From the NCBI GenBank assembly GCA_905235375.1, contig CAJOLH010000010.1:62001-126000 (forward strand): 64,000 bases of DNA. The letters run 5' to 3'. Shown piece after piece: positions 1 to 64,000 of the stretch. Positions within the stretch are counted from its first letter, which is position 1; each line of letters opens with the position of its first letter. A program made the position numbers and the translations under genes. This stretch comes from an uncultured Bacteroidales bacterium. Lineage in GTDB: Bacteria > Bacteroidota > Bacteroidia > Bacteroidales > UBA3663. The notes under the pieces were generated by a model, which was given only the letters and a program-made list of their open reading frames with translations, was not told the origin of the DNA and made no database searches.

Positions 1-74
1 TCAGAAGGTATCGACGAGAGGATATCTTCGGCCCCAAGACCCAGTTCACCGTATGACAGCGTTCTTTCGATCAT
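1..74 (-). CDS. N-terminus of an unidentified protein, cut by the window edge
   Basis: An ATG at 74-72 on the minus strand opens a frame that runs off the left edge and encodes about 24 residues, starting MIERTLSYGELG and continuing LGAEDILSSIPS. It overlaps the last 29 bases of the upstream methyltransferase gene, as expected for translational coupling in one operon. The peptide looks like a normal protein start, but it is too short to name. In other bacteria URO-D-type methyltransferases often sit beside corrinoid proteins or B12-dependent methionine synthase activation-domain proteins, so such a partner is possible; this is inference only. A competing GTG start at 49 in another frame gives a less protein-like peptide. 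Confidence 0.4.
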   Translation of the reverse strand, partial: MIERTLSYGELGLGAEDILSSIPS

Positions 75-1071
75 TGAATTCGGAAAGCGCCTCAAAGAAG
101 GCATCGATGTTGGCCAGTGGCGTGTTAGGAGGTGTGTCGCATCCGCTCGACAAGACAAAGTTCGGGTAACCTGCACAACGTTCCAGCAATTCTGTGACAG
201 CACTCTTCATCCCTTCTGTAGTTCCCTGCTTGAAGACTGTGACAGGATCGAGGTTTCCCATGGCAAGTTTGTCAGCAGGAATATCGCGAAGGACTTCGGC
301 CATGTCGCATTTGTTGCCGAAATGATAGGCATCGGCTCCGGTGGCTACCATCGCGCGAGTGCAGTGACCTGTATTTCCGCAATTGTGGAGCACAACCATG
401 AACTTTTCGTCCTGAACAGCTTCTACAATCTGTTTGACATATTTCGAACTAAACTCCATGCAGCCATCGTTCGACAGTAAACCTGCAGCGGGTTCTGCCA
501 TCAGAACTCCATTGACACCTGTCGCTTTCAATGCCCGACAATATCGGAGGATAAAATCTGTGCATTTCTGTAGTAGTTCATGAGCCAATGTTGGTTCGCT
601 GTAGGAAAGAACCATGATCTCCGACATGTCATATAGTCTTCCTGCCAATGAGAATGGGCCGATGCAACCTGCAAAAATGGGTCGATCAGTAACTTCACGC
701 GAGGCAATGATATTGGCTTTCAGATATTCGCGTATTCTTCCACTTTCGAGCGACGGAACTTTCAGGCGGTGGATGTCGTCAGCGTTCTTGAGCAACCGAC
801 CGCTAACAGTGGCAATCTCGTTTTCAGGGAATCTGATAGGCGCACCAAAGGAGTCGGCTTCGACGGTGAGATCCATAGCGGTGCAGCTCGCTCCTGTGGG
901 ATAATGATTGGCGAGATAGCAGATCGCCTTGGCATGGATGGTGCCTTTGGTGATGGCCTCACGTACGGAATGCCCTGTGGCGTCTATGCCTGGGTGTGTC
1001 ATTACGGGTATTGCAATGACTTTGGGATTGGCGATTACATCATGTCGCCATTGGTACATGTTCATTGTCAT
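46..1071 (-). CDS. Uroporphyrinogen decarboxylase-family (MtaA/CmuA-like) methyltransferase
   Basis: This 341-residue protein belongs to the URO-D superfamily, in the branch that includes MtaA/MtbA/CmuA methylcobamide:thiol methyltransferases rather than HemE. The zinc-type signature H-x-C...C is visible: H229 and C231 in VLHNCGN and C311 in SSGCDTPP. HemE enzymes lack this pattern. The expected role is methyl transfer between a corrinoid protein and a thiol acceptor; the true substrate cannot be read from sequence. The ATG at 1071 directly abuts the fkp stop codon with no gap, so the two are probably co-transcribed from the fkp promoter, and a further gene starts inside its 3' end. In-frame ATGs at 1065 and 1059 are alternative starts. 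Confidence 0.85.
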   Translation of the reverse strand: MTMNMYQWRHDVIANPKVIAIPVMTHPGIDATGHSVREAITKGTIHAKAICYLANHYPTGASCTAMDLTVEADSFGAPIRFPENEIATVSGRLLKNADDIHRLKVPSLESGRIREYLKANIIASREVTDRPIFAGCIGPFSLAGRLYDMSEIMVLSYSEPTLAHELLQKCTDFILRYCRALKATGVNGVLMAEPAAGLLSNDGCMEFSSKYVKQIVEAVQDEKFMVVLHNCGNTGHCTRAMVATGADAYHFGNKCDMAEVLRDIPADKLAMGNLDPVTVFKQGTTEGMKSAVTELLERCAGYPNFVLSSGCDTPPNTPLANIDAFFEALSEFNDRKNAVIR

Positions 1072-3846
1072 TTAGCTCTTACTGATTTCGAGGCCTTTCT
1101 GCGAGAGTGTCATTTCGACAAATCGAGCCTTGTTGTTGGGAGGAGAAGCCAGGAGTGTCTTGCGGATACGAGCGGCTGCCTCGTTATCCTTGGCAATCAT
1201 ATAGAGGTATCCGCCACCACCTGCACCTGGCAGTTTGTAACCGAGGCATAGGTCGTCGATCAGACGAGTGATGGCTTGGACGGCAGGCGGATTGGTGCCG
1301 CTGTCGATGCGTTGGTTCTGATTCCAAGTCTTGAGAATCAGTCTTCCCATGGATTCGAAGTCACCACGCTGGATGACATCGTAGAGGTCGAGGGCATGCT
1401 GCTTCATTTCGGCAAGGATGTCGAGGCGTTCGGTTTCGTTGAGGAACATGCCCCGGACGATTTCGGCAAGGATGCCTTTGGCAGTGCGGGTGATGCCGGT
1501 GTAGTAGAGTAGATGACACTTCGAATAATCCGGTGCCGTGAAGAGCGTGTCAGGTAGCCAACGAACCAGGGGCTGCTGTTGCCATCCGGGTTGTGTCTGC
1601 AGGAGTTTGACACCATGCAGTACGCCGCCGTACTGATCCTGCCAGCCTCCACCAGTGGTGAGTAGTTGCTCAAGGACAAGCGTTCGATTGGAAATCTCAT
1701 ACTTGTCCCATCCTAAACCACAAAAGTCGTTCACAGCGCCGAGCACGGTGGCAGCAAGCATTGAACTCGTGCCCAATCCTGAGCCCGCAGGAATGGCTGA
1801 GAGGGTCGTCATTTCGATTCCGCTGCCGAAAGCGTCCAGTTGCTCCTTCAACGAATTGAACTGTTGGGCGCTGAATCTGGGAGAGAAGCCCGCCAGAACC
1901 AGTGCTGCCTTTGGAATGGAGAAGGGCGAACCCACTTTGTTGAACTGCTGCAGGTCATCGTAGGTCACAACCACTTCACTGGCACCGAGGTCGATGCTTC
2001 GAAGGATGATTCGCTTTTCCTTGCAAGGTTTAATATAGACCTGCAGGGGCGGTTGCCCGTTGAGCTCGATAGCGATGTTGACTACATTGCCGCCTTGCAT
2101 CATGGAGTAGGGAGGAGTGTCGGTCCACCCACCTGCCAGGTCAATGCGCACGGGACTGCGGCTCCAAACAATCTGGTCGGCATAAACACTGAGCGTGGGG
2201 CTCTGCTGCTGCATCAGGGTCTCCGTCAGGCCTTCGCGCATCAGATGGAAAGCGCGTTCCTCGTATTCCGCGCCATCCTTGCCTGCAAGTTGTGCACGGA
2301 ACATGGCATCGCTGATCTTGGTCATCCGCGAAGCGGTGTCGGGCAATGGGGCAGGAGCGGGAATGCCATGAAGCTTGAATTGTTCGGCGGCATCCTTCAG
2401 ATTGAGTTGATAGAAGATTGACTTCTCCCAGTTGCTTGCCAGTTGAGGCCAGTTGTTTTTGCGGAAAGCTTCACGTTGGTCTGTGAGGCGGCGCAGATTA
2501 GCATAGGCGGAAATCTCTTCAGCGGTCAGTTTGCGGCTTTCGTCCCAAATAGATTTTCCTTGCGAATTTTCGCCATAAATCATCCAAACCAACAAATCTT
2601 CCATCTTCTTGACATCGCTGACAATCGCGTAGATTCGCGCTTCCTGTTGTGGATTGCTGGTGTCCTGACAGCCCAAGCGCTCTAAAAGCCATGCAGGATG
2701 AGGGTCGGAGAAACCGTATGGGCGCACGGCATATTCGTTATCATCGATGGGGACAATGTCGATGCAGATTCCCTTGGCAACCGTGAGCGCCCAATCGTTG
2801 ACAGGCACACCCGTGATGATGTTGCTGCCTTGCAGTTGCCAGTGGGGGCCGATGTAAGAGTTCTCGATCCATGTGTCGGCATTCTGCTCGGTAAGTTTGA
2901 CATGACATTCGGCATTTTGGATAAAGATGCTGGGATGAGGCTTCAGACCCTTGCGCAGAATTTCATGCTGGTTAATGACGGAGTTCTGTACAGCAAGTGT
3001 CGATGAAATCATTTCGGGCGACGTGCCATAATGATGGAATTCTCCACCTGGTAAGGGCAGGATCATCACCTTGAGTTCATTCAGTTCCTTGTCAGAGATC
3101 TTCGGATTGGCTCCGAGTGCCATGCCAAACTCGGAATACATATCGTAGAACCTCACATCTTCAGCCTTGAGTGTAGCACCGGAGGGCATTGCTTTCAACG
3201 AACGTTTCATCAGCAGGTTCAATGCTTTGTCGGAGAAAAGCCAGATGCCGATATCCATGAGGAAGAAACTATCGCGCATCAGTTGTCCCAACGTTTCGAC
3301 CGAAGGTTTTTGAAGCATGTATTCAAGAACGTCGGGTGTGGCTCGCTTGGAAACGAAAACGCCATGATTGCGTGCCAACGATGAGTTCGCCCATAGACCG
3401 TAGCACACGACATCTGCTTCAGGAATTGGCTGCAGCGGCCTCGTGGCACGGATATAAACATCTCCGCTCACAACCATCGTGGTTAATGACTGTGGCGCAC
3501 GTTCCATGATATCCTCGAAGAGGGGCAACTGCAAATCAAGCAGAGTCTGTGAAAGTCGTTGACCCCGCTTCCACCTGAATACGGGAATGGGCGTGAGGAC
3601 CTTGCCAGAGGGCGCGTAGGCTGGCAGACGTCGAGATTGCCCGCCAGCATGAAGCAGGATAGCACGCTCACTGGGACGCAGCCAATGCGCATCGCGCGCC
3701 TTGCTGATCGCCCATGCGGTGCCACCTCCGCTTCCGAGCTTTGCGCCAATGGGGTCGTTGGTGCAGAACCACTCGTCACGACTCTTGCCTGTGATGTCGT
3801 GGAAGCAATCCACCAGATTAGGAGGAAGGGATAACAACTTTTTCAT
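1072..3846 (-). CDS. fkp: Bifunctional L-fucokinase / GDP-L-fucose pyrophosphorylase (Fkp)
   Basis: Fkp salvages exogenous L-fucose: a C-terminal GHMP kinase makes fucose-1-phosphate and an N-terminal domain converts it to GDP-fucose, used to fucosylate capsule and surface glycoproteins in Bacteroidales. The 924 residues are close to the roughly 950 of Bacteroides Fkp. The N-terminal half carries the nucleotidyltransferase signatures GSGGGTA (38-44), HAGGQSRRLP (66-75) and GKVLTP (81-86). The kinase half begins near residue 560 and has the ATP-binding motif AIPAGSGLGTSS and the late glycine motif GAGGGGYLY. The ATG at 3846 is the first start in the frame and follows a good Bacteroidota promoter by about 55 bases. 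It heads an operon with the methyltransferase. Confidence 0.96.
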   Translation of the reverse strand: MKKLLSLPPNLVDCFHDITGKSRDEWFCTNDPIGAKLGSGGGTAWAISKARDAHWLRPSERAILLHAGGQSRRLPAYAPSGKVLTPIPVFRWKRGQRLSQTLLDLQLPLFEDIMERAPQSLTTMVVSGDVYIRATRPLQPIPEADVVCYGLWANSSLARNHGVFVSKRATPDVLEYMLQKPSVETLGQLMRDSFFLMDIGIWLFSDKALNLLMKRSLKAMPSGATLKAEDVRFYDMYSEFGMALGANPKISDKELNELKVMILPLPGGEFHHYGTSPEMISSTLAVQNSVINQHEILRKGLKPHPSIFIQNAECHVKLTEQNADTWIENSYIGPHWQLQGSNIITGVPVNDWALTVAKGICIDIVPIDDNEYAVRPYGFSDPHPAWLLERLGCQDTSNPQQEARIYAIVSDVKKMEDLLVWMIYGENSQGKSIWDESRKLTAEEISAYANLRRLTDQREAFRKNNWPQLASNWEKSIFYQLNLKDAAEQFKLHGIPAPAPLPDTASRMTKISDAMFRAQLAGKDGAEYEERAFHLMREGLTETLMQQQSPTLSVYADQIVWSRSPVRIDLAGGWTDTPPYSMMQGGNVVNIAIELNGQPPLQVYIKPCKEKRIILRSIDLGASEVVVTYDDLQQFNKVGSPFSIPKAALVLAGFSPRFSAQQFNSLKEQLDAFGSGIEMTTLSAIPAGSGLGTSSMLAATVLGAVNDFCGLGWDKYEISNRTLVLEQLLTTGGGWQDQYGGVLHGVKLLQTQPGWQQQPLVRWLPDTLFTAPDYSKCHLLYYTGITRTAKGILAEIVRGMFLNETERLDILAEMKQHALDLYDVIQRGDFESMGRLILKTWNQNQRIDSGTNPPAVQAITRLIDDLCLGYKLPGAGGGGYLYMIAKDNEAAARIRKTLLASPPNNKARFVEMTLSQKGLEISKS

Positions 3847-3902
3847 GTGGTCTTGAGGTTAAAGGTGATGAAGTCATAAGGCTTAATCTTACAAAAATCG
3901 CA

Positions 3903-3933
3903 CAAAGATACCATAAAATCATGAAATAACAAA
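3903..3933 (-). promoter_or_regulatory. Promoter of fkp
   Basis: On the minus strand TATCTTTG (3910-3903) matches the Bacteroidota -7 element TAnnTTTG. TTTG (3933-3930) lies 19 bp upstream as the -33 element. Confidence 0.75.
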
Positions 3934-3971
3934 GCATTTGTCGTAATATTTGCAAAAAAACTTTCGATTTC

Positions 3972-4003
3972 TTGGAAAACTCGATTTTTTATTCTATTTT
4001 TGC
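3972..4003 (+). promoter_or_regulatory. Promoter of the C1 peptidase gene
   Basis: TTG at 3972-3974 and TATTTTTGC at 3995-4003 are separated by 20 bp and fit the Bacteroidota -33/-7 pattern. The start codon follows at 4025. Confidence 0.75.
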
Positions 4004-4024
4004 AGCCATAATACTTGATTTAAG

Positions 4025-5483
4025 ATGAAAAATACTATGTTCAAATGTGCGGCTATTGTAGCTTCGCTTTCAGTCCTTTCCTTAGAAACCTATTCGCAGA
4101 CAGCCATTACCCCGGAGGTCTTGCAAATGTTGCAGCAAACCGTGCAGCCACAGGATAAGGTTGTGCGCAATGCCTTGGCGGGGACCAGTATCTCAGTGCT
4201 TGCCACCGATGCCTCGACGCTCAGTGCTGTCGATGATCACTTTACCTATCGCGTGCCCAACAAGGGCATCACCGATCAGGCATCGTCGGGTCGATGCTGG
4301 CTCTTTACGACGATGAACGTGTTGCGCAGCAAGGCCATCAACAACCATAATCTGAAGGGGTTGGAGTTGTCATGCAATTACTTGTTCTTCTACGACCAGC
4401 TGGAGAAGTCGAATCTCTTCTTGCAAGGCATCATCGACACCCGCCAGAAGGCTGATGATGACCGAATGGTCGATTGGCTCTTCCAGAATCCGCTTTCTGA
4501 TGGAGGCACATTCTGTGGAGGAGCAGATCTCGTACAGAAATACGGCGTTGTGCCTTATGATGTAATGCCCGACAACTACCAGTCAAACAATACCCGTGAC
4601 ATCGATATGTTGCTGAAATGGAAGCTGCGTGAGATGGGGCTTTCGTGCTATGGCCAATCCCTCTGAAAAAGGCCGGAAGGCAGCATCTGCCACGCAGTTG
4701 GAAAAGCGCAAGGTGGAGATGCTGGGAACAATCTATCACGTTCTCACTCTGGCGTATGGCGTGCCACCCACTACTTTCATTTGGACAGAACGCAAGGCAA
4801 ACGACAATGTTGTTGGCAGCGAGTCCTATACCCCGCAATCTTTCTATGCCAAGTATTGGGACGATGACGCATTGTACGATAATTATATCATGGTGATGAA
4901 TGATCCGTTGCGCGAATACTACAAGACTTATCAAATCGACTACGATCGTCACACCTACGACGGACACGACTGGGTGTATCTGAACCTGCCTGCCGACGAG
5001 ATAAAGCCGATGGCGGTAGCTTCGCTAAAAGATTCGACTGCAATGTACTTCTCTTGTGATGTGGCTAAGTACCTCAATCGCAAGAATGGTACGCTCGACC
5101 TTAATAATTTTGACTATGAATCACTCTTGGGCATGGACTTCAAGATGGATAAGCGACAGCGAGTCTATACTCATGCTTCGGGTTCAAGTCACGCCATGAC
5201 AATGGTGGCTGTGGATATTGATACTCTCCAGAGTCCTTTGAACATCATTTCACCCGACATGGATCCTGCGAAGCTTCACATCAAGAAGTGGATGGTGGAG
5301 AATAGTTGGGGCGCATCCAGTGGCCATAAGGGGCACCTGATCATGACTGACGAGTGGTTCGACAACTATATGTTCCGTCTTGTCATCCGCAAGGAATATG
5401 TGGCGAAGAAGTATATCGACATGCTTGATCAGAAACCTACTTTGCTGCCAGCTTGGGATCCCATGTTCCTGGGAGAGGAATAA
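4025..5483 (+). pseudogene. C1-family cysteine peptidase (bleomycin hydrolase/PepC type), frameshifted
   Basis: Two overlapping frames encode the halves of one papain-fold aminopeptidase of the bleomycin hydrolase family. The first (4025-4666) has a signal peptide ending near SLETYSQ and the catalytic site QASSGRCWLF, with Q85 as oxyanion residue and C91 as nucleophile. The second (readable to 5483) has the catalytic histidine in SGSSHAMT and asparagine in VENSWG. The break lies at the GGGG run 4636-4639: removing one G joins them as LREMGFRAMANPSEKG, giving about 485 residues, normal for the family. All catalytic residues and the C-terminus are intact, so a recent mutation or a sequencing error in a homopolymer is more likely than an old pseudogene. 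The signal peptide suggests action on peptides in the periplasm. Confidence 0.85.
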
Positions 5484-5542
5484 GCTGGATCATATACGTC
5501 ACATGAGGTAATAGAGCCAACCGGCCGAAATATTTTTATACT

Positions 5543-6142
5543 ATGAGAGCATATCTTTTATGTGCGATTGTTGCAATGGGTGTGATGCTGGCATCCTGCG
5601 ACGGCCTCAAGTCCGATTCGGAAGTGAAGGTGGATACCTGGTATTCGCCTCAAGGAACAGTACAACTGGATTATCTGCTTGGACATGATGTGGGTTGCAG
5701 AGCAGTAACTATATGGCTCGACAGCATCAAGTCGGCGTATCGAGAGGAGGATCCACAGACATTGTGCAGGGCCTATTTGATATATCAGAATCGTGATTAC
5801 TTTACCTATTATTTAAATGTGCAGAATCTTCCTACGGAGTATTATGAAGGAGATATCAGCTATCGGTTGTTGACATTTGTCAGAAAAGATGGCCACATAC
5901 TCAATGTTACAGAGCTGTCCGACGACATGGATATGCTTAGCCAAAAGATTTTGGCTCGCACCCGACTCGAAAACGCGTGGGCAATCGAGACATTGGGAGG
6001 CGAAGATGCCTTTGTGTCAGTAATCCCAAATTTCTCAGCTGGTCTCACCTCCCGAGGTCTTACTTTCTGTTATCCTGTGATTGAAGGGACGTGGCTGTCG
6101 TTGTGCAATATTCCGTCTGCCGAAGTGAAAATGAGGAAGTGA
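5543..6142 (+). CDS. Hypothetical lipoprotein
   Basis: The 199-residue product has a lipoprotein signal peptide with lipobox LASC and the lipidated cysteine at residue 19, followed by acidic residues. The mature part is rich in Tyr, Asp and hydrophobic residues in alternating stretches, suggesting a beta-rich fold. I do not recognise the family. It lies 59 bp after the C1 peptidase with no promoter visible between them, so the two may share a transcript. It may be attached to the inner or outer membrane. Confidence 0.75.
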   Translation: MRAYLLCAIVAMGVMLASCDGLKSDSEVKVDTWYSPQGTVQLDYLLGHDVGCRAVTIWLDSIKSAYREEDPQTLCRAYLIYQNRDYFTYYLNVQNLPTEYYEGDISYRLLTFVRKDGHILNVTELSDDMDMLSQKILARTRLENAWAIETLGGEDAFVSVIPNFSAGLTSRGLTFCYPVIEGTWLSLCNIPSAEVKMRK

Positions 6143-6218
6143 AAAATAGCGACTATAGATAGCATTTCATCGGTATTTTTATAAAAATAATTGACAAAAT
6201 AGGTTAAAACGAAGATTG

Positions 6219-6253
6219 TTGAACACATAACTCTTTTTTTTTCGTATCTTTGC
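6219..6253 (+). promoter_or_regulatory. Promoter immediately before an outer-membrane protein gene
   Basis: TATCTTTGC at 6245-6253 is a perfect -7 element, and TTG at 6219-6221 lies 23 bp upstream. The ATG at 6261 is only 8 bases after the element, so the predicted transcript would start within a few bases of the start codon. Confidence 0.75.
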
Positions 6254-6260
6254 CACGATT

Positions 6261-7022
6261 ATGACTACTATAGTGCGATTTTGTCGCTTTTCGACGATGC
6301 TGTTATTGCTGGCTGCTGTATCCGTTTGTCGGGCACAGAAGTCTGATCGTACTTATTTGGGTCCGGGCAATTGGTTTGTCGGAATAGATGTCGGCACAGG
6401 ACTTTCTTTGGCCGAGAATGTTGAATACGACAATTTCTACAAGACACATCTTCCGAGCGGTAGCATTCAGATTGGTCGAACACTCACTCCAAAGTGGAGT
6501 TTGCGTCTTTCGGCTGGCGTATCTTCACAACTTGGCCATCCGCCGGCAGCTGCAAGAAGATACCTTCGCGATATGTTCACCCCTTATCAGTTCGTGCTCG
6601 GTGTGGGGACATTCGATGTAATGTTGAATCTGTCTAATTGCTTTCGCAAATACGATTCACGCAATTGGTACGATTGTTATCTTGTCGTAGGTGGTGGCGA
6701 ACTTTATCGCTTCTATGTCGATGACAAGGTTGATGACTGGTATGAGGACATATACGTAGTCGATCGTTCGAAGGAATGGTATTGGACTGCAAAAATTGGT
6801 CATGAGTCGGCTTGGCATATCAAGAGGGCGTGTGATTTGACGTTCGAATTGGACTTTCATGTAACGGACAATGCCTACAATGGAGTGGATGGCGGCTCTC
6901 AGAGCATTGATTTCTTCGTGACGGCAAAGCTGGGTATAGTTTACTATATTCCGAATGGGCAACATCGTCAGCGTTTCGCAAATCCGAGGAAATACCATCG
7001 TTACTGGACAGAGCTGAACTGA
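6261..7022 (+). CDS. Outer-membrane beta-barrel protein (barrel only)
   Basis: This 253-residue protein has a signal peptide ending VSVCRAQ and then alternating beta-strand sequence with aromatic girdle residues, as in small outer-membrane barrels. Its segment GNWFVGIDVGTGLSLAEN aligns with SNWFFGASIGGSYSMSEN in the product at 8434, and both continue with an IGR/VGR strand and a PQ/PK...LRL strand, so the two are paralogues. Unlike the next two genes it ends after the barrel and lacks an OmpA-like domain. The ATG at 6261 gives the best signal peptide but leaves almost no leader; an internal ATG at 6297 is an alternative that would leave a weaker n-region. Confidence 0.75.
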   Translation: MTTIVRFCRFSTMLLLLAAVSVCRAQKSDRTYLGPGNWFVGIDVGTGLSLAENVEYDNFYKTHLPSGSIQIGRTLTPKWSLRLSAGVSSQLGHPPAAARRYLRDMFTPYQFVLGVGTFDVMLNLSNCFRKYDSRNWYDCYLVVGGGELYRFYVDDKVDDWYEDIYVVDRSKEWYWTAKIGHESAWHIKRACDLTFELDFHVTDNAYNGVDGGSQSIDFFVTAKLGIVYYIPNGQHRQRFANPRKYHRYWTELN

Positions 7023-7038
7023 TTTGTTCTTTTTCTTC

Positions 7039-7126
7039 TATAAATATTTTGTATAAATCTATCTTTTATAAATAGTTTGTAAGAATCTTGCTTTGAATAA
7101 CAATATTAGGGTATAATTCTAATATT
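7039..7126. repeat. Direct and inverted repeats between two barrel genes
   Basis: TATAAATATTTTGTA (7039-7053) and TATAAATAGTTTGTA (7067-7081) form a direct repeat of 15 bp with one mismatch, 28 bp apart. They are followed by a perfect 8-bp inverted repeat, AATATTAG (7102-7109) and CTAATATT (7119-7126). They lie between the stop at 7022 and the ATG at 7147 and could be operator or attenuator sites for the downstream gene. Confidence 0.5.
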
Positions 7127-7146
7127 ATACTGCAACTTTAAAAATA

Positions 7147-8433
7147 ATGAAAATGAAATCCATTATCATTCACACAGGTGTCATCGTCTTTTTGATTGCG
7201 ACGAATGGTTTCAATGCCGTTGCACAAGAGAGTGAGACGAGTATCTGGGGAAATCGCGGCGGCCAATATGCTGACGATGAGAGGATGAAATCGGAAGAGG
7301 AAACTCTTCTCGAATCTTTGATTACCGAAGATGATGCAGAGCAAATTTCCAAGTTGTTCCGAACTGAGGAATACGAATTTCCGATGGATATCCGTGACAA
7401 CTGGCATCTTGGTCTTCATGTGGGTGCTATGCACTCATGGGGAAGTTATGACGATGAGGTGGGGTGGCTGAAACGAACCAATTTCGCCGCTGCTCTAACT
7501 TTCGGCAAGTATCTTACTCCTGTCAATGATGTGCGTTTTCAGCTGTTCTATGGACGTGGAACGGGTGTGCGAGGTGCAGACGATAAATACGATGCTACCT
7601 TCTATCCCTATGACATAGCCCACGAGAATGCGTTGGCAGATTTTCACACTTACCGCTGGCATACAGCTGGTATTTCTGCCCAGTGGTTGCCCAATTTCAC
7701 CAATCTTTTTATGGGATATAATCCCGAACGCCGATTCTCTATCAGTGGATTGGTGGGTATCGGCTTGGAACACACTTGGTCCTACAACGAGAAGGAGCTT
7801 TCGATCGTGAGTGTTTGGGCTGAGAAGGCCAAGTCGGCAGCTCCTCGCAACCTCGTTGACTTGGAGTTCGGTTTGGTGGCAGACTATAAGCTCAGCAATC
7901 GGTTGTTCCTTAGCTTGGATGTTATCGACAGGTTCCTTGACGACACCTTCGATGGCCTTATTTCCAACCAGAAGTGGGATGGGCATCTCGACATCCTGCT
8001 GGGTCTGACCTATTTCATCCCACGTAAACCACGCGATAAAGAGCCTTATGGTGAATTCTTCCTGCATCGACCAATCGTTGAACCTGTCTCCGGACAGATT
8101 ACAAACTATGTTGATGTGGATAAGGACGTGATCTATACCCTCATTTCTTTCGACGAGGGCACTGTCGAAGTGCCGCGTCTGCAGCAGAACAATGTCTATC
8201 AGACAGCTCAAGCTTACAAGTCCACTCCTAAGAGTAATATTTTCATCACCAATAGCAACAAACTGGATGATGCGACGTTCCATAAGCGTGCATGGGCTAT
8301 CAGTAAGCTGCTGCATCAGCGCTGGCAGATACCTTACGAGAACATCTGGGTGGATGCTGACGAAGATCATATCCAGAAGCTGCAGATGCCTAACGTGAAG
8401 ACGTATATTATCTTTATTATTAACGAAGAATAA
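7147..8433 (+). CDS. Outer-membrane barrel protein with degenerate OmpA-like C-terminus
   Basis: The 428-residue product has a signal peptide (cleavage near NAVAQ), an acidic Glu/Asp-rich linker to about residue 75, then a barrel starting DNWHLGLHVGAMHSWG. The last 110 or so residues follow the OmpA-domain layout (SFDEGTVEVPRLQQNNV, then IFITNSNK, then KTYIIFI). They lack the conserved Asp and Arg that bind diaminopimelate in true OmpA domains. It is therefore probably not a peptidoglycan anchor. The stop codon is immediately followed by the start of the next paralogue, indicating one transcript. ATG codons at 7147 and 7153 are both possible starts. Confidence 0.72.
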   Translation: MKMKSIIIHTGVIVFLIATNGFNAVAQESETSIWGNRGGQYADDERMKSEEETLLESLITEDDAEQISKLFRTEEYEFPMDIRDNWHLGLHVGAMHSWGSYDDEVGWLKRTNFAAALTFGKYLTPVNDVRFQLFYGRGTGVRGADDKYDATFYPYDIAHENALADFHTYRWHTAGISAQWLPNFTNLFMGYNPERRFSISGLVGIGLEHTWSYNEKELSIVSVWAEKAKSAAPRNLVDLEFGLVADYKLSNRLFLSLDVIDRFLDDTFDGLISNQKWDGHLDILLGLTYFIPRKPRDKEPYGEFFLHRPIVEPVSGQITNYVDVDKDVIYTLISFDEGTVEVPRLQQNNVYQTAQAYKSTPKSNIFITNSNKLDDATFHKRAWAISKLLHQRWQIPYENIWVDADEDHIQKLQMPNVKTYIIFIINEE

Positions 8434-9804
8434 ATGCCCGACAAAGATATGAAAAAGATTATCCTTACTTTCAGTTTCGCCGTTCTGGGCATGATGACCG
8501 GTGCATACGCCCAGCATGATGGTCTGCAGACCGATACGATATATTCCAAGATTGAGAACGACAGTATTGTTTATCTGACAGAACATGTTTCCAACTGGTT
8601 CTTTGGTGCTTCGATAGGAGGCTCTTACTCGATGAGTGAGAATACACGTTTCGGCAACTTCTTCGATATGACTCGCCCCAGTTTCCAGATTCAGGTTGGA
8701 AGAAGTTTCTATCCCCAGTTTGGCTTGCGTCTGACGTTGAATTACCTGACACAGGAAGGACGTGCAGAATGGTCCACTTCAGAATTTCTGGAGAAATGGG
8801 GTGAGCGCGATGGTAATTATCACTTCTCGATGGCGGCAGGTTTCCTCGATGGAGTGGTTGATTTCCATAATATGATTTGGGGTTACAAGGAAAACCGTCG
8901 CTTTAGCCTGAAGGGTTATTTGGGACTTGGCGCATTCTACACTTTCGGTTTTGACGGAAACAAACTCGACTGGCTTGCTAATCCCACGTGGAGGGATTGC
9001 GACTATAATGGTGTTCATCACAACGCGGGCGAACGATTGCCAAGTGGCTATGGATACAAGGTGAATCGTGAGAAGAAATGGTACTTTGCAGGTCATGTCG
9101 GACTCATCGGGGAGTATCACCTCTCTCCAGCATGGAGCGTCAATCTTGATGTGTCGTTCAACGGTACTGACGATGCCTACAACGGTATGCGCTTCCGCCG
9201 TGTATATGATTCTTATGTCGATGTGATGCTTGGTGCCATCTATTATATGAAGGATGCTTCGGGTTATCGTCACCGCAGACCAAGATATATCTACATCGAG
9301 GGTGTCACCGAGCCGATTTCGCCCGATACTACCATCGTGATTGAAAATGTGCATTACAAGGAGATGCTGAAGACTACGGTATCGTTCTATATCGACAAGA
9401 CCTTTGTGACCGATGCGCAGCGTCGTAATGTTCGTTCGGTGGCCAAATTTATGGAAACGCATCCCGATATAGATGTCATCGTCACTGGTTATGCTGATGT
9501 CCAGACCGCTTACCCCAAGTACAACATGATGCTTTCGCAAAAGCGTGCGCAGGCCGTTTATACTATGCTTGTTGATGAATTCAATGTCGATCCCAAGCGA
9601 TTGAGCATGGACTACAAGGGCGATGTGGAGCAACCGTTCGATATCGTCAACGAATGGAACCGTGCCGTTGTGTTCTACATCAAGCCGCATGATTCGAGCT
9701 TCACTCCTTCGGTTGAGGATAAGGCCAACGATATCAAGCTTAATTCGCACGAATCGAAGCGTCTTAACCAGACCGATGACAAGCAGACACGTTCTGCCTA
9801 CTGA
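8434..9804 (+). CDS. Outer-membrane barrel protein with OmpA-family C-terminal domain
   Basis: This protein of up to 456 residues is the complete member of the local paralogue set. The N-terminal barrel starts at SNWFFGASIGG. The C-terminal OmpA domain (about residues 315-425) keeps the key elements: GYADVQTAYPKYN, LSQKRAQAV and NRAVVFYI, with the Asp and Arg expected to bind peptidoglycan. It probably anchors the outer membrane to the cell wall. The signal peptide begins at the second ATG (8449, MKKIILTFSF), which is the more likely start; the ATG at 8434 would add MPDKD and directly abuts the preceding stop. The last 25 residues are polar and charged, outside the domain. Confidence 0.78.
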   Translation: MPDKDMKKIILTFSFAVLGMMTGAYAQHDGLQTDTIYSKIENDSIVYLTEHVSNWFFGASIGGSYSMSENTRFGNFFDMTRPSFQIQVGRSFYPQFGLRLTLNYLTQEGRAEWSTSEFLEKWGERDGNYHFSMAAGFLDGVVDFHNMIWGYKENRRFSLKGYLGLGAFYTFGFDGNKLDWLANPTWRDCDYNGVHHNAGERLPSGYGYKVNREKKWYFAGHVGLIGEYHLSPAWSVNLDVSFNGTDDAYNGMRFRRVYDSYVDVMLGAIYYMKDASGYRHRRPRYIYIEGVTEPISPDTTIVIENVHYKEMLKTTVSFYIDKTFVTDAQRRNVRSVAKFMETHPDIDVIVTGYADVQTAYPKYNMMLSQKRAQAVYTMLVDEFNVDPKRLSMDYKGDVEQPFDIVNEWNRAVVFYIKPHDSSFTPSVEDKANDIKLNSHESKRLNQTDDKQTRSAY

Positions 9805-9847
9805 TTATCACGTGAGTTCAGATGATCCTAATAAGAAAATTCGCATT

Positions 9848-10747
9848 ATGAAAAATATTTCATCTATTTTAGTCGCAGTCCTCTGTCTGGTGTTCCCGAC
9901 AAGTCAGGCATTGGCTCAGATGACGTTTGCCAAGGACGGTCTGCGCTACCATGTGCTCGACGGACAGAATGTCAGTGTTTGCTATGACGACGAAGACTCG
10001 CTCTTCCTTTCGGGACGTGTGGTTATCCCTGAGCAAGTGGTTAATCCTGCTGACGAAATTGCCTATAAGGTAGTTGCTGTGGCCGATACTGCGTTCAAGG
10101 GTTGTGATCTCATCGATGTGCTTGTCCTTCCTGCCAGCCTTCAGCGTTTTGGCGCTCATGCTATCGACCACTGCTTCAATATGGGTAGCTACGAGGTGGC
10201 ATCCGGGTCGCAGTTCTTCAAGACCATCGATGGTGTGCTCTTTTCTGCCGATGGCACAACACTTGTCAGTTGTCCTACGGGCAAAGGCGGTGAATATGTC
10301 TTTCCCAAAGGTGTGAAAACGATGGCTCCGGCTGCATTCTCGACTTGTAAGAATTTCAGCAAAGTGGAACTCCCCGAAGGTCTCAAGGATGTGCCCGACT
10401 ATGCATTCTATGAGTGTTGGGGATTGGTTGACGTCAAGTTTCCTGCTTCGCTCGAAACGATTGGCGCTTATGCTTTCGATGGCACCATTATTCAGTTCCT
10501 TGATTTCGGTAACCGACTGAAGAGCATTGGTAACCATGCTTTCGATCGCTCCTCTATGGTTGAATGTATTTGTCGCTCCGCCACTCCTGCTCATATGGGC
10601 AATGATGTGTTCGGTAACGATATGAACTACACTCGCCTTTATGTCCCTGCAGAAGCGGTAAGCAAGTATAAGAGATCCGCTTGGAGCATTTTCCCGACCA
10701 TCTATCCTGGCACCAGGACACGTCGTTGGATGGGTAGTTATCGTTGA
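9848..10747 (+). CDS. BspA-type leucine-rich repeat surface protein
   Basis: The ATG at 9848 starts a clear signal peptide (MKNISSILVAVLCLVFPTSQ, cleaved after ALAQ); upstream in-frame codons overlap the previous gene and are not used. The remaining sequence holds LRR_5/BspA-like repeats of about 23 residues, recognisable by phrases such as VADTAFKGCDLIDVLVLPAS, MAPAAFSTCKNFSKVELPEG, VPDYAFYECWGLVDVKFPAS and IGNHAFDRSSMVECICRS. The end, TRLYVPAEAVSKYKRSAWS, is the usual closing motif of these proteins. BspA-like proteins act in adhesion or protein-protein contact at the surface. No lipobox or type IX sorting domain is seen. It ends the envelope gene block and is followed by a strong terminator. 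Confidence 0.85.
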   Translation: MKNISSILVAVLCLVFPTSQALAQMTFAKDGLRYHVLDGQNVSVCYDDEDSLFLSGRVVIPEQVVNPADEIAYKVVAVADTAFKGCDLIDVLVLPASLQRFGAHAIDHCFNMGSYEVASGSQFFKTIDGVLFSADGTTLVSCPTGKGGEYVFPKGVKTMAPAAFSTCKNFSKVELPEGLKDVPDYAFYECWGLVDVKFPASLETIGAYAFDGTIIQFLDFGNRLKSIGNHAFDRSSMVECICRSATPAHMGNDVFGNDMNYTRLYVPAEAVSKYKRSAWSIFPTIYPGTRTRRWMGSYR

Positions 10748-10771
10748 TAAGGGTCTGTCAATCGTTCAAGT

Positions 10772-10814
10772 GGCATTGAAGAGATGTTTATGTTCTTCAA
10801 TGCCCTTTTTCTTT
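10772..10814 (+). terminator. Rho-independent terminator
   Basis: An 11-bp perfect stem, GGCATTGAAGA (10772-10782) with TCTTCAATGCC (10794-10804), is followed by CTTTTTCTTT. It closes the envelope block. Confidence 0.9.
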
Positions 10815-10876
10815 GATTTTTGTGTCGAAAACAGTAAATTTCATTCAAAAAATTATCGTTGTTTCGAAAAAATCTG

Positions 10877-10885
10877 TATCTTTGC
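10877..10885 (+). promoter_or_regulatory. -7 element for the glycosyltransferase operon
   Basis: TATCTTTGC is a perfect Bacteroidota -7 element, 29 bp before the ATG at 10915. The TTG at 10859-10861 is closer than usual, so the -33 element is weak. Confidence 0.7.
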
Positions 10886-10914
10886 ACCTAAATTATACAT
10901 TATTTACTATTTAA

Positions 10915-12288
10915 ATGATATATCACGCCACTTCTAAACCGGTTCTTATCCATGAGTCAGAGCATTGTGCTTTGGCATTGTTGCCTGCGATTTGTTCTTC
11001 CGATGATGTTCGTGCCTTGCGCCAGAACCTGTCGGCACTCGAAGCGAAGTGGGTAGTCCTTCAACTTGTTCATGGCAAACTGGAACTGACAGCACAGGAA
11101 CTGATGCGTATGATTGCTGTGCTGAAGGACACTGGGCGACGTATGCTTTATTCCGATTTTCGACAAGGTGGAGCAGACCGTTGTGAGTGCATCGACTATC
11201 AGGAGGGATCACTGCGCGATGACTTTGATTTTGGCCCAGTCGTCTTGCTTAAGGCCGATGCGTTCGATTGTGTCGATGACTTTGCCCAATATAGATTTGG
11301 TGCTTTCTATGATTTGCGTCTTCAGAGTTGTGGATGCAAACCTTTTCTCCCGTTCCATTTGAACGAATATCTCTATACGTTCTATCCTGAGAACATGAGT
11401 AGCGGTTCGCAGTTTGATTACGTCAATCCGCGCAATCGTGAGGTCCAGCTCGAATATGAAGTTGTGCTGACACGATGGCTGGACAAGTGTGGCGGGCTGA
11501 TTACAACTGGGGTGCTTAAGCCAGCCGAACCTTTGCCAATCGACGATGATCGTCCATTGGCAAGTGTGGTCATCCCCGTATTTAATCGCGTTCGTACGAT
11601 TGGCGATGCCGTTTGTTCTGCACTTCAGCAGCAGACCGACTTCGCTTACAATGTCATTGTGGTAGATAATCATAGCACCGACGGTACCACCGCCGTCCTT
11701 GCCCAACTTGCCGAGAAGGACCAGCGGGTGGTTCATCTTATTCCCGAAGAGAAGACACTCCTAATCGGAGGATGCTGGAACATGGCCATTGGCTCGCCTC
11801 AGTGTGGTCATTATGTTGTGCAGCTTGATAGCGATGATATGTATTCCAGTTCAACTTCCTTGCAACGGATGGTCGATGCCTTCAGCCAGCAGAACTGCAT
11901 GGCGGTGGTCGGCAGTTATCGCCTCACCGATTTCGACCTTAACGAACTTCCTCCTGGAGTCATTGATCATCGCGAATGGACATCCGAAAACGGAATGAAC
12001 AACGCCCTCCGTATCAACGGCCTGGGTGCGCCGCGTGCTTTCCGTCGTGACCTCTTGGTTCAGTATCCTTTGCCCAACACAAGCTACGGAGAGGATTATG
12101 CTGCCATGTTGCGCATTACGCGCGAGTATCGTCTCGGTCGAATCTATGAACCATTGTATGATTGTCGTCGCTGGAGCGGCAATAGTGATGCGTCCTTGAG
12201 CCGTGAGAAGATCAATCGCAACAATCTTTATAAGGATAGCATCCGTACCATCGAACTCATTGCCCGTTGTCATCGCTTGGAAAAATAA
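10915..12288 (+). CDS. Family 2 glycosyltransferase with N-terminal extension
   Basis: The GT-A domain starts near residue 217 with [11 protein letters not shown], followed by VDNHSTDGT and the nucleotide-sugar/metal motif QLDSDD (D305 region). This is typical of inverting GT2 enzymes that use UDP- or GDP-sugars. It is preceded by about 215 residues with no recognised domain, perhaps an accessory or truncated sugar-related domain. No membrane segment is visible, so the protein is cytosolic or peripheral. The stop is 10 bp before the DUF4922-SpoIID gene, so the two form an operon. The acceptor is unknown; the SpoIID partner suggests a link to cell-wall glycans. Confidence 0.85.
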
Positions 12289-12298
12289 CTTATTCACT

Positions 12299-14389
12299 AT
12301 GCTTGATCTGAATGTGCTTTTTGAGCAACAGATGGCCGAATGGCCCGAATGTCGTGAGCATTATGAGCAGCTGTTGAGTGCTGGGCGTCGCACCCTCGTT
12401 CTCGATGGCCACGAATATCTGTTGGCATATAATCCCGGACGTTCGAAAAGTGCCAAGGCACTTATCGTTAACGGAAAGCCCATGACGATGTCGGCTGAGC
12501 AGAATACTGGTACTCGTCCCTGTTTCCTATGCGAACATGCCCTGCCTGAGCAGCAGCTGAAAGTTGTGGTCGATACCTTGCCCATGCATCATCAGTATAT
12601 GGTGGCTGTAAATCCCTTCCCGATCGTTGATCATCATTTTACGATCATCAGTAAGGAGCATGTGCGTCAGGACTTCAAGGGCAGGATGTGGGACATGGCA
12701 TTCTTTGCAGACCTCTTCCCCGATTACCTTATCTTCTTCAATGGTGCCTGTTCAGGGGCCAGCGCTCCCGACCACATGCACTTTCAGGCGGTTCCTAAGA
12801 GTTCCGTACCGTTGATCGGATGGGGCGAGGACATCCGAACACAGTTAGGAGTAACCCAACACGTCCCTCATATCGAGGATTCCGACCATAAGAACATTGT
12901 GACATGGACTGAGGGCAGTGTGGCCTATTGGCTGGTGATCGATCGCAAGGCGCATCGTCCGTCACAATATTTCCTTGACGATGACAATCCATCGAAAGTA
13001 ATCTTTAGTCCTGCGAGTCTGGAGTTCTGCGGATTGATACCTTTGTGTCGAGAGGAGGATTTCAATAAGCTTACTCCTGATATCCTTCGCGACATGATGA
13101 ATCAATGCTACAAGCTGGAACCTATGCTCCATGTCGGAGTGATGGAAGGCAAGGAGATCCGATTCTCAGCCGACGAACGCGTCCATGCCATGCATTATGT
13201 GGATGAGGACTGCATGAAGGATGTTCTTGACTACAGTTCCAACCGAGTTGAGGTTCAGGAGATGCAGGAGTATTGGACGCATACCGAACCCTTTACGCTC
13301 GAAGGTGTCACTATTGGCAAACAGTTTCACTGGCAACAGTGCGAAGACCAGGTGTTCCGTGGTTCTTTGCATATCATTGCGCGCGAAGGGCAACTCCATG
13401 CCATCAATCTTGTCCCGGTCGAGCAATACTTGGCCAGCGTGATTTCGTCCGAGATGGCTGCCACCAACAGTTTGGAACTCCTCAAGGCACACGCCATCAT
13501 CAGCCGCAGCTGGGTGTTGAGACAAATACATTCCACAAAACAAAACAGCAAGAGCGGGTCTCTCGCCACGCTCTCAACGGGAGACCCAGGGAGTGAGGCG
13601 GTTGGGGCAGGTGCTGAGGTTTTTATCAAATATTGGGATCACACCGACCATCATCTGTATGATGTCTGTGCCGACGATCATTGTCAGCGTTATCAGGGCA
13701 TCACACGACAGGTGTCGCCCCTCGTTGAAGATGCCATCCGGGCAACACGCGGCATCGTCCTGACCGATGTTGACGGTAAGATCTGCGATGCTCGTTTCAG
13801 CAAATGTTGCGGTGGCCGAACCGAACTATTCAGCACTTGCTGGCAGGATGCAGATTTCGACTATTTGCGTGCGGTCGATGATCCCTATTGTTCTCCCGCC
13901 TTTATCGAGACTCTTCCTGGTGGAATGCAGGCTGTACTGCAACAGGTGCTTAACAATTATGATCAGCAGACCGCAGATTTTCACGATTGGCAGGTCGATT
14001 ACACCCAAGTGGAGTTGTCGGCATTGGTAGAAGAGAAACTGTCGCTTGGATTAGGCACTATTCAGCATCTGATGCCTGCCGAGAGGGGCACCTCGGGAAG
14101 AATCAAGCTCTTGAAGATTGTGGGCAGCGAAAAGACTATTGTAATAGGGAAGGAGCTGCTCATCCGTAAGGCACTTTCAAAGAGCCACCTCTATAGTTCG
14201 TGGTTCGACGTTGAGGAGAAGTTGTGCGACGAAGATGGCTCGATACACTTCCTCCTGAGGGGACACGGATGGGGACATGGAGTAGGCCTCTGTCAAATTG
14301 GTGCAGCAGCTATGGCTATTAAGGGCTTCAGTGCCGAAGAGATTCTTGCCCACTATTACCCTGGTGCTCGATTTACAACACTTTATTAG
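12299..14389 (+). CDS. DUF4922 (HIT-like) and SpoIID/LytB domain fusion protein
   Basis: The ATG at 12299 follows the glycosyltransferase stop by 10 bp and gives 696 residues. The N-terminal half is a DUF4922 domain, related to the HIT/GalT fold, with GTRPCFLCEHALPEQQ, a conserved HHFTII segment and the histidine triad-like APDHMHFQ. The C-terminal half is SpoIID/LytB-like, with VEQYLASVISSEMAATNS, AHAIISRSWVLRQI and the hallmark HGWGHGVGLCQIGAAAMA. SpoIID is a lytic transglycosylase acting on peptidoglycan stripped of its peptides. No signal peptide is visible, which is odd for a wall hydrolase, so either export is unusual or the substrate is a cytosolic glycan intermediate. This fusion is known from other Bacteroidales, but its function is not established. 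Confidence 0.85.
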   Translation: MLDLNVLFEQQMAEWPECREHYEQLLSAGRRTLVLDGHEYLLAYNPGRSKSAKALIVNGKPMTMSAEQNTGTRPCFLCEHALPEQQLKVVVDTLPMHHQYMVAVNPFPIVDHHFTIISKEHVRQDFKGRMWDMAFFADLFPDYLIFFNGACSGASAPDHMHFQAVPKSSVPLIGWGEDIRTQLGVTQHVPHIEDSDHKNIVTWTEGSVAYWLVIDRKAHRPSQYFLDDDNPSKVIFSPASLEFCGLIPLCREEDFNKLTPDILRDMMNQCYKLEPMLHVGVMEGKEIRFSADERVHAMHYVDEDCMKDVLDYSSNRVEVQEMQEYWTHTEPFTLEGVTIGKQFHWQQCEDQVFRGSLHIIAREGQLHAINLVPVEQYLASVISSEMAATNSLELLKAHAIISRSWVLRQIHSTKQNSKSGSLATLSTGDPGSEAVGAGAEVFIKYWDHTDHHLYDVCADDHCQRYQGITRQVSPLVEDAIRATRGIVLTDVDGKICDARFSKCCGGRTELFSTCWQDADFDYLRAVDDPYCSPAFIETLPGGMQAVLQQVLNNYDQQTADFHDWQVDYTQVELSALVEEKLSLGLGTIQHLMPAERGTSGRIKLLKIVGSEKTIVIGKELLIRKALSKSHLYSSWFDVEEKLCDEDGSIHFLLRGHGWGHGVGLCQIGAAAMAIKGFSAEEILAHYYPGARFTTLY

Positions 14390-14493
14390 GATTGGACTTT
14401 CCTCCTTATTCTTCAAGCAAAGGAGATGCTCCATTTAATCCTCATTAACCTCCATTTAATTCCTTTTTTACACCTTTTTTACACCCCAAATAA

Positions 14494-14931
14494 ATGATAC
14501 TCTCCGACAAATGGTTCACTGCAATCTCGCAGAACGAAGACAACACAATCACATACATCTCGGGTCGTTCCGATATCGAAGCATGGATTCAGCAAGGCAA
14601 GATGAAGGAGCGCATCGAGGTGACATGGCATTACGAAAAGGATGAACAGGGACTTCCTGCCAACGACAAGGAAGCACAGATTATGGAAGCTGTGCAGGAC
14701 CGCCTGCAGGCTGCCATGGAGAAGGACAAGCTCGCCATCTTGACCGGTGTTTATACGGGTCAGGGAAAACGGGACATGGTCTTCATCTGTCGCAATAACA
14801 AGGCATTCGGCGAACGTCTCAATGAAGCCTTGGCGGGACTTCCCGAACTACCTATCACCATCTACGCCGAACTCGATCCCGAAAACGAAGAGTACAAGTC
14901 GTTGCTCGAAATCAAGGGCGAAGATGATTAA
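14494..14931 (+). CDS. DUF695 domain-containing protein
   Basis: This 145-residue acidic cytosolic protein resembles the DUF695 family: WFTAISQNEDNTITYISGR at the start, then EVTWHYEKDEQGLP and AILTGVYTGQGKRDMVFICRN. The family has no established biochemical role; some members are linked to ribonuclease-related proteins. It is 33 bp upstream of the metallo-hydrolase gene and apparently co-transcribed with it and miaA. No promoter element is obvious in the 104 bp upstream, so it may depend on readthrough from the glycosyltransferase operon. Confidence 0.8.
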   Translation: MILSDKWFTAISQNEDNTITYISGRSDIEAWIQQGKMKERIEVTWHYEKDEQGLPANDKEAQIMEAVQDRLQAAMEKDKLAILTGVYTGQGKRDMVFICRNNKAFGERLNEALAGLPELPITIYAELDPENEEYKSLLEIKGEDD

Positions 14932-14964
14932 GATTTCTTTCACTCCCCTTCAATTCCCTTCTAA

Positions 14965-15768
14965 ATGAAGATTACCATCTTAGGAAGCGGCACCAGCATC
15001 GGCGTGCCCATGCCAACCTGCGACTGTGAGGTTTGTAAAAGCAATGACCCGCATGACAACCGTTTGCGTTGCAGTGCATTGGTACACACCGACGATGAGA
15101 AGGATATCCTGATCGATTGCGGTCCTGATTTTCGCCTTCAGGCCTTGCGTGCCGACATCAAGAAACTCGACGCACTCTTGCTCACCCACAATCATTTCGA
15201 CCATTGTTATGGCCTCGATGATTTACGCCCCTGGGCATATTGGACCCCTCTTCCGACATACGCTGACAAGGGAATGAGCCAGTCGTTGCTTACACGTTGG
15301 GATTATATCTTTGTGCATCAATATCCAGGCGTGCCTAAACTCGTGCTTCACACTGTACATCCAAGTCAGAATGATGTCTTCAAAGTTGGGGAAACAGAGG
15401 TGACTCCCATACGTTGCTATCATGGCGAACTGCCAATCTTAGGCTATCGAATAGGTGCCTTAGGATACATCACCGATTGTACGAAGATACACGAACGGGA
15501 TCTCTTGAAGCTCAGAGGAATCGACACGCTGATAATCGATGCCCTTCGTTGGAAAGAGCATCCCACGCATTACAGTGTGGCACAGGCAATGGTTATCGTG
15601 GAGTGTCTGAAGCCGCGCCAGACATTCTTTACCCACATGAGCCACGATATGGGTCTTCATGCCGACTTCGAACGGAGATTGAGCGGGGAACTCTCCAGAC
15701 TCTTCCCGCAGGAATTGCTCGATACGGTTCATTTAGCCTACGATCAGCAAGAAATAATAGTGAATTGA
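14965..15768 (+). CDS. PhnP-like metallo-beta-lactamase-fold hydrolase
   Basis: The 267-residue enzyme has the MBL-fold signature THNHFDH (74-80), the early GSGTSIGVP motif and the later metal ligands in YHGELP, YITDC and HMSHDMG. A Cys cluster C19-x-C21-x2-C24 near the N-terminus matches the structural zinc site of PhnP-type phosphodiesterases, which cleave cyclic ribose phosphates. No other phosphonate genes are nearby, so the role is more likely general phosphodiesterase activity. The stop codon is 2 bp before the miaA start, implying coupled expression with a tRNA-modification gene. Confidence 0.85.
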   Translation: MKITILGSGTSIGVPMPTCDCEVCKSNDPHDNRLRCSALVHTDDEKDILIDCGPDFRLQALRADIKKLDALLLTHNHFDHCYGLDDLRPWAYWTPLPTYADKGMSQSLLTRWDYIFVHQYPGVPKLVLHTVHPSQNDVFKVGETEVTPIRCYHGELPILGYRIGALGYITDCTKIHERDLLKLRGIDTLIIDALRWKEHPTHYSVAQAMVIVECLKPRQTFFTHMSHDMGLHADFERRLSGELSRLFPQELLDTVHLAYDQQEIIVN

Positions 15769-15770
15769 AG

Positions 15771-16724
15771 ATGATTACAATCGTAGGACCTACAGCCAGC
15801 GGCAAGACACGATTGGCCGTCGATGTCGCCTTGGCATACGATACCGAGGTGATATCTGCCGATTCGCGTCAGGTCTATCGCGACATGACCTTGGGCACGG
15901 GCAAGGACTTGGAGGATTACCTCGTGCGCGATGATGCCGGAAACATCGTCAGGCAGGTGAAGTGCCATCTTATCGACATTCGTGAGCCGGGTTACAAATA
16001 CTCCATTTACGAGTTTCAACGTGATTTCCATCGTGTCTATGACGATATGCTTAGTCGAGGACTTTTGCCTGTGATGTGTGGCGGTTCAGGTCTTTACGTC
16101 GAGTCGATATTGCGGGGCTACGAGATGCATGAGGTGCCTGAGAACGCCGAACTGCGGAAGCAGCTTGACGAAAAATCGTTGGAAGAACTCACCGAAATTC
16201 TCAAGACTTACAAGACGCTCCACAATCAGACCGACACAGACACTCGCAAACGTGCCATTCGCGAGATTGAGATCCGTGACTATTATCGCACACATGCCGA
16301 GCAACTTACTGGTTATCCTGCGGTCAAGAGCCTTGTAGTGGGTACCGAAGTGGATCGTGACGTGCGACGTGAACGTATTTCTCGGCGTCTGCGCGAACGG
16401 CTCGATGCAGGTATGGTGGATGAGGTGCGCCGTCTCTTGGACGAACGTCATATACCGCCAGAAGACCTGATCTACTATGGTCTTGAATATAAATATCTCA
16501 CTCTTTACCTCATTGGAGAACTCTCATACGATGAGATGTATCGCCAGCTCGAAATTGCTATCCATCAGTTTGCCAAACGACAGATGACGTGGTTTCGTGG
16601 CATGGAGCGTCGTGGCATACCTATTCATTGGATTCCCGCTGAGCTTTCGCGGGAAGAGAAGGTCGCTCGTGTGCAGGAATTATACAGATCTTTCATTTTT
16701 GCACAGAATGAGCTCAAAATATGA
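15771..16724 (+). CDS. miaA: tRNA dimethylallyltransferase
   Basis: MiaA transfers a dimethylallyl group to N6 of A37 in tRNAs reading UNN codons. The 318 residues match the family. Visible motifs are the P-loop IVGPTASGKT, the substrate-binding SADSRQVYRDM, the MCGGSGLYV motif, DTRKRAIREIE, and the C-terminal IHQFAKRQMTWFRG. The ATG at 15771 sits 2 bp after the preceding stop; the frame stays open further upstream but overlaps that gene. It is the last gene of its operon and is followed, 39 bp on, by array A. Confidence 0.95.
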   Translation: MITIVGPTASGKTRLAVDVALAYDTEVISADSRQVYRDMTLGTGKDLEDYLVRDDAGNIVRQVKCHLIDIREPGYKYSIYEFQRDFHRVYDDMLSRGLLPVMCGGSGLYVESILRGYEMHEVPENAELRKQLDEKSLEELTEILKTYKTLHNQTDTDTRKRAIREIEIRDYYRTHAEQLTGYPAVKSLVVGTEVDRDVRRERISRRLRERLDAGMVDEVRRLLDERHIPPEDLIYYGLEYKYLTLYLIGELSYDEMYRQLEIAIHQFAKRQMTWFRGMERRGIPIHWIPAELSREEKVARVQELYRSFIFAQNELKI

Positions 16725-16763
16725 CATCGGAGCATCAAATTGTGAATTAAGGAACTTCGATAG

Positions 16764-17300
16764 GAAATGGAGCGCCTACGTCCGTAGATGCTCCATTTCT
16801 GATAGAATATAGAACGTGAACGTCCGTAGGCGTCCCATTTCCGACTGCAAATGGAGCGTCAACGTCCCTACGCGTTCCATTTCCGATAGCAAATGGATCG
16901 TCAACGTCCCTACGCGTTCCATTTCCGATAGCAAATGGAGCGTCAACGTCCGTAGGCGTCCCATTTCCGACAGAAGATGGAGCGTCAACGTCCGTAGGCG
17001 TCCCATTTCCGACAGAAGATGGAGCGTCAACGTCCGTAGGCGTTCCATTTCCGACAGAAGATGGAGCGTCAACGTCCCTACGCGTTCCATTTCCGATAGC
17101 AAATGGATCGTGAACGTCCGTAGGCGTTCCATTTCCGATAGCAAATGGATCGTCAACGTCCCTACGCGTTCCATTTCCGATAGCAAATGGAGCGTCAACG
17201 TCCCTACGCGTTCCATTTCCGACAGCAAACGGATCGTCAACGTCCGTAGGCGTTCCATTTCCAATAGAATATGGAGCGCCTACGTTCGCAGACGCTCCAT
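16764..17300. repeat. Array A: 13 tandem 42-bp palindromic units
   Basis: Thirteen units repeat with an exact 42-bp period; the CCATTT landmark recurs at 16793, 16835, 16877 and so on to 17255, with a diverged last copy at 17297. Each unit has an outer inverted repeat (AAATGGAGCG with CGTTCCATTT), an inner core AACGTCC-NNNN-GCGTT, and an 8-base linker CCGATAGC or CCGACAGA. The central tetranucleotide is GTAG in units 2, 5, 6, 7, 9 and 12 and its reverse complement CTAC in units 3, 4, 8, 10 and 11. The end units are the most diverged, and unit 1 is the cleanest palindrome (CTACGTCCGTAG core). Both strands are open because 42 is a multiple of 3, but most differences between units change the amino acid, so it does not look coding. 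It fills the 664-bp gap between convergent miaA and the GH3 gene. Confidence 0.95.
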
Positions 17301-17388
17301 ATATTCCGTGAATGGATAAATTGCCTTATATGTCAACGTATTTCACCTTGTGGCAAGGCAGACTTGCGTTGATTCCGAAGTTTCAGTC

Positions 17389-18960
17389 CTAAATGGTGCG
17401 GTTCACGGCATTCATCGCAATCAATTCCTCCAAATAGCTGCGCGAATTGCTGAGACGCGGTATCTTGATCTGACCGCCCAGCTTGCCTTTCTTTTGTGTG
17501 AGCCAATCGGTGAAAAGTCCCTGCCGTGCCACGATGAGTTCCAATCGGTCGAGGAAGATGCCTTTGTAACGTTTGGCTTCATAGTCAGAGTTGACTTCCT
17601 GCAGGTGCTTGTCCAGACGTTCGACGAAATCCTCGATGTCGTCGGGCGCCTGCGAAAACTCGATGATCCACGTGTGCCGGGCTTTGGATCCATGGGTAAC
17701 ATCGCCTTTGTCAAGTACGGCAAAAGTGGGTGCAGCCGTATAGTCCAGAATGCGGGCTCCTGTTTCGGTACAGGTTTTTGCCAAGGCTTCGTCAGCGTTG
17801 CTCACCATCAGTTCCTCGCCAAAGGCGTTGATGAAGGCCTTTGTTCGACCTGTGATGATGAACTTGTAGGGATCGCGCTGCGTGAAGCGTACGGTGTCGC
17901 CGATGATGTAACGCCAAAGTCCTGGTGTCGAGATGACCATGGCGTAGTTCTTGCCCAATTCGATTTCGGTTAGAGGAACCGCATGCATCGTGGCGCTACC
18001 TTCCTCATACTCATCCATCGGTATGAATTCGTAGAAGACCTTGTTGTCGATGACAAGTTGCATATCGTGGCTGTCCCACGATGATTGAACACCAAAGAAA
18101 CCTTCCGAGGCATTGTAGGTCTCCAGATAGTGCATCTTGTCCGAAGGTATCAGCTGCTTGTATTGTTCGCGATAGGGAGTGAAGGCGATGCCTCCGTGGA
18201 AGAAACATTCAAGGTTGGGCCACACTTCGGTGATGTCCTTCTTCCCCGTTTCGGCAAGGATGTTTTTCAGCACACCCATCATCCACGATGGCACACCCGA
18301 CAAATTGGTCACGTTGACATCCTTGGTTGTTTGGCAGAGGGCTTTCAGTTTGGCTTCCCATTCGCTCATCAGTGCCACCTCCTTGCTTGGCGTGCGGATG
18401 AAGTTGACGGCAGACGTGACGTTCTGTATCAATGTGGCCGACAGGTCACCTGCATGGATGCCTTTGGGCAATGGCTCGTTAGAGAACGAACCGCCAAGAA
18501 TAAGTCCCTTGCCACTGAAAATCCTCGACTCGGGGTTGAGTGCCAGATAGATGACCATCGAGTCGGTTGCTCCACGGTAATGACAAAGCTTGAGCCCGTC
18601 ATCGGTCACGGGGATATATTTCGACTTGTCGGATGTCGTGCCCGAAGACTTGGCAAACCATCGGCAAAGCCCTGGCCAAAGCACATTCTTTTCGCCTTTG
18701 ACCATTCGCTCGATCCACACCTTTTGCTGGTCGTAGTTCGAGATGGGCACACGTTCAGCAAATAATCGGTAGTCGGCCTTCTCTCCGTTAAGCATCGCCG
18801 TGAAGTCATATTGCTGTCCGAAGTCAGTGCACTTCGCATGGCTGATAAGCCACACCAGTTGTTCCTGTTGCAGTTCGTGGGCATGAGTAGAATAGCGTTT
18901 GAGCTGCTTGTAACGCCGTTCAAAAGCCAGTTTGTATATGAGTCTTGTAAGATTTGCCAT
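17389..18960 (-). CDS. GH3 auxin-responsive promoter family protein (acyl-amido synthetase-like)
   Basis: The 523-residue product belongs to the GH3 family of the adenylate-forming superfamily. In plants GH3 enzymes conjugate amino acids to hormone carboxylates; bacterial members are common in Bacteroidota but their substrates are unknown. The ATP/AMP phosphate loop is clear in AKSSGTTSDKSKYIPVT, and later motifs include LETYNASEGFFG, GDTVRFT and a C-terminal GRTKAFINAFGEELM. It lies 56 bp downstream of topA on the same strand and is probably co-transcribed. Its 3' end faces array A. The protein is cytosolic, with no membrane segment. Confidence 0.9.
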   Translation of the reverse strand: MANLTRLIYKLAFERRYKQLKRYSTHAHELQQEQLVWLISHAKCTDFGQQYDFTAMLNGEKADYRLFAERVPISNYDQQKVWIERMVKGEKNVLWPGLCRWFAKSSGTTSDKSKYIPVTDDGLKLCHYRGATDSMVIYLALNPESRIFSGKGLILGGSFSNEPLPKGIHAGDLSATLIQNVTSAVNFIRTPSKEVALMSEWEAKLKALCQTTKDVNVTNLSGVPSWMMGVLKNILAETGKKDITEVWPNLECFFHGGIAFTPYREQYKQLIPSDKMHYLETYNASEGFFGVQSSWDSHDMQLVIDNKVFYEFIPMDEYEEGSATMHAVPLTEIELGKNYAMVISTPGLWRYIIGDTVRFTQRDPYKFIITGRTKAFINAFGEELMVSNADEALAKTCTETGARILDYTAAPTFAVLDKGDVTHGSKARHTWIIEFSQAPDDIEDFVERLDKHLQEVNSDYEAKRYKGIFLDRLELIVARQGLFTDWLTQKKGKLGGQIKIPRLSNSRSYLEELIAMNAVNRTI

Positions 18961-19016
18961 TCTAATCTTTCTTAGCCCTTCCTAACCCCTCGTAACCCTT
19001 CTGCATAACCCTTCGT

Positions 19017-21377
19017 TTAGCCTTTCTTGGCTCTTCGTCCCTTTCTCTCGTTACCTTCGGCTCCTGCAGCTGCATCAGCCTCGCTAATGATTGCCATACA
19101 ATCCTCGTAGGTGAGTTGCTCGGTGTTCTTGCTGCGTGGCAGCTTGTAGTTCTTGCCGGCCTTCGAGAGATAAGGGCCATAGCGTCCATTGAGAAGCTGG
19201 AGTTCGGGGTCTTCATCGAAGGTGCGCAGTACGCGACGACGGTCCTCATCGCGTTTTTCTTCGATGAGTTTGATGGCATCGTCGAGCGTAATGGAAAGTG
19301 GGTCGGTGCCCTTGGGGATGGAGATGTACTTGTTGTCGTGACGCACGTATGGACCGAACTTGCCAACACCTACGCTGACGGTCTTCTCCTCGAATTCGCC
19401 CAAATCCTTGGGAAGGTCGAAGAGCTTAAGTGCTTCGTCAAGGGTAATGGTGGCGATGCTCATTCCTTTCTGCAGGGCAGCGAACTGTGGTTTGTCCACT
19501 TCGTCGGCAGCACCAATCTGTACCACCGGACCAAAACGGCTTATCTTGACCGAAACCGAATGTCCGCTCTTTGGGTCTTTGCCAAGCATACGTTCGCCTG
19601 CCTTGTGGTCGGAACGTTCCTCAAGGGTTGTGGTGATAAGGGGATGGAAAAGTTGGTAGAACGAGTCGATGCAGTCGGACCACTTTTCCTTGCCAGCGGC
19701 GATTTCGTCAAACTCACCTTCCACCGTGGCAGTGAAGTTGTAGCTCATGATCTCGGGGAAGTGCTGCGTGAGGAAATCATTCACAACGATGCCGATGTCG
19801 GTGGGGATCAGCTTGCCTTTGTCATTGCAGTAGGTTTCCTCATTGGCATTGCTGCTGACCTTTCCCGACTGGGCGTCGAGGTGCAGGCGCGTGATGTTGC
19901 GCTTCTCGGCAGGGCGGTCGCTCTTGGTCACATATTCGCGTGCCTGGATGGTCGAAATAGTGGGAGCGTAGGTTGACGGACGTCCGATACCGAGTTCCTC
20001 CATCTTCTTGACGAGCGAAGCTTCGGTGTAACGCTGTGGATGCAAGGTGTAACGCTCTACGGCATCGGCAGAGTCAAGGTCGAGCGTTTGACCGATGGCA
20101 AGGATTGGCAAGCGGTTCTCGCTATCGTTTTCGCTGTCGGTTTCTTCATCATAACTTTCAATATAAACCTTCAGGAAACCGTCGAACTTGATGACTTCTC
20201 CGGTAGCGACGAACTTCATCTCATCTTCTCCAGCGATGCTGATTTCGACTTGCGTCTTCTCGATGAGGGCATCGGCCATCTGGCTTGCGATGGTGCGCTT
20301 CCAGATGAGTTCGTAGAGGCGCTGCTCGGCAATTGAGCCTTCGATGGTCTGATGATCCATATAGGTGGGACGGATAGCCTCATGAGCCTCCTGTGCGCCT
20401 TTGGTGTGGGTCACATAGTTGCGTGTCTCCAGGTATTCTTTGCCCATAGTCTTGAGAATCTGCTCCTTCGAAGCACCCAAACAGAGGGTCGAGAGATTTA
20501 CCGAGTCGGTACGCATATAGGTGATTTGTCCTGCCTCGTAGAGACGCTGGGCAATGCTCATGGTCTGACTGACAGTGAAATGCAGCTTGCGTGCCGCTTC
20601 CTGTTGCAGCGTAGAGGTAGTGAACGGAGGAGCTGGCTGGCGCTTGATGGGCTTCTGCTGAATGTCGCCAACGGTGAAGCTGGCAGTAGCTGCCTTTTCG
20701 AGGAATGCTTGTGCTTCTTCCTTGGTCTTGAACCGCTGCGAAAGTTCTGCATTGAATAATACAGCCTGCTTGGTTTGCGGATCGAGGGTGGCAAACGTAC
20801 CGGTAACTCGATAAGATGCCTCCGCCTTGAAGTTCTCAATCTCGCGCTCACGCTCCACGATGAGACGTACAGCAACCGACTGAACGCGTCCGGCTGACAG
20901 AGCTGGCTTCACCTTGCGCCAAAGGATAGGAGAGAGTTCGAAGCCTACTATGCGGTCCAGCACACGACGTGCTTGCTGTGCATACACCAGATCCATATCA
21001 ATCTTGCGGGGCGACTCGATGGCGGCAAGGATGGCAGGCTTGGTAATCTCGTGAAAGACGATACGACGGGTCTGCTCGGGTTCAAGCCCCAACACCTCGT
21101 AAAGGTGCCATGAGATGGCTTCTCCCTCGCGGTCTTCATCGGAAGCCAGCCATACCATGTCGGCCTTCTTCGCTTCCTTTTGTAGGTTTGCGACAAGCTC
21201 CTTCTTGTCATCGGGAATTTCATAAATAGGCTTGTACTGATGTTTGACATCTATACTGAAGTCCCGTTTCTTGAGATCTCTTATATGTCCGTAGCTTGAG
21301 GTAACCTTATAGTCGTTTCCAAGGAATTTCTGGATGGTCTTAGCCTTGGCTGGCGACTCGACAATAACTAAATTCAT
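19017..21377 (-). CDS. topA: DNA topoisomerase I
   Basis: TopA relaxes negatively supercoiled DNA through a 5'-phosphotyrosine intermediate. The Toprim domain starts with VIVESPAKAKTIQKFLG and has the acidic triad in SDEDREGEA. The active-site tyrosine is Y287 in TYMRTDSVNLS. The C-terminal part has glycine-rich topoisomerase C-terminal repeats (FGPYVRHD, YGPYLSKAG) but no CxxC zinc-ribbon pairs, unlike the E. coli enzyme. Length is 786 residues, normal for Bacteroidota. It lies between the TPR gene upstream (115 bp) and the GH3 gene downstream, all on the minus strand, with no clear promoter of its own. Confidence 0.97.
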   Translation of the reverse strand: MNLVIVESPAKAKTIQKFLGNDYKVTSSYGHIRDLKKRDFSIDVKHQYKPIYEIPDDKKELVANLQKEAKKADMVWLASDEDREGEAISWHLYEVLGLEPEQTRRIVFHEITKPAILAAIESPRKIDMDLVYAQQARRVLDRIVGFELSPILWRKVKPALSAGRVQSVAVRLIVEREREIENFKAEASYRVTGTFATLDPQTKQAVLFNAELSQRFKTKEEAQAFLEKAATASFTVGDIQQKPIKRQPAPPFTTSTLQQEAARKLHFTVSQTMSIAQRLYEAGQITYMRTDSVNLSTLCLGASKEQILKTMGKEYLETRNYVTHTKGAQEAHEAIRPTYMDHQTIEGSIAEQRLYELIWKRTIASQMADALIEKTQVEISIAGEDEMKFVATGEVIKFDGFLKVYIESYDEETDSENDSENRLPILAIGQTLDLDSADAVERYTLHPQRYTEASLVKKMEELGIGRPSTYAPTISTIQAREYVTKSDRPAEKRNITRLHLDAQSGKVSSNANEETYCNDKGKLIPTDIGIVVNDFLTQHFPEIMSYNFTATVEGEFDEIAAGKEKWSDCIDSFYQLFHPLITTTLEERSDHKAGERMLGKDPKSGHSVSVKISRFGPVVQIGAADEVDKPQFAALQKGMSIATITLDEALKLFDLPKDLGEFEEKTVSVGVGKFGPYVRHDNKYISIPKGTDPLSITLDDAIKLIEEKRDEDRRRVLRTFDEDPELQLLNGRYGPYLSKAGKNYKLPRSKNTEQLTYEDCMAIISEADAAAGAEGNERKGRRAKKG

Positions 21378-21492
21378 TCTTTAATATGTTAAGATAAGGT
21401 CAGAAAGGAAAAGTGAAGTTCGGGGGATAAAGGAGTAACAACCATCTAACCTGAATAGAACCATTTCTTGCCTTTCAAAACCATAAGTTTGT

Positions 21493-22383
21493 TTACTGTA
21501 TGTAGGGAGGAACCCAGTCGCGCCACTTTTCGATGGCCTTGTCACGTTCCTGTTGTTCCTTCGATTTCTGCTGATCAACTTTCCTGAGCGATTCGGTGAT
21601 GGCGATTATCTCGCCGATGTTAGCATCAATGGTCGTCATGACAAGAGGTTGCTTGTAGCTCGTAGTGGAACGTGCCTCCAAGGCCTTGCATTCCTTCAGG
21701 CGTTTCTCAGCATCGCGGTAGGTGGCAAGATGTTTGTTGGGTTGGTTTTCGAGATAGCGCTCGAAGTTGATGCGCGAGTGACGCCATTTCTTTTCGTGCA
21801 TACGCGCATATCCCATCGTGTAGTACGCAAGGGCAAAATACTGTATTTCGGTGTTGCTGTTCTTGATGTCGTTGAACGAAATCAGGTCCTTGCAACATGC
21901 CTCGTAATTTCCCAATTGGTACTCGCATTGTCCGCGCCAGAAGAATGCTTCGATGAGAACTTGTTCACGGGGACCGTCTTCGAGGTCGATAGCCTCGGTG
22001 AAAAGTTTTTTGGCGGTTGCGTACTCTCCTTTCTTGTAGGCTTGGATGCCATGGATGAACGCAGCACTCTGGTCATCGATGTCGATGAGTTCCGACTCAG
22101 CCAGCGGAATCTCGTACGAAGGCATAGGATGACCTGCCATCAACTCGCACTTGGTGCGCAAACTGTCCACCCATCCCAGCTGTTGTTCGTTCAAACGACC
22201 GGCAGGGATGTGGGTGAGTCCTTCGAGCGCTTCGTCGTATCTGCCGCGTTCGGCACAACCAACAGCATAGTTATAGGCAGTCACAGCCAGTTCGTGCTCT
22301 ATCTGAGCGCGATCCTGGGAATGGACTGAAAAAAGGGCGCCCGACGAGAGGGCAATCAATATGAAAAGTCGGGTTGTTTTCAT
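21493..22383 (-). CDS. Secreted tetratricopeptide-repeat protein
   Basis: The 296-residue protein starts with a signal peptide (MKTTRLFILIALSSGALFSV, cleaved after HSQ). The rest is helical, with TPR-like pairs recognisable at YNYAVGCAERGRYDEALEGL, IQAYKKGEYATAKKLFTEAI and FALAYYTMGYARMHEKKW. TPR proteins scaffold other proteins; this one would do so in the periplasm. It has a strong promoter and lies upstream of topA on the same strand, possibly in one transcript, though the two functions are not obviously related. Confidence 0.8.
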   Translation of the reverse strand: MKTTRLFILIALSSGALFSVHSQDRAQIEHELAVTAYNYAVGCAERGRYDEALEGLTHIPAGRLNEQQLGWVDSLRTKCELMAGHPMPSYEIPLAESELIDIDDQSAAFIHGIQAYKKGEYATAKKLFTEAIDLEDGPREQVLIEAFFWRGQCEYQLGNYEACCKDLISFNDIKNSNTEIQYFALAYYTMGYARMHEKKWRHSRINFERYLENQPNKHLATYRDAEKRLKECKALEARSTTSYKQPLVMTTIDANIGEIIAITESLRKVDQQKSKEQQERDKAIEKWRDWVPPYIQ

Positions 22384-22405
22384 TTTTCATTCATTATTTT
22401 GGGAT

Positions 22406-22438
22406 GCAAATATACATTATTAAATATAAATGACAAAA
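22406..22438 (-). promoter_or_regulatory. Promoter of the TPR gene
   Basis: On the minus strand TATATTTGC (22414-22406) is a perfect -7 element with TTTTG about 19 bp upstream. It is divergent from the nucleoside kinase promoter. Confidence 0.8.
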
Positions 22439-22463
22439 TTTTAGCAAAGATTTGGAGAATTTT

Positions 22464-22496
22464 TTTGTTTTTTTTGAAGAAAAACATTACCTTTGC
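22464..22496 (+). promoter_or_regulatory. Promoter of the nucleoside kinase gene
   Basis: TTTG at 22464-22467 and TACCTTTGC at 22488-22496 are 20 bp apart. The position supports the ATG at 22528 as the true start, since upstream in-frame ATGs lie before the promoter. Confidence 0.8.
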
Positions 22497-22527
22497 ACCA
22501 CATTTAATACCTCACTTTGCAAATATT

Positions 22528-24207
22528 ATGATTCAAATACGTTGCAAAAACAACAATAAGACCTATTCCTTTCAAGAGGGTTGCACGCTGCTTGAGATCT
22601 ACCAGAAGCTTCAGCCCGAGCTTCAGATTCCTTATCAGGTCGTATCGGCCAAGGTCAACAATGCCTCGCAAGGTCTGCGTTTTCGTGTCTATCAGAGCCG
22701 AGATGTCGAGTTTGTTGGCTTGAACAATTCCTCGGGTATGCGCATATATGTGCGTTCCTTGTGTTTTATCCTATACAAGGCATGTTCCGAGATCTTCCCC
22801 GAAAGCCGTCTGTATATCGAGCACAGCATCTCCAATGGCTTCTATTGCAATTTCTACACGCGTGCTGCCGACCATGCTACAGACGCCGATGTCGCGCGTA
22901 TTCGCGAGCGTATGCAGCAGATCATCGACAGCGATATGGTTTTCCATCATCGGGAGGCACCCACGGAGGATGCGGTGCGCATCTTCCGTGAACATGGCAA
23001 TATCGACAAGGTGAAATTGCTCGAAACCAGCGATCGCGTCTATAGTGACTACTATTTGCTCGATGAAACCGTCGATTATTATTACGGCGCTCTTCTGCCC
23101 AGCACCGGATACATCAAGGTCTGGGAACTCGAGAAGTACCAGGATGGTCTTTTGCTGCGCGTGCCTGATATGCGGAATCCCCTGATGCTCGCTCCCAAGG
23201 TTGATCAGCCGCGCACTTTCGAGACATTTGCCGAATATGTGCGTTGGAGTGTCATCATGGGTCTTTCGAATGTGGGTGATGTCAATCATGCCATCAAGGC
23301 GGGTGCTGCAAGCGAACTTATTCAGGTAAGCGAAGCATTGCAGGAGAAGAAGATTGTGCAGATAGCTGAAGAGATCAACAGACGTTACCTCAATCCGGAT
23401 CATCCGTGCCGCGTTGTGCTGATCACCGGACCTTCTTCGAGCGGCAAGACAACGTTCTGCAAGCGTTTGTCCATCCAGCTGAAAGCTTGTGGACTGAAAC
23501 CAATGAGTATCTCGACTGATGATTATTTCGTCAACCGTGTCGATACGCCCAAGTTCCCGGATGGCCGATACGACTTCGACAATATCTCGGCAGTCGATAG
23601 CGAGACGATGGTTCGCGACCTCAATGCATTGCTGCGTGGTGAGCGTGTCGAGGTTCCTGAATATAATTTCAAGACCGGTCAGCGCGAGTATAACGGCAAG
23701 AAACTCAAGATGGGGCGCAATTCCCTGCTCCTCATCGAAGGCATTCATGCGCTTAATCCCGCACTGACTTCGCAGATTGATGACTCGCTGAAGTTTAGAA
23801 TATACATCTCGTGTCTTACCAGCATCTCGCTCGATGACCATAACTGGATACCGACTTCCGATTGTCGTCTGCTGCGTCGCATCATTCGCGACTACAATGT
23901 CGGAGCATTTACAGCGCAGCAGACCATAGCCCAATGGCCTTCGGTCTGTGAAGGCGAGATGAAGTGGATCTTCCCCTATCAGGAGACTGCTGACGTGATG
24001 TTCAACTCCGCCCTGCATATCGAGTTCGCTGTGCTTCGCAACCATGCCGAGCCTATTCTCGCTTCGGTACCCAAAAACAGTCCCGAATACTGCGAAGCTC
24101 ATCGTCTCTTGAAGTTCATACACTATTTTGTCGCTGTCAGCGACAAGGAGATTCCACCAACCTCTATTATGCGAGAATTTGTCGGCGGATCCTCCTTCAA
24201 ATACTGA
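22528..24207 (+). CDS. TGS/SAD-domain nucleoside (uridine) kinase
   Basis: The 559-residue protein fuses a threonyl-tRNA-synthetase-like N-terminus (a TGS domain beginning MIQIRCKNNNKTYSFQEG, then the second additional domain) to a uridine kinase domain. The kinase P-loop ITGPSSSGKTTFCKRL lies near residue 305, followed by STDDYF and a LIEGIHALNP segment. The catalytic part resembles Udk, which phosphorylates uridine and cytidine. The tRNA-synthetase-like part presumably binds RNA or regulates the enzyme; its role is not established. The start at 22528 is set by the promoter position. It is a single-gene unit closed by a strong terminator. Confidence 0.88.
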   Translation: MIQIRCKNNNKTYSFQEGCTLLEIYQKLQPELQIPYQVVSAKVNNASQGLRFRVYQSRDVEFVGLNNSSGMRIYVRSLCFILYKACSEIFPESRLYIEHSISNGFYCNFYTRAADHATDADVARIRERMQQIIDSDMVFHHREAPTEDAVRIFREHGNIDKVKLLETSDRVYSDYYLLDETVDYYYGALLPSTGYIKVWELEKYQDGLLLRVPDMRNPLMLAPKVDQPRTFETFAEYVRWSVIMGLSNVGDVNHAIKAGAASELIQVSEALQEKKIVQIAEEINRRYLNPDHPCRVVLITGPSSSGKTTFCKRLSIQLKACGLKPMSISTDDYFVNRVDTPKFPDGRYDFDNISAVDSETMVRDLNALLRGERVEVPEYNFKTGQREYNGKKLKMGRNSLLLIEGIHALNPALTSQIDDSLKFRIYISCLTSISLDDHNWIPTSDCRLLRRIIRDYNVGAFTAQQTIAQWPSVCEGEMKWIFPYQETADVMFNSALHIEFAVLRNHAEPILASVPKNSPEYCEAHRLLKFIHYFVAVSDKEIPPTSIMREFVGGSSFKY

Positions 24208-24228
24208 TACTCCCTCACATGAAAGGAA

Positions 24229-24266
24229 CGGGCAGCTGAAGTTATCCCTCAGCTGCCCGCCTTTTT
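24229..24266. terminator. Bidirectional rho-independent terminator
   Basis: An 11-bp perfect stem, CGGGCAGCTGA with TCAGCTGCCCG and a 9-base loop, is followed by CCTTTTT on the plus strand. It separates the convergent nucleoside kinase and nitroreductase genes. Confidence 0.93.
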
Positions 24267-24282
24267 ATCCTCGTGATGCTAT

Positions 24283-24810
24283 TCACCACTTCTCCACATG
24301 CACTTTCTCCCACTGCAGCTTGGCAGTGTCGTAAGGTTTGCGCTCTTCGCCGATGTGTCCGATGGCTATGATGTTGAGCACCTCGTATTCGTCAGGAATA
24401 CCAAGCAGTTGTCTGACGATATAGGGCGCAGGCACACCATCGGAATTTTCGCGCCCACGCATCTGGCACCATACACTGCCTAACCCGAGGTCGGTGCATT
24501 GCAGTTGCATCTGGATGCTGGCAATCGAAAGGTCTTCTATCCAAGTGTCCGACTCGGCAGGGTTGGCACATAGAATAATGGCCATGGCGCATCTTGCTAT
24601 TTGTGCAGTGCCCATCGAACGTGCCTCACTCAACTTCTGTAAAGTCTCTGGATCATCAACCACAACGAAGTGCCAGGGGTTGCGTCGTTTGCCCGCCGGT
24701 GCCATCAGTCCTGCTTCCAGGATCATCCGCACTTGGTCAGGATCCAGTAGTTCGCCGGTGTATTGCCTTATGCTCCGCCTATGTATCACTAAATCATGAA
24801 AACTTTCCAT
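24283..24810 (-). CDS. Nitroreductase-family FMN oxidoreductase
   Basis: The 175-residue protein is a small nitroreductase-fold flavoenzyme. The FMN phosphate-binding RRSIRQY motif is at residues 12-18, followed by the conserved GLMAPAGKRRNPWHFVVV and a C-terminal GHIGEERKP. Family members reduce nitro compounds or quinones with NAD(P)H; the natural substrate cannot be told. It contains several cysteines in the central part. It follows the frameshifted helical gene by 92 bp on the same strand and ends at the shared terminator. Confidence 0.9.
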   Translation of the reverse strand: MESFHDLVIHRRSIRQYTGELLDPDQVRMILEAGLMAPAGKRRNPWHFVVVDDPETLQKLSEARSMGTAQIARCAMAIILCANPAESDTWIEDLSIASIQMQLQCTDLGLGSVWCQMRGRENSDGVPAPYIVRQLLGIPDEYEVLNIIAIGHIGEERKPYDTAKLQWEKVHVEKW

Positions 24811-24902
24811 ACCTTCCTATTTGTTTATGATTGTTACTCATGTTTCGCCTTTGCTCAACTTGTTGGATGTGAAGGGTCAGAGTCCTTATGGGTTTCGTCT
24901 CC

Positions 24903-26893
24903 TCACTTCCCGATCTGCTTCATCATTTTGGCCACAGTCTCGGCATTCTTCTGGAACTCCGGGTTCTTGGTATTTTGAGCCAAAGATGACCATAGCTTCT
25001 GTGCAATATCGAGGTTGCGTAGGGCATCACGAAATTGACGGATGTTGTTGTCGGCTTGGCATTGTCCGCACTTGGTGTGGATCATCGCCATATCTACGCA
25101 AAGCTGCTGGTCGAGGCGCATGTTGTTGAGCAAGCCAAACTGACTTATAACGCGGGTATAGGTGTCACATTCTGCCTTCAGGCCTTTGCTCTTATGCTGC
25201 AGGTCGCCCAGTTCGAGGGCTGCATTGATCACAAAGTGAATCACGCGTCCATCGCGAGGATAAGCCTTGAAACAGTCCAATGCAAGATCCATATTCGAAC
25301 GGAGCAGCACCGAGAGGTCACGTTGCGATTTGCCCTCCTTGCGATAATACAGACCCAGGTTGTGGTTGGTGACACTGAGCGTCAGACGTGCGATGAGCGA
25401 TTGCTGAGACATTTGAATACCTGCCTCCTCGTCCTTCTTCTTGAGGGCAGCCAGATAACGCATCTGTCGGATTTGGGCTTCGGTGTAGGCATCGTAACTT
25501 TCGTCTGACTTGCCAAGATGGTCATAGAGCTCACCCATGGACTGATAGAAATTGCAGAGACGCAGTTCCTCGTCATGCCCATTGCCCTTGTCTCGCCATC
25601 CTTGTTCAAACCTTCGAGGTAGGCTTGGATCAGCGCAATGCAGCCCTCCGAATAGTTGGTGAACTGCTCACGCAGAGGCTGTGGCATCTGATAGTAGAGC
25701 TTCGACATGTCGATATGTTGGTCGATGATGCTGGTCGAGAGTCGATGGGCGCGTTTTTCGTCTGCCTCTGCCTCCTCGCTGGCCTCGCTTGTGTCGGCAT
25801 GCTTGTTGGCAAGGTAGGCAATCTGAGCCTGTTCCACCTTGACGATTGCTTCAAAAAGGAGACTGATGGCCTTGGGTTGTGCCATCTCCTGACAGATTTT
25901 CAGGCAGAGCCAGTACTGATGCACCTGTTCATCGCTGATAGTTGTGGGGTCAGCCTGCTGAAGCGGAGCCATAAGGTAATTCAGCGCACCGATGAACGTC
26001 TGTTGTGCCTCTTGTTCAAACTGTTTGGCCTCATCCTCTTTTTGTTGCTGTCGGGCTATCTGAGCACGGGTACGTGCACTTTGGGCAATACGGAGCTTGG
26101 CAATTCCCAATAGTACAGTGATGTCGTTTTTCCCCTGCTGGATCATTGTGCCTATGATGTTGTGGAGCCTTTCTGCCACAATCTTCTGACGGTCGGGATT
26201 GCCGACGATGGCTATGCAGTCGTTGAGCTGCAGCATGAGAATCTTCTTCTGATCGACTCTCTCGCTCTGTACCAAGGGCAGATCGAAGACGCACTGCTGC
26301 ACATATTCCGGGCCATCCTTGAGCGCATTGCCCATCGTCATCACTGCCAAGCGCAACGACTCACCTTCGGCCTGGCTGATGTATTCGGCGGCGGCAGCGG
26401 CCTCGTCGCCATCGAGCAGAAGGTGCATTGTCTGAATGTCACGCACAGGATCTCCAGCCTTGTGATGTTCGAGCAGATGGTAACCCAAGTCGCTGGCACA
26501 TGAGCGATAGGCACCTTCACCTAACAGCTTCTGCAGACTCACTCGAATAGGAGGGAAGCGGAAGTCGGTCACCTCGCAGTCGGGTGTCAGTTTGCGCTTC
26601 ACGAAAAGGTCGAACCCCAATCCCGTACAGAACTCGGTCCAAAGTTCGGCATCAAATTCTTCTCCAATCACGGATTTCAGATCGTCGGTGCGCACACCGT
26701 TGGTCGAGCTGCTGAGATAACGGAAAGGCTCACCCACATTGTCTTCGCCCAGGGCAGGTGAGGCAACGTCGATGATGAAGTCATAGAGCACCTTGGCATC
26801 GGCCTCTGTCACGTCCTTATCTTTTGCACAAATATCCTTCACTTTTTCCAACATGTTGGCATCCAGTGAGGACTTGAATTCTTCAAAAGTCAT
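24903..26893 (-). pseudogene. Hypothetical helical (TPR-like) protein, frameshifted
   Basis: Two overlapping frames encode one long helical protein of about 660 residues. The first part (from ATG 26893) reads normally to about GLNKDGETR, after which the frame becomes Arg/Ser-rich and unlike the rest. The second part continues as GWRDKGNGHDEELRLCNFYQ to the stop at 24903. The frames differ as if one base were missing between about 25575 and 25605, for example a G in the AAGGA run. The protein is acidic with Gln/Ala-rich helices and repeat-like pairs such as LYDHLGKSDESYDAYTEAQI. No signal peptide or known domain is seen. The downstream frame is well preserved, so this is a recent mutation or a sequencing error. 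Confidence 0.75.
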
Positions 26894-26943
26894 ATTCTCT
26901 TATCTGTAGTTTCGTTTTATTATTAATTATCGGTAAATCTTCG

Positions 26944-26975
26944 TTTCGGAATTCCGTTATACTATTATTCCGAAA
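26944..26975. repeat. Perfect 9-bp inverted repeat upstream of the helical gene
   Basis: TTTCGGAAT (26944-26952) and ATTCCGAAA (26967-26975) are separated by 14 bp, about 50 bp before the start codon at 26893. It may be an operator or a leader hairpin. No consensus -7 element is visible nearby; the closest is TAGTATTTGC on the minus strand, with one base too many. Confidence 0.55.
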
Positions 26976-27005
26976 TCCCACTTGAAATAATTTAATTGCA
27001 AATAC

Positions 27006-27031
27006 TATGCCACGGGCAACTTCGTGGCATA
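27006..27031 (-). terminator. Hairpin after nadE, probable terminator
   Basis: TATGCCACG (27006-27014) and CGTGGCATA (27023-27031) form a perfect 9-bp stem with an 8-base loop, 15 bp after the nadE stop. The U-tract is weak. Confidence 0.6.
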
Positions 27032-27045
27032 ATCAAATGAGAATC

Positions 27046-29106
27046 TTACAGTTTGTCACATTCGTTCAGCCAAATTGTCGCACAGGCATCGCTTGGCATC
27101 CTCAGGTCTCCGCGTGGCGAAATGCTTACCGTACCGACTTTAGGACCATCGGGCAGACATGATCGTTTGAACTGCTGTTGGAAGAAGCGGCGGAAGAAGC
27201 TCTTCATCCATTTCTTGATGGTTTCATCGTCGTATGTTCTTTCGCGTACATCTTTATATTTGTCGTTCTGGAAGGCTTCTTTGGCAAGCATGAAGATTTT
27301 CTTCGGGCTGGCTCCAAAACGGAACGAATGATAAAGGAAGAAGTCGTTAAGTTCGTAGGGGCCGATGAAGTCCTCTGTCTTCTGATCGATTTCTCCCGCA
27401 CTGTTGGTGGGCGTCAGTTCGGGCGAGATGGGAGTACTGATGATGTCAAGCAAATAGGGCTGAGCCTCCTTGTCACCCTTTAATGCCACGTATCTTACCA
27501 GATACTTGACCAGCGTCTTGGGAATTGACGTATTGACAGCGTACATCGACATGTGGTCGCCGTTATACGTACACCAGCCCAATGCAAGTTCCGACAGGTC
27601 GCCCGTTCCGATGACGATTCCACCGGTTTGATTGGCGACATCCATCAGGATCTGGGTTCTTTCGCGAGCCTGGCAATTCTCGTAGGTCACATCCTTATTG
27701 CTGGGGTCAATGCCGAGGTCTTTGAAATGCTGCATCACAGCATCCTTGATTGAAATCTCGCGTTGGGTGATGCCTAAGGCAGTCATCAGTCCCAGTGCAT
27801 TATGATAAGTACGGCCCGATGTGCCAAAGCCAGGCATGGTAATGCCGATGATGCGCTCGCGGTCCCAGCCCAGTTTGTCAAAGGCGCGTACAGCCACAAG
27901 CAAGGCAAGGGTGGAATCCAAACCTCCCGATATACCGATTACGGCTGTCTTCGCATTGATGTGTTTCAGTCGGGTGACCAGTCCCTGTACCTGGATATTG
28001 AAAATCTCCGAACAGCGTTCCTCCATGTCAGCATCGTTGGAAGGGACAAAGGGGCGTGGGGCAACATATCGGTAGAGCTTTGCGGCAAAGTCTGGCGAAG
28101 GCAGCTTGGTAAGCTCCACGGTGTAGTAGCTGTTTTGGGTGGGTTCGCAGGTGTGGTGCCTGTCGCCATAGATCATCTTTTCCGACTGCACACCCATCTC
28201 GGGCTGCAGTTGCGTAAACGAGGTTTGTGTGCGACGCAGCATCCTTATCTTTTCTATATCTATGTCGCGCACCAGCAGACTTGACTCCAGCTTAAAGCGT
28301 TCGCTCTCGCCCAGCAGGGCTCCATTTTCGGCAATGAGCCCCTTGCCTGCAAACACAAGGTCGGTGGTCGATTCGCCAAAGCCCGACGAAGAATAGACAT
28401 AGGCGCAGACCAGTCTGCCGCTGTGTGATTCGATCATACGTCGCAGGTAGGCATGCTTGCATGTCACTTCGTCCGAACAGCTAAGGTTCACGATGACATT
28501 TGCGCCTGCCAACGCCATCCGGCTCGAAGGAGGAATAGGCACCCAAAGGTCTTCGCAGATTTCGATGCCTAACGTGAATCCTTCGAAACCGAACAGGAGG
28601 TTCGCACCGAAAATGATGTTGTCAAAGCGCTTGTCGGCCAACTGTCCCAGGTCGATTCTTGCTCCTGTGGGAACTTCGGCTCCACTGGCAAACCATCGAG
28701 TCTCGTAGAACTCGTTGTAGTTGGGCAGATAAACTTTTGGAACGATGCCTACAATATTGCCGTCACCAAGCAGCACGCCACAGTTGTATAACCGATTCCG
28801 ATAGGGGAGTGGTGCCCCTACGACGACTGCCATGTCGATACCGCGTGTGGCTTCGGCAAGGTGTTTAAGCCCTTCGCGTGAAGCATTGAGCAGCGGCTCG
28901 TGGTGAAAGAGGTCAGCGCAGGTGTAGCCGGTCAGCGAAAGTTCTGGGAAAGCAAGCAGTTGCACACCTTCCTCATGGGCTTCGCGTATCAGCTGGATAT
29001 GCTGCTTCAAGTTGTACTCCACATCAGCCACCTTGACTGTAGGTATAGCCGTGGCTACACGTAGCAGCCCGTAATCATCGAATATCTTTGTCGTCTTCTT
29101 TGCCAT
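27046..29106 (-). CDS. nadE: Glutamine-dependent NAD+ synthetase
   Basis: NadE amidates nicotinic acid adenine dinucleotide to NAD+ using glutamine. The 686 residues comprise an N-terminal nitrilase-type glutaminase with the catalytic triad E55 (FPELSLTGY), K124 (VPKVYLPNYNEFYE) and C184 (IEICEDLWVP). The C-terminal synthetase has the PP-loop GISGGLDST and the later GTGDLSELALGWCTYNGDH. The length is typical of the two-domain type. It lies 50 bp downstream of the S4-domain gene on the same strand and is probably transcribed from that gene's promoter. Confidence 0.97.
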   Translation of the reverse strand: MAKKTTKIFDDYGLLRVATAIPTVKVADVEYNLKQHIQLIREAHEEGVQLLAFPELSLTGYTCADLFHHEPLLNASREGLKHLAEATRGIDMAVVVGAPLPYRNRLYNCGVLLGDGNIVGIVPKVYLPNYNEFYETRWFASGAEVPTGARIDLGQLADKRFDNIIFGANLLFGFEGFTLGIEICEDLWVPIPPSSRMALAGANVIVNLSCSDEVTCKHAYLRRMIESHSGRLVCAYVYSSSGFGESTTDLVFAGKGLIAENGALLGESERFKLESSLLVRDIDIEKIRMLRRTQTSFTQLQPEMGVQSEKMIYGDRHHTCEPTQNSYYTVELTKLPSPDFAAKLYRYVAPRPFVPSNDADMEERCSEIFNIQVQGLVTRLKHINAKTAVIGISGGLDSTLALLVAVRAFDKLGWDRERIIGITMPGFGTSGRTYHNALGLMTALGITQREISIKDAVMQHFKDLGIDPSNKDVTYENCQARERTQILMDVANQTGGIVIGTGDLSELALGWCTYNGDHMSMYAVNTSIPKTLVKYLVRYVALKGDKEAQPYLLDIISTPISPELTPTNSAGEIDQKTEDFIGPYELNDFFLYHSFRFGASPKKIFMLAKEAFQNDKYKDVRERTYDDETIKKWMKSFFRRFFQQQFKRSCLPDGPKVGTVSISPRGDLRMPSDACATIWLNECDKL

Positions 29107-29156
29107 AGATTACCTGTAAAAAGTTCACATCGCGAACAAGTCGGTCCGTATCCTCA

Positions 29157-29732
29157 TTAACGACTGCGCCGTTGACGTCTTTGACCGCTCTTTCGCGCGC
29201 TTTTTGCCTTCGGATTGACCCCCTCCACGCGTCGGGTCTTCACGTTCATCAGTCCCTGTTTGTCGTTCGAAAAGACATCGCTGAACGACTTGGCCTTTTT
29301 GTTCTCGTTCTTGACAGCCTGCTTGAACTGGGCTTCGTCCATATTCATTGCATCGGCATTGTTCTTCAGCACTCGCCGTTCGCCAGCAGTGCCGCTTTTG
29401 GCTTTCTTGCGAAGAAGCTTGCTCTTGGGATTCTGCATCTTGGCTTGCAGTCTCTGGCGTTTCAGTTCATTGTGCTGTGCCCACCAGGGGTTTCTTCTGC
29501 GCTCCAGTTCGTCCAAGGCTTCCTGGGAGATGGCGTTCTTTTGGGGATTCGACGGGTCAACTTTCTGACCGTCAACGGTGACATTGTCACGCTCGGTATC
29601 TATCTGCATCCCAATACGTGCTGGCTGCCCGTTGACCTCCACGCGACCATTGGCGATGAGTTCGTCCACATCGCGTCGGCTGCAAACACCTGATTCACTC
29701 AAATATTTGTTGATTCTTTCGATTTTTTCCAT
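29157..29732 (-). CDS. S4-domain RNA-binding protein lacking a pseudouridine synthase domain
   Basis: The first 55 residues (RINKYLSESGVCSRRDVDEL, then IANGRVEVNGQPARIG) are a canonical S4 RNA-binding domain as in RluB/RsuA pseudouridine synthases. At 191 residues the protein stops far short of those enzymes, and no catalytic GRLD motif is present. The rest is lysine/arginine-rich and of low complexity (PKSKLLRKKAKSG, PKAKSARKSGQRRQRRSR). The catalytic domain may have been lost, or this may be a free S4 protein binding rRNA. Start and stop are clean and a strong promoter precedes it, so it appears functional. It leads an operon with nadE. Confidence 0.8.
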   Translation of the reverse strand: MEKIERINKYLSESGVCSRRDVDELIANGRVEVNGQPARIGMQIDTERDNVTVDGQKVDPSNPQKNAISQEALDELERRRNPWWAQHNELKRQRLQAKMQNPKSKLLRKKAKSGTAGERRVLKNNADAMNMDEAQFKQAVKNENKKAKSFSDVFSNDKQGLMNVKTRRVEGVNPKAKSARKSGQRRQRRSR

Positions 29733-29752
29733 ATTTTTTTAATTTTTACGGT

Positions 29753-29761
29753 GCAAATATA
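29753..29761 (-). promoter_or_regulatory. -7 element of the S4/nadE operon
   Basis: TATATTTGC on the minus strand (29761-29753), 20 bp before the ATG at 29732. It is divergent from the LtaS-like gene's promoter. Confidence 0.75.
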
Positions 29762-29783
29762 CACATAATTATTTTAAATGCAT

Positions 29784-29792
29784 TATCTTTGC
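29784..29792 (+). promoter_or_regulatory. -7 element of the LtaS-like gene
   Basis: TATCTTTGC is a perfect -7 element, 19 bp before the ATG at 29812. The -33 region has no clear TTG. Confidence 0.7.
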
Positions 29793-29811
29793 ACCCAAAT
29801 TCTAATAAATA

Positions 29812-31749
29812 ATGAAGAAAAAAATCTTTTTGTTCATCTTATTGGTCGTTTTGAGCATCGTCCAAGCGATGATTTTCCTCCTTGCCTACAGCAGACTGTT
29901 TGTCCCGTGCGGCATTAGCGACTGCTTTCTTGCTCTCGTCCATTCCGTTCCTCAGTCGGCGATGGTGAGTGCTTGGCTCATGCTTCCGGCATTCCTGGTG
30001 GGGGTGGGATATGCCTTTTTCCCCGGCAATTGGCACCGGCGGTTCATGATCGGCTACGTTACCTTAGCGCTGATGATATTGCTATTCTTAACGTGCATTG
30101 ACTGGATTCTCTATGGCTTTTGGGGATTCCGTATCGACACTACGCCCTTTATCTATATCTTCGACAATCCCGAGAAAGCTATCGGACGTACACCGTGGTG
30201 GGGATTCCTTATCACCTTTGGCACCGTCTTTCTGATAGGGTGGTTCATCTGTCGCTTGATGTCGTGGCTCTATCCGAAGCACCATCACAGAGCCTTGTGC
30301 TCCCGACAAAAACTTTCCATTCTCCAGAAGGCAGGCGGCAATCTGGCACTCGCCGTTCTGATGCTCGTCATTGGCAACGGATGCTTTGGCCTGATGGGTA
30401 TCGGCTCCGCCTATTTCTCCGATTACCAGCCTCTCAATCATGCAGCTACCCATCCCATCTATAACCTGTGCCATTCCATTCGCCAGCATTTTGTTCCACT
30501 CGACAGCCAGTATCGCTTCATGAGCGAAAGTGAACGCAGTGCTGTCATGAGCCAACTCTTCCAACTTCCTGCTCCCGAGGATTCGCATCCAGAACGGCTG
30601 CTTCTCTCCGATACTGTTGCTTCGCTGTCTGCTTCGTCCGTGCCGCTGTTGAAGCCTGACACTCGTCCTAACGTACTGCTTATAGCCTTCGAGAGTTTCA
30701 GTGGGGCAGCGAGTCATTATCTTTATCCCGAGGCAGACCCCTCGGTGATGCCCAACTATGACAGAGCCATGTCGGAGGGAGTTGCGTTCACGAATTTCTA
30801 TGCTAATTCTTTTCGCACGGAGCGTGCCTTCGTCTCCCTCCTTTCCGGATATCCGGGTCAGCCCACCTTCAGCCTAATGACCGATGATGCCCGAACACGC
30901 CATCTGCATTACCTCACGCGTCCGCTGATAGATGCCGGCTACTCGACGGAGTTCCTCTATGGAGGTGACGGAAAGTTCTGCCACCTCGACACCTACTTGG
31001 ATTTTGCGGGCTTCGAGCGTCAGATAGAGAAGGACTCTTTTTCGAAAGAAAGTTATGATGCAGACTTTGGCATGCATGATGGTTTCATGTTCAACTATCT
31101 CTTTGACCTTCTCAAGAAGGAGGCACTCACTGCTGCCGATATGCTTGCCGAAAATCCTGCGCGGCCTTACTTCAAGTTCTTTGCGACGCTGAGCAGTCAT
31201 GAGCCGTTTGATGTCCCGATGCACCGGCTCCCTGATCCATATCTCAACAGTGTGGCATACACCGATTCGTGTCTTGGTGCCTTTCTCGATAAGGTGCGCG
31301 CCGACCATTCCGTATGGGACAACCTGCTCATCATTTGTCTTCCTGACCATTGTTACTCCAATTACCCTGAAGGCATCCAGCAGAACGACCCGCTTCGCTA
31401 TCATATCCCGATGTTCTGGACTGGAGGAGCGGTGGCTGGTCATGTCGATGTGGAGGTTCTTTCCCAGCAGACCGACCTTGCAGTGTCCCTACTGCATCTG
31501 CTTGGCTTCTCGACAGAACCTGGCGATTTCCCATTCAGTCACGACATTTTCGACCCATTAGCCCCGCATTTCGCATTCTATACTTGGCCCGATGGATTCG
31601 GATTCCTCACCGATTCTTGCTCCTACGTGCAGGACAACCACTACGATGGTCATCCGCTTAAGGGTAGCAACGACCCTGCGGGACGTGCCCAAATGCTTGG
31701 GAAAGCATACCTGCAGACGCTTTTCGACCACATTTCTTCGTTAAGATAG
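29812..31749 (+). CDS. LTA synthase-like phosphoglycerol transferase (sulfatase superfamily)
   Basis: The 645-residue membrane protein has about five N-terminal transmembrane helices (roughly 5-26, 49-70, 78-105, 129-152 and 174-196). The catalytic domain outside begins RPNVLLIAFESFSG near residue 284. The likely nucleophile threonine is in NSFRTERAF, and metal-binding residues are in SSHEP and LPDHCYS, as in LtaS/MdoB/OpgB enzymes. In Gram-negative bacteria such enzymes add phosphoglycerol or phosphoethanolamine to surface glycans or lipids; this organism would not make lipoteichoic acid. It has its own promoter and is followed by a tRNA gene with a separate promoter. Confidence 0.87.
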   Translation: MKKKIFLFILLVVLSIVQAMIFLLAYSRLFVPCGISDCFLALVHSVPQSAMVSAWLMLPAFLVGVGYAFFPGNWHRRFMIGYVTLALMILLFLTCIDWILYGFWGFRIDTTPFIYIFDNPEKAIGRTPWWGFLITFGTVFLIGWFICRLMSWLYPKHHHRALCSRQKLSILQKAGGNLALAVLMLVIGNGCFGLMGIGSAYFSDYQPLNHAATHPIYNLCHSIRQHFVPLDSQYRFMSESERSAVMSQLFQLPAPEDSHPERLLLSDTVASLSASSVPLLKPDTRPNVLLIAFESFSGAASHYLYPEADPSVMPNYDRAMSEGVAFTNFYANSFRTERAFVSLLSGYPGQPTFSLMTDDARTRHLHYLTRPLIDAGYSTEFLYGGDGKFCHLDTYLDFAGFERQIEKDSFSKESYDADFGMHDGFMFNYLFDLLKKEALTAADMLAENPARPYFKFFATLSSHEPFDVPMHRLPDPYLNSVAYTDSCLGAFLDKVRADHSVWDNLLIICLPDHCYSNYPEGIQQNDPLRYHIPMFWTGGAVAGHVDVEVLSQQTDLAVSLLHLLGFSTEPGDFPFSHDIFDPLAPHFAFYTWPDGFGFLTDSCSYVQDNHYDGHPLKGSNDPAGRAQMLGKAYLQTLFDHISSLR

Positions 31750-31788
31750 CCCTTTTTTGAGTTTTTTTACAAATTTTCACATAAAAAA

Positions 31789-31821
31789 TTTGGAATCCTC
31801 AAGATTATCTGCTATCTTTGC
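31789..31821 (+). promoter_or_regulatory. Promoter of tRNA-Pro
   Basis: TTTG (31789-31792) and TATCTTTGC (31813-31821) are 20 bp apart, 30 bp before the mature tRNA 5' end. Confidence 0.8.
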
Positions 31822-31850
31822 ACCCGCAAAATCGAAAGATGGAGCAAGTT

Positions 31851-31926
31851 CGGGATGTAGCTCAGTCGGTAGAGTACACGTCTGGGGGGCGCGAGGTCGC
31901 CCGTTCGAATCGGGTCATCCCGACCA
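31851..31926 (+). tRNA. tRNA-Pro (GGG)
   Basis: The 76 bases fold as a cloverleaf: acceptor CGGGATG with CATCCCG, D-arm GCTC/GAGT, anticodon loop CTGGGGG with anticodon GGG followed by G37, T-arm GCCCG-TTCGAAT-CGGGT, discriminator A and encoded CCA. It reads CCC and CCU codons. Two irregularities are visible: an A-C mismatch in the anticodon stem (CACGT with GCGCG) and a G-T closing pair in the D-stem. It is a single-gene unit with its own promoter and terminator. Confidence 0.93.
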
Positions 31927-31927
31927 C

Positions 31928-31968
31928 GGCACAAGGGTAGTATATGTAACTCCTTGTGTCGTTTTTTT
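31928..31968 (+). terminator. Rho-independent terminator of tRNA-Pro
   Basis: GGCACAAGG (31928-31936) pairs with CCTTGTGTC (31952-31960), with one G-T pair, followed by GTTTTTTT. The remaining bases to 32162 hold no gene or motif that I can see. Confidence 0.88.
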
Positions 31969-32162
31969 ATCTCAAGAATCTAAAGATCCCTGTCTTCGCA
32001 TAATTCTAAATGTCAGCATTCGCATTGTGGAAGATGGCATAGGTCCGCCTCCCAGTTGCCAGCAACCATTATGAAATGTGCCTAAAATAGTTCTCTATCT
32101 CTTGTTTTTTGTTCCAAAATTGTTCAAAATATCATACTTTTTGAAAACTCTTTGCCCGAAAA

Positions 32163-32195
32163 TTTGGAACGTATCTGAATAATCCTTATCTTTGC
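32163..32195 (+). promoter_or_regulatory. Promoter of the GH28 gene
   Basis: TTTG at 32163-32166 and TATCTTTGC at 32187-32195 with 20 bp between. The leader to the ATG at 32242 is about 40 bases. Confidence 0.8.
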
Positions 32196-32241
32196 CGCGA
32201 AAATAACAAAATACTTGTGCATTCATTAATTCATCGAACGT

Positions 32242-33696
32242 ATGAAATATTTATCAGCACTTCTTCTGTCTATTGCCGTTCTCGCAGTCTCCTGCAAGAA
32301 GGAGACCGTCATTTGGCAAGGTATGTCGTACGAGTCAGTCCTTGCCAATGAGACACCTTTTTATATGTCTGATGTTGTGGCTCCTGTATTTCCTGATCGC
32401 TATTTTATGATTAACGATTATGGAGCTCGCCCTATGCCTGAAGGTGGTTATGCTTCGGCAACTGATTCAGCTCGAATCATACGTACAAATAGTCAGGCTA
32501 TTGAACGGGCAATGAATGCATGTTCTTCTTCCGGTGGTGGACATGTCGTTGTGCCCAAGGGTGAGTGGCTGACGGGTATTGTCGTTTTCGGCAGCAATTG
32601 TGACCTTTATTTGTCTGAAGGTGCAGAACTCGTTTTTAGCGGCAATCCAGATGATTATCTGCCTGAGCACATGACTACTTATGAGGGTATTGAATGCTAC
32701 AATTATCGCCCCCTTATCTATGCTTGGCGTCAAACGAATCTCGGCATTTCCGGAACGGGCACTATCCGCCCCTTGATGTCGGTGTGGGACAAATGGTTTG
32801 AGCCAACGCCCGAACATTACAAAGCACTGCAGATTCTCGATCGATGGGGAACCTTTAACTATACATTCTATCAACGAAGTATTTCCAGCCGCACATTTAG
32901 GCTCAGTCCTCCATTCATTCAATTTTATCAATGCACAAATATTGTCCTCCAAGATTTCAAGATCCGACAGTCACCCCATTGGACTATCCACCTGTTCGGA
33001 TGCGAAGAGGGTGTGATACGTCGGCTCGATGTGTCGGCACAAGGAAGCAAGAACGATGGCATTGACATCGAAATGTCGCGTCACTTTATCATTGAGGATT
33101 GTGTCTTTGATCAGGGAGGTGATGTCATTTCCATCAAATCCGGTCGCGTAAATGAGACTTGGAATACCCCCGATGCATCCCGTTTCATTTTGATCCGTCG
33201 ATGTGAAGCCAAACGAGGCAAGGCATTCCTGAGCATTGGCGAGGAGATATCGCATGGTGCTCACTATATCAGCATGCATGATTGTAAGGCAACCGGTAAG
33301 CTTGACGACTTCTTGTTTGTCAAAACTAACAAACGTCAGGGTTCCGAGGTTGATAGCATCTACGTCGAACGTTGTGAGGCTGCTGAAGTAGGACGTGTTT
33401 TCGCCCTCGAATCCGACGTGTGGGGCGATTGGCGTGATGTTTCTTCATCTGGTAGTGACACTGTCGCTTCCATAGGAGGTATTACGATGCGAGAAGTCAA
33501 ATGCCGTAGAGCTGTGGGCTTGGTCGATATCAGTGGCCCAGCGGAACTGCACGTTAAGAATATCTCCATTCAAAATGTTCATGTCGATAGCCTCGCCTCT
33601 TTCGTGACACGCATTGATAATGCCGACGACGTGAAAACCAGTAACCTTACTTATGGTTGGTTCGGTCACATCCCCGTTCCTGCTCAATCCAAATAA
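32242..33696 (+). CDS. Glycoside hydrolase family 28-like lipoprotein with altered catalytic motifs
   Basis: The 484-residue protein has a lipoprotein signal peptide (lipobox AVSC, C18) and a right-handed beta-helix of the GH28 (polygalacturonase) type, including an N-terminal FMINDYGARP segment and SGGGHVVVPKGEWLTG. Canonical GH28 enzymes use NTD, DD and GHG motifs. Here they read KNDGID (Asp kept), GGDVISIKSG (first Asp of the pair replaced by Gly) and GKAFLSIGEE in place of GHG. The protein may therefore act on another uronide linkage, by another mechanism, or only bind glycan. It stands alone without SusC/SusD or regulator genes, so it is not part of a classical polysaccharide utilisation locus. 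It is likely attached to the outer membrane. Confidence 0.85.
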   Translation: MKYLSALLLSIAVLAVSCKKETVIWQGMSYESVLANETPFYMSDVVAPVFPDRYFMINDYGARPMPEGGYASATDSARIIRTNSQAIERAMNACSSSGGGHVVVPKGEWLTGIVVFGSNCDLYLSEGAELVFSGNPDDYLPEHMTTYEGIECYNYRPLIYAWRQTNLGISGTGTIRPLMSVWDKWFEPTPEHYKALQILDRWGTFNYTFYQRSISSRTFRLSPPFIQFYQCTNIVLQDFKIRQSPHWTIHLFGCEEGVIRRLDVSAQGSKNDGIDIEMSRHFIIEDCVFDQGGDVISIKSGRVNETWNTPDASRFILIRRCEAKRGKAFLSIGEEISHGAHYISMHDCKATGKLDDFLFVKTNKRQGSEVDSIYVERCEAAEVGRVFALESDVWGDWRDVSSSGSDTVASIGGITMREVKCRRAVGLVDISGPAELHVKNISIQNVHVDSLASFVTRIDNADDVKTSNLTYGWFGHIPVPAQSK

Positions 33697-33722
33697 TCAC
33701 GCTAACCTTCCTCTATTCTATC

Positions 33723-33745
33723 TGGGGCGATGACTTCGCGCCCCA
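33723..33745 (+). terminator. Hairpin after GH28, possible terminator
   Basis: TGGGGCG (33723-33729) and CGCCCCA (33739-33745) form a perfect 7-bp GC-rich stem, 26 bp after the stop. The following sequence ATGTCTTTG is only weakly U-rich. Confidence 0.55.
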
Positions 33746-33918
33746 ATGTCTTTGTCGGGGATATCTATGACTGCTTGTTCTTTCATTGCTGTCCTCGACA
33801 ATGTAATATTTGGCTTCTTACTCTTTCATTTTGCCCACTGCACCCATCAATTCCCATTAAAAATCTCCATTCCCCTCACTTTTCCCCACAAAAACACCCA
33901 CCTTAACAAAAAAATCCT

Positions 33919-33927
33919 TACCTTTGC
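33919..33927 (+). promoter_or_regulatory. -7 element of the OmpA-like gene
   Basis: TACCTTTGC, 42 bp before the GTG start at 33970. No convincing TTG is present at the -33 position. Confidence 0.65.
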
Positions 33928-33969
33928 CCAAATTACATCTATTTCAACTTTTCGCAAATTCTCAAATTC

Positions 33970-35136
33970 GTGAATAAAAACGTCCAAATACTTCTCATCA
34001 TCGCTGTGGCTGCCACGACAGCTCATGCTCAGAATCGTGAAACGTACGATGACGGCATCACACACAAATGGGAAATCAAGATTGATGCTGCCCCAGCCAT
34101 TGCCTCTCGTGGAGACGAAGACGAAGGCTACGGACTCACAGACTACGACGAGTCGATTGGTGCCGATTTCGGCGTAGGCTATAATTTCACCTCCAACTGG
34201 TATGCGGGCCTGTCCTCCGGATTCTGGTTCCACTGGGGAGGCGAGTCCAATAAGATGATTCCACTTCTCGCCGATGTCGTTTGGCGCTGGAACATCGGCA
34301 GTAGCGAGCGGCTCTCCCTATTCCTTCAAGGTCGCACAGGTTATCTCTTTGGACTTGAGAAGGATCGCGACCGTTACAAGCAGCTCCCCGATTACCGCTT
34401 CTCTGACCATTTCTATGCCGATATTCAGCCTGGTGTCTGTTTTCGTACTCGCCGAAACATTGATTTCCGCGTCTCTCTCGGTTATGGCTATACGCATCCC
34501 ATTCATAACTACGAACAGAAGTACATCGATGCTATGTCTGAAAAGCAGCGTGAAGAATTCGGAAAAGACTATTTCTTTGCACAGCCAGAACACATCGTCT
34601 CCCTCAAACTCGGCTTCAATTTCCGTGGAAAACCCGCCACTCCTGCCCGCAGTTTGAACCTTGATGATGAGATAGACCAACTCAAGGAACAGGAACGCAA
34701 TGTGCGTAGTGAAGCCGACCGCGCTCAATATCGCGCCGACCGCGCAGCCGAACGTTTTGCCCGCAAGGATGCACAGTTTGAGCGTGAGATTGAGAAGACA
34801 CGCCAACGTGAAGCTGACATGGTCCTTTACTACGTCATCCCCGATGCAAACGATGTCTCCACCCTTGATGCCGACTTGCAACTCCTTGCTGAGTGGGTAC
34901 AGTCGCATAAAAAAGTCCGCATTATTCTCAAGACTTACCTCTCCAGCAACCATTCCGCCTCATCGGATGTTTCCGAGGCCCGCAAGCGCATCAAGCACGT
35001 CAAGAACGTTCTTGTCAGCAACTACCACATAAAGTCGCGTATCATCCATTCCGGCATCTACGTAGTTTCGGAAAAGACCGCTCGCGAGCACGACATCTCC
35101 CGCCGTGTTGACATCTACAAGCGTAATCGGAAATAG
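33970..35136 (+). CDS. Outer-membrane barrel protein with coiled coil and OmpA-like end
   Basis: GTG at 33970 starts a 388-residue protein with a signal peptide ending TAHAQ. The first 215 or so residues form a barrel (VGYNFTSNWYAGLSSGFW, SLFLQGRTGYLFGLEKD). Next comes an Arg/Glu/Ala-rich coiled coil (about 228-280), then an OmpA-like domain with SEARKRIKHVKNVLV and SRRVDIYKR. The arginine of the peptidoglycan-binding pair is kept, but the Asp-containing loop reads TYLSSNHS, so binding may be weak. The coiled coil between barrel and domain could act as a spacer. It is not closely related in sequence to the barrel proteins at 6-10 kb. Confidence 0.75.
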   Translation: MNKNVQILLIIAVAATTAHAQNRETYDDGITHKWEIKIDAAPAIASRGDEDEGYGLTDYDESIGADFGVGYNFTSNWYAGLSSGFWFHWGGESNKMIPLLADVVWRWNIGSSERLSLFLQGRTGYLFGLEKDRDRYKQLPDYRFSDHFYADIQPGVCFRTRRNIDFRVSLGYGYTHPIHNYEQKYIDAMSEKQREEFGKDYFFAQPEHIVSLKLGFNFRGKPATPARSLNLDDEIDQLKEQERNVRSEADRAQYRADRAAERFARKDAQFEREIEKTRQREADMVLYYVIPDANDVSTLDADLQLLAEWVQSHKKVRIILKTYLSSNHSASSDVSEARKRIKHVKNVLVSNYHIKSRIIHSGIYVVSEKTAREHDISRRVDIYKRNRK

Positions 35137-35307
35137 CCTATTTATGAGATGGTCAATATAGACAGACACTGTTCTTCGTTCTATGTGAAGAGATGCCATC
35201 TCTGCCGACTTGTGTCATTCGTGCCTTTGTTGCACCCGACCTCGTCCGATACTCCAGCGTTCTCATGGTAGCCAATTGGCTGCCTTCACCCTTATTAAAC
35301 ATCACCC

Positions 35308-36213
35308 ATGAAACCTTTAAAAACTCTTCTTCTTGCCGCTTTGGCTGCCTTGGCGTTAACGTCATGCGGCACCGCATCGAAAGTCCCTATCACAGGCCGT
35401 ACCCACCGACTCTCTGTGACTGATGAACAGGTCCTCAGCCTCAGTAATTCTCAGTACAAGGACTACATGGCCTCTGCCCAAAAGTCCACTGATGCCAACG
35501 CCACAGCTCTCGTCAAACGTGTCGGACAACGACTCTCCAACGCTGTCGAAACCTATCTTCGTGAGAATGGTTTTGCCAACGAACTCCAGTACTTCAACTG
35601 GGAATTCAATCTCGTGAAGGACAATGCGGTCAATGCCTTCTGTATGCCCGGAGGCAAGATTGTTGTCTATGAAGGTCTCCTCCCCGTCACTCAGGACGAA
35701 GCATCTCTCGCCATTGTCCTCGGTCATGAGATTGCCCATGCAGTAGCCAAGCATAGTGCTGAGCAGATATCGAAACAGTATAACCAGAGCCAGTTCACCC
35801 AGTTGGGAGGTGTCTTACTATCATCAACAGTTGGCGATGGTGCAGCCCAAGTTGCCACTGCCATGGCATCCGTAGGTCTTCAGTTTGCTAATGCCCACTA
35901 TAGCCGTGAGAACGAAAGTGAAGCCGACCACATGGGGCTCGTCTTCGCTGCTATGGCAGGCTACGATCCCGCAGTCGCCGTCTCGTTCTGGCAGCGTATG
36001 AGCGCTGCTTCTGGAGGTGGATCAACCAGCTATCTGAGTAGTCATCCAAGCGATGCCAAGCGAATCTCCGACATCCAAAAGTGGCTTCCCGAGGCTCAAA
36101 AATACTACGCAGCCAGCAAGCCTGCTTCAGCTGCCACCCAGACTACTTCATCAAAGAAGTCAACAAAGACCACTACTACAAAAGCAACCACTTCAAAGAA
36201 GTTCACATTCTAA
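35308..36213 (+). CDS. M48-family zinc metallopeptidase lipoprotein
   Basis: The 301-residue lipoprotein (lipobox LTSC, C20) carries the zinc-binding motif HEIAH (140-144) and the third ligand in the ESEAD motif (203-207), as in the periplasmic M48 peptidases LoiP, YcaL and BepA. These degrade or help assemble outer-membrane proteins. The last 35 or so residues are a Ser/Thr/Lys-rich low-complexity tail (KKSTKTTTTKATTSKK). It follows the OmpA-like gene by 171 bp with no clear promoter. Envelope quality control is a reasonable role given its neighbour. Confidence 0.92.
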   Translation: MKPLKTLLLAALAALALTSCGTASKVPITGRTHRLSVTDEQVLSLSNSQYKDYMASAQKSTDANATALVKRVGQRLSNAVETYLRENGFANELQYFNWEFNLVKDNAVNAFCMPGGKIVVYEGLLPVTQDEASLAIVLGHEIAHAVAKHSAEQISKQYNQSQFTQLGGVLLSSTVGDGAAQVATAMASVGLQFANAHYSRENESEADHMGLVFAAMAGYDPAVAVSFWQRMSAASGGGSTSYLSSHPSDAKRISDIQKWLPEAQKYYAASKPASAATQTTSSKKSTKTTTTKATTSKKFTF

Positions 36214-36222
36214 CCCTATATG

Positions 36223-36248
36223 AGAGGCGGCCGTTTTCGACCGCCTCT
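36223..36248 (+). terminator. GC-rich hairpin after the M48 gene
   Basis: AGAGGCGG (36223-36230) pairs with CCGCCTCT (36241-36248) around a 10-base loop, 9 bp after the stop. No strong U-tract follows. Confidence 0.6.
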
Positions 36249-36457
36249 GCCATTGTTCCCTGCGTGGCTGCTCTACGATATGCTTCCCTTACACGTTTCC
36301 CCTGACTGATGACATTGTATCTCTCTGTTTCCCCGTCACGATCATTTAGGCCGCCCAAATGAAAACTCTTCTCATCAATTTCCGCTAAAAAAACTAAAAT
36401 ATCCCAATAAAAACACATTTTTCCCCATAAACGTGTACAACCTATTTTATAATTGAT

Positions 36458-36466
36458 TATATTTGC
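36458..36466 (+). promoter_or_regulatory. -7 element of the PfkB kinase gene
   Basis: TATATTTGC, 26 bp before the ATG at 36493. It excludes the earlier in-frame TTG at 36463, which lies inside the element. Confidence 0.72.
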
Positions 36467-36492
36467 GATGGAAAATAAAGTACTACTGCTTT

Positions 36493-37398
36493 ATGCGCGA
36501 AATTATTTGCATTGGTCATATCACACATGACCACATCGTGACACCAGACATCGACCTCCACATCCCAGGCGGTACCGCATGGTATTTCGCGTGGGGTATG
36601 CAGGCTTTGGCCGACTCGGATCCAGAGCCGTGTTCCCCTTATCGCCTTATCACGGCGGTAGGAGAGGAGGACATGACAGCCGTAGAGCAGCTCCGAAATG
36701 CAGGCGTTCGTGTTGAGGTCCTTCCAAGCCCGGCAACGGTTTATTTCGAGAACAAGTATGGAGCCAATATGAACAATCGCCAGCAGCGTGTGCTTAGTAA
36801 GGCATCCCCCTTTACTTGGGATCGCCTCGAACCCCTTCTCGAAGGCGTTGATCAACCATACTTCATCCTCGGTTCACTTTTGGCCGATGACTTTTCGCTT
36901 GATGTGATTCGCCATCTTCATCAGATTGGCAAAGTCGTTGTAGATGTGCAAGGTTATTTGCGCGAAGTGGTAGGCGAAGAGGTGCGCGCTACAGATTGGC
37001 CCCAGAAGCAGGAGGCCCTGCAGTATGTCGATGTCCTGAAGACCAACGAATACGAGATGGATGTCCTCACTGGTGAAGACGATCCCGTCAAGGCAGTTCA
37101 TAAGCTCGGCCAATGGGGTGTAGGCGAAGTGCTCCTTACCCTCGGTGACCTTGGCTCCTTCATTTATCGCCGTATGGAGAACTGCACTACCCGCATTCAG
37201 TCCTTCCCACCCCGAAAGCTTGTTGATGCCACTGGTTGCGGAGACACCTACACAATGGCTTACATCTATCGTCGCACTCAGGGGGCCTCAGTCCTCGATG
37301 CAGGGCGTTTCGCCGCTGCAGTCGCTACTCTCAAGCTTGAGCGCTCCGGACCTTTCAACGGCACCGTCCAACAGGTTCGTTCCATTCTTGGCAAATAG
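36493..37398 (+). CDS. PfkB-family carbohydrate kinase
   Basis: The 302-residue protein has the ribokinase/PfkB layout: an N-terminal ICIGHITHDHIV strand, a glycine pair in IPGGTAWYFAWG, and the C-terminal signature VDATGCGDTYTMAYIYRR. The anion-hole/catalytic segment reads DATGCGD, with Cys where DATGAGD is usual. Substrates of this family include ribose, fructose, adenosine and other sugars; none can be assigned here. The ATG at 36493 is chosen from the promoter position. It lies upstream of enolase but is separated by 213 bp. Confidence 0.87.
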   Translation: MREIICIGHITHDHIVTPDIDLHIPGGTAWYFAWGMQALADSDPEPCSPYRLITAVGEEDMTAVEQLRNAGVRVEVLPSPATVYFENKYGANMNNRQQRVLSKASPFTWDRLEPLLEGVDQPYFILGSLLADDFSLDVIRHLHQIGKVVVDVQGYLREVVGEEVRATDWPQKQEALQYVDVLKTNEYEMDVLTGEDDPVKAVHKLGQWGVGEVLLTLGDLGSFIYRRMENCTTRIQSFPPRKLVDATGCGDTYTMAYIYRRTQGASVLDAGRFAAAVATLKLERSGPFNGTVQQVRSILGK

Positions 37399-37608
37399 CA
37401 CTTCGTCTTTGACATTTTCATGATGTGCCTGTCGCTGCCATTCTGGTCAGGCATTTCGTCCATTGTTTCGTCTGACAGGAAGTCGTCCCTTTGTGGGTCT
37501 CTGTCACGGATGTGTCTTTCCTCCCCATGTGGTGTGTATTGGTCAAGTTTGACAACTTCTATCGAAATCCTTTAACCAAAATAATAAACTGAGTTCAAAA
37601 CAAATTAA

Positions 37609-38919
<1,311 letters not shown>

Positions 38920-38935
38920 TCCCTCTTACCCTCAT

Positions 38936-38970
38936 AATCCACCCCACCCCAAAAGGCGGGGTGGATTTTT
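38936..38970 (+). terminator. Rho-independent terminator of enolase
   Basis: AATCCACCCC (38936-38945) pairs with GGGGTGGATT (38958-38967), followed by a run of T. Confidence 0.93.
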
Positions 38971-39083
38971 CTTGTCACACTTGCGCCTTCCTCAATATCC
39001 TCCTGCTTTACCTCATGTCCCCAATTAAAACTCTTCACCATACTTCTTAATCCCATTACGTATTACCACAATCGTACAAAACA

Positions 39084-40064
39084 ATGAAAACTTTCAAATT
39101 AGGCATCATCGGTGCCGGTTGGATTGCCGACCAAATGGGCAAGACCATTACTCCCATCCCATGTTATGAGGTCTATGCCATTGCATCCCGCTCCATCGAA
39201 AAAGCACAAGCGTACGCTCAACGATATAGCTGCACCCGTATCTATGACAGTTACGAAGCTCTTGTCAAGGACCCCGATGTCGATCTCGTGTACATTGCTA
39301 CACCCCATTCACATCACTATGCCCACGCCCGCCTCGCTCTTGAACACGGCAAGCCCTGCCTCGTCGAAAAAGCCTTTACCGCCAACGCTGCCGAAGCACG
39401 TGAACTCATTGACTTCGCCCATGAAAAAGGCATCTTCATCACCGAAGCGATTTGGACACGTTATATGCCCCTCTCGCATAAGATTAAGGAAATCATGGAA
39501 AGTGGCATCATCGGTCAACCTCACATCCTGCAGGCCAGTCTCTGCTATATGATGCAGAAAAAGCAGCGCATCTTCTTGCCCGAACTTGCCGGTGGCGCTC
39601 TCCTTGATGTTGGTGTCTATGCGCTCAACTTTGCCCGTATGTACTTCGGTACAGACATCGTACGTCAGGTTAGCAACTGTATCCTCGGTCCCACAGGCAT
39701 GGACATGCAAGAATGTGTTTCCCTTACCTTTGCCGACGGCAAGATGGCCAATCTCCAATCGGGTGCTCTCTGTCTCAATGACCGACGTGGCATAATCAGC
39801 GGAACCGAAGGTTACATCAGTGTGGATAACATCAACTGCCCAGGTAGGGTGGAAGTTTGGCGAAATTACGAACTCGTTGCCACCTACGACAGGCCCATCG
39901 ACATGGTCACCGGCTACGAATATCAGGTGTTCGAAAGCAAGCGCTGCATCGAAGCTGGCCTACTCGAATCCCCCATGATGCCCCATGCCGAAACCATCTC
40001 CATCATGCAGCAGATGGATTCCCTTCGCAAAGAATGGGGCGTTCGCTACCCCATGGACCGCTAA
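39084..40064 (+). CDS. Gfo/Idh/MocA-family NAD(P)-dependent oxidoreductase
   Basis: The 326-residue enzyme has the N-terminal Rossmann motif LGIIGAGWIADQM (about residues 6-18), the DLVYIATPHSHHYAHA strand and the catalytic LVEKAFTANAAEA segment typical of the family, where the EK(P) lysine is catalytic. Members oxidise or reduce sugars, inositols and related compounds; the substrate is unknown. The next gene follows by 109 bp and encodes a GH18 enzyme, so a joint role in sugar breakdown is possible. Confidence 0.88.
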   Translation: MKTFKLGIIGAGWIADQMGKTITPIPCYEVYAIASRSIEKAQAYAQRYSCTRIYDSYEALVKDPDVDLVYIATPHSHHYAHARLALEHGKPCLVEKAFTANAAEARELIDFAHEKGIFITEAIWTRYMPLSHKIKEIMESGIIGQPHILQASLCYMMQKKQRIFLPELAGGALLDVGVYALNFARMYFGTDIVRQVSNCILGPTGMDMQECVSLTFADGKMANLQSGALCLNDRRGIISGTEGYISVDNINCPGRVEVWRNYELVATYDRPIDMVTGYEYQVFESKRCIEAGLLESPMMPHAETISIMQQMDSLRKEWGVRYPMDR

Positions 40065-40173
40065 ATATTTGTTTAACGAATATAAGTATGATTGTAATAC
40101 TATCTTCCATAGTCGGAGCATTATTTTAGTGATCTCAATACGGACAATCTCATATACTATCTATGTGAAAATA

Positions 40174-41229
40174 ATGAATACCGTAAAACTCCTGCACATC
40201 GTATGTCAAGCGTTGTTCATCCTGCTGGTGGCAGCCATCGTTTTTGCTTCATGTCGCCCCCAAGACCAGAAAATTGTTGATGATGACCAATCGACCGAGA
40301 GGGTAGTGGTCGGCTATGTTACGTCGTGGAGCGAACGAATGCCCGATCCAAATCTTGTCACACATCTTAATTATGCTTTTGGCCATGTGACTGGGGACTT
40401 CGATAGCGTATGTATCGACAATCCCGAGCGCTTGCAATCCATCGTTGCCTTGAAGGAGGCAAATCCCCATCTGAAGGTACTTCTCAGCGTCGGAGGGTGG
40501 GGCAGTGGCAATTTCTCAGAGATGGCTGCTGACGATGCACATCGCCTTTCGTTTGCCCGTAATTGCCAAAAGGCTGTTGACACCTATTCCCTTGATGGGA
40601 TTGATATCGATTGGGAATATCCTACATCAAGTGCTGCGGGTATCTCGTCATCTCCTGATGATACGAAAAACTTCACATTGCTTATGCACGACTTGCGTCA
40701 AACCATCGGGACCGAATGTCTGCTCACTTTCGCCGATTATGCCGACACCACATACGTTGATTATCAAAGCGTCTTGCCCTACATCGACTTCATCAACCTG
40801 ATGACCTACGACATGGACGATCCGCCCTATCATCATTCCGCATTGTTCCGCTCCGAAATCGCTGGTTCGCTTTGCGTTTCCGAAGCCATCGACCATCATC
40901 TTGAAGTAGGCATCCCACTCTCGAAACTCGTCATGGGCATGCCGTTCTATGGGCGCCCCAGCAAGGACTACAAAGGTCAGCGCTCCTTCGGCAAGCTGTC
41001 CACCGACGGCCTTTACACCGAACGCTGGGATTCCATCGCCCTCGTTACCTATCTCGTCGATGAGCAAGGCAAGATGGTCCTCGCCCACGAGAACGCCACC
41101 TCCATTATCCACAAGTGCAGATATATCCTCACAAAAGGTCTTAGAGGTGCCATGTATTGGGATTGCGACGACGATGACGATTCCTACACCCTTAGCCGTA
41201 CGGTCTGGAATCTTTTGGTAGAGGAGTAA
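40174..41229 (+). CDS. Glycoside hydrolase family 18 lipoprotein (chitinase/endo-N-acetylglucosaminidase-like)
   Basis: The ATG at 40174 opens a lipoprotein signal peptide (VFASC lipobox, Cys 27); upstream in-frame codons overlap the previous gene. The 351-residue protein has the GH18 signatures: VVVGYVTSW, VLLSVGGWG, the catalytic DGIDIDWEYP with the complete DxxDxDxE, then INLMTYD and a final GAMYWDCDDDD. Such enzymes cleave beta-1,4 GlcNAc linkages by substrate-assisted catalysis, either in chitin or in N-glycans. No SusC/D pair is nearby. The lipid anchor suggests the cell surface or periplasm. Array B begins 55 bp after the stop. Confidence 0.93.
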   Translation: MNTVKLLHIVCQALFILLVAAIVFASCRPQDQKIVDDDQSTERVVVGYVTSWSERMPDPNLVTHLNYAFGHVTGDFDSVCIDNPERLQSIVALKEANPHLKVLLSVGGWGSGNFSEMAADDAHRLSFARNCQKAVDTYSLDGIDIDWEYPTSSAAGISSSPDDTKNFTLLMHDLRQTIGTECLLTFADYADTTYVDYQSVLPYIDFINLMTYDMDDPPYHHSALFRSEIAGSLCVSEAIDHHLEVGIPLSKLVMGMPFYGRPSKDYKGQRSFGKLSTDGLYTERWDSIALVTYLVDEQGKMVLAHENATSIIHKCRYILTKGLRGAMYWDCDDDDDSYTLSRTVWNLLVEE

Positions 41230-41283
41230 TTATCTTTGAAACCCATAGATATTGTCTTTCCGCTTGAAGATCCGAGATTAATC

Positions 41284-41730
41284 ACTCTGTCGGCCGACAG
41301 AAAGATTCCGCATTTTGAACAAGTACTCTGACAGCCGACAGGATGCTTTATCCAGTAGGAGCAAGCACTTTGTTGCACGTCAGAATGCTTTATCAAGGAG
41401 GAAATTGTACTCTGTCGGTCATCAGAGTATTCTATCCAATCGAGCAAGCACTCTGTCGGCCGTCAGAATGTTCTATCCAATCGAGTAAGCACTTTGACGG
41501 CCATCACGATGCTCTATCCTGTAGGAGCAAGCACTTTGTCGCGCGTCAGAATGCTTTATCAAGGAGGAAATTGTACTCTGTTGGCCATCACGATGCTCTA
41601 TCCTGTTGGCGCAAGCACTTTGACGGCCATCACGATGCTCTATCCTGTTGGCGCAAGCACTCTGACGGCCATCACGATGCTTTCGCAAAATGAGCAAGTA
41701 CTCTGTCGCGCGTCAGAGTGCTATATAACG
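41284..41730. repeat. Array B: 11 tandem 41-42-bp palindromic units
   Basis: Units start (ACTYTG) at 41284, 41325, 41367, 41409, 41450, 41491, 41533, 41575, 41617, 41659 and 41700. Each contains a 26-bp near-palindrome whose ideal form is AGCACTCTGACGG joined to its reverse complement, with centres such as CGGCCG, CGCGCG or CGGCCA. A linker of about 16 bp follows and recurs in a few versions (for example TATCCTGTAGGAGCA and TATCAAGGAGGAAAT). Four of the ten intervals are 41 and six are 42, which breaks any reading frame, so the array is not coding. It sits between GH18 and the pckA promoter. The remainder of the gap, 41731-41867, is AT-rich with no feature that I see. Confidence 0.93.
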
Positions 41731-41867
41731 TTGAAGATGGATTATTTGTGTTTTTGACCAACCATCCGACAGGGGATGATTAATTATGAACCATTGTATG
41801 TTTGAAAAGTAAATATGGCATTTTGAATAGATTACAATTATTTCTTTACAAAATACTACATAAAATG

Positions 41868-41899
41868 TTGGAATATTGACAAAAACTAATTATATTTGC
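41868..41899 (+). promoter_or_regulatory. Promoter of pckA
   Basis: TTG at 41868-41870 and TATATTTGC at 41891-41899, 20 bp apart. The predicted leader is about 100 bases, longer than most here, leaving room for regulation. Confidence 0.8.
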
Positions 41900-42007
41900 G
41901 CTGAAAAAGGGGTAGAGAAAGTATATTCTTGAACTATCTTTTTCATCGGTGTGTATTAAATTCATTATAAACTTTAATCTTATTCTTTTAATATTTAAAA
42001 AGGTATT

Positions 42008-43609
42008 ATGGCAAATTTGGATTTGACAAAGTATGGTATTACGGGTTCGACCGTGATTGCTTACAATCCTTCCTATGAAGATCTTTTCAAGGCAGAGACT
42101 GATCCTTCTCTCACAGGTTATGAGAAGGGCCAGGTAACTGAGCTCGGTGCTGTGAACGTAATGACTGGTATCTTCACCGGTCGTTCTCCTAAGGACAAGT
42201 ATATCGTAGATAACGACGAGAGCCACAACAACGTTTGGTGGACAACCGAAGGCTACAAGAACGACAATCATCCCATGTCGGAAGAGGTTTGGGCAAAAAT
42301 AAAGGAAATTGCAAAGAACGAGCTTTCGAACAAGAACCTTTATGTAGTCGATGCTTTCTGCGGTGCCAACAAGGCAACCCGTCTTGCAGTTCGCTTCATC
42401 GTTGAGGTAGCTTGGCAGGCACACTTCGTAAAGAATATGTTCATCCAGCCTACAGAGGAGGAACTTGCAAACTTCGAGCCAAACTTTGTCATCTATAATG
42501 CTTCTAAGGCAGTCGTAGAAAACTACAAAGAGCTTGGCTTGAACTCTGAGACTTGTGTTGCCTTCAACACCAAGACCCGTGAGCAAGTCATCATCAACAC
42601 TTGGTATGGCGGTGAGATGAAGAAAGGTATGTTCTCGATGATGAACTACTATCTGCCTCTCCAGGGCATAGCTTCAATGCACTGCTCGGCCAACTGTGAC
42701 ATGAACGGTGAGAATACTGCTATCTTCTTCGGCCTCTCTGGCACTGGCAAGACCACTCTCTCGACCGATCCTAAGCGTCGCCTTATTGGTGATGACGAGC
42801 ATGGTTGGGATGACAATGGCGTTTTCAACTTCGAGGGCGGCTGCTATGCAAAGGTTATCAAGCTCGACAAGGAGTCGGAGCCCGATATCTACAACGCTAT
42901 CAAGCGCAATGCCCTGCTCGAGAATGTGACCGTTGATGAGAACGGCAAGATTGACTTCAATGACAAGTCGGTTACCGAGAACACTCGCGTTTCTTACCCC
43001 ATCAACCACATCAAGAACATCCAGCCCGGTTCGTCTGCACCCGCTGCCAAGCAGGTTATCTTCCTTTCCGCCGACGCATTCGGTGTACTTCCTCCAGTAT
43101 CTATTCTGACCCCAGAACAGACCAAGTACTACTTCCTCTCTGGCTTCACAGCTAAGCTCGCAGGTACAGAGCGTGGCATTACCGAGCCAACTCCAACCTT
43201 CTCAGCTTGCTTCGGTCAGGCATTCCTTGAGCTCCACCCAACCAAATATGCTGAGGAGCTCGTGAAGAAGATGGAAAAGAGCGGTGCAAAAGCTTATCTG
43301 GTAAACACAGGTTGGAATGGCACAGGCAAGCGCATCTCAATCCGCGATACCCGTGGCATCATCGACGCTATCCTCAACGGTGCAATCAACAAGGTTGAGA
43401 CCAAGCACATCCCGTACTTCAACTTTGAGGTGCCTGTAATCCTCGAAGGTGTTGACCGCCGCATCCTCGATCCACGCGACACTTACGCATGCGACTGCGA
43501 GTGGGAGGAGAAGGCAAAGGATCTTGCTGCACGCTTCATCAAGAACTTCGGCAAGTACACCACCAATGATGCAGGAAAGGCTCTTGTAGCCGCCGGTCCC
43601 CAGCTCTAA
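42008..43609 (+). CDS. pckA: Phosphoenolpyruvate carboxykinase (ATP)
   Basis: The 533-residue enzyme interconverts oxaloacetate and PEP with ATP/ADP. In Bacteroidales it usually runs in the CO2-fixing direction on the way to succinate. The kinase-type P-loop [14 protein letters not shown] lies near residue 240, preceded by the substrate loop [13 protein letters not shown] and MHCSANC, and followed by GDDEHGWDD and [14 protein letters not shown]. Codon bias indicates high expression. It has its own promoter and a double-hairpin end, so it is a single-gene unit. Confidence 0.98.
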
Positions 43610-43618
43610 GACTCGTAA

Positions 43619-43690
43619 GGTTTACAGCTCGCTGTAACCTGTTCAAGATTTGGTCCGCCCCTCTTTGTGAAGGACGGACCAAAGTTTTTA
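43619..43690 (+). terminator. Double hairpin terminator of pckA
   Basis: A small hairpin, roughly GGTTTACAGC with GCTGTAACC (43619-43639), precedes the main terminator TTTGGTCCG (43649-43657) with CGGACCAAA (43675-43683) and GTTTTTAA. Confidence 0.88.
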
Positions 43691-43786
43691 ATCGTTAAAA
43701 AACATGTTATAGAACAACTTTATCGACAAGTTTGACCCTAAAATCGAGGAAAATAAATTTTTTAACGATTTTTTTGCTAATTTTAC

Positions 43787-43817
43787 TTTGCAAATAAAAG
43801 TTTTTTTTGTATATTTG
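43787..43817 (+). promoter_or_regulatory. Promoter of the AAA ATPase gene
   Basis: TTTG (43787-43790) and TATATTTGC (43809-43817), 18 bp apart, lie 42 bp before the GTG at 43860. Confidence 0.78.
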
Positions 43818-43859
43818 CACCGCGAAATAGCAAATAATAATTGTAAAAAATAAATAAAA

Positions 43860-45044
43860 GTGGAGACGTTTTACAGAACACACAAGTATCTGGTGGAGCA
43901 TGTTTATTCGCCAGTACGCCGTGAGCTTATCGACGAGATTAATTGGAGCAGCCGCTTGATTGGAATCAAGGGTAGTAGAGGGGTCGGAAAAACCACTTTC
44001 CTTTTGCAATATGCATTGGAGAAATATGGACCTGATGATCGCAGATGTCTCTACATCAACATGAACCACTTCTACTTCTACACCCACTCGCTGCGAGAGT
44101 TCGTTTCGCAATTCCAGCAGCAGGGAGGACGTACGTTGCTGATTGATGAGATCTTCAAGTATCCCGACTGGAGCGAGGAACTCAGGTTCATATACGACCA
44201 GTACCCAAAGGTGCAGATTATCTTTGCAGGCTCGACAGTGATGCGACTGAAAGAGGCCAATCCAATGCTCAGCGGCATCGTTGAGTCGTATAATCTGCGC
44301 GGATTCTCGTTCCGTGAGTACATCAACCTCATGGCTGGAACCAATTTCCGCAGCTACAGCTATCAGGATTTAATCTCCAATCATCAGGAAATTGCGTCTG
44401 AAATATGTTCGATGATCAAGCCTCTGAACTATTTCAAGGATTATATCCATCATGGATATTATCCGTTCTTCCTTGAGAAGAAGAACTATTCGGAGATGCT
44501 TATCAAGAATATGAACACGATGCTGGAGGTGGATATTCTCTTCCTGAAGGAGATTGAGCTGTCGTACTTGCCCAAACTGAAGAAACTGCTTCACATCCTG
44601 GCGCAAGAGGCTCCCTGTTCGCCTAATGTAAGTTTATTGGCCAAGAGTATTGAGACGAGCCGCGCTACGGTGGTGAACTACTTGTCGTACCTCAAGGAGG
44701 CCCGTCTGATCAATATGCTCTACACTTGCGAAGAGCAGTTCCCGAAGAAGCCGGCAGTTGTTTATATGCACAACACCAACATCCTGTTCCCCACCTGCCT
44801 CAACGATGTGGAACCTCGTCAGCTGCGTGAGACGTTCTTCTATAATATGTTGCATAAGGACAACAAACTGAATAAGTCGAACGAGCGCAATGTCCAGTTC
44901 TTAGTGAATGGCAGAGATCGTTTCCGCGTATGTGACTGGGTGGTTCGTACAAAGAACAACCCCGAGTACTTCTATGCAATCGACAACTTCGAGATTGGTC
45001 ATGACAATGTCATCCCGCTCTGGCTGTTCGGTTTCCTCTACTAA
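43860..45044 (+). CDS. AAA-family ATPase with DUF4143-like C-terminal region
   Basis: GTG at 43860 starts a 394-residue protein with Walker A GIKGSRGVGKTTFLLQ, Walker B TLLIDEIFKYPDW and a sensor-like IIFAGSTVMRLK. The C-terminal half has a winged-helix-like SIETSRATVVNYLSYLKEARLI, then MHNTNILF, as in AAA_14/DUF4143 proteins. The PD-(D/E)xK-like end seen in many of these is weak here. The function of the family is not established. It lies 76 bp upstream of nifJ on the same strand, with its own promoter, so the oxidoreductase may be partly read through from it. Confidence 0.85.
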   Translation: METFYRTHKYLVEHVYSPVRRELIDEINWSSRLIGIKGSRGVGKTTFLLQYALEKYGPDDRRCLYINMNHFYFYTHSLREFVSQFQQQGGRTLLIDEIFKYPDWSEELRFIYDQYPKVQIIFAGSTVMRLKEANPMLSGIVESYNLRGFSFREYINLMAGTNFRSYSYQDLISNHQEIASEICSMIKPLNYFKDYIHHGYYPFFLEKKNYSEMLIKNMNTMLEVDILFLKEIELSYLPKLKKLLHILAQEAPCSPNVSLLAKSIETSRATVVNYLSYLKEARLINMLYTCEEQFPKKPAVVYMHNTNILFPTCLNDVEPRQLRETFFYNMLHKDNKLNKSNERNVQFLVNGRDRFRVCDWVVRTKNNPEYFYAIDNFEIGHDNVIPLWLFGFLY

Positions 45045-45120
45045 TTGAATGATTTATTCATACTACAAAACCATTATTAACATTATTCACTAACTAATTA
45101 ATTCTTAAACACCAAAAGAA

Positions 45121-48100
45121 ATGGCTAAGAAATTTATGACATGTGATGGTAACACCGCTGCTGCGCATATCGCGTATATGTTCAGCGAGGTAGCTGCTAT
45201 CTATCCTATTACGCCATCGTCACCAATGGCAGAGAACGTTGACGAATGGGCAGCACAGGGTCGCAAGAATCTCTTTGGCGAGACTGTTCTCGTTCAGGAA
45301 ATGCAGTCGGAAGGCGGTGCCGCTGGTGCCGTTCACGGCTCACTGCAGGCTGGTGCTCTCACCTCTACCTTTACGGCTTCACAGGGCTTGCTCCTGATGA
45401 TCCCTAACATGTATAAGATTGCAGGTGAGTTGATTCCAAGCGTTTTCCATGTTTCTGCTCGTACATTGGCTTCTCATGCTCTTTGTATCTTCGGTGACCA
45501 TCAGGACGTAATGGCATGCCGTCAGACAGGCTTTGCTATGCTTGCCGAGGGTTCTGTACAGGAGGTGATGGATCTTGCAGCCGTTGCCCACCTTTCCACC
45601 TTGACTAGCCGTGTGCCTTTCCTTAACTTCTTCGATGGCTTCCGCACATCGCATGAGTATCAGAAGATTGAGGTGATCGACCAGGAAGACCTTCGTCCAT
45701 TGGTTGACTGGGATGCCGTTAAGGCTTTCCGTGAGCGTGCCCTCTCACCCGAGCATCCTGAGATGCGTGGTATGGCCGAGAACCCCGACGTATTCTTCGC
45801 ACATCGCGAATCGTCGAATCCCTACTATAATGCAGTACCTGACATCGTAGCCAAGTATATGGATCAGGTGAGCGCCCTCACAGGCCGCAAGCATCGTCCA
45901 TTCGACTTCTATGGTCCAGCTGATGCCGAGAACATCATCATTGCTATGGGTTCGGCTACCGACTGCATCAAGGAGGTTGTTGACTACAAGGTTGCCAAGG
46001 GCGAGAAGGTAGGTTTGATCTCAGTTCACCTTTACCGTCCATTCTCACTGAAGTACCTTAAGGAGGCTCTTCCTGCTTCGGTTAAGAAGATTTGCGTGCT
46101 CGACCGTACGAAGGAGCCAGGTGCCAACTCGGAGCCTCTCTACCTCGACGTTGTCGATGCTTTGTCGGAGCTCGGTTGCCTTGGCCAGATCAAGGTCGTT
46201 GGTGGTCGCTATGGCCTCGGCTCGAACGACACCACACCTGCTCAGATCATCGCTGCTTACGACAACCTCGCTCTCAATGAGCCCAAGAACCACTTTACTC
46301 TTGGCATTGTTGACGACATCACCTTCACTTCTCTCCCCGTCGGCGAGGAGGTATCGGTTGCTCCTGCTGGTATGTTCCAGGCCAAGTTCTTCGGCCTCGG
46401 TGCTGACGGTACCGTAGGTGCCAACAAGAACTCTGTGAAGATCATTGGCGAGACTACCGACAAGTACTGCCAGGCTTACTTCTCATACGACTCGAAGAAG
46501 TCGGGTGGCTTCACCTGCTCGCACCTCCGCTTTGGTGACGAACCCATTCGTTCGACCTATCTGGTTACCACACCTAACTTCGTGGCTTGCCACCAGCAGG
46601 CTTACCTCAACATGTACGATGTTACCCGTGGCATCCAGGATGGCGGCACATTCCTGCTTAACACCATCTGGGACGGCGAGGAACTCGTCAACAACATCCC
46701 CAACAAGGTTAAGGCAGTATTGGCTCAGAAGCATGTGAAGGTTTACTACATCAATGCAACCAAGATTGCTCAGGAGATTGGTCTCGGCAACCGTACCAAC
46801 ACCATCCTCCAGTCTGCATTCTTCCGCATTACAGGTGTTATCCCCGTTGAGCAGGCTGTAGAGGAGATGAAGCACTTCATCGTGAAGTCTTACGGCAAGA
46901 AGGGCGAGGACGTTGTGAACAAGAACTATGCTGCCGTTGACCGTGGTGGCGAGTACAAGGAGCTCGCTGTTGATCCTGCATGGGCAAGCCTCACCGCTGA
47001 GCCAAAGGTTTATGCTGATGGCGACGCATTCATCAACGAGGTTGTTCGTCCAATCAACGCTCAGGATGGTGACTTGCTTCCTGTTTCTTCGTTCAAGGGC
47101 ATTGAGGATGGCACATGGCATCCAGGTACTGCCAAGTTTGAGAAGCGTGGTGTAGGTGCATTCGTTCCTGTTTGGGATGCTGCAAAGTGTATCCAGTGTA
47201 ACAAGTGTGCATACGTTTGTCCTCACGCTTGCATCCGTCCATTCGTGATGACTGCTGAGGAGAAGGAAGGCTTCACCGGCCAGACCATCGAGATGAAGGC
47301 TCCTGCTGCCATGAAGGGTATGTTCTTCACTATGCAGGTTGGCGTCAAGGATTGTCTCGCTTGCGGCAACTGTGCAGATGTCTGCCCAGGCAATCCGAAG
47401 CTCGGAGGTTCGGCTCTCAGCATGAAGCCTTACGACGACTCTTCTGCTGAAGCTCAGGAGGAGGCTGCTCGCTGGAACTATTGCGTGAACAATGTTACTT
47501 CGAAGCAGGATCTCGTTGACATCACTGCCAACGTCAAGAACTCTCAGTTCGCTCAGCCGCTCTTCGAGTTCTCTGGTGCTTGCGCAGGTTGCGGTGAGAC
47601 TCCATACGTGAAGCTCATTTCGCAACTCTTTGGTGACCGTGAGATCGTTGCCAACGCTACTGGTTGCTCTTCAATCTACTCTGGTTCAGTTCCTTCTACT
47701 CCTTATACCACCAACGCTAAGGGTCAGGGTCCAGCTTGGGCTAACTCACTCTTCGAGGACTTCTGCGAGTTTGGTCTCGGTATGGCCATTGCTCACAAGA
47801 AGATCAAGGCTCGTCTCGTTAAGCTCATGAACGAGGGCAAGGCTTGCGAGTGCTGCAGCGATGAACTGAAGGCTCTCTTCGAAAAGTGGATCGAGAACAA
47901 GGAGAGTGCTGCCGAGACTAAGGTGCTTGCTCCTCAGATTGTAGCTGCTTGCGAGGCTTGCGGTTGCGATAAGTGCAAGGAAATCCTTACTTACAAGGAT
48001 CACCTCGTTAAGCGCAGCCATTGGATCATCGGTGGCGACGGTGCTTCTTACGACATTGGCTACGGCGGTCTTGATCATGTAATCGCATCGGGCGAAGATG

Positions 48101-48669
48101 TAAACGTCTTCGTTATCGATACTGAGGTTTACTCCAACACTGGTGGACAGTCGTCGAAGGCTACTCCTCTCGGCGCTATCGCCAAGTTTGCCGCTGCTGG
48201 CAAGCGCGTGCGCAAGAAGGACCTCGGCATGATTGCCACAACTTACGGCTACGTATATGTTGCTCAGATCGCTATGGGTGCCGATCAGGCTCAGACCCTC
48301 AAGGCATTCAAGGAGGCTGAGGCATATCACGGACCATCACTCATCATCGCTTACGCTCCATGTATCAACCACGGTTTGAAGGCTGGCATGGGCAAGTCGC
48401 AGGCTGAGGAGGCTAAGGCCGTTGAGTGCGGTTACTGGCAGTTGTGGCGCTTCAATCCAGAGCTCGAAGCTCAGGGCAAGAACCCATTCATCCTCGACTC
48501 GAAGGAGCCGAACTGGGACAAGTTCCAGGACTTCCTCAAGGGCGAGGTACGCTACGCTTCCGTAATGAAGCAGTTCCCAGCTGAGGCTGGCGAGCTCTTC
48601 GCTGAGGCTGAGCAGATGGCTAAGAAGCGTTATCAGAGCTATATCCGCCAGACAAAGCTTGAGTACTAA
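45121..48669 (+). CDS. nifJ: Pyruvate:ferredoxin (flavodoxin) oxidoreductase, single-chain
   Basis: This 1182-residue homodimer-type PFOR oxidises pyruvate to acetyl-CoA and CO2, reducing ferredoxin, and is central to anaerobic energy metabolism. Domain I starts with MAKKFMTCDGNTAAAHIAY and carries the pyruvate-binding YPITPSSPMAE. The two-cluster ferredoxin domain shows CIQCNKCAYVCP and CLACGNCADVCP, the proximal cluster uses FSGACAGCGETPYVK, and thiamine diphosphate binding is in GDGASYDIGYGGLDH. Length and domain order are standard. Codon use is strongly biased, consistent with high expression. It is followed by a strong terminator. Confidence 0.98.
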   Translation: MAKKFMTCDGNTAAAHIAYMFSEVAAIYPITPSSPMAENVDEWAAQGRKNLFGETVLVQEMQSEGGAAGAVHGSLQAGALTSTFTASQGLLLMIPNMYKIAGELIPSVFHVSARTLASHALCIFGDHQDVMACRQTGFAMLAEGSVQEVMDLAAVAHLSTLTSRVPFLNFFDGFRTSHEYQKIEVIDQEDLRPLVDWDAVKAFRERALSPEHPEMRGMAENPDVFFAHRESSNPYYNAVPDIVAKYMDQVSALTGRKHRPFDFYGPADAENIIIAMGSATDCIKEVVDYKVAKGEKVGLISVHLYRPFSLKYLKEALPASVKKICVLDRTKEPGANSEPLYLDVVDALSELGCLGQIKVVGGRYGLGSNDTTPAQIIAAYDNLALNEPKNHFTLGIVDDITFTSLPVGEEVSVAPAGMFQAKFFGLGADGTVGANKNSVKIIGETTDKYCQAYFSYDSKKSGGFTCSHLRFGDEPIRSTYLVTTPNFVACHQQAYLNMYDVTRGIQDGGTFLLNTIWDGEELVNNIPNKVKAVLAQKHVKVYYINATKIAQEIGLGNRTNTILQSAFFRITGVIPVEQAVEEMKHFIVKSYGKKGEDVVNKNYAAVDRGGEYKELAVDPAWASLTAEPKVYADGDAFINEVVRPINAQDGDLLPVSSFKGIEDGTWHPGTAKFEKRGVGAFVPVWDAAKCIQCNKCAYVCPHACIRPFVMTAEEKEGFTGQTIEMKAPAAMKGMFFTMQVGVKDCLACGNCADVCPGNPKLGGSALSMKPYDDSSAEAQEEAARWNYCVNNVTSKQDLVDITANVKNSQFAQPLFEFSGACAGCGETPYVKLISQLFGDREIVANATGCSSIYSGSVPSTPYTTNAKGQGPAWANSLFEDFCEFGLGMAIAHKKIKARLVKLMNEGKACECCSDELKALFEKWIENKESAAETKVLAPQIVAACEACGCDKCKEILTYKDHLVKRSHWIIGGDGASYDIGYGGLDHVIASGEDVNVFVIDTEVYSNTGGQSSKATPLGAIAKFAAAGKRVRKKDLGMIATTYGYVYVAQIAMGADQAQTLKAFKEAEAYHGPSLIIAYAPCINHGLKAGMGKSQAEEAKAVECGYWQLWRFNPELEAQGKNPFILDSKEPNWDKFQDFLKGEVRYASVMKQFPAEAGELFAEAEQMAKKRYQSYIRQTKLEY

Positions 48670-48693
48670 TCAATCTTTGTTATCCTAATAATG

Positions 48694-48726
48694 AGCGCGT
48701 GTCCATAAGGGCACGCGCTTTCTTTG
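48694..48726 (+). terminator. Rho-independent terminator of nifJ
   Basis: AGCGCGTG (48694-48701) pairs with CACGCGCT (48712-48719), followed by TTCTTTG. Confidence 0.9.
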
Positions 48727-48761
48727 TTTATAGATGAAATTCAAATAGAGGATTCTAAATA

Positions 48762-49286
48762 TTAAATGATTTGATGCTTCTCCTCTTCGGTCCAATCCTT
48801 GTAGGGATGGCGGGCAAGAGCGTTGTTGCGATAGCGCCGGTCGTGTGATACATCTCTTCCGATCCAGTCGGGTATTTCGAACTGCGTCTCTTCGCAGGGA
48901 ACTTCGATTTCTGCAAGGATGAGACCCTCGTTATCGCCATGGAAGACATCGACTTCCCAGAACAGACCCTCGATGGGCATGCCGTCGGGGAGTTGCGCCT
49001 TGACATTGGGGATGACGTAACGCGTCTTTTCGACCTGAGGCTTCTCACAAAGCAATTCGAGCATCTGGCGTGCATCGGATTCAGGTATGGGGTATTCGAA
49101 TTCGTGGCGCGAGAGATTGACGGCATGATCCTTGAACGTGACAAAGCCGCGTGTGCCGGCAATGCGGACTCGGACGGTCATCCCGTTGCGTGTAGGGATA
49201 TAGCCTTGACGATAAAGTGTTCCTTGTCCGAGCATCTTGAAACGGTCGGAAGTGACCAGAAATTTGTGTTCGATTTCTTGTGCCAT
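48762..49286 (-). CDS. CYTH-domain protein (triphosphate tunnel metalloenzyme)
   Basis: The 174-residue protein opens with the CYTH signature ExExK (E4, E6, K8 in MAQEIEHKFLV) and has RVRIAGTRGFVTFK, then EVDVFHGDNEGLILAEIEV, giving the alternating charged strands of the tunnel fold. Family members hydrolyse inorganic triphosphate or thiamine triphosphate, or act as class IV adenylate cyclases. Short bacterial forms like this are usually triphosphatases. It is convergent with nifJ. A -7-like TATTTTTGC lies on the minus strand at 49383-49375. Confidence 0.92.
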   Translation of the reverse strand: MAQEIEHKFLVTSDRFKMLGQGTLYRQGYIPTRNGMTVRVRIAGTRGFVTFKDHAVNLSRHEFEYPIPESDARQMLELLCEKPQVEKTRYVIPNVKAQLPDGMPIEGLFWEVDVFHGDNEGLILAEIEVPCEETQFEIPDWIGRDVSHDRRYRNNALARHPYKDWTEEEKHQII

Positions 49287-49384
49287 ATATGTACTATTTT
49301 GTCTTTAGTTGTATGTTTTTTGAGCAATATTAGCCGAAATTATATGTTCTTTAACATATTTTGATACTTTTCTTGCAAAAATAT

Positions 49385-49416
49385 TTTGATATGTGCAAAA
49401 ATAATGTTATCTTTGC
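49385..49416 (+). promoter_or_regulatory. Plus-strand promoter with no coding gene downstream
   Basis: TTTG (49385-49388) and TATCTTTGC (49408-49416) with a 19-bp spacer make one of the best promoters in the window. The next genes on both sides are on the minus strand. Confidence 0.75.
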
Positions 49417-49421
49417 ATCAC

Positions 49422-49520
49422 ATAAGAGAAATACAAAACCATCTTTATAATCTTAAATTTTCCATATAAGAACAACACATGAGGTCTTGACTCGTGAGAG
49501 TCGAGACCTCGTCATTTCTT
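49422..49520 (+). ncRNA. Candidate small RNA
   Basis: Transcription from the promoter at 49385-49416 would give an RNA of about 90-100 bases. It ends in the 13-bp hairpin GAGGTCTTGACTC (about 49483-49495) with GAGTCGAGACCTC (49500-49512), then GTCATTTCTTT. No open frame of more than a few codons lies inside. The hairpin also serves the 3' end of the DUF4435 gene on the other strand, so it could simply be that gene's terminator; the promoter is the argument for a separate RNA. No family is recognised. Confidence 0.45.
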
Positions 49521-50639
49521 TGGAGAAACTATGCTGTGCACGTCTTCCTTGATTTTTCGTATCTCCTCATATTCGTCGAAACAGAGTTCTTTGAGCATTT
49601 CCTTTTCGAACTTTCGGTTAATGCGTGCACCGATTCGAATGACCATATCATAAAGTTGGTGCCCACGGACGAAGAGGTAGCAATTGTCGCGACGCACCCC
49701 CATCGCATTGCAACGCGCCTCAAACCACGAGTTGTCAGCATCGGGATAGGAGCGTTTGAGATGGGAGAGGAACTTGTGGCAACGAGTTTTGAGAACACGA
49801 AGCACTGAAAGACCGTTGTTGTCAGCCGAATGGGCTCCAACGGGGAGCGTGATGAGCCGATGAAAGGTGGCCTGCGGGAAAGCATCAGGACTGACTTCAC
49901 GCAGATATAGCTGCCAGACGAGCAGAGGATATACACAGCGCGAGTAAGTTTCGAAGAAGAATTTCCAGTCGAAGCGCGTATCGTGTCGAGAAGTCACTGT
50001 TGCCTCAGCGAGCTCGTCGTTGTCTTCATTAGGAGTACCTTCGCGGTCATTCTTGGGAGCGTTTACGCTATCTTCTTCATCATCGAAAACGAAGTCGTCA
50101 GTTGCGTGTATTTCAGGTTCGGCTGAGTTTGCCTCGGTGTTAGCCTTGGTTGTCTTCATCTGTTGCAGCAATTCTGACTCAGGGCTGTTTTTGTCGTAGA
50201 TTTCTGTGCTTGCCGTGCTGGCATCAGTGACGCGTTGGCAGTTTTTCCAGAAACAGAAGTGATTTTCGAAAGAGTAGGTGTAGGTTTGCAGAATGAAGTG
50301 CTTGGCATCGATGTTGGGTTCCTCGCTGAGATAGCGGTAATCGGAGTCGATGGCAATCCAGAAATTCTGGTCAAGGAAATCGCGGTATTGCAGACACTGG
50401 GTGCAACCACTGGTCATATTTCCACCGATGCTGCGGCTGCCTGATATGAAGCGGAACCTGCCTTCCGGATATGCATCGTGGAGCACTTTCCACCAGAACA
50501 CTTCGTCGTTCTTATTCTCGATGTGCACTGCTGCAGTGTTGCCACGCAGACGAAGCTCCGCCTTGAAACGTTTAGCGGCGCTTTCGTAGAATGCATGCTT
50601 TTCGGCATTTGTATAATGAGGTCTGGGTTCGAGTTTCAT
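49512..50639 (-). CDS. DUF4435 (TOPRIM-like) domain protein
   Basis: The 375-residue protein shows the TOPRIM-like pattern of DUF4435: the glutamate in VHIENKNDEVFWWKVL (E41), the acidic pair in FWIAIDSDYRYL (D98, D100) and the family motif TYSFENHFC (about 121-129). An acidic low-complexity insertion (about 137-220, with FVFDDEEDS) separates the core from a helical C-terminal region. DUF4435 proteins often pair with SMC/ABC-type ATPases, and the PARIS anti-phage effector AriB is one. An ATPase of that type lies at 52529, across a divergent pair of genes. Its gene follows the ECF sigma gene by 30 bp on the same strand. Confidence 0.85.
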   Translation of the reverse strand: MKLEPRPHYTNAEKHAFYESAAKRFKAELRLRGNTAAVHIENKNDEVFWWKVLHDAYPEGRFRFISGSRSIGGNMTSGCTQCLQYRDFLDQNFWIAIDSDYRYLSEEPNIDAKHFILQTYTYSFENHFCFWKNCQRVTDASTASTEIYDKNSPESELLQQMKTTKANTEANSAEPEIHATDDFVFDDEEDSVNAPKNDREGTPNEDNDELAEATVTSRHDTRFDWKFFFETYSRCVYPLLVWQLYLREVSPDAFPQATFHRLITLPVGAHSADNNGLSVLRVLKTRCHKFLSHLKRSYPDADNSWFEARCNAMGVRRDNCYLFVRGHQLYDMVIRIGARINRKFEKEMLKELCFDEYEEIRKIKEDVHSIVSPKK

Positions 50640-50669
50640 GGGATTCAGGATTTGTGTAAGACGTCTGTC

Positions 50670-51251
50670 TTACACGGCCAGCATAATATTGTGCTGTTCG
50701 GCCATCTTGCGCATGTTGAGGATAGCATAGCGCACACGACCCAGCGCAGTGTTAATGCTGATTTTCTTGATATCTGCAATTTCTTTAAACGATAAGCCCA
50801 TATAGAACCGCAGCTTGATTATTTCACGCTGACTGGCCGGGAGGTATCCGATAAGCCGACGTACTTCCTCTATGGTTTGCTGTCCAGATATTTCTTCCTC
50901 AAAGGATGGAGAGCAGAGCTCCATGTCGTTGAAGATGTCATACCCTGCTTCGGTGGGGTTGACGAACTGTGCATTCTGCTCCTGGCGATAAATATCGACA
51001 ATCAAATTTCGTGCCACACGATAAAGATATCCTTGGAAGCGCCCCTTTTCGTTGTAGCGTTTTTGCTTGATTGTAACAATAACTCTGGTGAAGGTATCCT
51101 GAAAGATGTCTTCAGCCATTTCCCGATTCTGCACGAGAACGTAGATGTAGGTGTACAGTTTCTCCTTGTAGCGGTACAATAGCTCATCAAAAGCCTCATT
51201 CACCCCCTGTTCGAAGAGGGTGACGAGTCTGTCATCTGATAGATTTTTCAT
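50670..51251 (-). CDS. ECF-type RNA polymerase sigma factor
   Basis: This 193-residue protein has sigma-70 region 2 (EAFDELLYRYKEKLYTYIYV, AEDIFQDTFTRV) and region 4 (LPASQREIIKLRFYMGLSFK, then EIADIKKISINTALGRVR). Region 3 is absent, as in ECF sigma factors. No anti-sigma gene (FecR type) is adjacent, so control is not by the usual SusC/FecR relay. A downstream DUF4435 gene 30 bp away is probably co-transcribed. The divergent 311-bp region between it and the nucleotidyltransferase may carry its target sites; the minus-strand TCATCTTTGC near 51340 is an imperfect -7 element. Confidence 0.92.
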   Translation of the reverse strand: MKNLSDDRLVTLFEQGVNEAFDELLYRYKEKLYTYIYVLVQNREMAEDIFQDTFTRVIVTIKQKRYNEKGRFQGYLYRVARNLIVDIYRQEQNAQFVNPTEAGYDIFNDMELCSPSFEEEISGQQTIEEVRRLIGYLPASQREIIKLRFYMGLSFKEIADIKKISINTALGRVRYAILNMRKMAEQHNIMLAV

Positions 51252-51562
51252 CTGATCTCTATATTAATTAATACTAGAGTAGATGTTTTCCTATAGGCGT
51301 ATCGTTTTAGTTGTTTGTTAATTATAATCCGTTGCAAAGATGATAATTTTTTTAATAAGTTAGCCAAAAATACTAAAAAATTCATCATTTTTTAACGATT
51401 TTATATTTTTTAAGTATTTTTTTGGCGAAGTTATACAATATTTTTGTATTTTTGCAGAACAATATATGCAATAATCTTGGCGTGATGTTGCATTTTCTTG
51501 AGGAGACAGAACTAACTTGTCAAATTGTTGACACATTATTTAATTTATAAAAAAGAAACAAA
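51252..51562. promoter_or_regulatory. Divergent intergenic region with promoter and inverted repeat
   Basis: The 311 bp are AT-rich. A plus-strand promoter, TTTG (51421-51424) and TATTTTTGC (51447-51455), serves the nucleotidyltransferase gene with a leader of about 100 bases. The leader contains the inverted repeat TGTCAA-ATTG-TTGACA (51518-51533), a possible operator. Confidence 0.65.
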
Positions 51563-52465
51563 ATGAAACCTACACTTTTCGTCCTTGCTGCCGGTATGGG
51601 CAGTCGTTATGGTGGGTTGAAGCAGCTGGATGGGCTTGGACCCAACGGTGAGACCATCATGGATTACTCGATTTATGATGCCATCAAGGCCGGTTTCGGC
51701 AAAGTGGTATTCGTTATTCGTCGTGTATTCGAGAAGGACTTTCGTGAAAAGATTGTCTCGAAATATGAGGGCCGAATTCCTGTGGAACTTGTATTCCAGG
51801 ATCTTGACAATCTTCCTGCTGGCTTCAAGGTTCCCGAGGGTCGTGAGAAGCCATGGGGTACCAACCATGCAGTCCTGATGGGCAAGAATGTCATACACGA
51901 GCCTTTTGCTGTAATCAATGCTGACGACTACTATGGAAGCGAAAGTTTCCAGGTGCTTGCTGACTACCTCACCAGTGTTGAAGGGACGACAGGCAAGTAT
52001 GCCATGGTGGGATATCGCGTTTGCAACACACTTTCGGAAGGTGGCACAGTGGCTCGTGGTGTCTGTGAAACCAATGCCGAGGGTTTCTTGACCAAGGTGA
52101 CCGAGCGTACAAAGATTATTCGCGAAGAGGACGGCAAGATCCGATTTATCGAGCCCGAAGGAAAGACTGAAATTGCTGAGAACACACCAGTCAGCATGAA
52201 TATGTGGGCATTGACTCCAGATTATTTCAAGTATTCGGAGGAGTGTTTCGTATCTTTCCTCAAAGAGCATGGACAGGAACTCAAGTCGGAGTTTTTCATC
52301 CCTCTTGTCATTGATACGCTCATCAATGGCGGCAAAGCAACCTGCAAGGTGCTTGACACTCCATCGCGCTGGTTCGGTGTGACCTATGCCACTGATCGTC
52401 CTGCCGTTGTGGCCAAATTCAAGGAACTCCACGACTCCGGTCTTTATCCAAACAAGTTGTTCTGA
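51563..52465 (+). CDS. Nucleotidyltransferase (NTP_transferase family)
   Basis: The 300-residue protein has the sugar-1-phosphate nucleotidyltransferase signature FVLAAGMGSRYGGLKQLDGL at the N-terminus and the metal-binding INADDYYG motif near residue 120. Such enzymes activate sugar phosphates as NDP-sugars. The sugar and nucleotide are not evident, and no dedicated glycan cluster is next to it. The AAA ATPase gene follows by 63 bp on the same strand, suggesting co-transcription. Confidence 0.88.
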   Translation: MKPTLFVLAAGMGSRYGGLKQLDGLGPNGETIMDYSIYDAIKAGFGKVVFVIRRVFEKDFREKIVSKYEGRIPVELVFQDLDNLPAGFKVPEGREKPWGTNHAVLMGKNVIHEPFAVINADDYYGSESFQVLADYLTSVEGTTGKYAMVGYRVCNTLSEGGTVARGVCETNAEGFLTKVTERTKIIREEDGKIRFIEPEGKTEIAENTPVSMNMWALTPDYFKYSEECFVSFLKEHGQELKSEFFIPLVIDTLINGGKATCKVLDTPSRWFGVTYATDRPAVVAKFKELHDSGLYPNKLF

Positions 52466-52528
52466 GACCCGCTATCGTCCATTGGCTTCCACTGATTTAG
52501 TAAACTTACTCTAACTCCCATTGAATAT

Positions 52529-53380
52529 ATGGTTAACATCAAAGATATCGTTATCGACTCCATGTGGGGTGATACCTCGCTCGAATGGCATGGCCTCGAT
52601 CCTAATATCAATATTGTGGTGGGACAGAATGGTTTCGGTAAGACAACCATGCTGAATCTTATCCGTGCCGTGTTGATGAAGGATGATAAGACAGTCCGTC
52701 AGTTGAAAGCCAAGGTACATATTAATACCCAGATAACCAATCAGGAGACAGGTGAGAGTTCGTTGGGCGAGTTGTATTGCGATGGGAAGCAGGTGATTCA
52801 TAAGCCTTCCTTTGGAGGATACGATTCACAGTCTTGTTTCTACTACGTCAATACGTTTGACGTGCCAGCCTCGAAGAAATCTTCCTTGTCGCAACTTGGT
52901 TTGACGCTCGATCAGGTACTTTATCAGCGCAATCCGGAGGTGTTCAGCTTTTCCGATTATCGTTTGAGTATGCTGAAGGACTTGCGTGCCGCCATGCGTA
53001 TGCAGGATAGGATTGACAAGTTCTTCGAATTAATTAACTCTCTGTTTTCGATGACAGGGAAAACGATTGATATTGATGACAAGAACCGCGTCATCTTCCG
53101 CAAAGGAAAGCAGGTTATCGACATGGAGAAGCTTTCGGCGGGCGAGAAACAGATCCTGTTGCTCCTCTTCACACTTTTTCTGATGGAGGATCGTTCGACG
53201 GTGCTTCTTTTGGACGAGCCCGAGATTTCTCTGCATATAGAGTGGCAGGATAGGCTTATTCAGCTGATGCTCGACCTGAACCCCAACTGCCAGATCATCA
53301 TGACAACCCATTCGCCCAATATTTTTGCCGATGGGTGGGAAGACAAACTGGTGTTCATCTCCGATCTCGTAAAAAGGTAG
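52529..53380 (+). CDS. SMC/ABC-type AAA ATPase
   Basis: The 283-residue ATPase has Walker A VGQNGFGKTT (about 31-40), ABC signature LSAGEKQ (near 203), Walker B VLLLDEPEISLH and the switch histidine in IMTTHSPNIF. No coiled-coil arm or nuclease domain is attached, so it is a compact ATP-binding-only protein. Proteins like it occur with DUF4435 partners, including in the PARIS defence system (AriA), and the only DUF4435 gene here lies 1.9 kb away on the opposite strand. Its function is not known from sequence alone. A strong terminator follows. Confidence 0.88.
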   Translation: MVNIKDIVIDSMWGDTSLEWHGLDPNINIVVGQNGFGKTTMLNLIRAVLMKDDKTVRQLKAKVHINTQITNQETGESSLGELYCDGKQVIHKPSFGGYDSQSCFYYVNTFDVPASKKSSLSQLGLTLDQVLYQRNPEVFSFSDYRLSMLKDLRAAMRMQDRIDKFFELINSLFSMTGKTIDIDDKNRVIFRKGKQVIDMEKLSAGEKQILLLLFTLFLMEDRSTVLLLDEPEISLHIEWQDRLIQLMLDLNPNCQIIMTTHSPNIFADGWEDKLVFISDLVKR

Positions 53381-53427
53381 GTTGTTCGTCTGAGGGATTT
53401 CTCAATCCCTTCTTTGGAAACACGTAA

Positions 53428-53467
53428 AAAAGATGCTGTGTGATTCTTGTCACGCAGCATCTTTTTT
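53428..53467. terminator. Bidirectional rho-independent terminator
   Basis: AAAGATGCTG-GTG (from 53428) pairs with CAC-CAGCATCTTT (to 53467), with A-tract and T-tract on either side. It separates the convergent ATPase and uvrB genes. Confidence 0.94.
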
Positions 53468-53538
53468 TTGATTCGTTCCCGTTCGCATTCTTATGCACGT
53501 TCGATGTCGCTTTTCATTTAGATAAAGTTTCTGAGGAG

Positions 53539-55611
53539 TTACTTCAGATGCTCCAGCTTTTCGGAAAGCATGAGCATATAATCGCGAAGATTGGCTGCTT
53601 CCATAAAGTCGAGGGCCTTGGCTGCCGCGAGCATCTTCTGCTTGGTCTTGTCGATTTCGTTTTGCAGGAATTCTTTTGTAAGTGGACGCAGCCTTGCGTG
53701 ATCTTGGACATCATAACAGCCATCGGCCACATGCTGACTGTAGAGGCTTTCGTCAATCTGTGGTACGTTTGGTTGCTGCTTTTTCGCTTCGAACGATGTG
53801 CGTGTATCGGTAAGTTGCTCATTGTCGAGAAGGCTTTTTCGCGGTTTCACAATCTGCGTCGGTGTGATGCCATTTTCTTCATTGTAGTGTATTTGTTTCA
53901 TGCGGCGCCGTTCGGTCTCGTTAATGCATCGCTTCATCGATCCGGTGATAGTGTCTGCATACATGATGGCCCGCCCATGAATATTGCGTGCAGCTCTGCC
54001 GACAGTTTGCGTCAGACTCCTTTCGTTACGCAGAAAACCTTCCTTGTCTGCATCGAGAATGGCTACGAGGGATACCTCGGGAAGATCAAGCCCCTCGCGC
54101 AGCAGATTTACGCCTACCAGAACATCGTAGGTGCCCTCTCGCAACTCGTCCATGATGCGAACACGATCCAAAGTATCGACATCGGAATGGATATAAGCGC
54201 AATGTATGCCATGTTCGCGAAGGTATTCATCGAGTTCTTCGGCCATCTTCTTGGTCAGTGTGGTGACCAGAGTACGCTCGCCTGCTTCGATGGTCTTTTG
54301 GATTTCTTCCATCAGGTCGTCAATCTGATTCTCAGAAGGCCGTACTTCGATAGTCGGGTCAAGAAGTCCTGTCGGACGTATTAACTGTTCGGCCACAATA
54401 CCTTCGCAGCGTTCCAGCTCATAATCGGCTGGAGTCGCGCTGACATAAATGGTGGAAGGGGTGAGAGCCTCGAATTCCTCGAATTTCAGAGGTCGGTTGT
54501 CGATGGCAGCAGGAAGGCGGAAGCCATATTCGACGAGCGTGGTTTTGCGTTTGAAGTCGCCTCCGCTCATGGCGTGAATCTGGGGAATGGTGACGTGACT
54601 CTCATCGACGATGAGCAGAAAATCCTTCGGGAAATAGTCCAACAGGCAGAAGGGCCGGCTTCCAGGCGGACGACCGTCGAAATAGCGGGAATAATTTTCA
54701 ACACCTGAGCAGTAGCCAACTTCCTTGATCATCTCTAAGTCATAAGTTACGCGCTCCTTGATACGGGCGGCTTTCTCAGGCTCTCCAATACTTTCGAAAT
54801 AATCTATTTGCTTGCCCAGATCCAATGTAATCTCATCGACTGCACGATCTACACGATCCTTGGTGGTGGTGAAAATATTGGCAGGGCTGATGACGTAGCG
54901 ATCCATCCGCTGTAGCGTATGTCCGGTCATGACATCAAGTGTTTCAATCTCTTCTATTTCATCGAAACAGAAGTGGATGCGCACAATAAGGTCGGTGGCA
55001 GCCAGGAAAACGTCCACCGTTTCGCCTTTGCATTGGAAATTTCCGCGCTGGAGGGCTACATCGTTGCGTGTATATTGTGCATTCAGAAGTGCACGTAACA
55101 ATTCGTCCCTTCCAATCTGCTGGCCTACTTCCACAGTTATCATATTGTTGTGGAAATCTTCAGGGTTGCCGATGCCATACAGGCAGCTGACCGAAGAAAC
55201 TACAATGACATCCCTACGCCCTGACAGCAGCGCGTAAGTAGCAGAAAGCCTAAGTTGGTCGAGCTCCATATTGATGGCCAAATCCTTCTCAATATAAGTG
55301 TCGCTGGCTGGCAGATATGCTTCCGGCTGGTAATAGTCGTAGTAGCTGACAAAGTACTCGACCTGATTATTGGGAAAGAAGGCGCGCATCTCGCTGTAGA
55401 GCTGTGCAGCAAGAGTCTTATTGTGACTAAGAATGAGTGTCGGTCGTTCGGTTTGCTGAATAATGTTCGCCATTGTGAATGTTTTGCCGGAACCCGTAAC
55501 ACCTAACAGGGTTTGTGCGGGAATTCCGGACAACACACCTTCCGACAATTGACGGATGGCTTCTGGCTGATCGCCCATCGGCTTGTAATCGGATTTCAGG
55601 TCGAAGGTCAT
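53539..55611 (-). CDS. uvrB: Excinuclease ABC subunit B
   Basis: UvrB is the damage-verifying helicase of nucleotide excision repair. The ATG at 55611 gives 690 residues; a longer frame with a TTG at 55650 is rejected because that codon lies in the promoter -7 element. Visible motifs are YKPMGDQPEAIRQL, Walker A GVTGSGKT (37-44), the beta-hairpin YYDYYQPEAYLPASDTYIEKD, helicase motifs DESHVTIPQ and VGRAARN, and a C-terminal UvrC-binding UVR domain with ALDFMEAANLRDYM. It is a single-gene unit with its own promoter. Confidence 0.97.
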   Translation of the reverse strand: MTFDLKSDYKPMGDQPEAIRQLSEGVLSGIPAQTLLGVTGSGKTFTMANIIQQTERPTLILSHNKTLAAQLYSEMRAFFPNNQVEYFVSYYDYYQPEAYLPASDTYIEKDLAINMELDQLRLSATYALLSGRRDVIVVSSVSCLYGIGNPEDFHNNMITVEVGQQIGRDELLRALLNAQYTRNDVALQRGNFQCKGETVDVFLAATDLIVRIHFCFDEIEEIETLDVMTGHTLQRMDRYVISPANIFTTTKDRVDRAVDEITLDLGKQIDYFESIGEPEKAARIKERVTYDLEMIKEVGYCSGVENYSRYFDGRPPGSRPFCLLDYFPKDFLLIVDESHVTIPQIHAMSGGDFKRKTTLVEYGFRLPAAIDNRPLKFEEFEALTPSTIYVSATPADYELERCEGIVAEQLIRPTGLLDPTIEVRPSENQIDDLMEEIQKTIEAGERTLVTTLTKKMAEELDEYLREHGIHCAYIHSDVDTLDRVRIMDELREGTYDVLVGVNLLREGLDLPEVSLVAILDADKEGFLRNERSLTQTVGRAARNIHGRAIMYADTITGSMKRCINETERRRMKQIHYNEENGITPTQIVKPRKSLLDNEQLTDTRTSFEAKKQQPNVPQIDESLYSQHVADGCYDVQDHARLRPLTKEFLQNEIDKTKQKMLAAAKALDFMEAANLRDYMLMLSEKLEHLK

Positions 55612-55646
55612 GCTGAAAGGGGGAAAGTTCAATAGATTAAAAGTGC

Positions 55647-55678
55647 GCAAAGATAGTTATTCTCTCGCGCACTACAAA
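55647..55678 (-). promoter_or_regulatory. Promoter of uvrB
   Basis: On the minus strand TATCTTTGC (55655-55647) and TTTG (55678-55675) are 19 bp apart. The position fixes the uvrB start at 55611. Confidence 0.82.
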
Positions 55679-55749
55679 ATATATGTATAAAAAAATTCTG
55701 AATAATAATAATAATAAGTAATTGGAATCGTGGTTATCATTTGCAACTG

Positions 55750-56286
55750 TCAATTCTGTGGTTTGAAGATGTTGCCTATCATATCGCGCAATCCATCTAT
55801 GAATGATTTGTTGTAGCTCTCATCATTGAAGTCAATTTGTTGCACATCGTATATGAAGTTGCACAGGTCATCGGCGCCACTGGCCTTCTGTTTGAATTTG
55901 AGTTCCATCTTGTCTTCACCGAGTGGAAGGGGAAGATAGCTGATGTCCCAAAGGTCTTCAGAACTTTGTGGTTTGGATAGTACGTAATAGACTGCACTTT
56001 TTTCGTCGTGCACTTCAGGATTCAGACGGATAGCTGCATACTTCACTTCTTCATACTTCTTAGGCTGGGGAAGTTTGAAGATGATAAGAAGTGTGCGGTC
56101 TGGGAGAGCTTGGCAAAAAATCTCAATTTGGTTCCAAAGAATATGATTGCTTCGTTTGTGTCCCTGATCGGGAAAGACCTTCTTCCATGTGTCAATATCA
56201 ACCAGTGCATGCAGAGGCATGGTACCTCTAACGTATTCAAAGACCAGGCGTGGGAGAAATATTTTAGAGAACTGAACGGTTTCCAT
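55750..56286 (-). CDS. Hypothetical protein
   Basis: The 178-residue cytosolic protein has no signal peptide, membrane segment or motif that I recognise. It has mixed beta-strand-like stretches (RTLLIIFKLPQP, SAVYYVLSKPQS) and an acidic C-terminal helix region. The ATG at 56286 follows an AT-rich region without a clear -7 element. Base composition is a little more AT-rich than its neighbours, which may indicate a lineage-specific or acquired gene. It lies 138 bp upstream of the uvrB start on the same strand. Confidence 0.65.
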   Translation of the reverse strand: METVQFSKIFLPRLVFEYVRGTMPLHALVDIDTWKKVFPDQGHKRSNHILWNQIEIFCQALPDRTLLIIFKLPQPKKYEEVKYAAIRLNPEVHDEKSAVYYVLSKPQSSEDLWDISYLPLPLGEDKMELKFKQKASGADDLCNFIYDVQQIDFNDESYNKSFIDGLRDMIGNIFKPQN

Positions 56287-56889
56287 ATAAAATCTTGAAA
56301 TTTACCCTGCAAATATAAGGAAAAATTTCGTTTTTTCCAAATCTTTTTATCAAAAATTTTCAAAAAATTTATTTTGGATATTTGCCGAAAAAATGAGTTG
56401 AAGATGGTCTTTCGGAATATGCATTATGTATGCAAATAGCATATTTTTCGATGATTATCCACATTAAATGATGTAATTATTTCAATTCGTCGCATACATA
56501 AAATATTCGTTCTTTGTATGTAAGTGTAAAGTATTGAAAATGAATGTGTCAATATCTTTCTCTTGTGTGCTCAATCCATCATTTTATGATGATTGTTATG
56601 CAAAATTATGCATATTGAATAAATGCGCAGTAATTCGTATGCGTAAATAGCTGAGAAACAGTGTTTGTTGATTCGTTTGATAGATTTTTATTATTGACAT
56701 TATGAGCTTTTGATTCTTGCACTTTTCAGCTTCATTCGTTTTGCCATGATGATAAAAATAACCCGTGGTAATTGTGCTTGTTTTCCTGAAATTGTATAAT
56801 ACAAAATTAGTCCACAATCGACGTTCACACAATAAAACCATGTGTTGTACGTTTAAATAAAGAACGTTGATTCTGATGCAAATTCTAAA
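56287..56889. other. AT-rich 603-bp intergenic region with repeated hexamers
   Basis: No convincing gene lies here; an 81-codon minus-strand frame (56596-56841) has no coding character. ATTCGT occurs five times on the plus strand (56485, 56505, 56633, 56671, 56734), more than expected for 600 bp. ATGCA-type words cluster (GTATGCAAATAGCATA near 56428, TATGCAAAATTATGCATA near 56597). A perfect DnaA-box sequence TTATCCACA lies at 56455-56463. It may be the control region of the pyrimidine operon or a decayed gene. Confidence 0.5.
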
Positions 56890-57702
56890 ATGATGAAAAA
56901 GTATATTACTGACTTCATGGTTGTGGCCAACGAACAGTTGTCCGATCGACTCTTTGTCTTACGCCTAACTCCCGTCGATGGTTCACGTATTGCTACCTGC
57001 CATGCAGGACAATTTGCCGAGCTGAGAGTTGATGATGAACCCCAGGTTTTCCTTCGTCGCCCTATATCAATTCATCGGGTGGATTATGATGCCAACGAGC
57101 TATGGCTACTCATTCAACGTGCTGGACATGGCACCAGCAAGCTTTCGGGTTTACGCGCGCGCGATCTATTAAATATTATATATCCTCTTGGCAATGGCTT
57201 CACCATTGACGAGCAGTCTCAGGAGATGCATTATCTTCTTATAGGTGGAGGTGTCGGAGTTGCCCCTCTTCTTGAGACTGGTTATCAGCTAAAACTTAGT
57301 GGTGCTCAAGTTAGTTTCCTCCTTGGCGGTAGAAGTTGCGCGGAAATCGCTCAAGTTGCGCAATTTTGTAAAGTAGGAAATGTCTATATTACTACCGAAG
57401 ATGGTTCTTCCATTGATGGATTGGATTGCCAGCGAGGTTTTGTGACGCAACATTCGGTTCTGAAGGAAGGCCGTTTCGATGCAATCAGGGTTTGTGGTCC
57501 TCTACCTATGATGAAGGCAGTCGCTCACTTGGTTTCTTCCTGGGAACAGAACAAACGACCCCACTTCTGCGAGGTTTCACTTGAGAATAAGATGGCCTGT
57601 GGCCTTGGTGTGTGTCTCTGCTGTGTTGAGGACACCAAGGATGGGCACAAATGTGTCTGCTCTGATGGGCCGGTGTTTGACATTCATGACCTCAAGTGGT
57701 AG
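56890..57702 (+). CDS. pyrK: Dihydroorotate dehydrogenase electron transfer subunit
   Basis: PyrK passes electrons from the PyrD catalytic subunit to NAD+ in class 1B dihydroorotate dehydrogenase. The 270 residues hold an FAD-binding region with FLRRPISIHRVD, an NAD-binding GGGVGVAPLL motif near residue 120, and the C-terminal [2Fe-2S] motif CGLGVCLCC...C with cysteines at about 237, 242, 245 and 257. The ATG at 56890 is followed directly by a second ATG. It precedes pyrD by 80 bp, forming the expected pair. Confidence 0.94.
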   Translation: MMKKYITDFMVVANEQLSDRLFVLRLTPVDGSRIATCHAGQFAELRVDDEPQVFLRRPISIHRVDYDANELWLLIQRAGHGTSKLSGLRARDLLNIIYPLGNGFTIDEQSQEMHYLLIGGGVGVAPLLETGYQLKLSGAQVSFLLGGRSCAEIAQVAQFCKVGNVYITTEDGSSIDGLDCQRGFVTQHSVLKEGRFDAIRVCGPLPMMKAVAHLVSSWEQNKRPHFCEVSLENKMACGLGVCLCCVEDTKDGHKCVCSDGPVFDIHDLKW

Positions 57703-57782
57703 TAAATATTGGTTTGAGTCGATGCCCTTAACTTAATGGCTATTCGAAGACTTTGGTTTAACTTAATGACAAAAGAAAGATT

Positions 57783-58694
57783 ATGGCAAATCTTACCACA
57801 CATATTGCAGGACTGACCTTGAAGAATCCTGTGCTTACTGCTTCGGGAACGTTCGGCTATGGCACGGAATTCAGCGATTTCATCGACCTTGAGCGCTTGG
57901 GAGGGTTTATTGTCAAAGGGACAACGCTTCATCCGCGTCAGGGCAATCCTTATCCCCGTCTTGCTGAGACGCCTTCGGGCATGATCAATGCTGTTGGCTT
58001 GCAGAACAAGGGTGTAGCATATTACATTGAGCATATCCATCCCCAGTTGGCCTCCTTGAAGACTAACGTCATTGTCAATCTTAGTGGCAGTTGCATCGAA
58101 GATTATGTCGAGGGTGCTCGAATGTTGAACGAGGTGGAAACTGTTCCAGCCATCGAATTGAATATTTCCTGCCCTAATGTTAAAGCAGGAGGAATGGGTT
58201 TCGGCACCAAACCGGAAATGGCTTTTGAGGTAGTCAAAGAGGTGCGCAATGTTTATCGCAAGCCCCTCATTGTGAAGTTGACGCCCAATGTGACAAGCAT
58301 TTCGGAGATTGCAAAAGCAGTGGAGGATGCAGGAGCTGATTCTGTCAGCCTTATCAATACGGTTTTGGCAATGGCAGTCGATGCCGAACGTCAGCGTCCT
58401 ATCCTTAGCACCATTACTGGAGGGCTCTCGGGTGCAGCTGTCAAGCCTATCGCCTTGCGATGTGTATGGCAGGTTTATCATGCGGTGAAGATCCCGATAA
58501 TTGGGCTGGGTGGTATCATGAATGCCACCGATGCCATCGAGTTTATGCTGTGTGGCGCAAGGGTTGTCGAGGTAGGTACGGCCAACTTCATCGACCCTGC
58601 AATAACCATGAAAATCATCGATGGGATTGATGAATATCTTGACCGGCATGGCTGTCAAAATATATCGGAAATTGTCGGGGCACTGAAAGTTTGA
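57783..58694 (+). CDS. pyrD: Dihydroorotate dehydrogenase B catalytic subunit
   Basis: The 303-residue FMN enzyme oxidises dihydroorotate to orotate in pyrimidine synthesis. Motifs of the class 1B type are [13 protein letters not shown], the lysine in GGFIVKGTT, the [10 protein letters not shown] and [12 protein letters not shown] segments with the catalytic cysteine, and the C-terminal [19 protein letters not shown] phosphate-binding site. It follows pyrK and is probably co-transcribed with it. Confidence 0.95.
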
Positions 58695-58711
58695 TTAAAA
58701 AAATGCGGTTT

Positions 58712-58746
58712 TTTGGCGAAAAATACAATATATTTATTATATTTGC
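58712..58746 (+). promoter_or_regulatory. Promoter of dapA
   Basis: TTTG (58712-58715) and TATATTTGC (58738-58746), spacer 22 bp, 30 bp before the ATG at 58776. Confidence 0.8.
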
Positions 58747-58775
58747 GCCCGAAAATCGCAATTTTATAATTATAT

Positions 58776-59651
58776 ATGGGAAAAATCAAAGGCATGGGTA
58801 TTGCCCTTGTCACTCCTTTCAAAGCCGATATGTCGGTGGATTACGAAGCTTTGCAGCATCTGGTCGAATTTCAGGTGAGCAGCGGAGCGGACTTCCTATG
58901 CGTCCTTTGTACAACTGCCGAAACGCCGACCCTTACCCCCGAAGAACGAGCAAAAGTGCGTCAGGTGGTGACTGACCAGGTGCGTGGTCGTGTCCCTATT
59001 GTTATCGGATGCGGTGGCAACAACACGATGGCTATTGTCAACGAACTTCGTTACACCGATTGGCGCGGTGTCGATGCGGTACTCAGCGTAGTTCCGTATT
59101 ACAACAAACCCTCCCAGGAAGGTCTCTATCAACATTTCTCTACCATTGCCAAGGCTTCGCCAATCCCCGTCATTCTTTATAATGTGCCAGGACGTGTAGG
59201 TGTGAACATGACTGCCGAAACCACACTTCGTTTGGCCAATGACAATCCAAACATTATTGCCATCAAGGAAGCATCTGGGAATTTCGACCAGATAGATGAC
59301 ATCATAAAGAATAAGCCTCGTAATTTCACTGTGCTAAGTGGTGATGATGGCATCACCTTTCCACTTATAACCTTGGGCGCTGAGGGAGTGGTGTCAGTTA
59401 TTGGAAATGCCCTTCCAGGCGAATTTGCACGCATGGTTCGATTGGCGCTCAATGGTGATTATCAGAATGCGCTAACCATCCATCATCGATTCAAGGAACT
59501 TTTCTCGCTCCTTTTTGTCGATGGCAATCCCGCTGGCGTTAAGGCTATGCTCAGTGCTATGGGATATTGCGAGAACGTGTTACGTCTGCCACTTGTTCCC
59601 ACTCGAATCACAACTTTCGAAAAGATACAGGCTATTCTTCGTCAATTATAA
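58776..59651 (+). CDS. dapA: 4-hydroxy-tetrahydrodipicolinate synthase
   Basis: DapA condenses pyruvate and aspartate semialdehyde in the lysine/diaminopimelate pathway. The 291-residue protein has the Schiff-base lysine K164 in IIAIKEASG, Y135 in VILYNVPGR and the second-shell threonines in VLCTTAET, where GTTGE is usual. Other family members (NanA, KdgD) share the fold, but the overall sequence is DapA-like. The G3E GTPase gene begins 6 bp after the stop, so the two are one operon. Confidence 0.93.
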   Translation: MGKIKGMGIALVTPFKADMSVDYEALQHLVEFQVSSGADFLCVLCTTAETPTLTPEERAKVRQVVTDQVRGRVPIVIGCGGNNTMAIVNELRYTDWRGVDAVLSVVPYYNKPSQEGLYQHFSTIAKASPIPVILYNVPGRVGVNMTAETTLRLANDNPNIIAIKEASGNFDQIDDIIKNKPRNFTVLSGDDGITFPLITLGAEGVVSVIGNALPGEFARMVRLALNGDYQNALTIHHRFKELFSLLFVDGNPAGVKAMLSAMGYCENVLRLPLVPTRITTFEKIQAILRQL

Positions 59652-59657
59652 TCGATT

Positions 59658-60980
59658 ATGAAATTCAAGCAAGTTCCGGTTCTTCTGCTCACCGGTTATT
59701 TGGGCAGTGGTAAGACGACGCTTCTCAACCGTATTCTGTCCAACGAAAAGGGCATTCGGTTCGCTGTTATTGTCAATGATATCGGAGAGGTGAATATTGA
59801 TGCCGATCTAATTCAAAAGGGCGGTATCGTGGGCCAAGGCGATGACTCCCTTGTGGCTTTGCAGAATGGATGCATCTGCTGCACCCTTAAGATGGACCTC
59901 ATTCAGCAGCTCACCGATTTGGTCAACCAGCGTCGTTTCGACTATATCGTGATTGAGGCCTCGGGCGTTTGCGAGCCTGGACCAATTGCACAGACAATTT
60001 GTTCTATTCCAAGTGTGGTGTCCGAAGATGCGTTGAGAGGCGGAATCCCTGTCCTCGATTGCATCACCACCGTGGTCGATGCACTTCGCATGAAGGATGA
60101 GTTCCAAAGCGGCGAGTCGCTCACACGCACTAATCTTGACGAGGATGACATCGAGAATCTGATTATCCAACAGGTGGAATTCTGCAATATGATCTTGCTC
60201 AATAAGGCCTCAGAGGTAAGCAAGGAGGACCTGAGCCGATTGCGTGACATCATCCGTGCTTTGCAGCCTAAGGCAAAGATTGTGGAGTGCGATTATTGCG
60301 ACGTACCGCTTGAGCAGCTGATCAATACTAAAATGTTCGATTTCGATTCTGTAGCCACTTCAGCCACCTGGATTCAGAAGGTCGAAGGTGAACTTGATGA
60401 AGATGCTGAGATTCACGAGCACCATCACGACGATGACGATGATGACCACGACCATCACCACCACCATCACGATGATGACGACGACGATGATGACCACAAC
60501 CATCACCACCATCACGAACACGATGACGATGATGACGACGATGATGAAGAACACGAACATCATCATCACCATCACCACCACCATCATCATGATGGGGAAG
60601 GAGAGGCTGAAGAGTATGGCATAGGAACCTACGTTTATTATGCCCGCCAGCCCATCATCTTGGGTCTCTTCGATGACTTTGTGGCTCGTCGTTGGCCAAA
60701 GAACATCATCCGCGCTAAGGGTATTTGCTATTTTTCCGACGAGCAGGATGTTTGTTACGTGTTCGAGCAGGCTGGTCGTCAGACTACCGTACGCAATGCC
60801 GGCAGCTGGTTCGCCACCATGCCAAAGCGCGAGCTCGAAATGATGTTGGAGCGCGATGCCAATCTGCGGCGCGATTGGGACGAAGTCTATGGCGACCGTA
60901 TGCAAAAGATTGTATTTATCGGGCAGAATCTCGATAAGGCTCTTATCAAGAAAGAGCTGGATGCCTGTCTGGTTCAATAG
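59658..60980 (+). CDS. G3E-family GTPase (CobW/ZNG1-like metallochaperone) with His/Asp-rich region
   Basis: The 440-residue GTPase has Walker A TGYLGSGKTTLLNR, the G3E-specific metal motif NGCICCTLK near residue 75, and a CobW C-terminal domain (ICYFSDEQDVCYVFEQAG, WFATMPKRELE). Between them, about residues 250-313, lies an extreme low-complexity region of alternating His and Asp runs, with about 30 histidines. Such regions bind and store zinc, nickel or cobalt in CobW-type chaperones. The enzyme probably delivers a metal to a client; no B12 or nickel-enzyme gene is adjacent. It directly follows dapA. Confidence 0.92.
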   Translation: MKFKQVPVLLLTGYLGSGKTTLLNRILSNEKGIRFAVIVNDIGEVNIDADLIQKGGIVGQGDDSLVALQNGCICCTLKMDLIQQLTDLVNQRRFDYIVIEASGVCEPGPIAQTICSIPSVVSEDALRGGIPVLDCITTVVDALRMKDEFQSGESLTRTNLDEDDIENLIIQQVEFCNMILLNKASEVSKEDLSRLRDIIRALQPKAKIVECDYCDVPLEQLINTKMFDFDSVATSATWIQKVEGELDEDAEIHEHHHDDDDDDHDHHHHHHDDDDDDDDHNHHHHHEHDDDDDDDDEEHEHHHHHHHHHHHDGEGEAEEYGIGTYVYYARQPIILGLFDDFVARRWPKNIIRAKGICYFSDEQDVCYVFEQAGRQTTVRNAGSWFATMPKRELEMMLERDANLRRDWDEVYGDRMQKIVFIGQNLDKALIKKELDACLVQ

Positions 60981-61125
60981 TTTTTCGCGTAAAAGGCACG
61001 CGGATGCTTGTCCGAATAAGAGCGCACAGATTCCCACTGATATCTGCTTACGCACGTCAAAGCGGGTCGGATGTCATAGACGTGGACATTCGTGACGTTA
61101 TTCAAAAACTTTCTTATACCAAACC

Positions 61126-63702
61126 ATGAACGTAAAAGGAACGATATGTGTCGGGTTGTCCATCATGGCATTGATATGCTGCGATAGGCTTTTGGCAAAC
61201 CCGCAATCGAGTGATTTCAACCAGTGCCCGGAGGTCATCGATCTTGCCGGCAGGTGGCGTATGGGCTTCGATAGCGCCCAGTACAACTATGCAGTGACCT
61301 TGCCAGGTACGACCGACACCAATGGGCTGGGCGAACCTTGTGCCGACAAGACCGAAACCACAAGGCTTTCACGTCGTTTCAGCTACAAGGGACAGGCTTG
61401 GTACAACACTTCGTTCGACGTCCCTGCCGACTCCTTGTCGTGGACGCTCATCCTCGAACGAACCAAACTGACCCGTGTCTATGTGGATGGGAAATATGTC
61501 GGCACATCGAACAACATTTCTACGCCCCAGCGCTTTGCGTTGGACACGCTTGCTCCAGGTCGTCATGACCTCACCATTGTGGTCGATAACTCGAAGGGCG
61601 TGCCCGAACAGATCTACGGGAACAGCCACGCATACACCGAGGATACGCAGACCAATTGGAATGGCATCATCGGCAATATCTGCCTGATTGCGGGCAAAGA
61701 ACCCGCCAAGGTGCGACCCGCCAAGGTGCATCCCGCTTTCAACAACTTCCACATCGAAGGTCGCCACTTTTATGCCAATGGTCATCGCATCTTCCTGCGC
61801 GGCAAGCACGATGCCTGCGTTTGGCCTCTTCATGCACATGTCGCCATGACCGAGGACGAATGGCTTTGGTACTTGGGTATCTGCAAGGATTACGGCATCA
61901 ACCACATACGTTTCCATTCCTGGTGCCCGCCCGAGGCTGCATTTGCGGCAGCCGATAGTCTGGGCATATATATGCAGCCGGAGCTCCCGTTTTGGGGCGA
62001 TTTCAACCAGAAGGATTCCGTCTTGATGACGTTCCTCCACAAGGAAGGCATCAACATCCTGAAGGAGTATGGTCATCATCCGTCTTTCGTATTCATGGCT
62101 CTTGGTAATGAGTTGAGGGGTAGCATCAGTGCCATGAAGCGTTTTGTCGATGACTTCCGTGCCCTTTGTCCCGACAAGTTCTACACCTTTGGCTCCAACT
62201 ATTATCTGGGTTACCGGGGCGTGAAGCCCGGAATGGATTATTTCACCACCTGTCGTGTCGGAGGTGAGGGTTGGGGCAATTACAATACCCACACCCGAGG
62301 CTCGTTCTCGTTTGCCGACGTGGCCGATGGTGGTGTACTCAATCATTTCCGCCCGGGATCGACACGTACGCTCGAAGAGGGTTGCCAGTTGTGCGATGTG
62401 CCGGTCATCAGCCACGAGACCGGTCAGTTCCAGATCTATCCTGATTATGCCGAAATAGAGAAGTACAAAGGTGTGCTCTATCCCTACAACCTTGAGGTGT
62501 TCCGTAAGCAGCTTCAGGACGCGGGCTTGGGCGATATGGCCAAGGCTTATCACGAAGCCACGGGTCGATGGAGTGCCCAACTCTACAAGGCCGATATTGA
62601 GCTTGATCTTCGCACACCCGACATGGCGGGTTATCAGCTCCTCGACCTGCAGGATTACCCAGGTCAGGGCTCGGCTTACGTCGGCATACTCGATGCCTTT
62701 ATGGACAACAAGGGCATCTGCAGTCGTGAAGAATGGCGTCAGTGGTGTTCGCCCGTGGTGCCTTTATTTGTCACCGACAGTTATTGCTACACCACTGGAG
62801 CTGGTCTCTATGGCCAAATCCAGGTTGCTAACTATGGAGACCAGTCGTTGAACGGCAAATCGTTAAAGTGGAGCCTCGATGCGAACGACAATCATATCGC
62901 AGGCGGCACGATAACCATCAGTTCCGACATTTTCGGCCTGTTTACGGCAGGTACCTTGCAGGTCAATCTCTCGCAAATCAAGCAGGCTACGCGCATGGAT
63001 CTCCGCCTTGAGATCGAAGGAGTAGAGGCTTCCAACAGTTACCCGCTTTGGGTTTATCCCTCCTGTAACGACGACAAATGGATCTCCAAGCTTTCGAAGG
63101 ACATCGTACGTTGCGACAGTCTTAATTCCGAGGTGCTGGCTCAGTTGCAGCTTGGTGCCAAGGTGCTGCTTACGCCCCGCAAGTCACCATGCACCGTCGG
63201 TCCGCTCTTTATGACCGACTATTGGAACTATCGTATGTTCAAGACCATCTGTGAGAACAACAACCGTTCCCTGTCGCCCGGCACGCTGGGCATACTTACC
63301 GATCCCAATCTGCCGCTCTTTGCTGGTTTCCCCACCGATGGCTTCACCAGCTGGCAGTGGTTCCCCGTGCTCCATCACAGCCAGCCGCTCATTCTCGATG
63401 CCTGGCCGAAGGATTTCCTTCCCATGGTGCAGGTGGTCGATAATTTCGAGCGTAATCACAAGCTGGGTCTTGTACTCGAATGTAAAGTGGGCGAGGGGCG
63501 TCTTCTCATCGTGATGAGCAACCTCGACGAAGCCTCCAGGTATCCCGAGGGACGTGCCTTCCTTGGAAGTGTGCTCAGCTATATGCGCAGTGAGGCGTTC
63601 CAGCCTAAACTCAATCTGACACCGCAACAGCTGATCACCCTGATCAGTACACCTGCCGAGGAAGTGAAGATGGAGAACCTGTATAACATCAGCGAATATT
63701 AG
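61126..63702 (+). CDS. Glycoside hydrolase family 2 protein
   Basis: The 858-residue protein has a signal peptide (cleavage near LLANPQ; not a lipobox). A GH2 sugar-binding jelly roll begins VIDLAGRWRMGFDS, and the TIM barrel contains FLRGKHDACVWPL, the acid/base glutamate in ALGNELRG and the nucleophile glutamate in ISHETGQF. The C-terminal region has beta-rich modules. Exo-beta-glycosidase activity (galactosidase, mannosidase or glucuronidase type) is expected; I cannot choose among them. It stands 145 bp after the GTPase gene without a visible -7 element, and is not in a Sus-type locus. Confidence 0.9.
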   Translation: MNVKGTICVGLSIMALICCDRLLANPQSSDFNQCPEVIDLAGRWRMGFDSAQYNYAVTLPGTTDTNGLGEPCADKTETTRLSRRFSYKGQAWYNTSFDVPADSLSWTLILERTKLTRVYVDGKYVGTSNNISTPQRFALDTLAPGRHDLTIVVDNSKGVPEQIYGNSHAYTEDTQTNWNGIIGNICLIAGKEPAKVRPAKVHPAFNNFHIEGRHFYANGHRIFLRGKHDACVWPLHAHVAMTEDEWLWYLGICKDYGINHIRFHSWCPPEAAFAAADSLGIYMQPELPFWGDFNQKDSVLMTFLHKEGINILKEYGHHPSFVFMALGNELRGSISAMKRFVDDFRALCPDKFYTFGSNYYLGYRGVKPGMDYFTTCRVGGEGWGNYNTHTRGSFSFADVADGGVLNHFRPGSTRTLEEGCQLCDVPVISHETGQFQIYPDYAEIEKYKGVLYPYNLEVFRKQLQDAGLGDMAKAYHEATGRWSAQLYKADIELDLRTPDMAGYQLLDLQDYPGQGSAYVGILDAFMDNKGICSREEWRQWCSPVVPLFVTDSYCYTTGAGLYGQIQVANYGDQSLNGKSLKWSLDANDNHIAGGTITISSDIFGLFTAGTLQVNLSQIKQATRMDLRLEIEGVEASNSYPLWVYPSCNDDKWISKLSKDIVRCDSLNSEVLAQLQLGAKVLLTPRKSPCTVGPLFMTDYWNYRMFKTICENNNRSLSPGTLGILTDPNLPLFAGFPTDGFTSWQWFPVLHHSQPLILDAWPKDFLPMVQVVDNFERNHKLGLVLECKVGEGRLLIVMSNLDEASRYPEGRAFLGSVLSYMRSEAFQPKLNLTPQQLITLISTPAEEVKMENLYNISEY

Positions 63703-63824
63703 GCAGCTGGTCAAACAAGCGTTTCGACTTGGCACTTTCGGTGCAAAAACAACGCAATTCGGGTATTTTTCGTTAAATAGTCAAAAATTCTGCATAAAAA
63801 CAGCCATTTGCCCGACAAATTCAT

Positions 63825-63833
63825 TATCTTTGC
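63825..63833 (+). promoter_or_regulatory. -7 element of the diacylglycerol kinase-family gene
   Basis: TATCTTTGC, 24 bp before the ATG at 63858. A TTTG at 63807-63810 is closer than usual. Confidence 0.75.
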
Positions 63834-63857
63834 ACCCATAGAGGAAAATCTTGCATT

Positions 63858-64000
63858 ATGAGAACGGTCTTGGTCATCATAAATCCCATTGCTGGTGTTC
63901 GTCCAAAGGACGAGATACCGCGCCTTGTGCGGCAGATTCTCAAGGCAGACGATGGGTTTGATGTTGACATCCGATTCACCGAATATGCGGGTCATGCCAG
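63858..64000 (+). CDS. Diacylglycerol kinase-family lipid kinase, N-terminus only
   Basis: The ATG at 63858 opens a frame that runs off the right edge (47 residues seen). It starts MRTVLVIINPIAGV and continues to FTEYAGHA, which matches the N-terminal strand and the TxxxGHA turn of the DAGK/YegS/BmrU catalytic domain. These enzymes phosphorylate diacylglycerol or sphingosine-like lipids. A good promoter precedes it. The catalytic GGDGT motif would lie beyond the window. Confidence 0.8.
   Translation, partial: MRTVLVIINPIAGVRPKDEIPRLVRQILKADDGFDVDIRFTEYAGHA

What the first reader, a model, noticed from the sequence alone, without database searches (positions are those of the whole stretch)
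16764..17300. Array A: thirteen exact 42-bp palindromic units between convergent genes
Thirteen tandem units with an exact 42-bp period each contain a nested inverted repeat able to form a hairpin. Most differences between units would be amino-acid changes if translated, and there is no start signal, so the unit seems selected as DNA or RNA. 42 bp equals four turns of B-DNA, so every palindrome centre would lie on the same face of the helix, as expected for a protein-binding array. It is not a CRISPR, iteron or rho-independent terminator that I know.
Basis: partly seen in the sequence, partly recalled or inferred. Interest (0 to 1): 0.75.

Follow-up and report, generated by a model that had tools for sequence, protein, structure and literature searches.

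The report
Palindromic repeat arrays with fixed pitch
The thirteen 42-bp repeats are one of at least 40 non-coding, palindromic repeat arrays that move around and are copied between gene gaps in this rumen bacterium's chromosome, always with the same 41-42 bp spacing even when the repeat sequence is completely different, which points to a spacing rule set by an unknown protein or copying mechanism.

Summary
In detail: 13 palindromic units, 12 spacings of exactly 42 bp, between convergent miaA and a GH3-family gene. It is neither unique nor coding. The genome holds at least 40 such arrays (about 8 of this type A). They use at least four palindromic unit types (A-D; B and C interleave within arrays) on one 41/42-bp pitch. 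None lies in a gene; convergent gaps are enriched (24/65, p=2e-7). Five sister species carry the same types. Array positions are partly ancestral, partly recent. At the window site three sisters have one ordinary terminator, one has no gap, and one has an unrelated 41-bp array. Units are homogenised within a genome across loci (88% identity), not by site across species (76%). Spacing changes are about tenfold rarer than nearby indel rates predict. Small samples of two same-genus genomes lacking A and B also carry 41/42-bp arrays of unrelated sequence; four other families show none. I read it as a mobile, non-autonomous palindromic minisatellite resembling BIMEs and P. gingivalis BrickBuilt/PgRS, with no general RAYT. 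Its pitch is probably set by a protein footprint or the copying machinery; that step is inferred.

The parts
16760..17305 (+). Array A: 13 tandem 42-bp type A units (core AAATGGAGCGTCAACGTCC[CTAC/GTAG]GCGTTCCATTT plus an 8-bp spacer)
16765..16798 (+). First unit, a near-perfect palindrome that differs from the homogenised inner units
   Evidence: terminal units lag behind inner ones across the family
17269..17302 (+). Last unit, a near-perfect palindrome that differs from the inner units
17303..17345 (+). Short tail outside the array (ATTCCGTGAATGGATAAATTGCC...), weakly like the shared right-hand tail GTGCTATATACGAATGAGATG of other A arrays; tentative
   Evidence: tail shared by L070, L071, L073; likeness of this copy seen by eye only
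15765..16724 (+). miaA (tRNA dimethylallyltransferase), convergent left neighbour
17389..18960 (-). GH3-family gene, convergent right neighbour
41290..41726 (-). Second array in the window, type B (AAGCACTCTGACGGCCGACAGAGTGCTT plus spacer), mixed 42/41-bp spacing

Best explanation
Array A is one copy of a non-coding, non-autonomous palindromic minisatellite element that lives in gene gaps, mainly downstream of genes, in one clade of rumen Bacteroidales. Shown: arrays of about 8-14 palindromic units arise at new gaps, persist at old ones, and have their units copied between loci of one genome, so that units resemble others in the same genome more than the array at the same site in a sister species. 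Shown: the 41/42-bp pitch is kept while unit sequences change, across unit types that look unrelated. Inferred: the pitch (about four DNA turns, with an outward and an inward dyad in each unit) is the footprint of a repeating protein unit on double-stranded DNA, either the enzyme that copies or recombines the units or a nucleoid-type protein that coats them. Preference for convergent gaps would then reflect tolerance there, with or without a benefit such as insulating converging transcription.
For: Family and spread: about 8 A arrays and at least 40 arrays in all in G000. Gain at sites that are empty or occupied differently in sisters: miaA-GH3 and L070, L084, L099. Ancestral sites shared by up to five species. 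Homogenisation: same genome, different site 0.88; same site, different genome 0.76; background 0.77; terminal units 0.79 against inner 0.94. Pitch: spacings 42 (496), 41 (155) and multiples, 5 odd of 745, against an indel-to-substitution ratio of 0.34 in neighbouring gaps. Pitch without sequence: B and C interleaved in one array; type E at 41 bp only at the G006 miaA-GH3 site; unrelated 41/42-bp arrays in G005 and G012 and none in 380 kb of four other families. Location: 0 arrays in genes, convergent 24/65, divergent depleted. DNA rather than one RNA strand: no covariation above shuffles in A, equal G.T and A.C mismatches in B, C and D, mirror-symmetric conservation in B, C and D.
Against: No binding protein, recombinase or transposase has been identified, and no target-site duplication was found. 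One pitch serving unrelated sequences in the same genome argues against a single sequence-specific binder. 41-bp arrays do not keep one helical face exactly. Mirror symmetry of conservation is weak for type A (r 0.19-0.45). The genus-wide pitch rests on about seven arrays in 337 kb of two genomes, whose palindromes are weaker.
Confidence: 0.6

Rival explanations
1. Pure neutral or selfish minisatellite: palindromes expand by replication slippage and unequal recombination and settle where harmless. The pitch is only inherited from one ancestral array whose sequence drifted into types A-E and the G005/G012 types.
For: Terminal units lag behind inner units, the classic sign of unequal exchange; B/C higher-order periods of 84 and 126 bp; spacers of A-D share a CGAT-like core when set side by side (by eye), so common descent is possible; no function shown.
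Against: Ordinary drift should bring in indels at about a third of the substitution rate, yet spacing deviations are about tenfold fewer than expected. Arrays are found at sites empty in sisters, so they move as well as expand in place.
Confidence: 0.25
2. Bidirectional transcription terminator or mRNA 3'-end array: each unit forms an RNA hairpin that stops or protects converging transcripts.
For: Convergent enrichment; strong folding on both strands; at the window site three sister species have one ordinary bidirectional terminator where G000 has the array, and G000 lacks a T-tract terminator there.
Against: Array ends have no excess of T runs (9/167 against 6.5% at random). Other arrays lie beyond an ordinary terminator that is still present (L070; L101 and L041). 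No covariation in A and no strand-specific G.U signature in B, C, D.
Confidence: 0.1
3. REP/BIME elements of the known kind, moved by a RAYT (Y1 transposase).
For: Intergenic palindromes in tandem with alternating half-sites, species-specific and at gene 3' ends, as for BIME-2 (PMC2817692).
Against: Y1_Tnp was not found in G000, G003, G004 or G006, and the single copies in G007 and G011 are not flanked by A-D units. The GTAG/CGTC letters of type A sit inside the palindrome, not at its foot; B, C and D do not show them.
Confidence: 0.04
4. The array encodes a 14-residue repeat protein.
For: 42 bp is 14 codons and both strands are open here.
Against: No ATG start; sister A arrays run at 41 bp and B arrays mix 41 and 42 bp, so the frame is lost; Pfam hits to the translations have no stretch that passes on its own.
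Confidence: 0.01

Closest known systems
BrickBuilt and 464/PgRS MITEs of Porphyromonas gingivalis (PMC4596501)
   Same: Bacteroidales; tandem minisatellite (23 nt; 41 nt for PgRS) at some 10-20 intergenic loci; variable copy number; leader and tail sequences; species-restricted; about 0.4% of the genome; predicted stem loops
   Different: Here units are palindromes of at least four types on one 41/42-bp pitch, mixed within arrays and homogenised between loci; at least 40 arrays; tails short and shared by only some arrays; no clear terminal inverted repeats outside the units and no transposase match found
REP/BIME, in particular BIME-2 of E. coli (PMC2817692; PMC3733652)
   Same: Intergenic palindromes in tandem, bound by proteins (gyrase, IHF) in E. 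coli; species-specific turnover
   Different: No general RAYT in the clade; rigid 41/42-bp pitch across unrelated sequences; no GTAG/CGTC foot on B, C or D
sopC / parS_F centromere of the F plasmid (PMC6238139)
   Same: Twelve tandem 43-bp repeats with a 16-bp inverted repeat, a very similar architecture and array size
   Different: One site on its replicon, one sequence; here dozens of chromosomal arrays of several sequences and no ParB link tested
CRISPR arrays
   Same: Regular direct repeats with palindromic character
   Different: No unique spacers: the 8-14 bp between palindromes is itself repeated

Membership tests
REP/BIME (RAYT-associated) | Short palindromes, extragenic, many copies | tested here: met
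REP/BIME (RAYT-associated) | Cognate RAYT (Y1_Tnp, PF01797) in the genome | tested here: not met
   none in G000, G003, G004, G006; one each in G007 and G011 without flanking units; genomes are 77-90% complete
REP/BIME (RAYT-associated) | GTAG or CGTC at the palindrome foot | tested here: not met
   type A carries CGTC/GTAG letters only inside the palindrome; B, C, D do not
BrickBuilt / PgRS-like minisatellite MITE | Tandem minisatellite at many intergenic loci | tested here: met
BrickBuilt / PgRS-like minisatellite MITE | Conserved leader and tail segments | tested here: inconclusive
   short tails (25-91 bp) shared by some non-orthologous arrays only
BrickBuilt / PgRS-like minisatellite MITE | Terminal inverted repeats and target-site duplication | tested here: inconclusive
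   ends such as TATATAGC(A/G)CG seen at L070, but they belong to palindromic units; no duplication recognised at L070, L084, L099
BrickBuilt / PgRS-like minisatellite MITE | Sequence homology of the unit to BrickBuilt or PgRS | not tested
CRISPR | Identical repeats with unique spacers | tested here: not met
   spacers repeat with the unit
Intrinsic terminator | G+C hairpin followed by a T tract | tested here: not met
sopC-like centromere | Bound by a cognate ParB and needed for partition | not testable with these tools
   needs binding and segregation experiments
Known structured RNA (Rfam) | Match at the gathering score | tested here: not met
   no match in the window; only sub-threshold microRNA hits at E 0.26-0.36

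The most novel reading that the evidence does not exclude
The genus carries a sequence-independent DNA scaffold: arrays of dyads at a fixed 41/42-bp (four-turn) pitch, read or made by a protein that measures spacing rather than sequence. The palindrome sequences can then be replaced wholesale between species, and even mixed within one array, while the pitch and the placement between genes stay.
Probability: 0.3. Interest if true: 0.85.

Novelty: new variant of a known kind. Interest (0 to 1): 0.6.

Why it matters
Intergenic palindromic repeats are known from many bacteria, but their copying machinery and any use to the host are mostly unknown outside RAYT systems. Here one genus offers several unrelated repeat sequences under one length rule, with sites that are empty, newly filled or anciently filled in sister species. 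This is a natural experiment for asking what sets repeat pitch, what copies units between loci, and whether converging genes need such arrays. The arrays also break short-read assemblies (several end at contig ends), so they matter for reading rumen genomes.

Tried and rejected
Coding repeat: rejected (41-bp arrays and mixed 41/42 spacing lose frame). Rfam RNA: none. RAYT/REP: Y1 transposase not found in most of the clade. Phage origin: exact patterns for A, B, C and D found nothing in IMG/VR. Intrinsic terminator: no T-run excess at array ends. RNA pairing: no covariation beyond shuffles for A, no strand-specific G.U signature in B, C, D. A-to-B type swap at one site (G003 L159 against G000 L101): not claimed, the left flanks are only 64% identical. 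Literature searches for 42-bp or palindromic arrays in Bacteroidales found only BrickBuilt/PgRS and REP papers.

Full report
WHAT IS THERE. TRF finds 16758-17300 with period 42, 12.9 copies and no indels. In register it is 13 units (16760-17305) with all 12 spacings equal to 42, between miaA (15765-16724 +) and a GH3-family gene (17389-18960 -), which converge. The unit holds a palindrome of about 34 bp. Its most regular form across species is AAATGGAACGTCTACG-TT-CGTAGACGTTCCATTT, my reading. The array folds better than shuffles on both strands, has no Rfam match at gathering score and no T-tract terminator beyond chance.

A FAMILY, NOT A SINGLE LOCUS. The type A unit occurs 76 times in the genome at up to 3 mismatches, in about 8 arrays; two pairs of contig ends are halves of one array, because sister genomes join them. 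Array B of the window (41290-41726) led to a second family with dozens of arrays. In 1.02 Mb of stretches, most chosen because they carry arrays, periods of 42 bp and its multiples dominate. Four palindromic unit types share the pitch: A; B (AAGCACTCTGWCGSSCGWCAGAGTGCTT); C (GCATACCCTTTCTTGGCCAAGATTGGGTATGC); and D (CATGTCCGCTAACGTTCGCTGGAGGACATG). B and C units are interleaved in the same arrays with 84 or 126 bp higher-order periods. Complete arrays in G000 are mostly 390-565 bp, about 9-14 units; singles and doublets also exist. In 260 kb of stretches that were not chosen for arrays there was one (type D).

WHERE THEY SIT. None of the arrays lies in a predicted gene. Of 65 with both neighbours known, 24 lie in convergent gaps against 43 of 423 other gaps of 100 bp or more (p=2e-7), and 6 in divergent gaps (depleted, p=0.009). 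The gene finder is a simple codon-usage one of my own, and orthologous sites in different species are not independent, so the p-values are optimistic.

SISTER SPECIES. A and B occur in the same six of 15 genomes of the genus (G000, G003, G004, G006, G007, G011) and in none of 45 genomes of other families of the order. The miaA-GH3 pair is convergent in all five sisters. Between the genes, G003, G004 and G011 have one ordinary two-way terminator, G007 has almost no gap, and G006 has a terminator hairpin plus about eight 41-bp units of an unrelated palindrome (type E, TGCAATCTCGCGCTGCGATTGCA) that occurs nowhere else in 13 genus genomes searched. So this site has gained two unrelated arrays of nearly the same pitch in two lineages. 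Three more G000 arrays (L070, L084, L099) sit at gaps that are empty in sisters (for L084 the G003 site could not be read because the flanks lie on two contigs). Other sites are old: the C70/C96 site holds a type A array in five species, and the L118 site a B/C array in four further species.

HOW UNITS EVOLVE. Consensus identity of A arrays is 0.88 between different sites of one genome, 0.76 between the same site in different genomes and 0.77 for different sites in different genomes. Terminal units match their array consensus at 0.79, inner units at 0.94. Units are therefore copied between loci of a genome, and edges escape. Some non-orthologous arrays share short tails outside the array, which suggests that whole elements move.

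PITCH. Over 745 spacings, 496 are 42, 155 are 41, nearly all the rest are multiples, and 5 are odd. Within arrays 55 of 625 spacings differ from the array's own mode, nearly all 41 against 42. Internal units carry about 1,850 substitutions; at the indel-to-substitution ratio of 0.34 measured in nearby gaps one would expect several hundred spacing changes. The 0.34 was measured with cheap gap costs and may be high, and my unit finder is ungapped, so 'about tenfold' is a rough figure. In untargeted stretches of two same-genus genomes that lack A and B, 41- and 42-bp arrays of unrelated sequence turned up (G005 L225, L229; G012 L236, L237, L240, L242), all intergenic, against none in 380 kb of four other families. 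Their dyads are shorter or weaker: only two of six reach significance.

DNA OR RNA. For type A, pair covariation does not exceed shuffles. In B, C and D, G.T and A.C mismatches are about equally common, so no single strand is favoured as RNA; type A has more G.T than A.C, but these look like a few inherited changes. Conservation is mirror-symmetric across the dyad in C (r about 0.9) and D (0.8), less in B (0.4-0.6), weak in A (0.2-0.45). This fits double-stranded dyads better than selected hairpins.

MECHANISM, SHOWN AND INFERRED. Shown: non-coding, intergenic, gained at new sites, persistent at old ones, homogenised between loci, pitch kept. Inferred: a protein footprint or the copying enzyme sets the pitch. 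No general RAYT is present, and no other enzyme has been tied to the arrays. The architecture resembles sopC of plasmid F (twelve 43-bp repeats with an inverted repeat, PMC6238139) and PgRS/BrickBuilt of P. gingivalis (PMC4596501). I do not claim membership of either.

LIMITS. All genomes are drafts, most of them well below complete, and arrays end many contigs, so copy numbers are lower bounds. Sampling of G000 was guided by hits. No experiment on binding, transcription or fitness could be run.

Noticed in passing
window 41290-41726: Second 42/41-bp palindromic array (type B) between two co-directional genes; part of the same phenomenon.
   Followed up: yes
L138:2500-2940 (G006, miaA-GH3 gap): Unique 41-bp palindromic array (type E) plus a long terminator-like hairpin at the site orthologous to the finding; unit found nowhere else in 13 genus genomes.
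   Followed up: partly
L124:3525-9643 (G000:C18): About 78 copies of a 48-bp repeat with spacers of about 30 bp (GTTGTGACTTGCTTGAGAATTTAGTATATTTGCGTAGGCAATAACAAC), which looks like a CRISPR array.
   Followed up: no
L087:7409-9214 (G000:C10:22-24 kb): 73-74 bp period with a CTTCGAGACCATCATCCATTACAACAAGGATTAAGAC repeat and differing spacers; looks like a second CRISPR array, just beside a type B array.
   Followed up: no
L190 (G007) and L179 (G004), right flanks of the arrays: About 2.3-2.8 kb with 100% DNA identity between two species beside palindromic arrays, against 83-95% elsewhere; recent transfer or contamination.
   Followed up: no
L071:9541-10388 and L077:3991-4187 (G000): Other tandem repeats (73-74 bp TCTACGGACTTCAGGGACTTTGGGG type; 9-bp CTCAAACCC type, also in L131), so this genome collects several repeat kinds.
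   Followed up: no
window 60413-60541: 33/48-bp tandem repeat CACGACCACCACCACCACCATCACGATGATGAC, probably a His/Asp-rich coding repeat.
   Followed up: no
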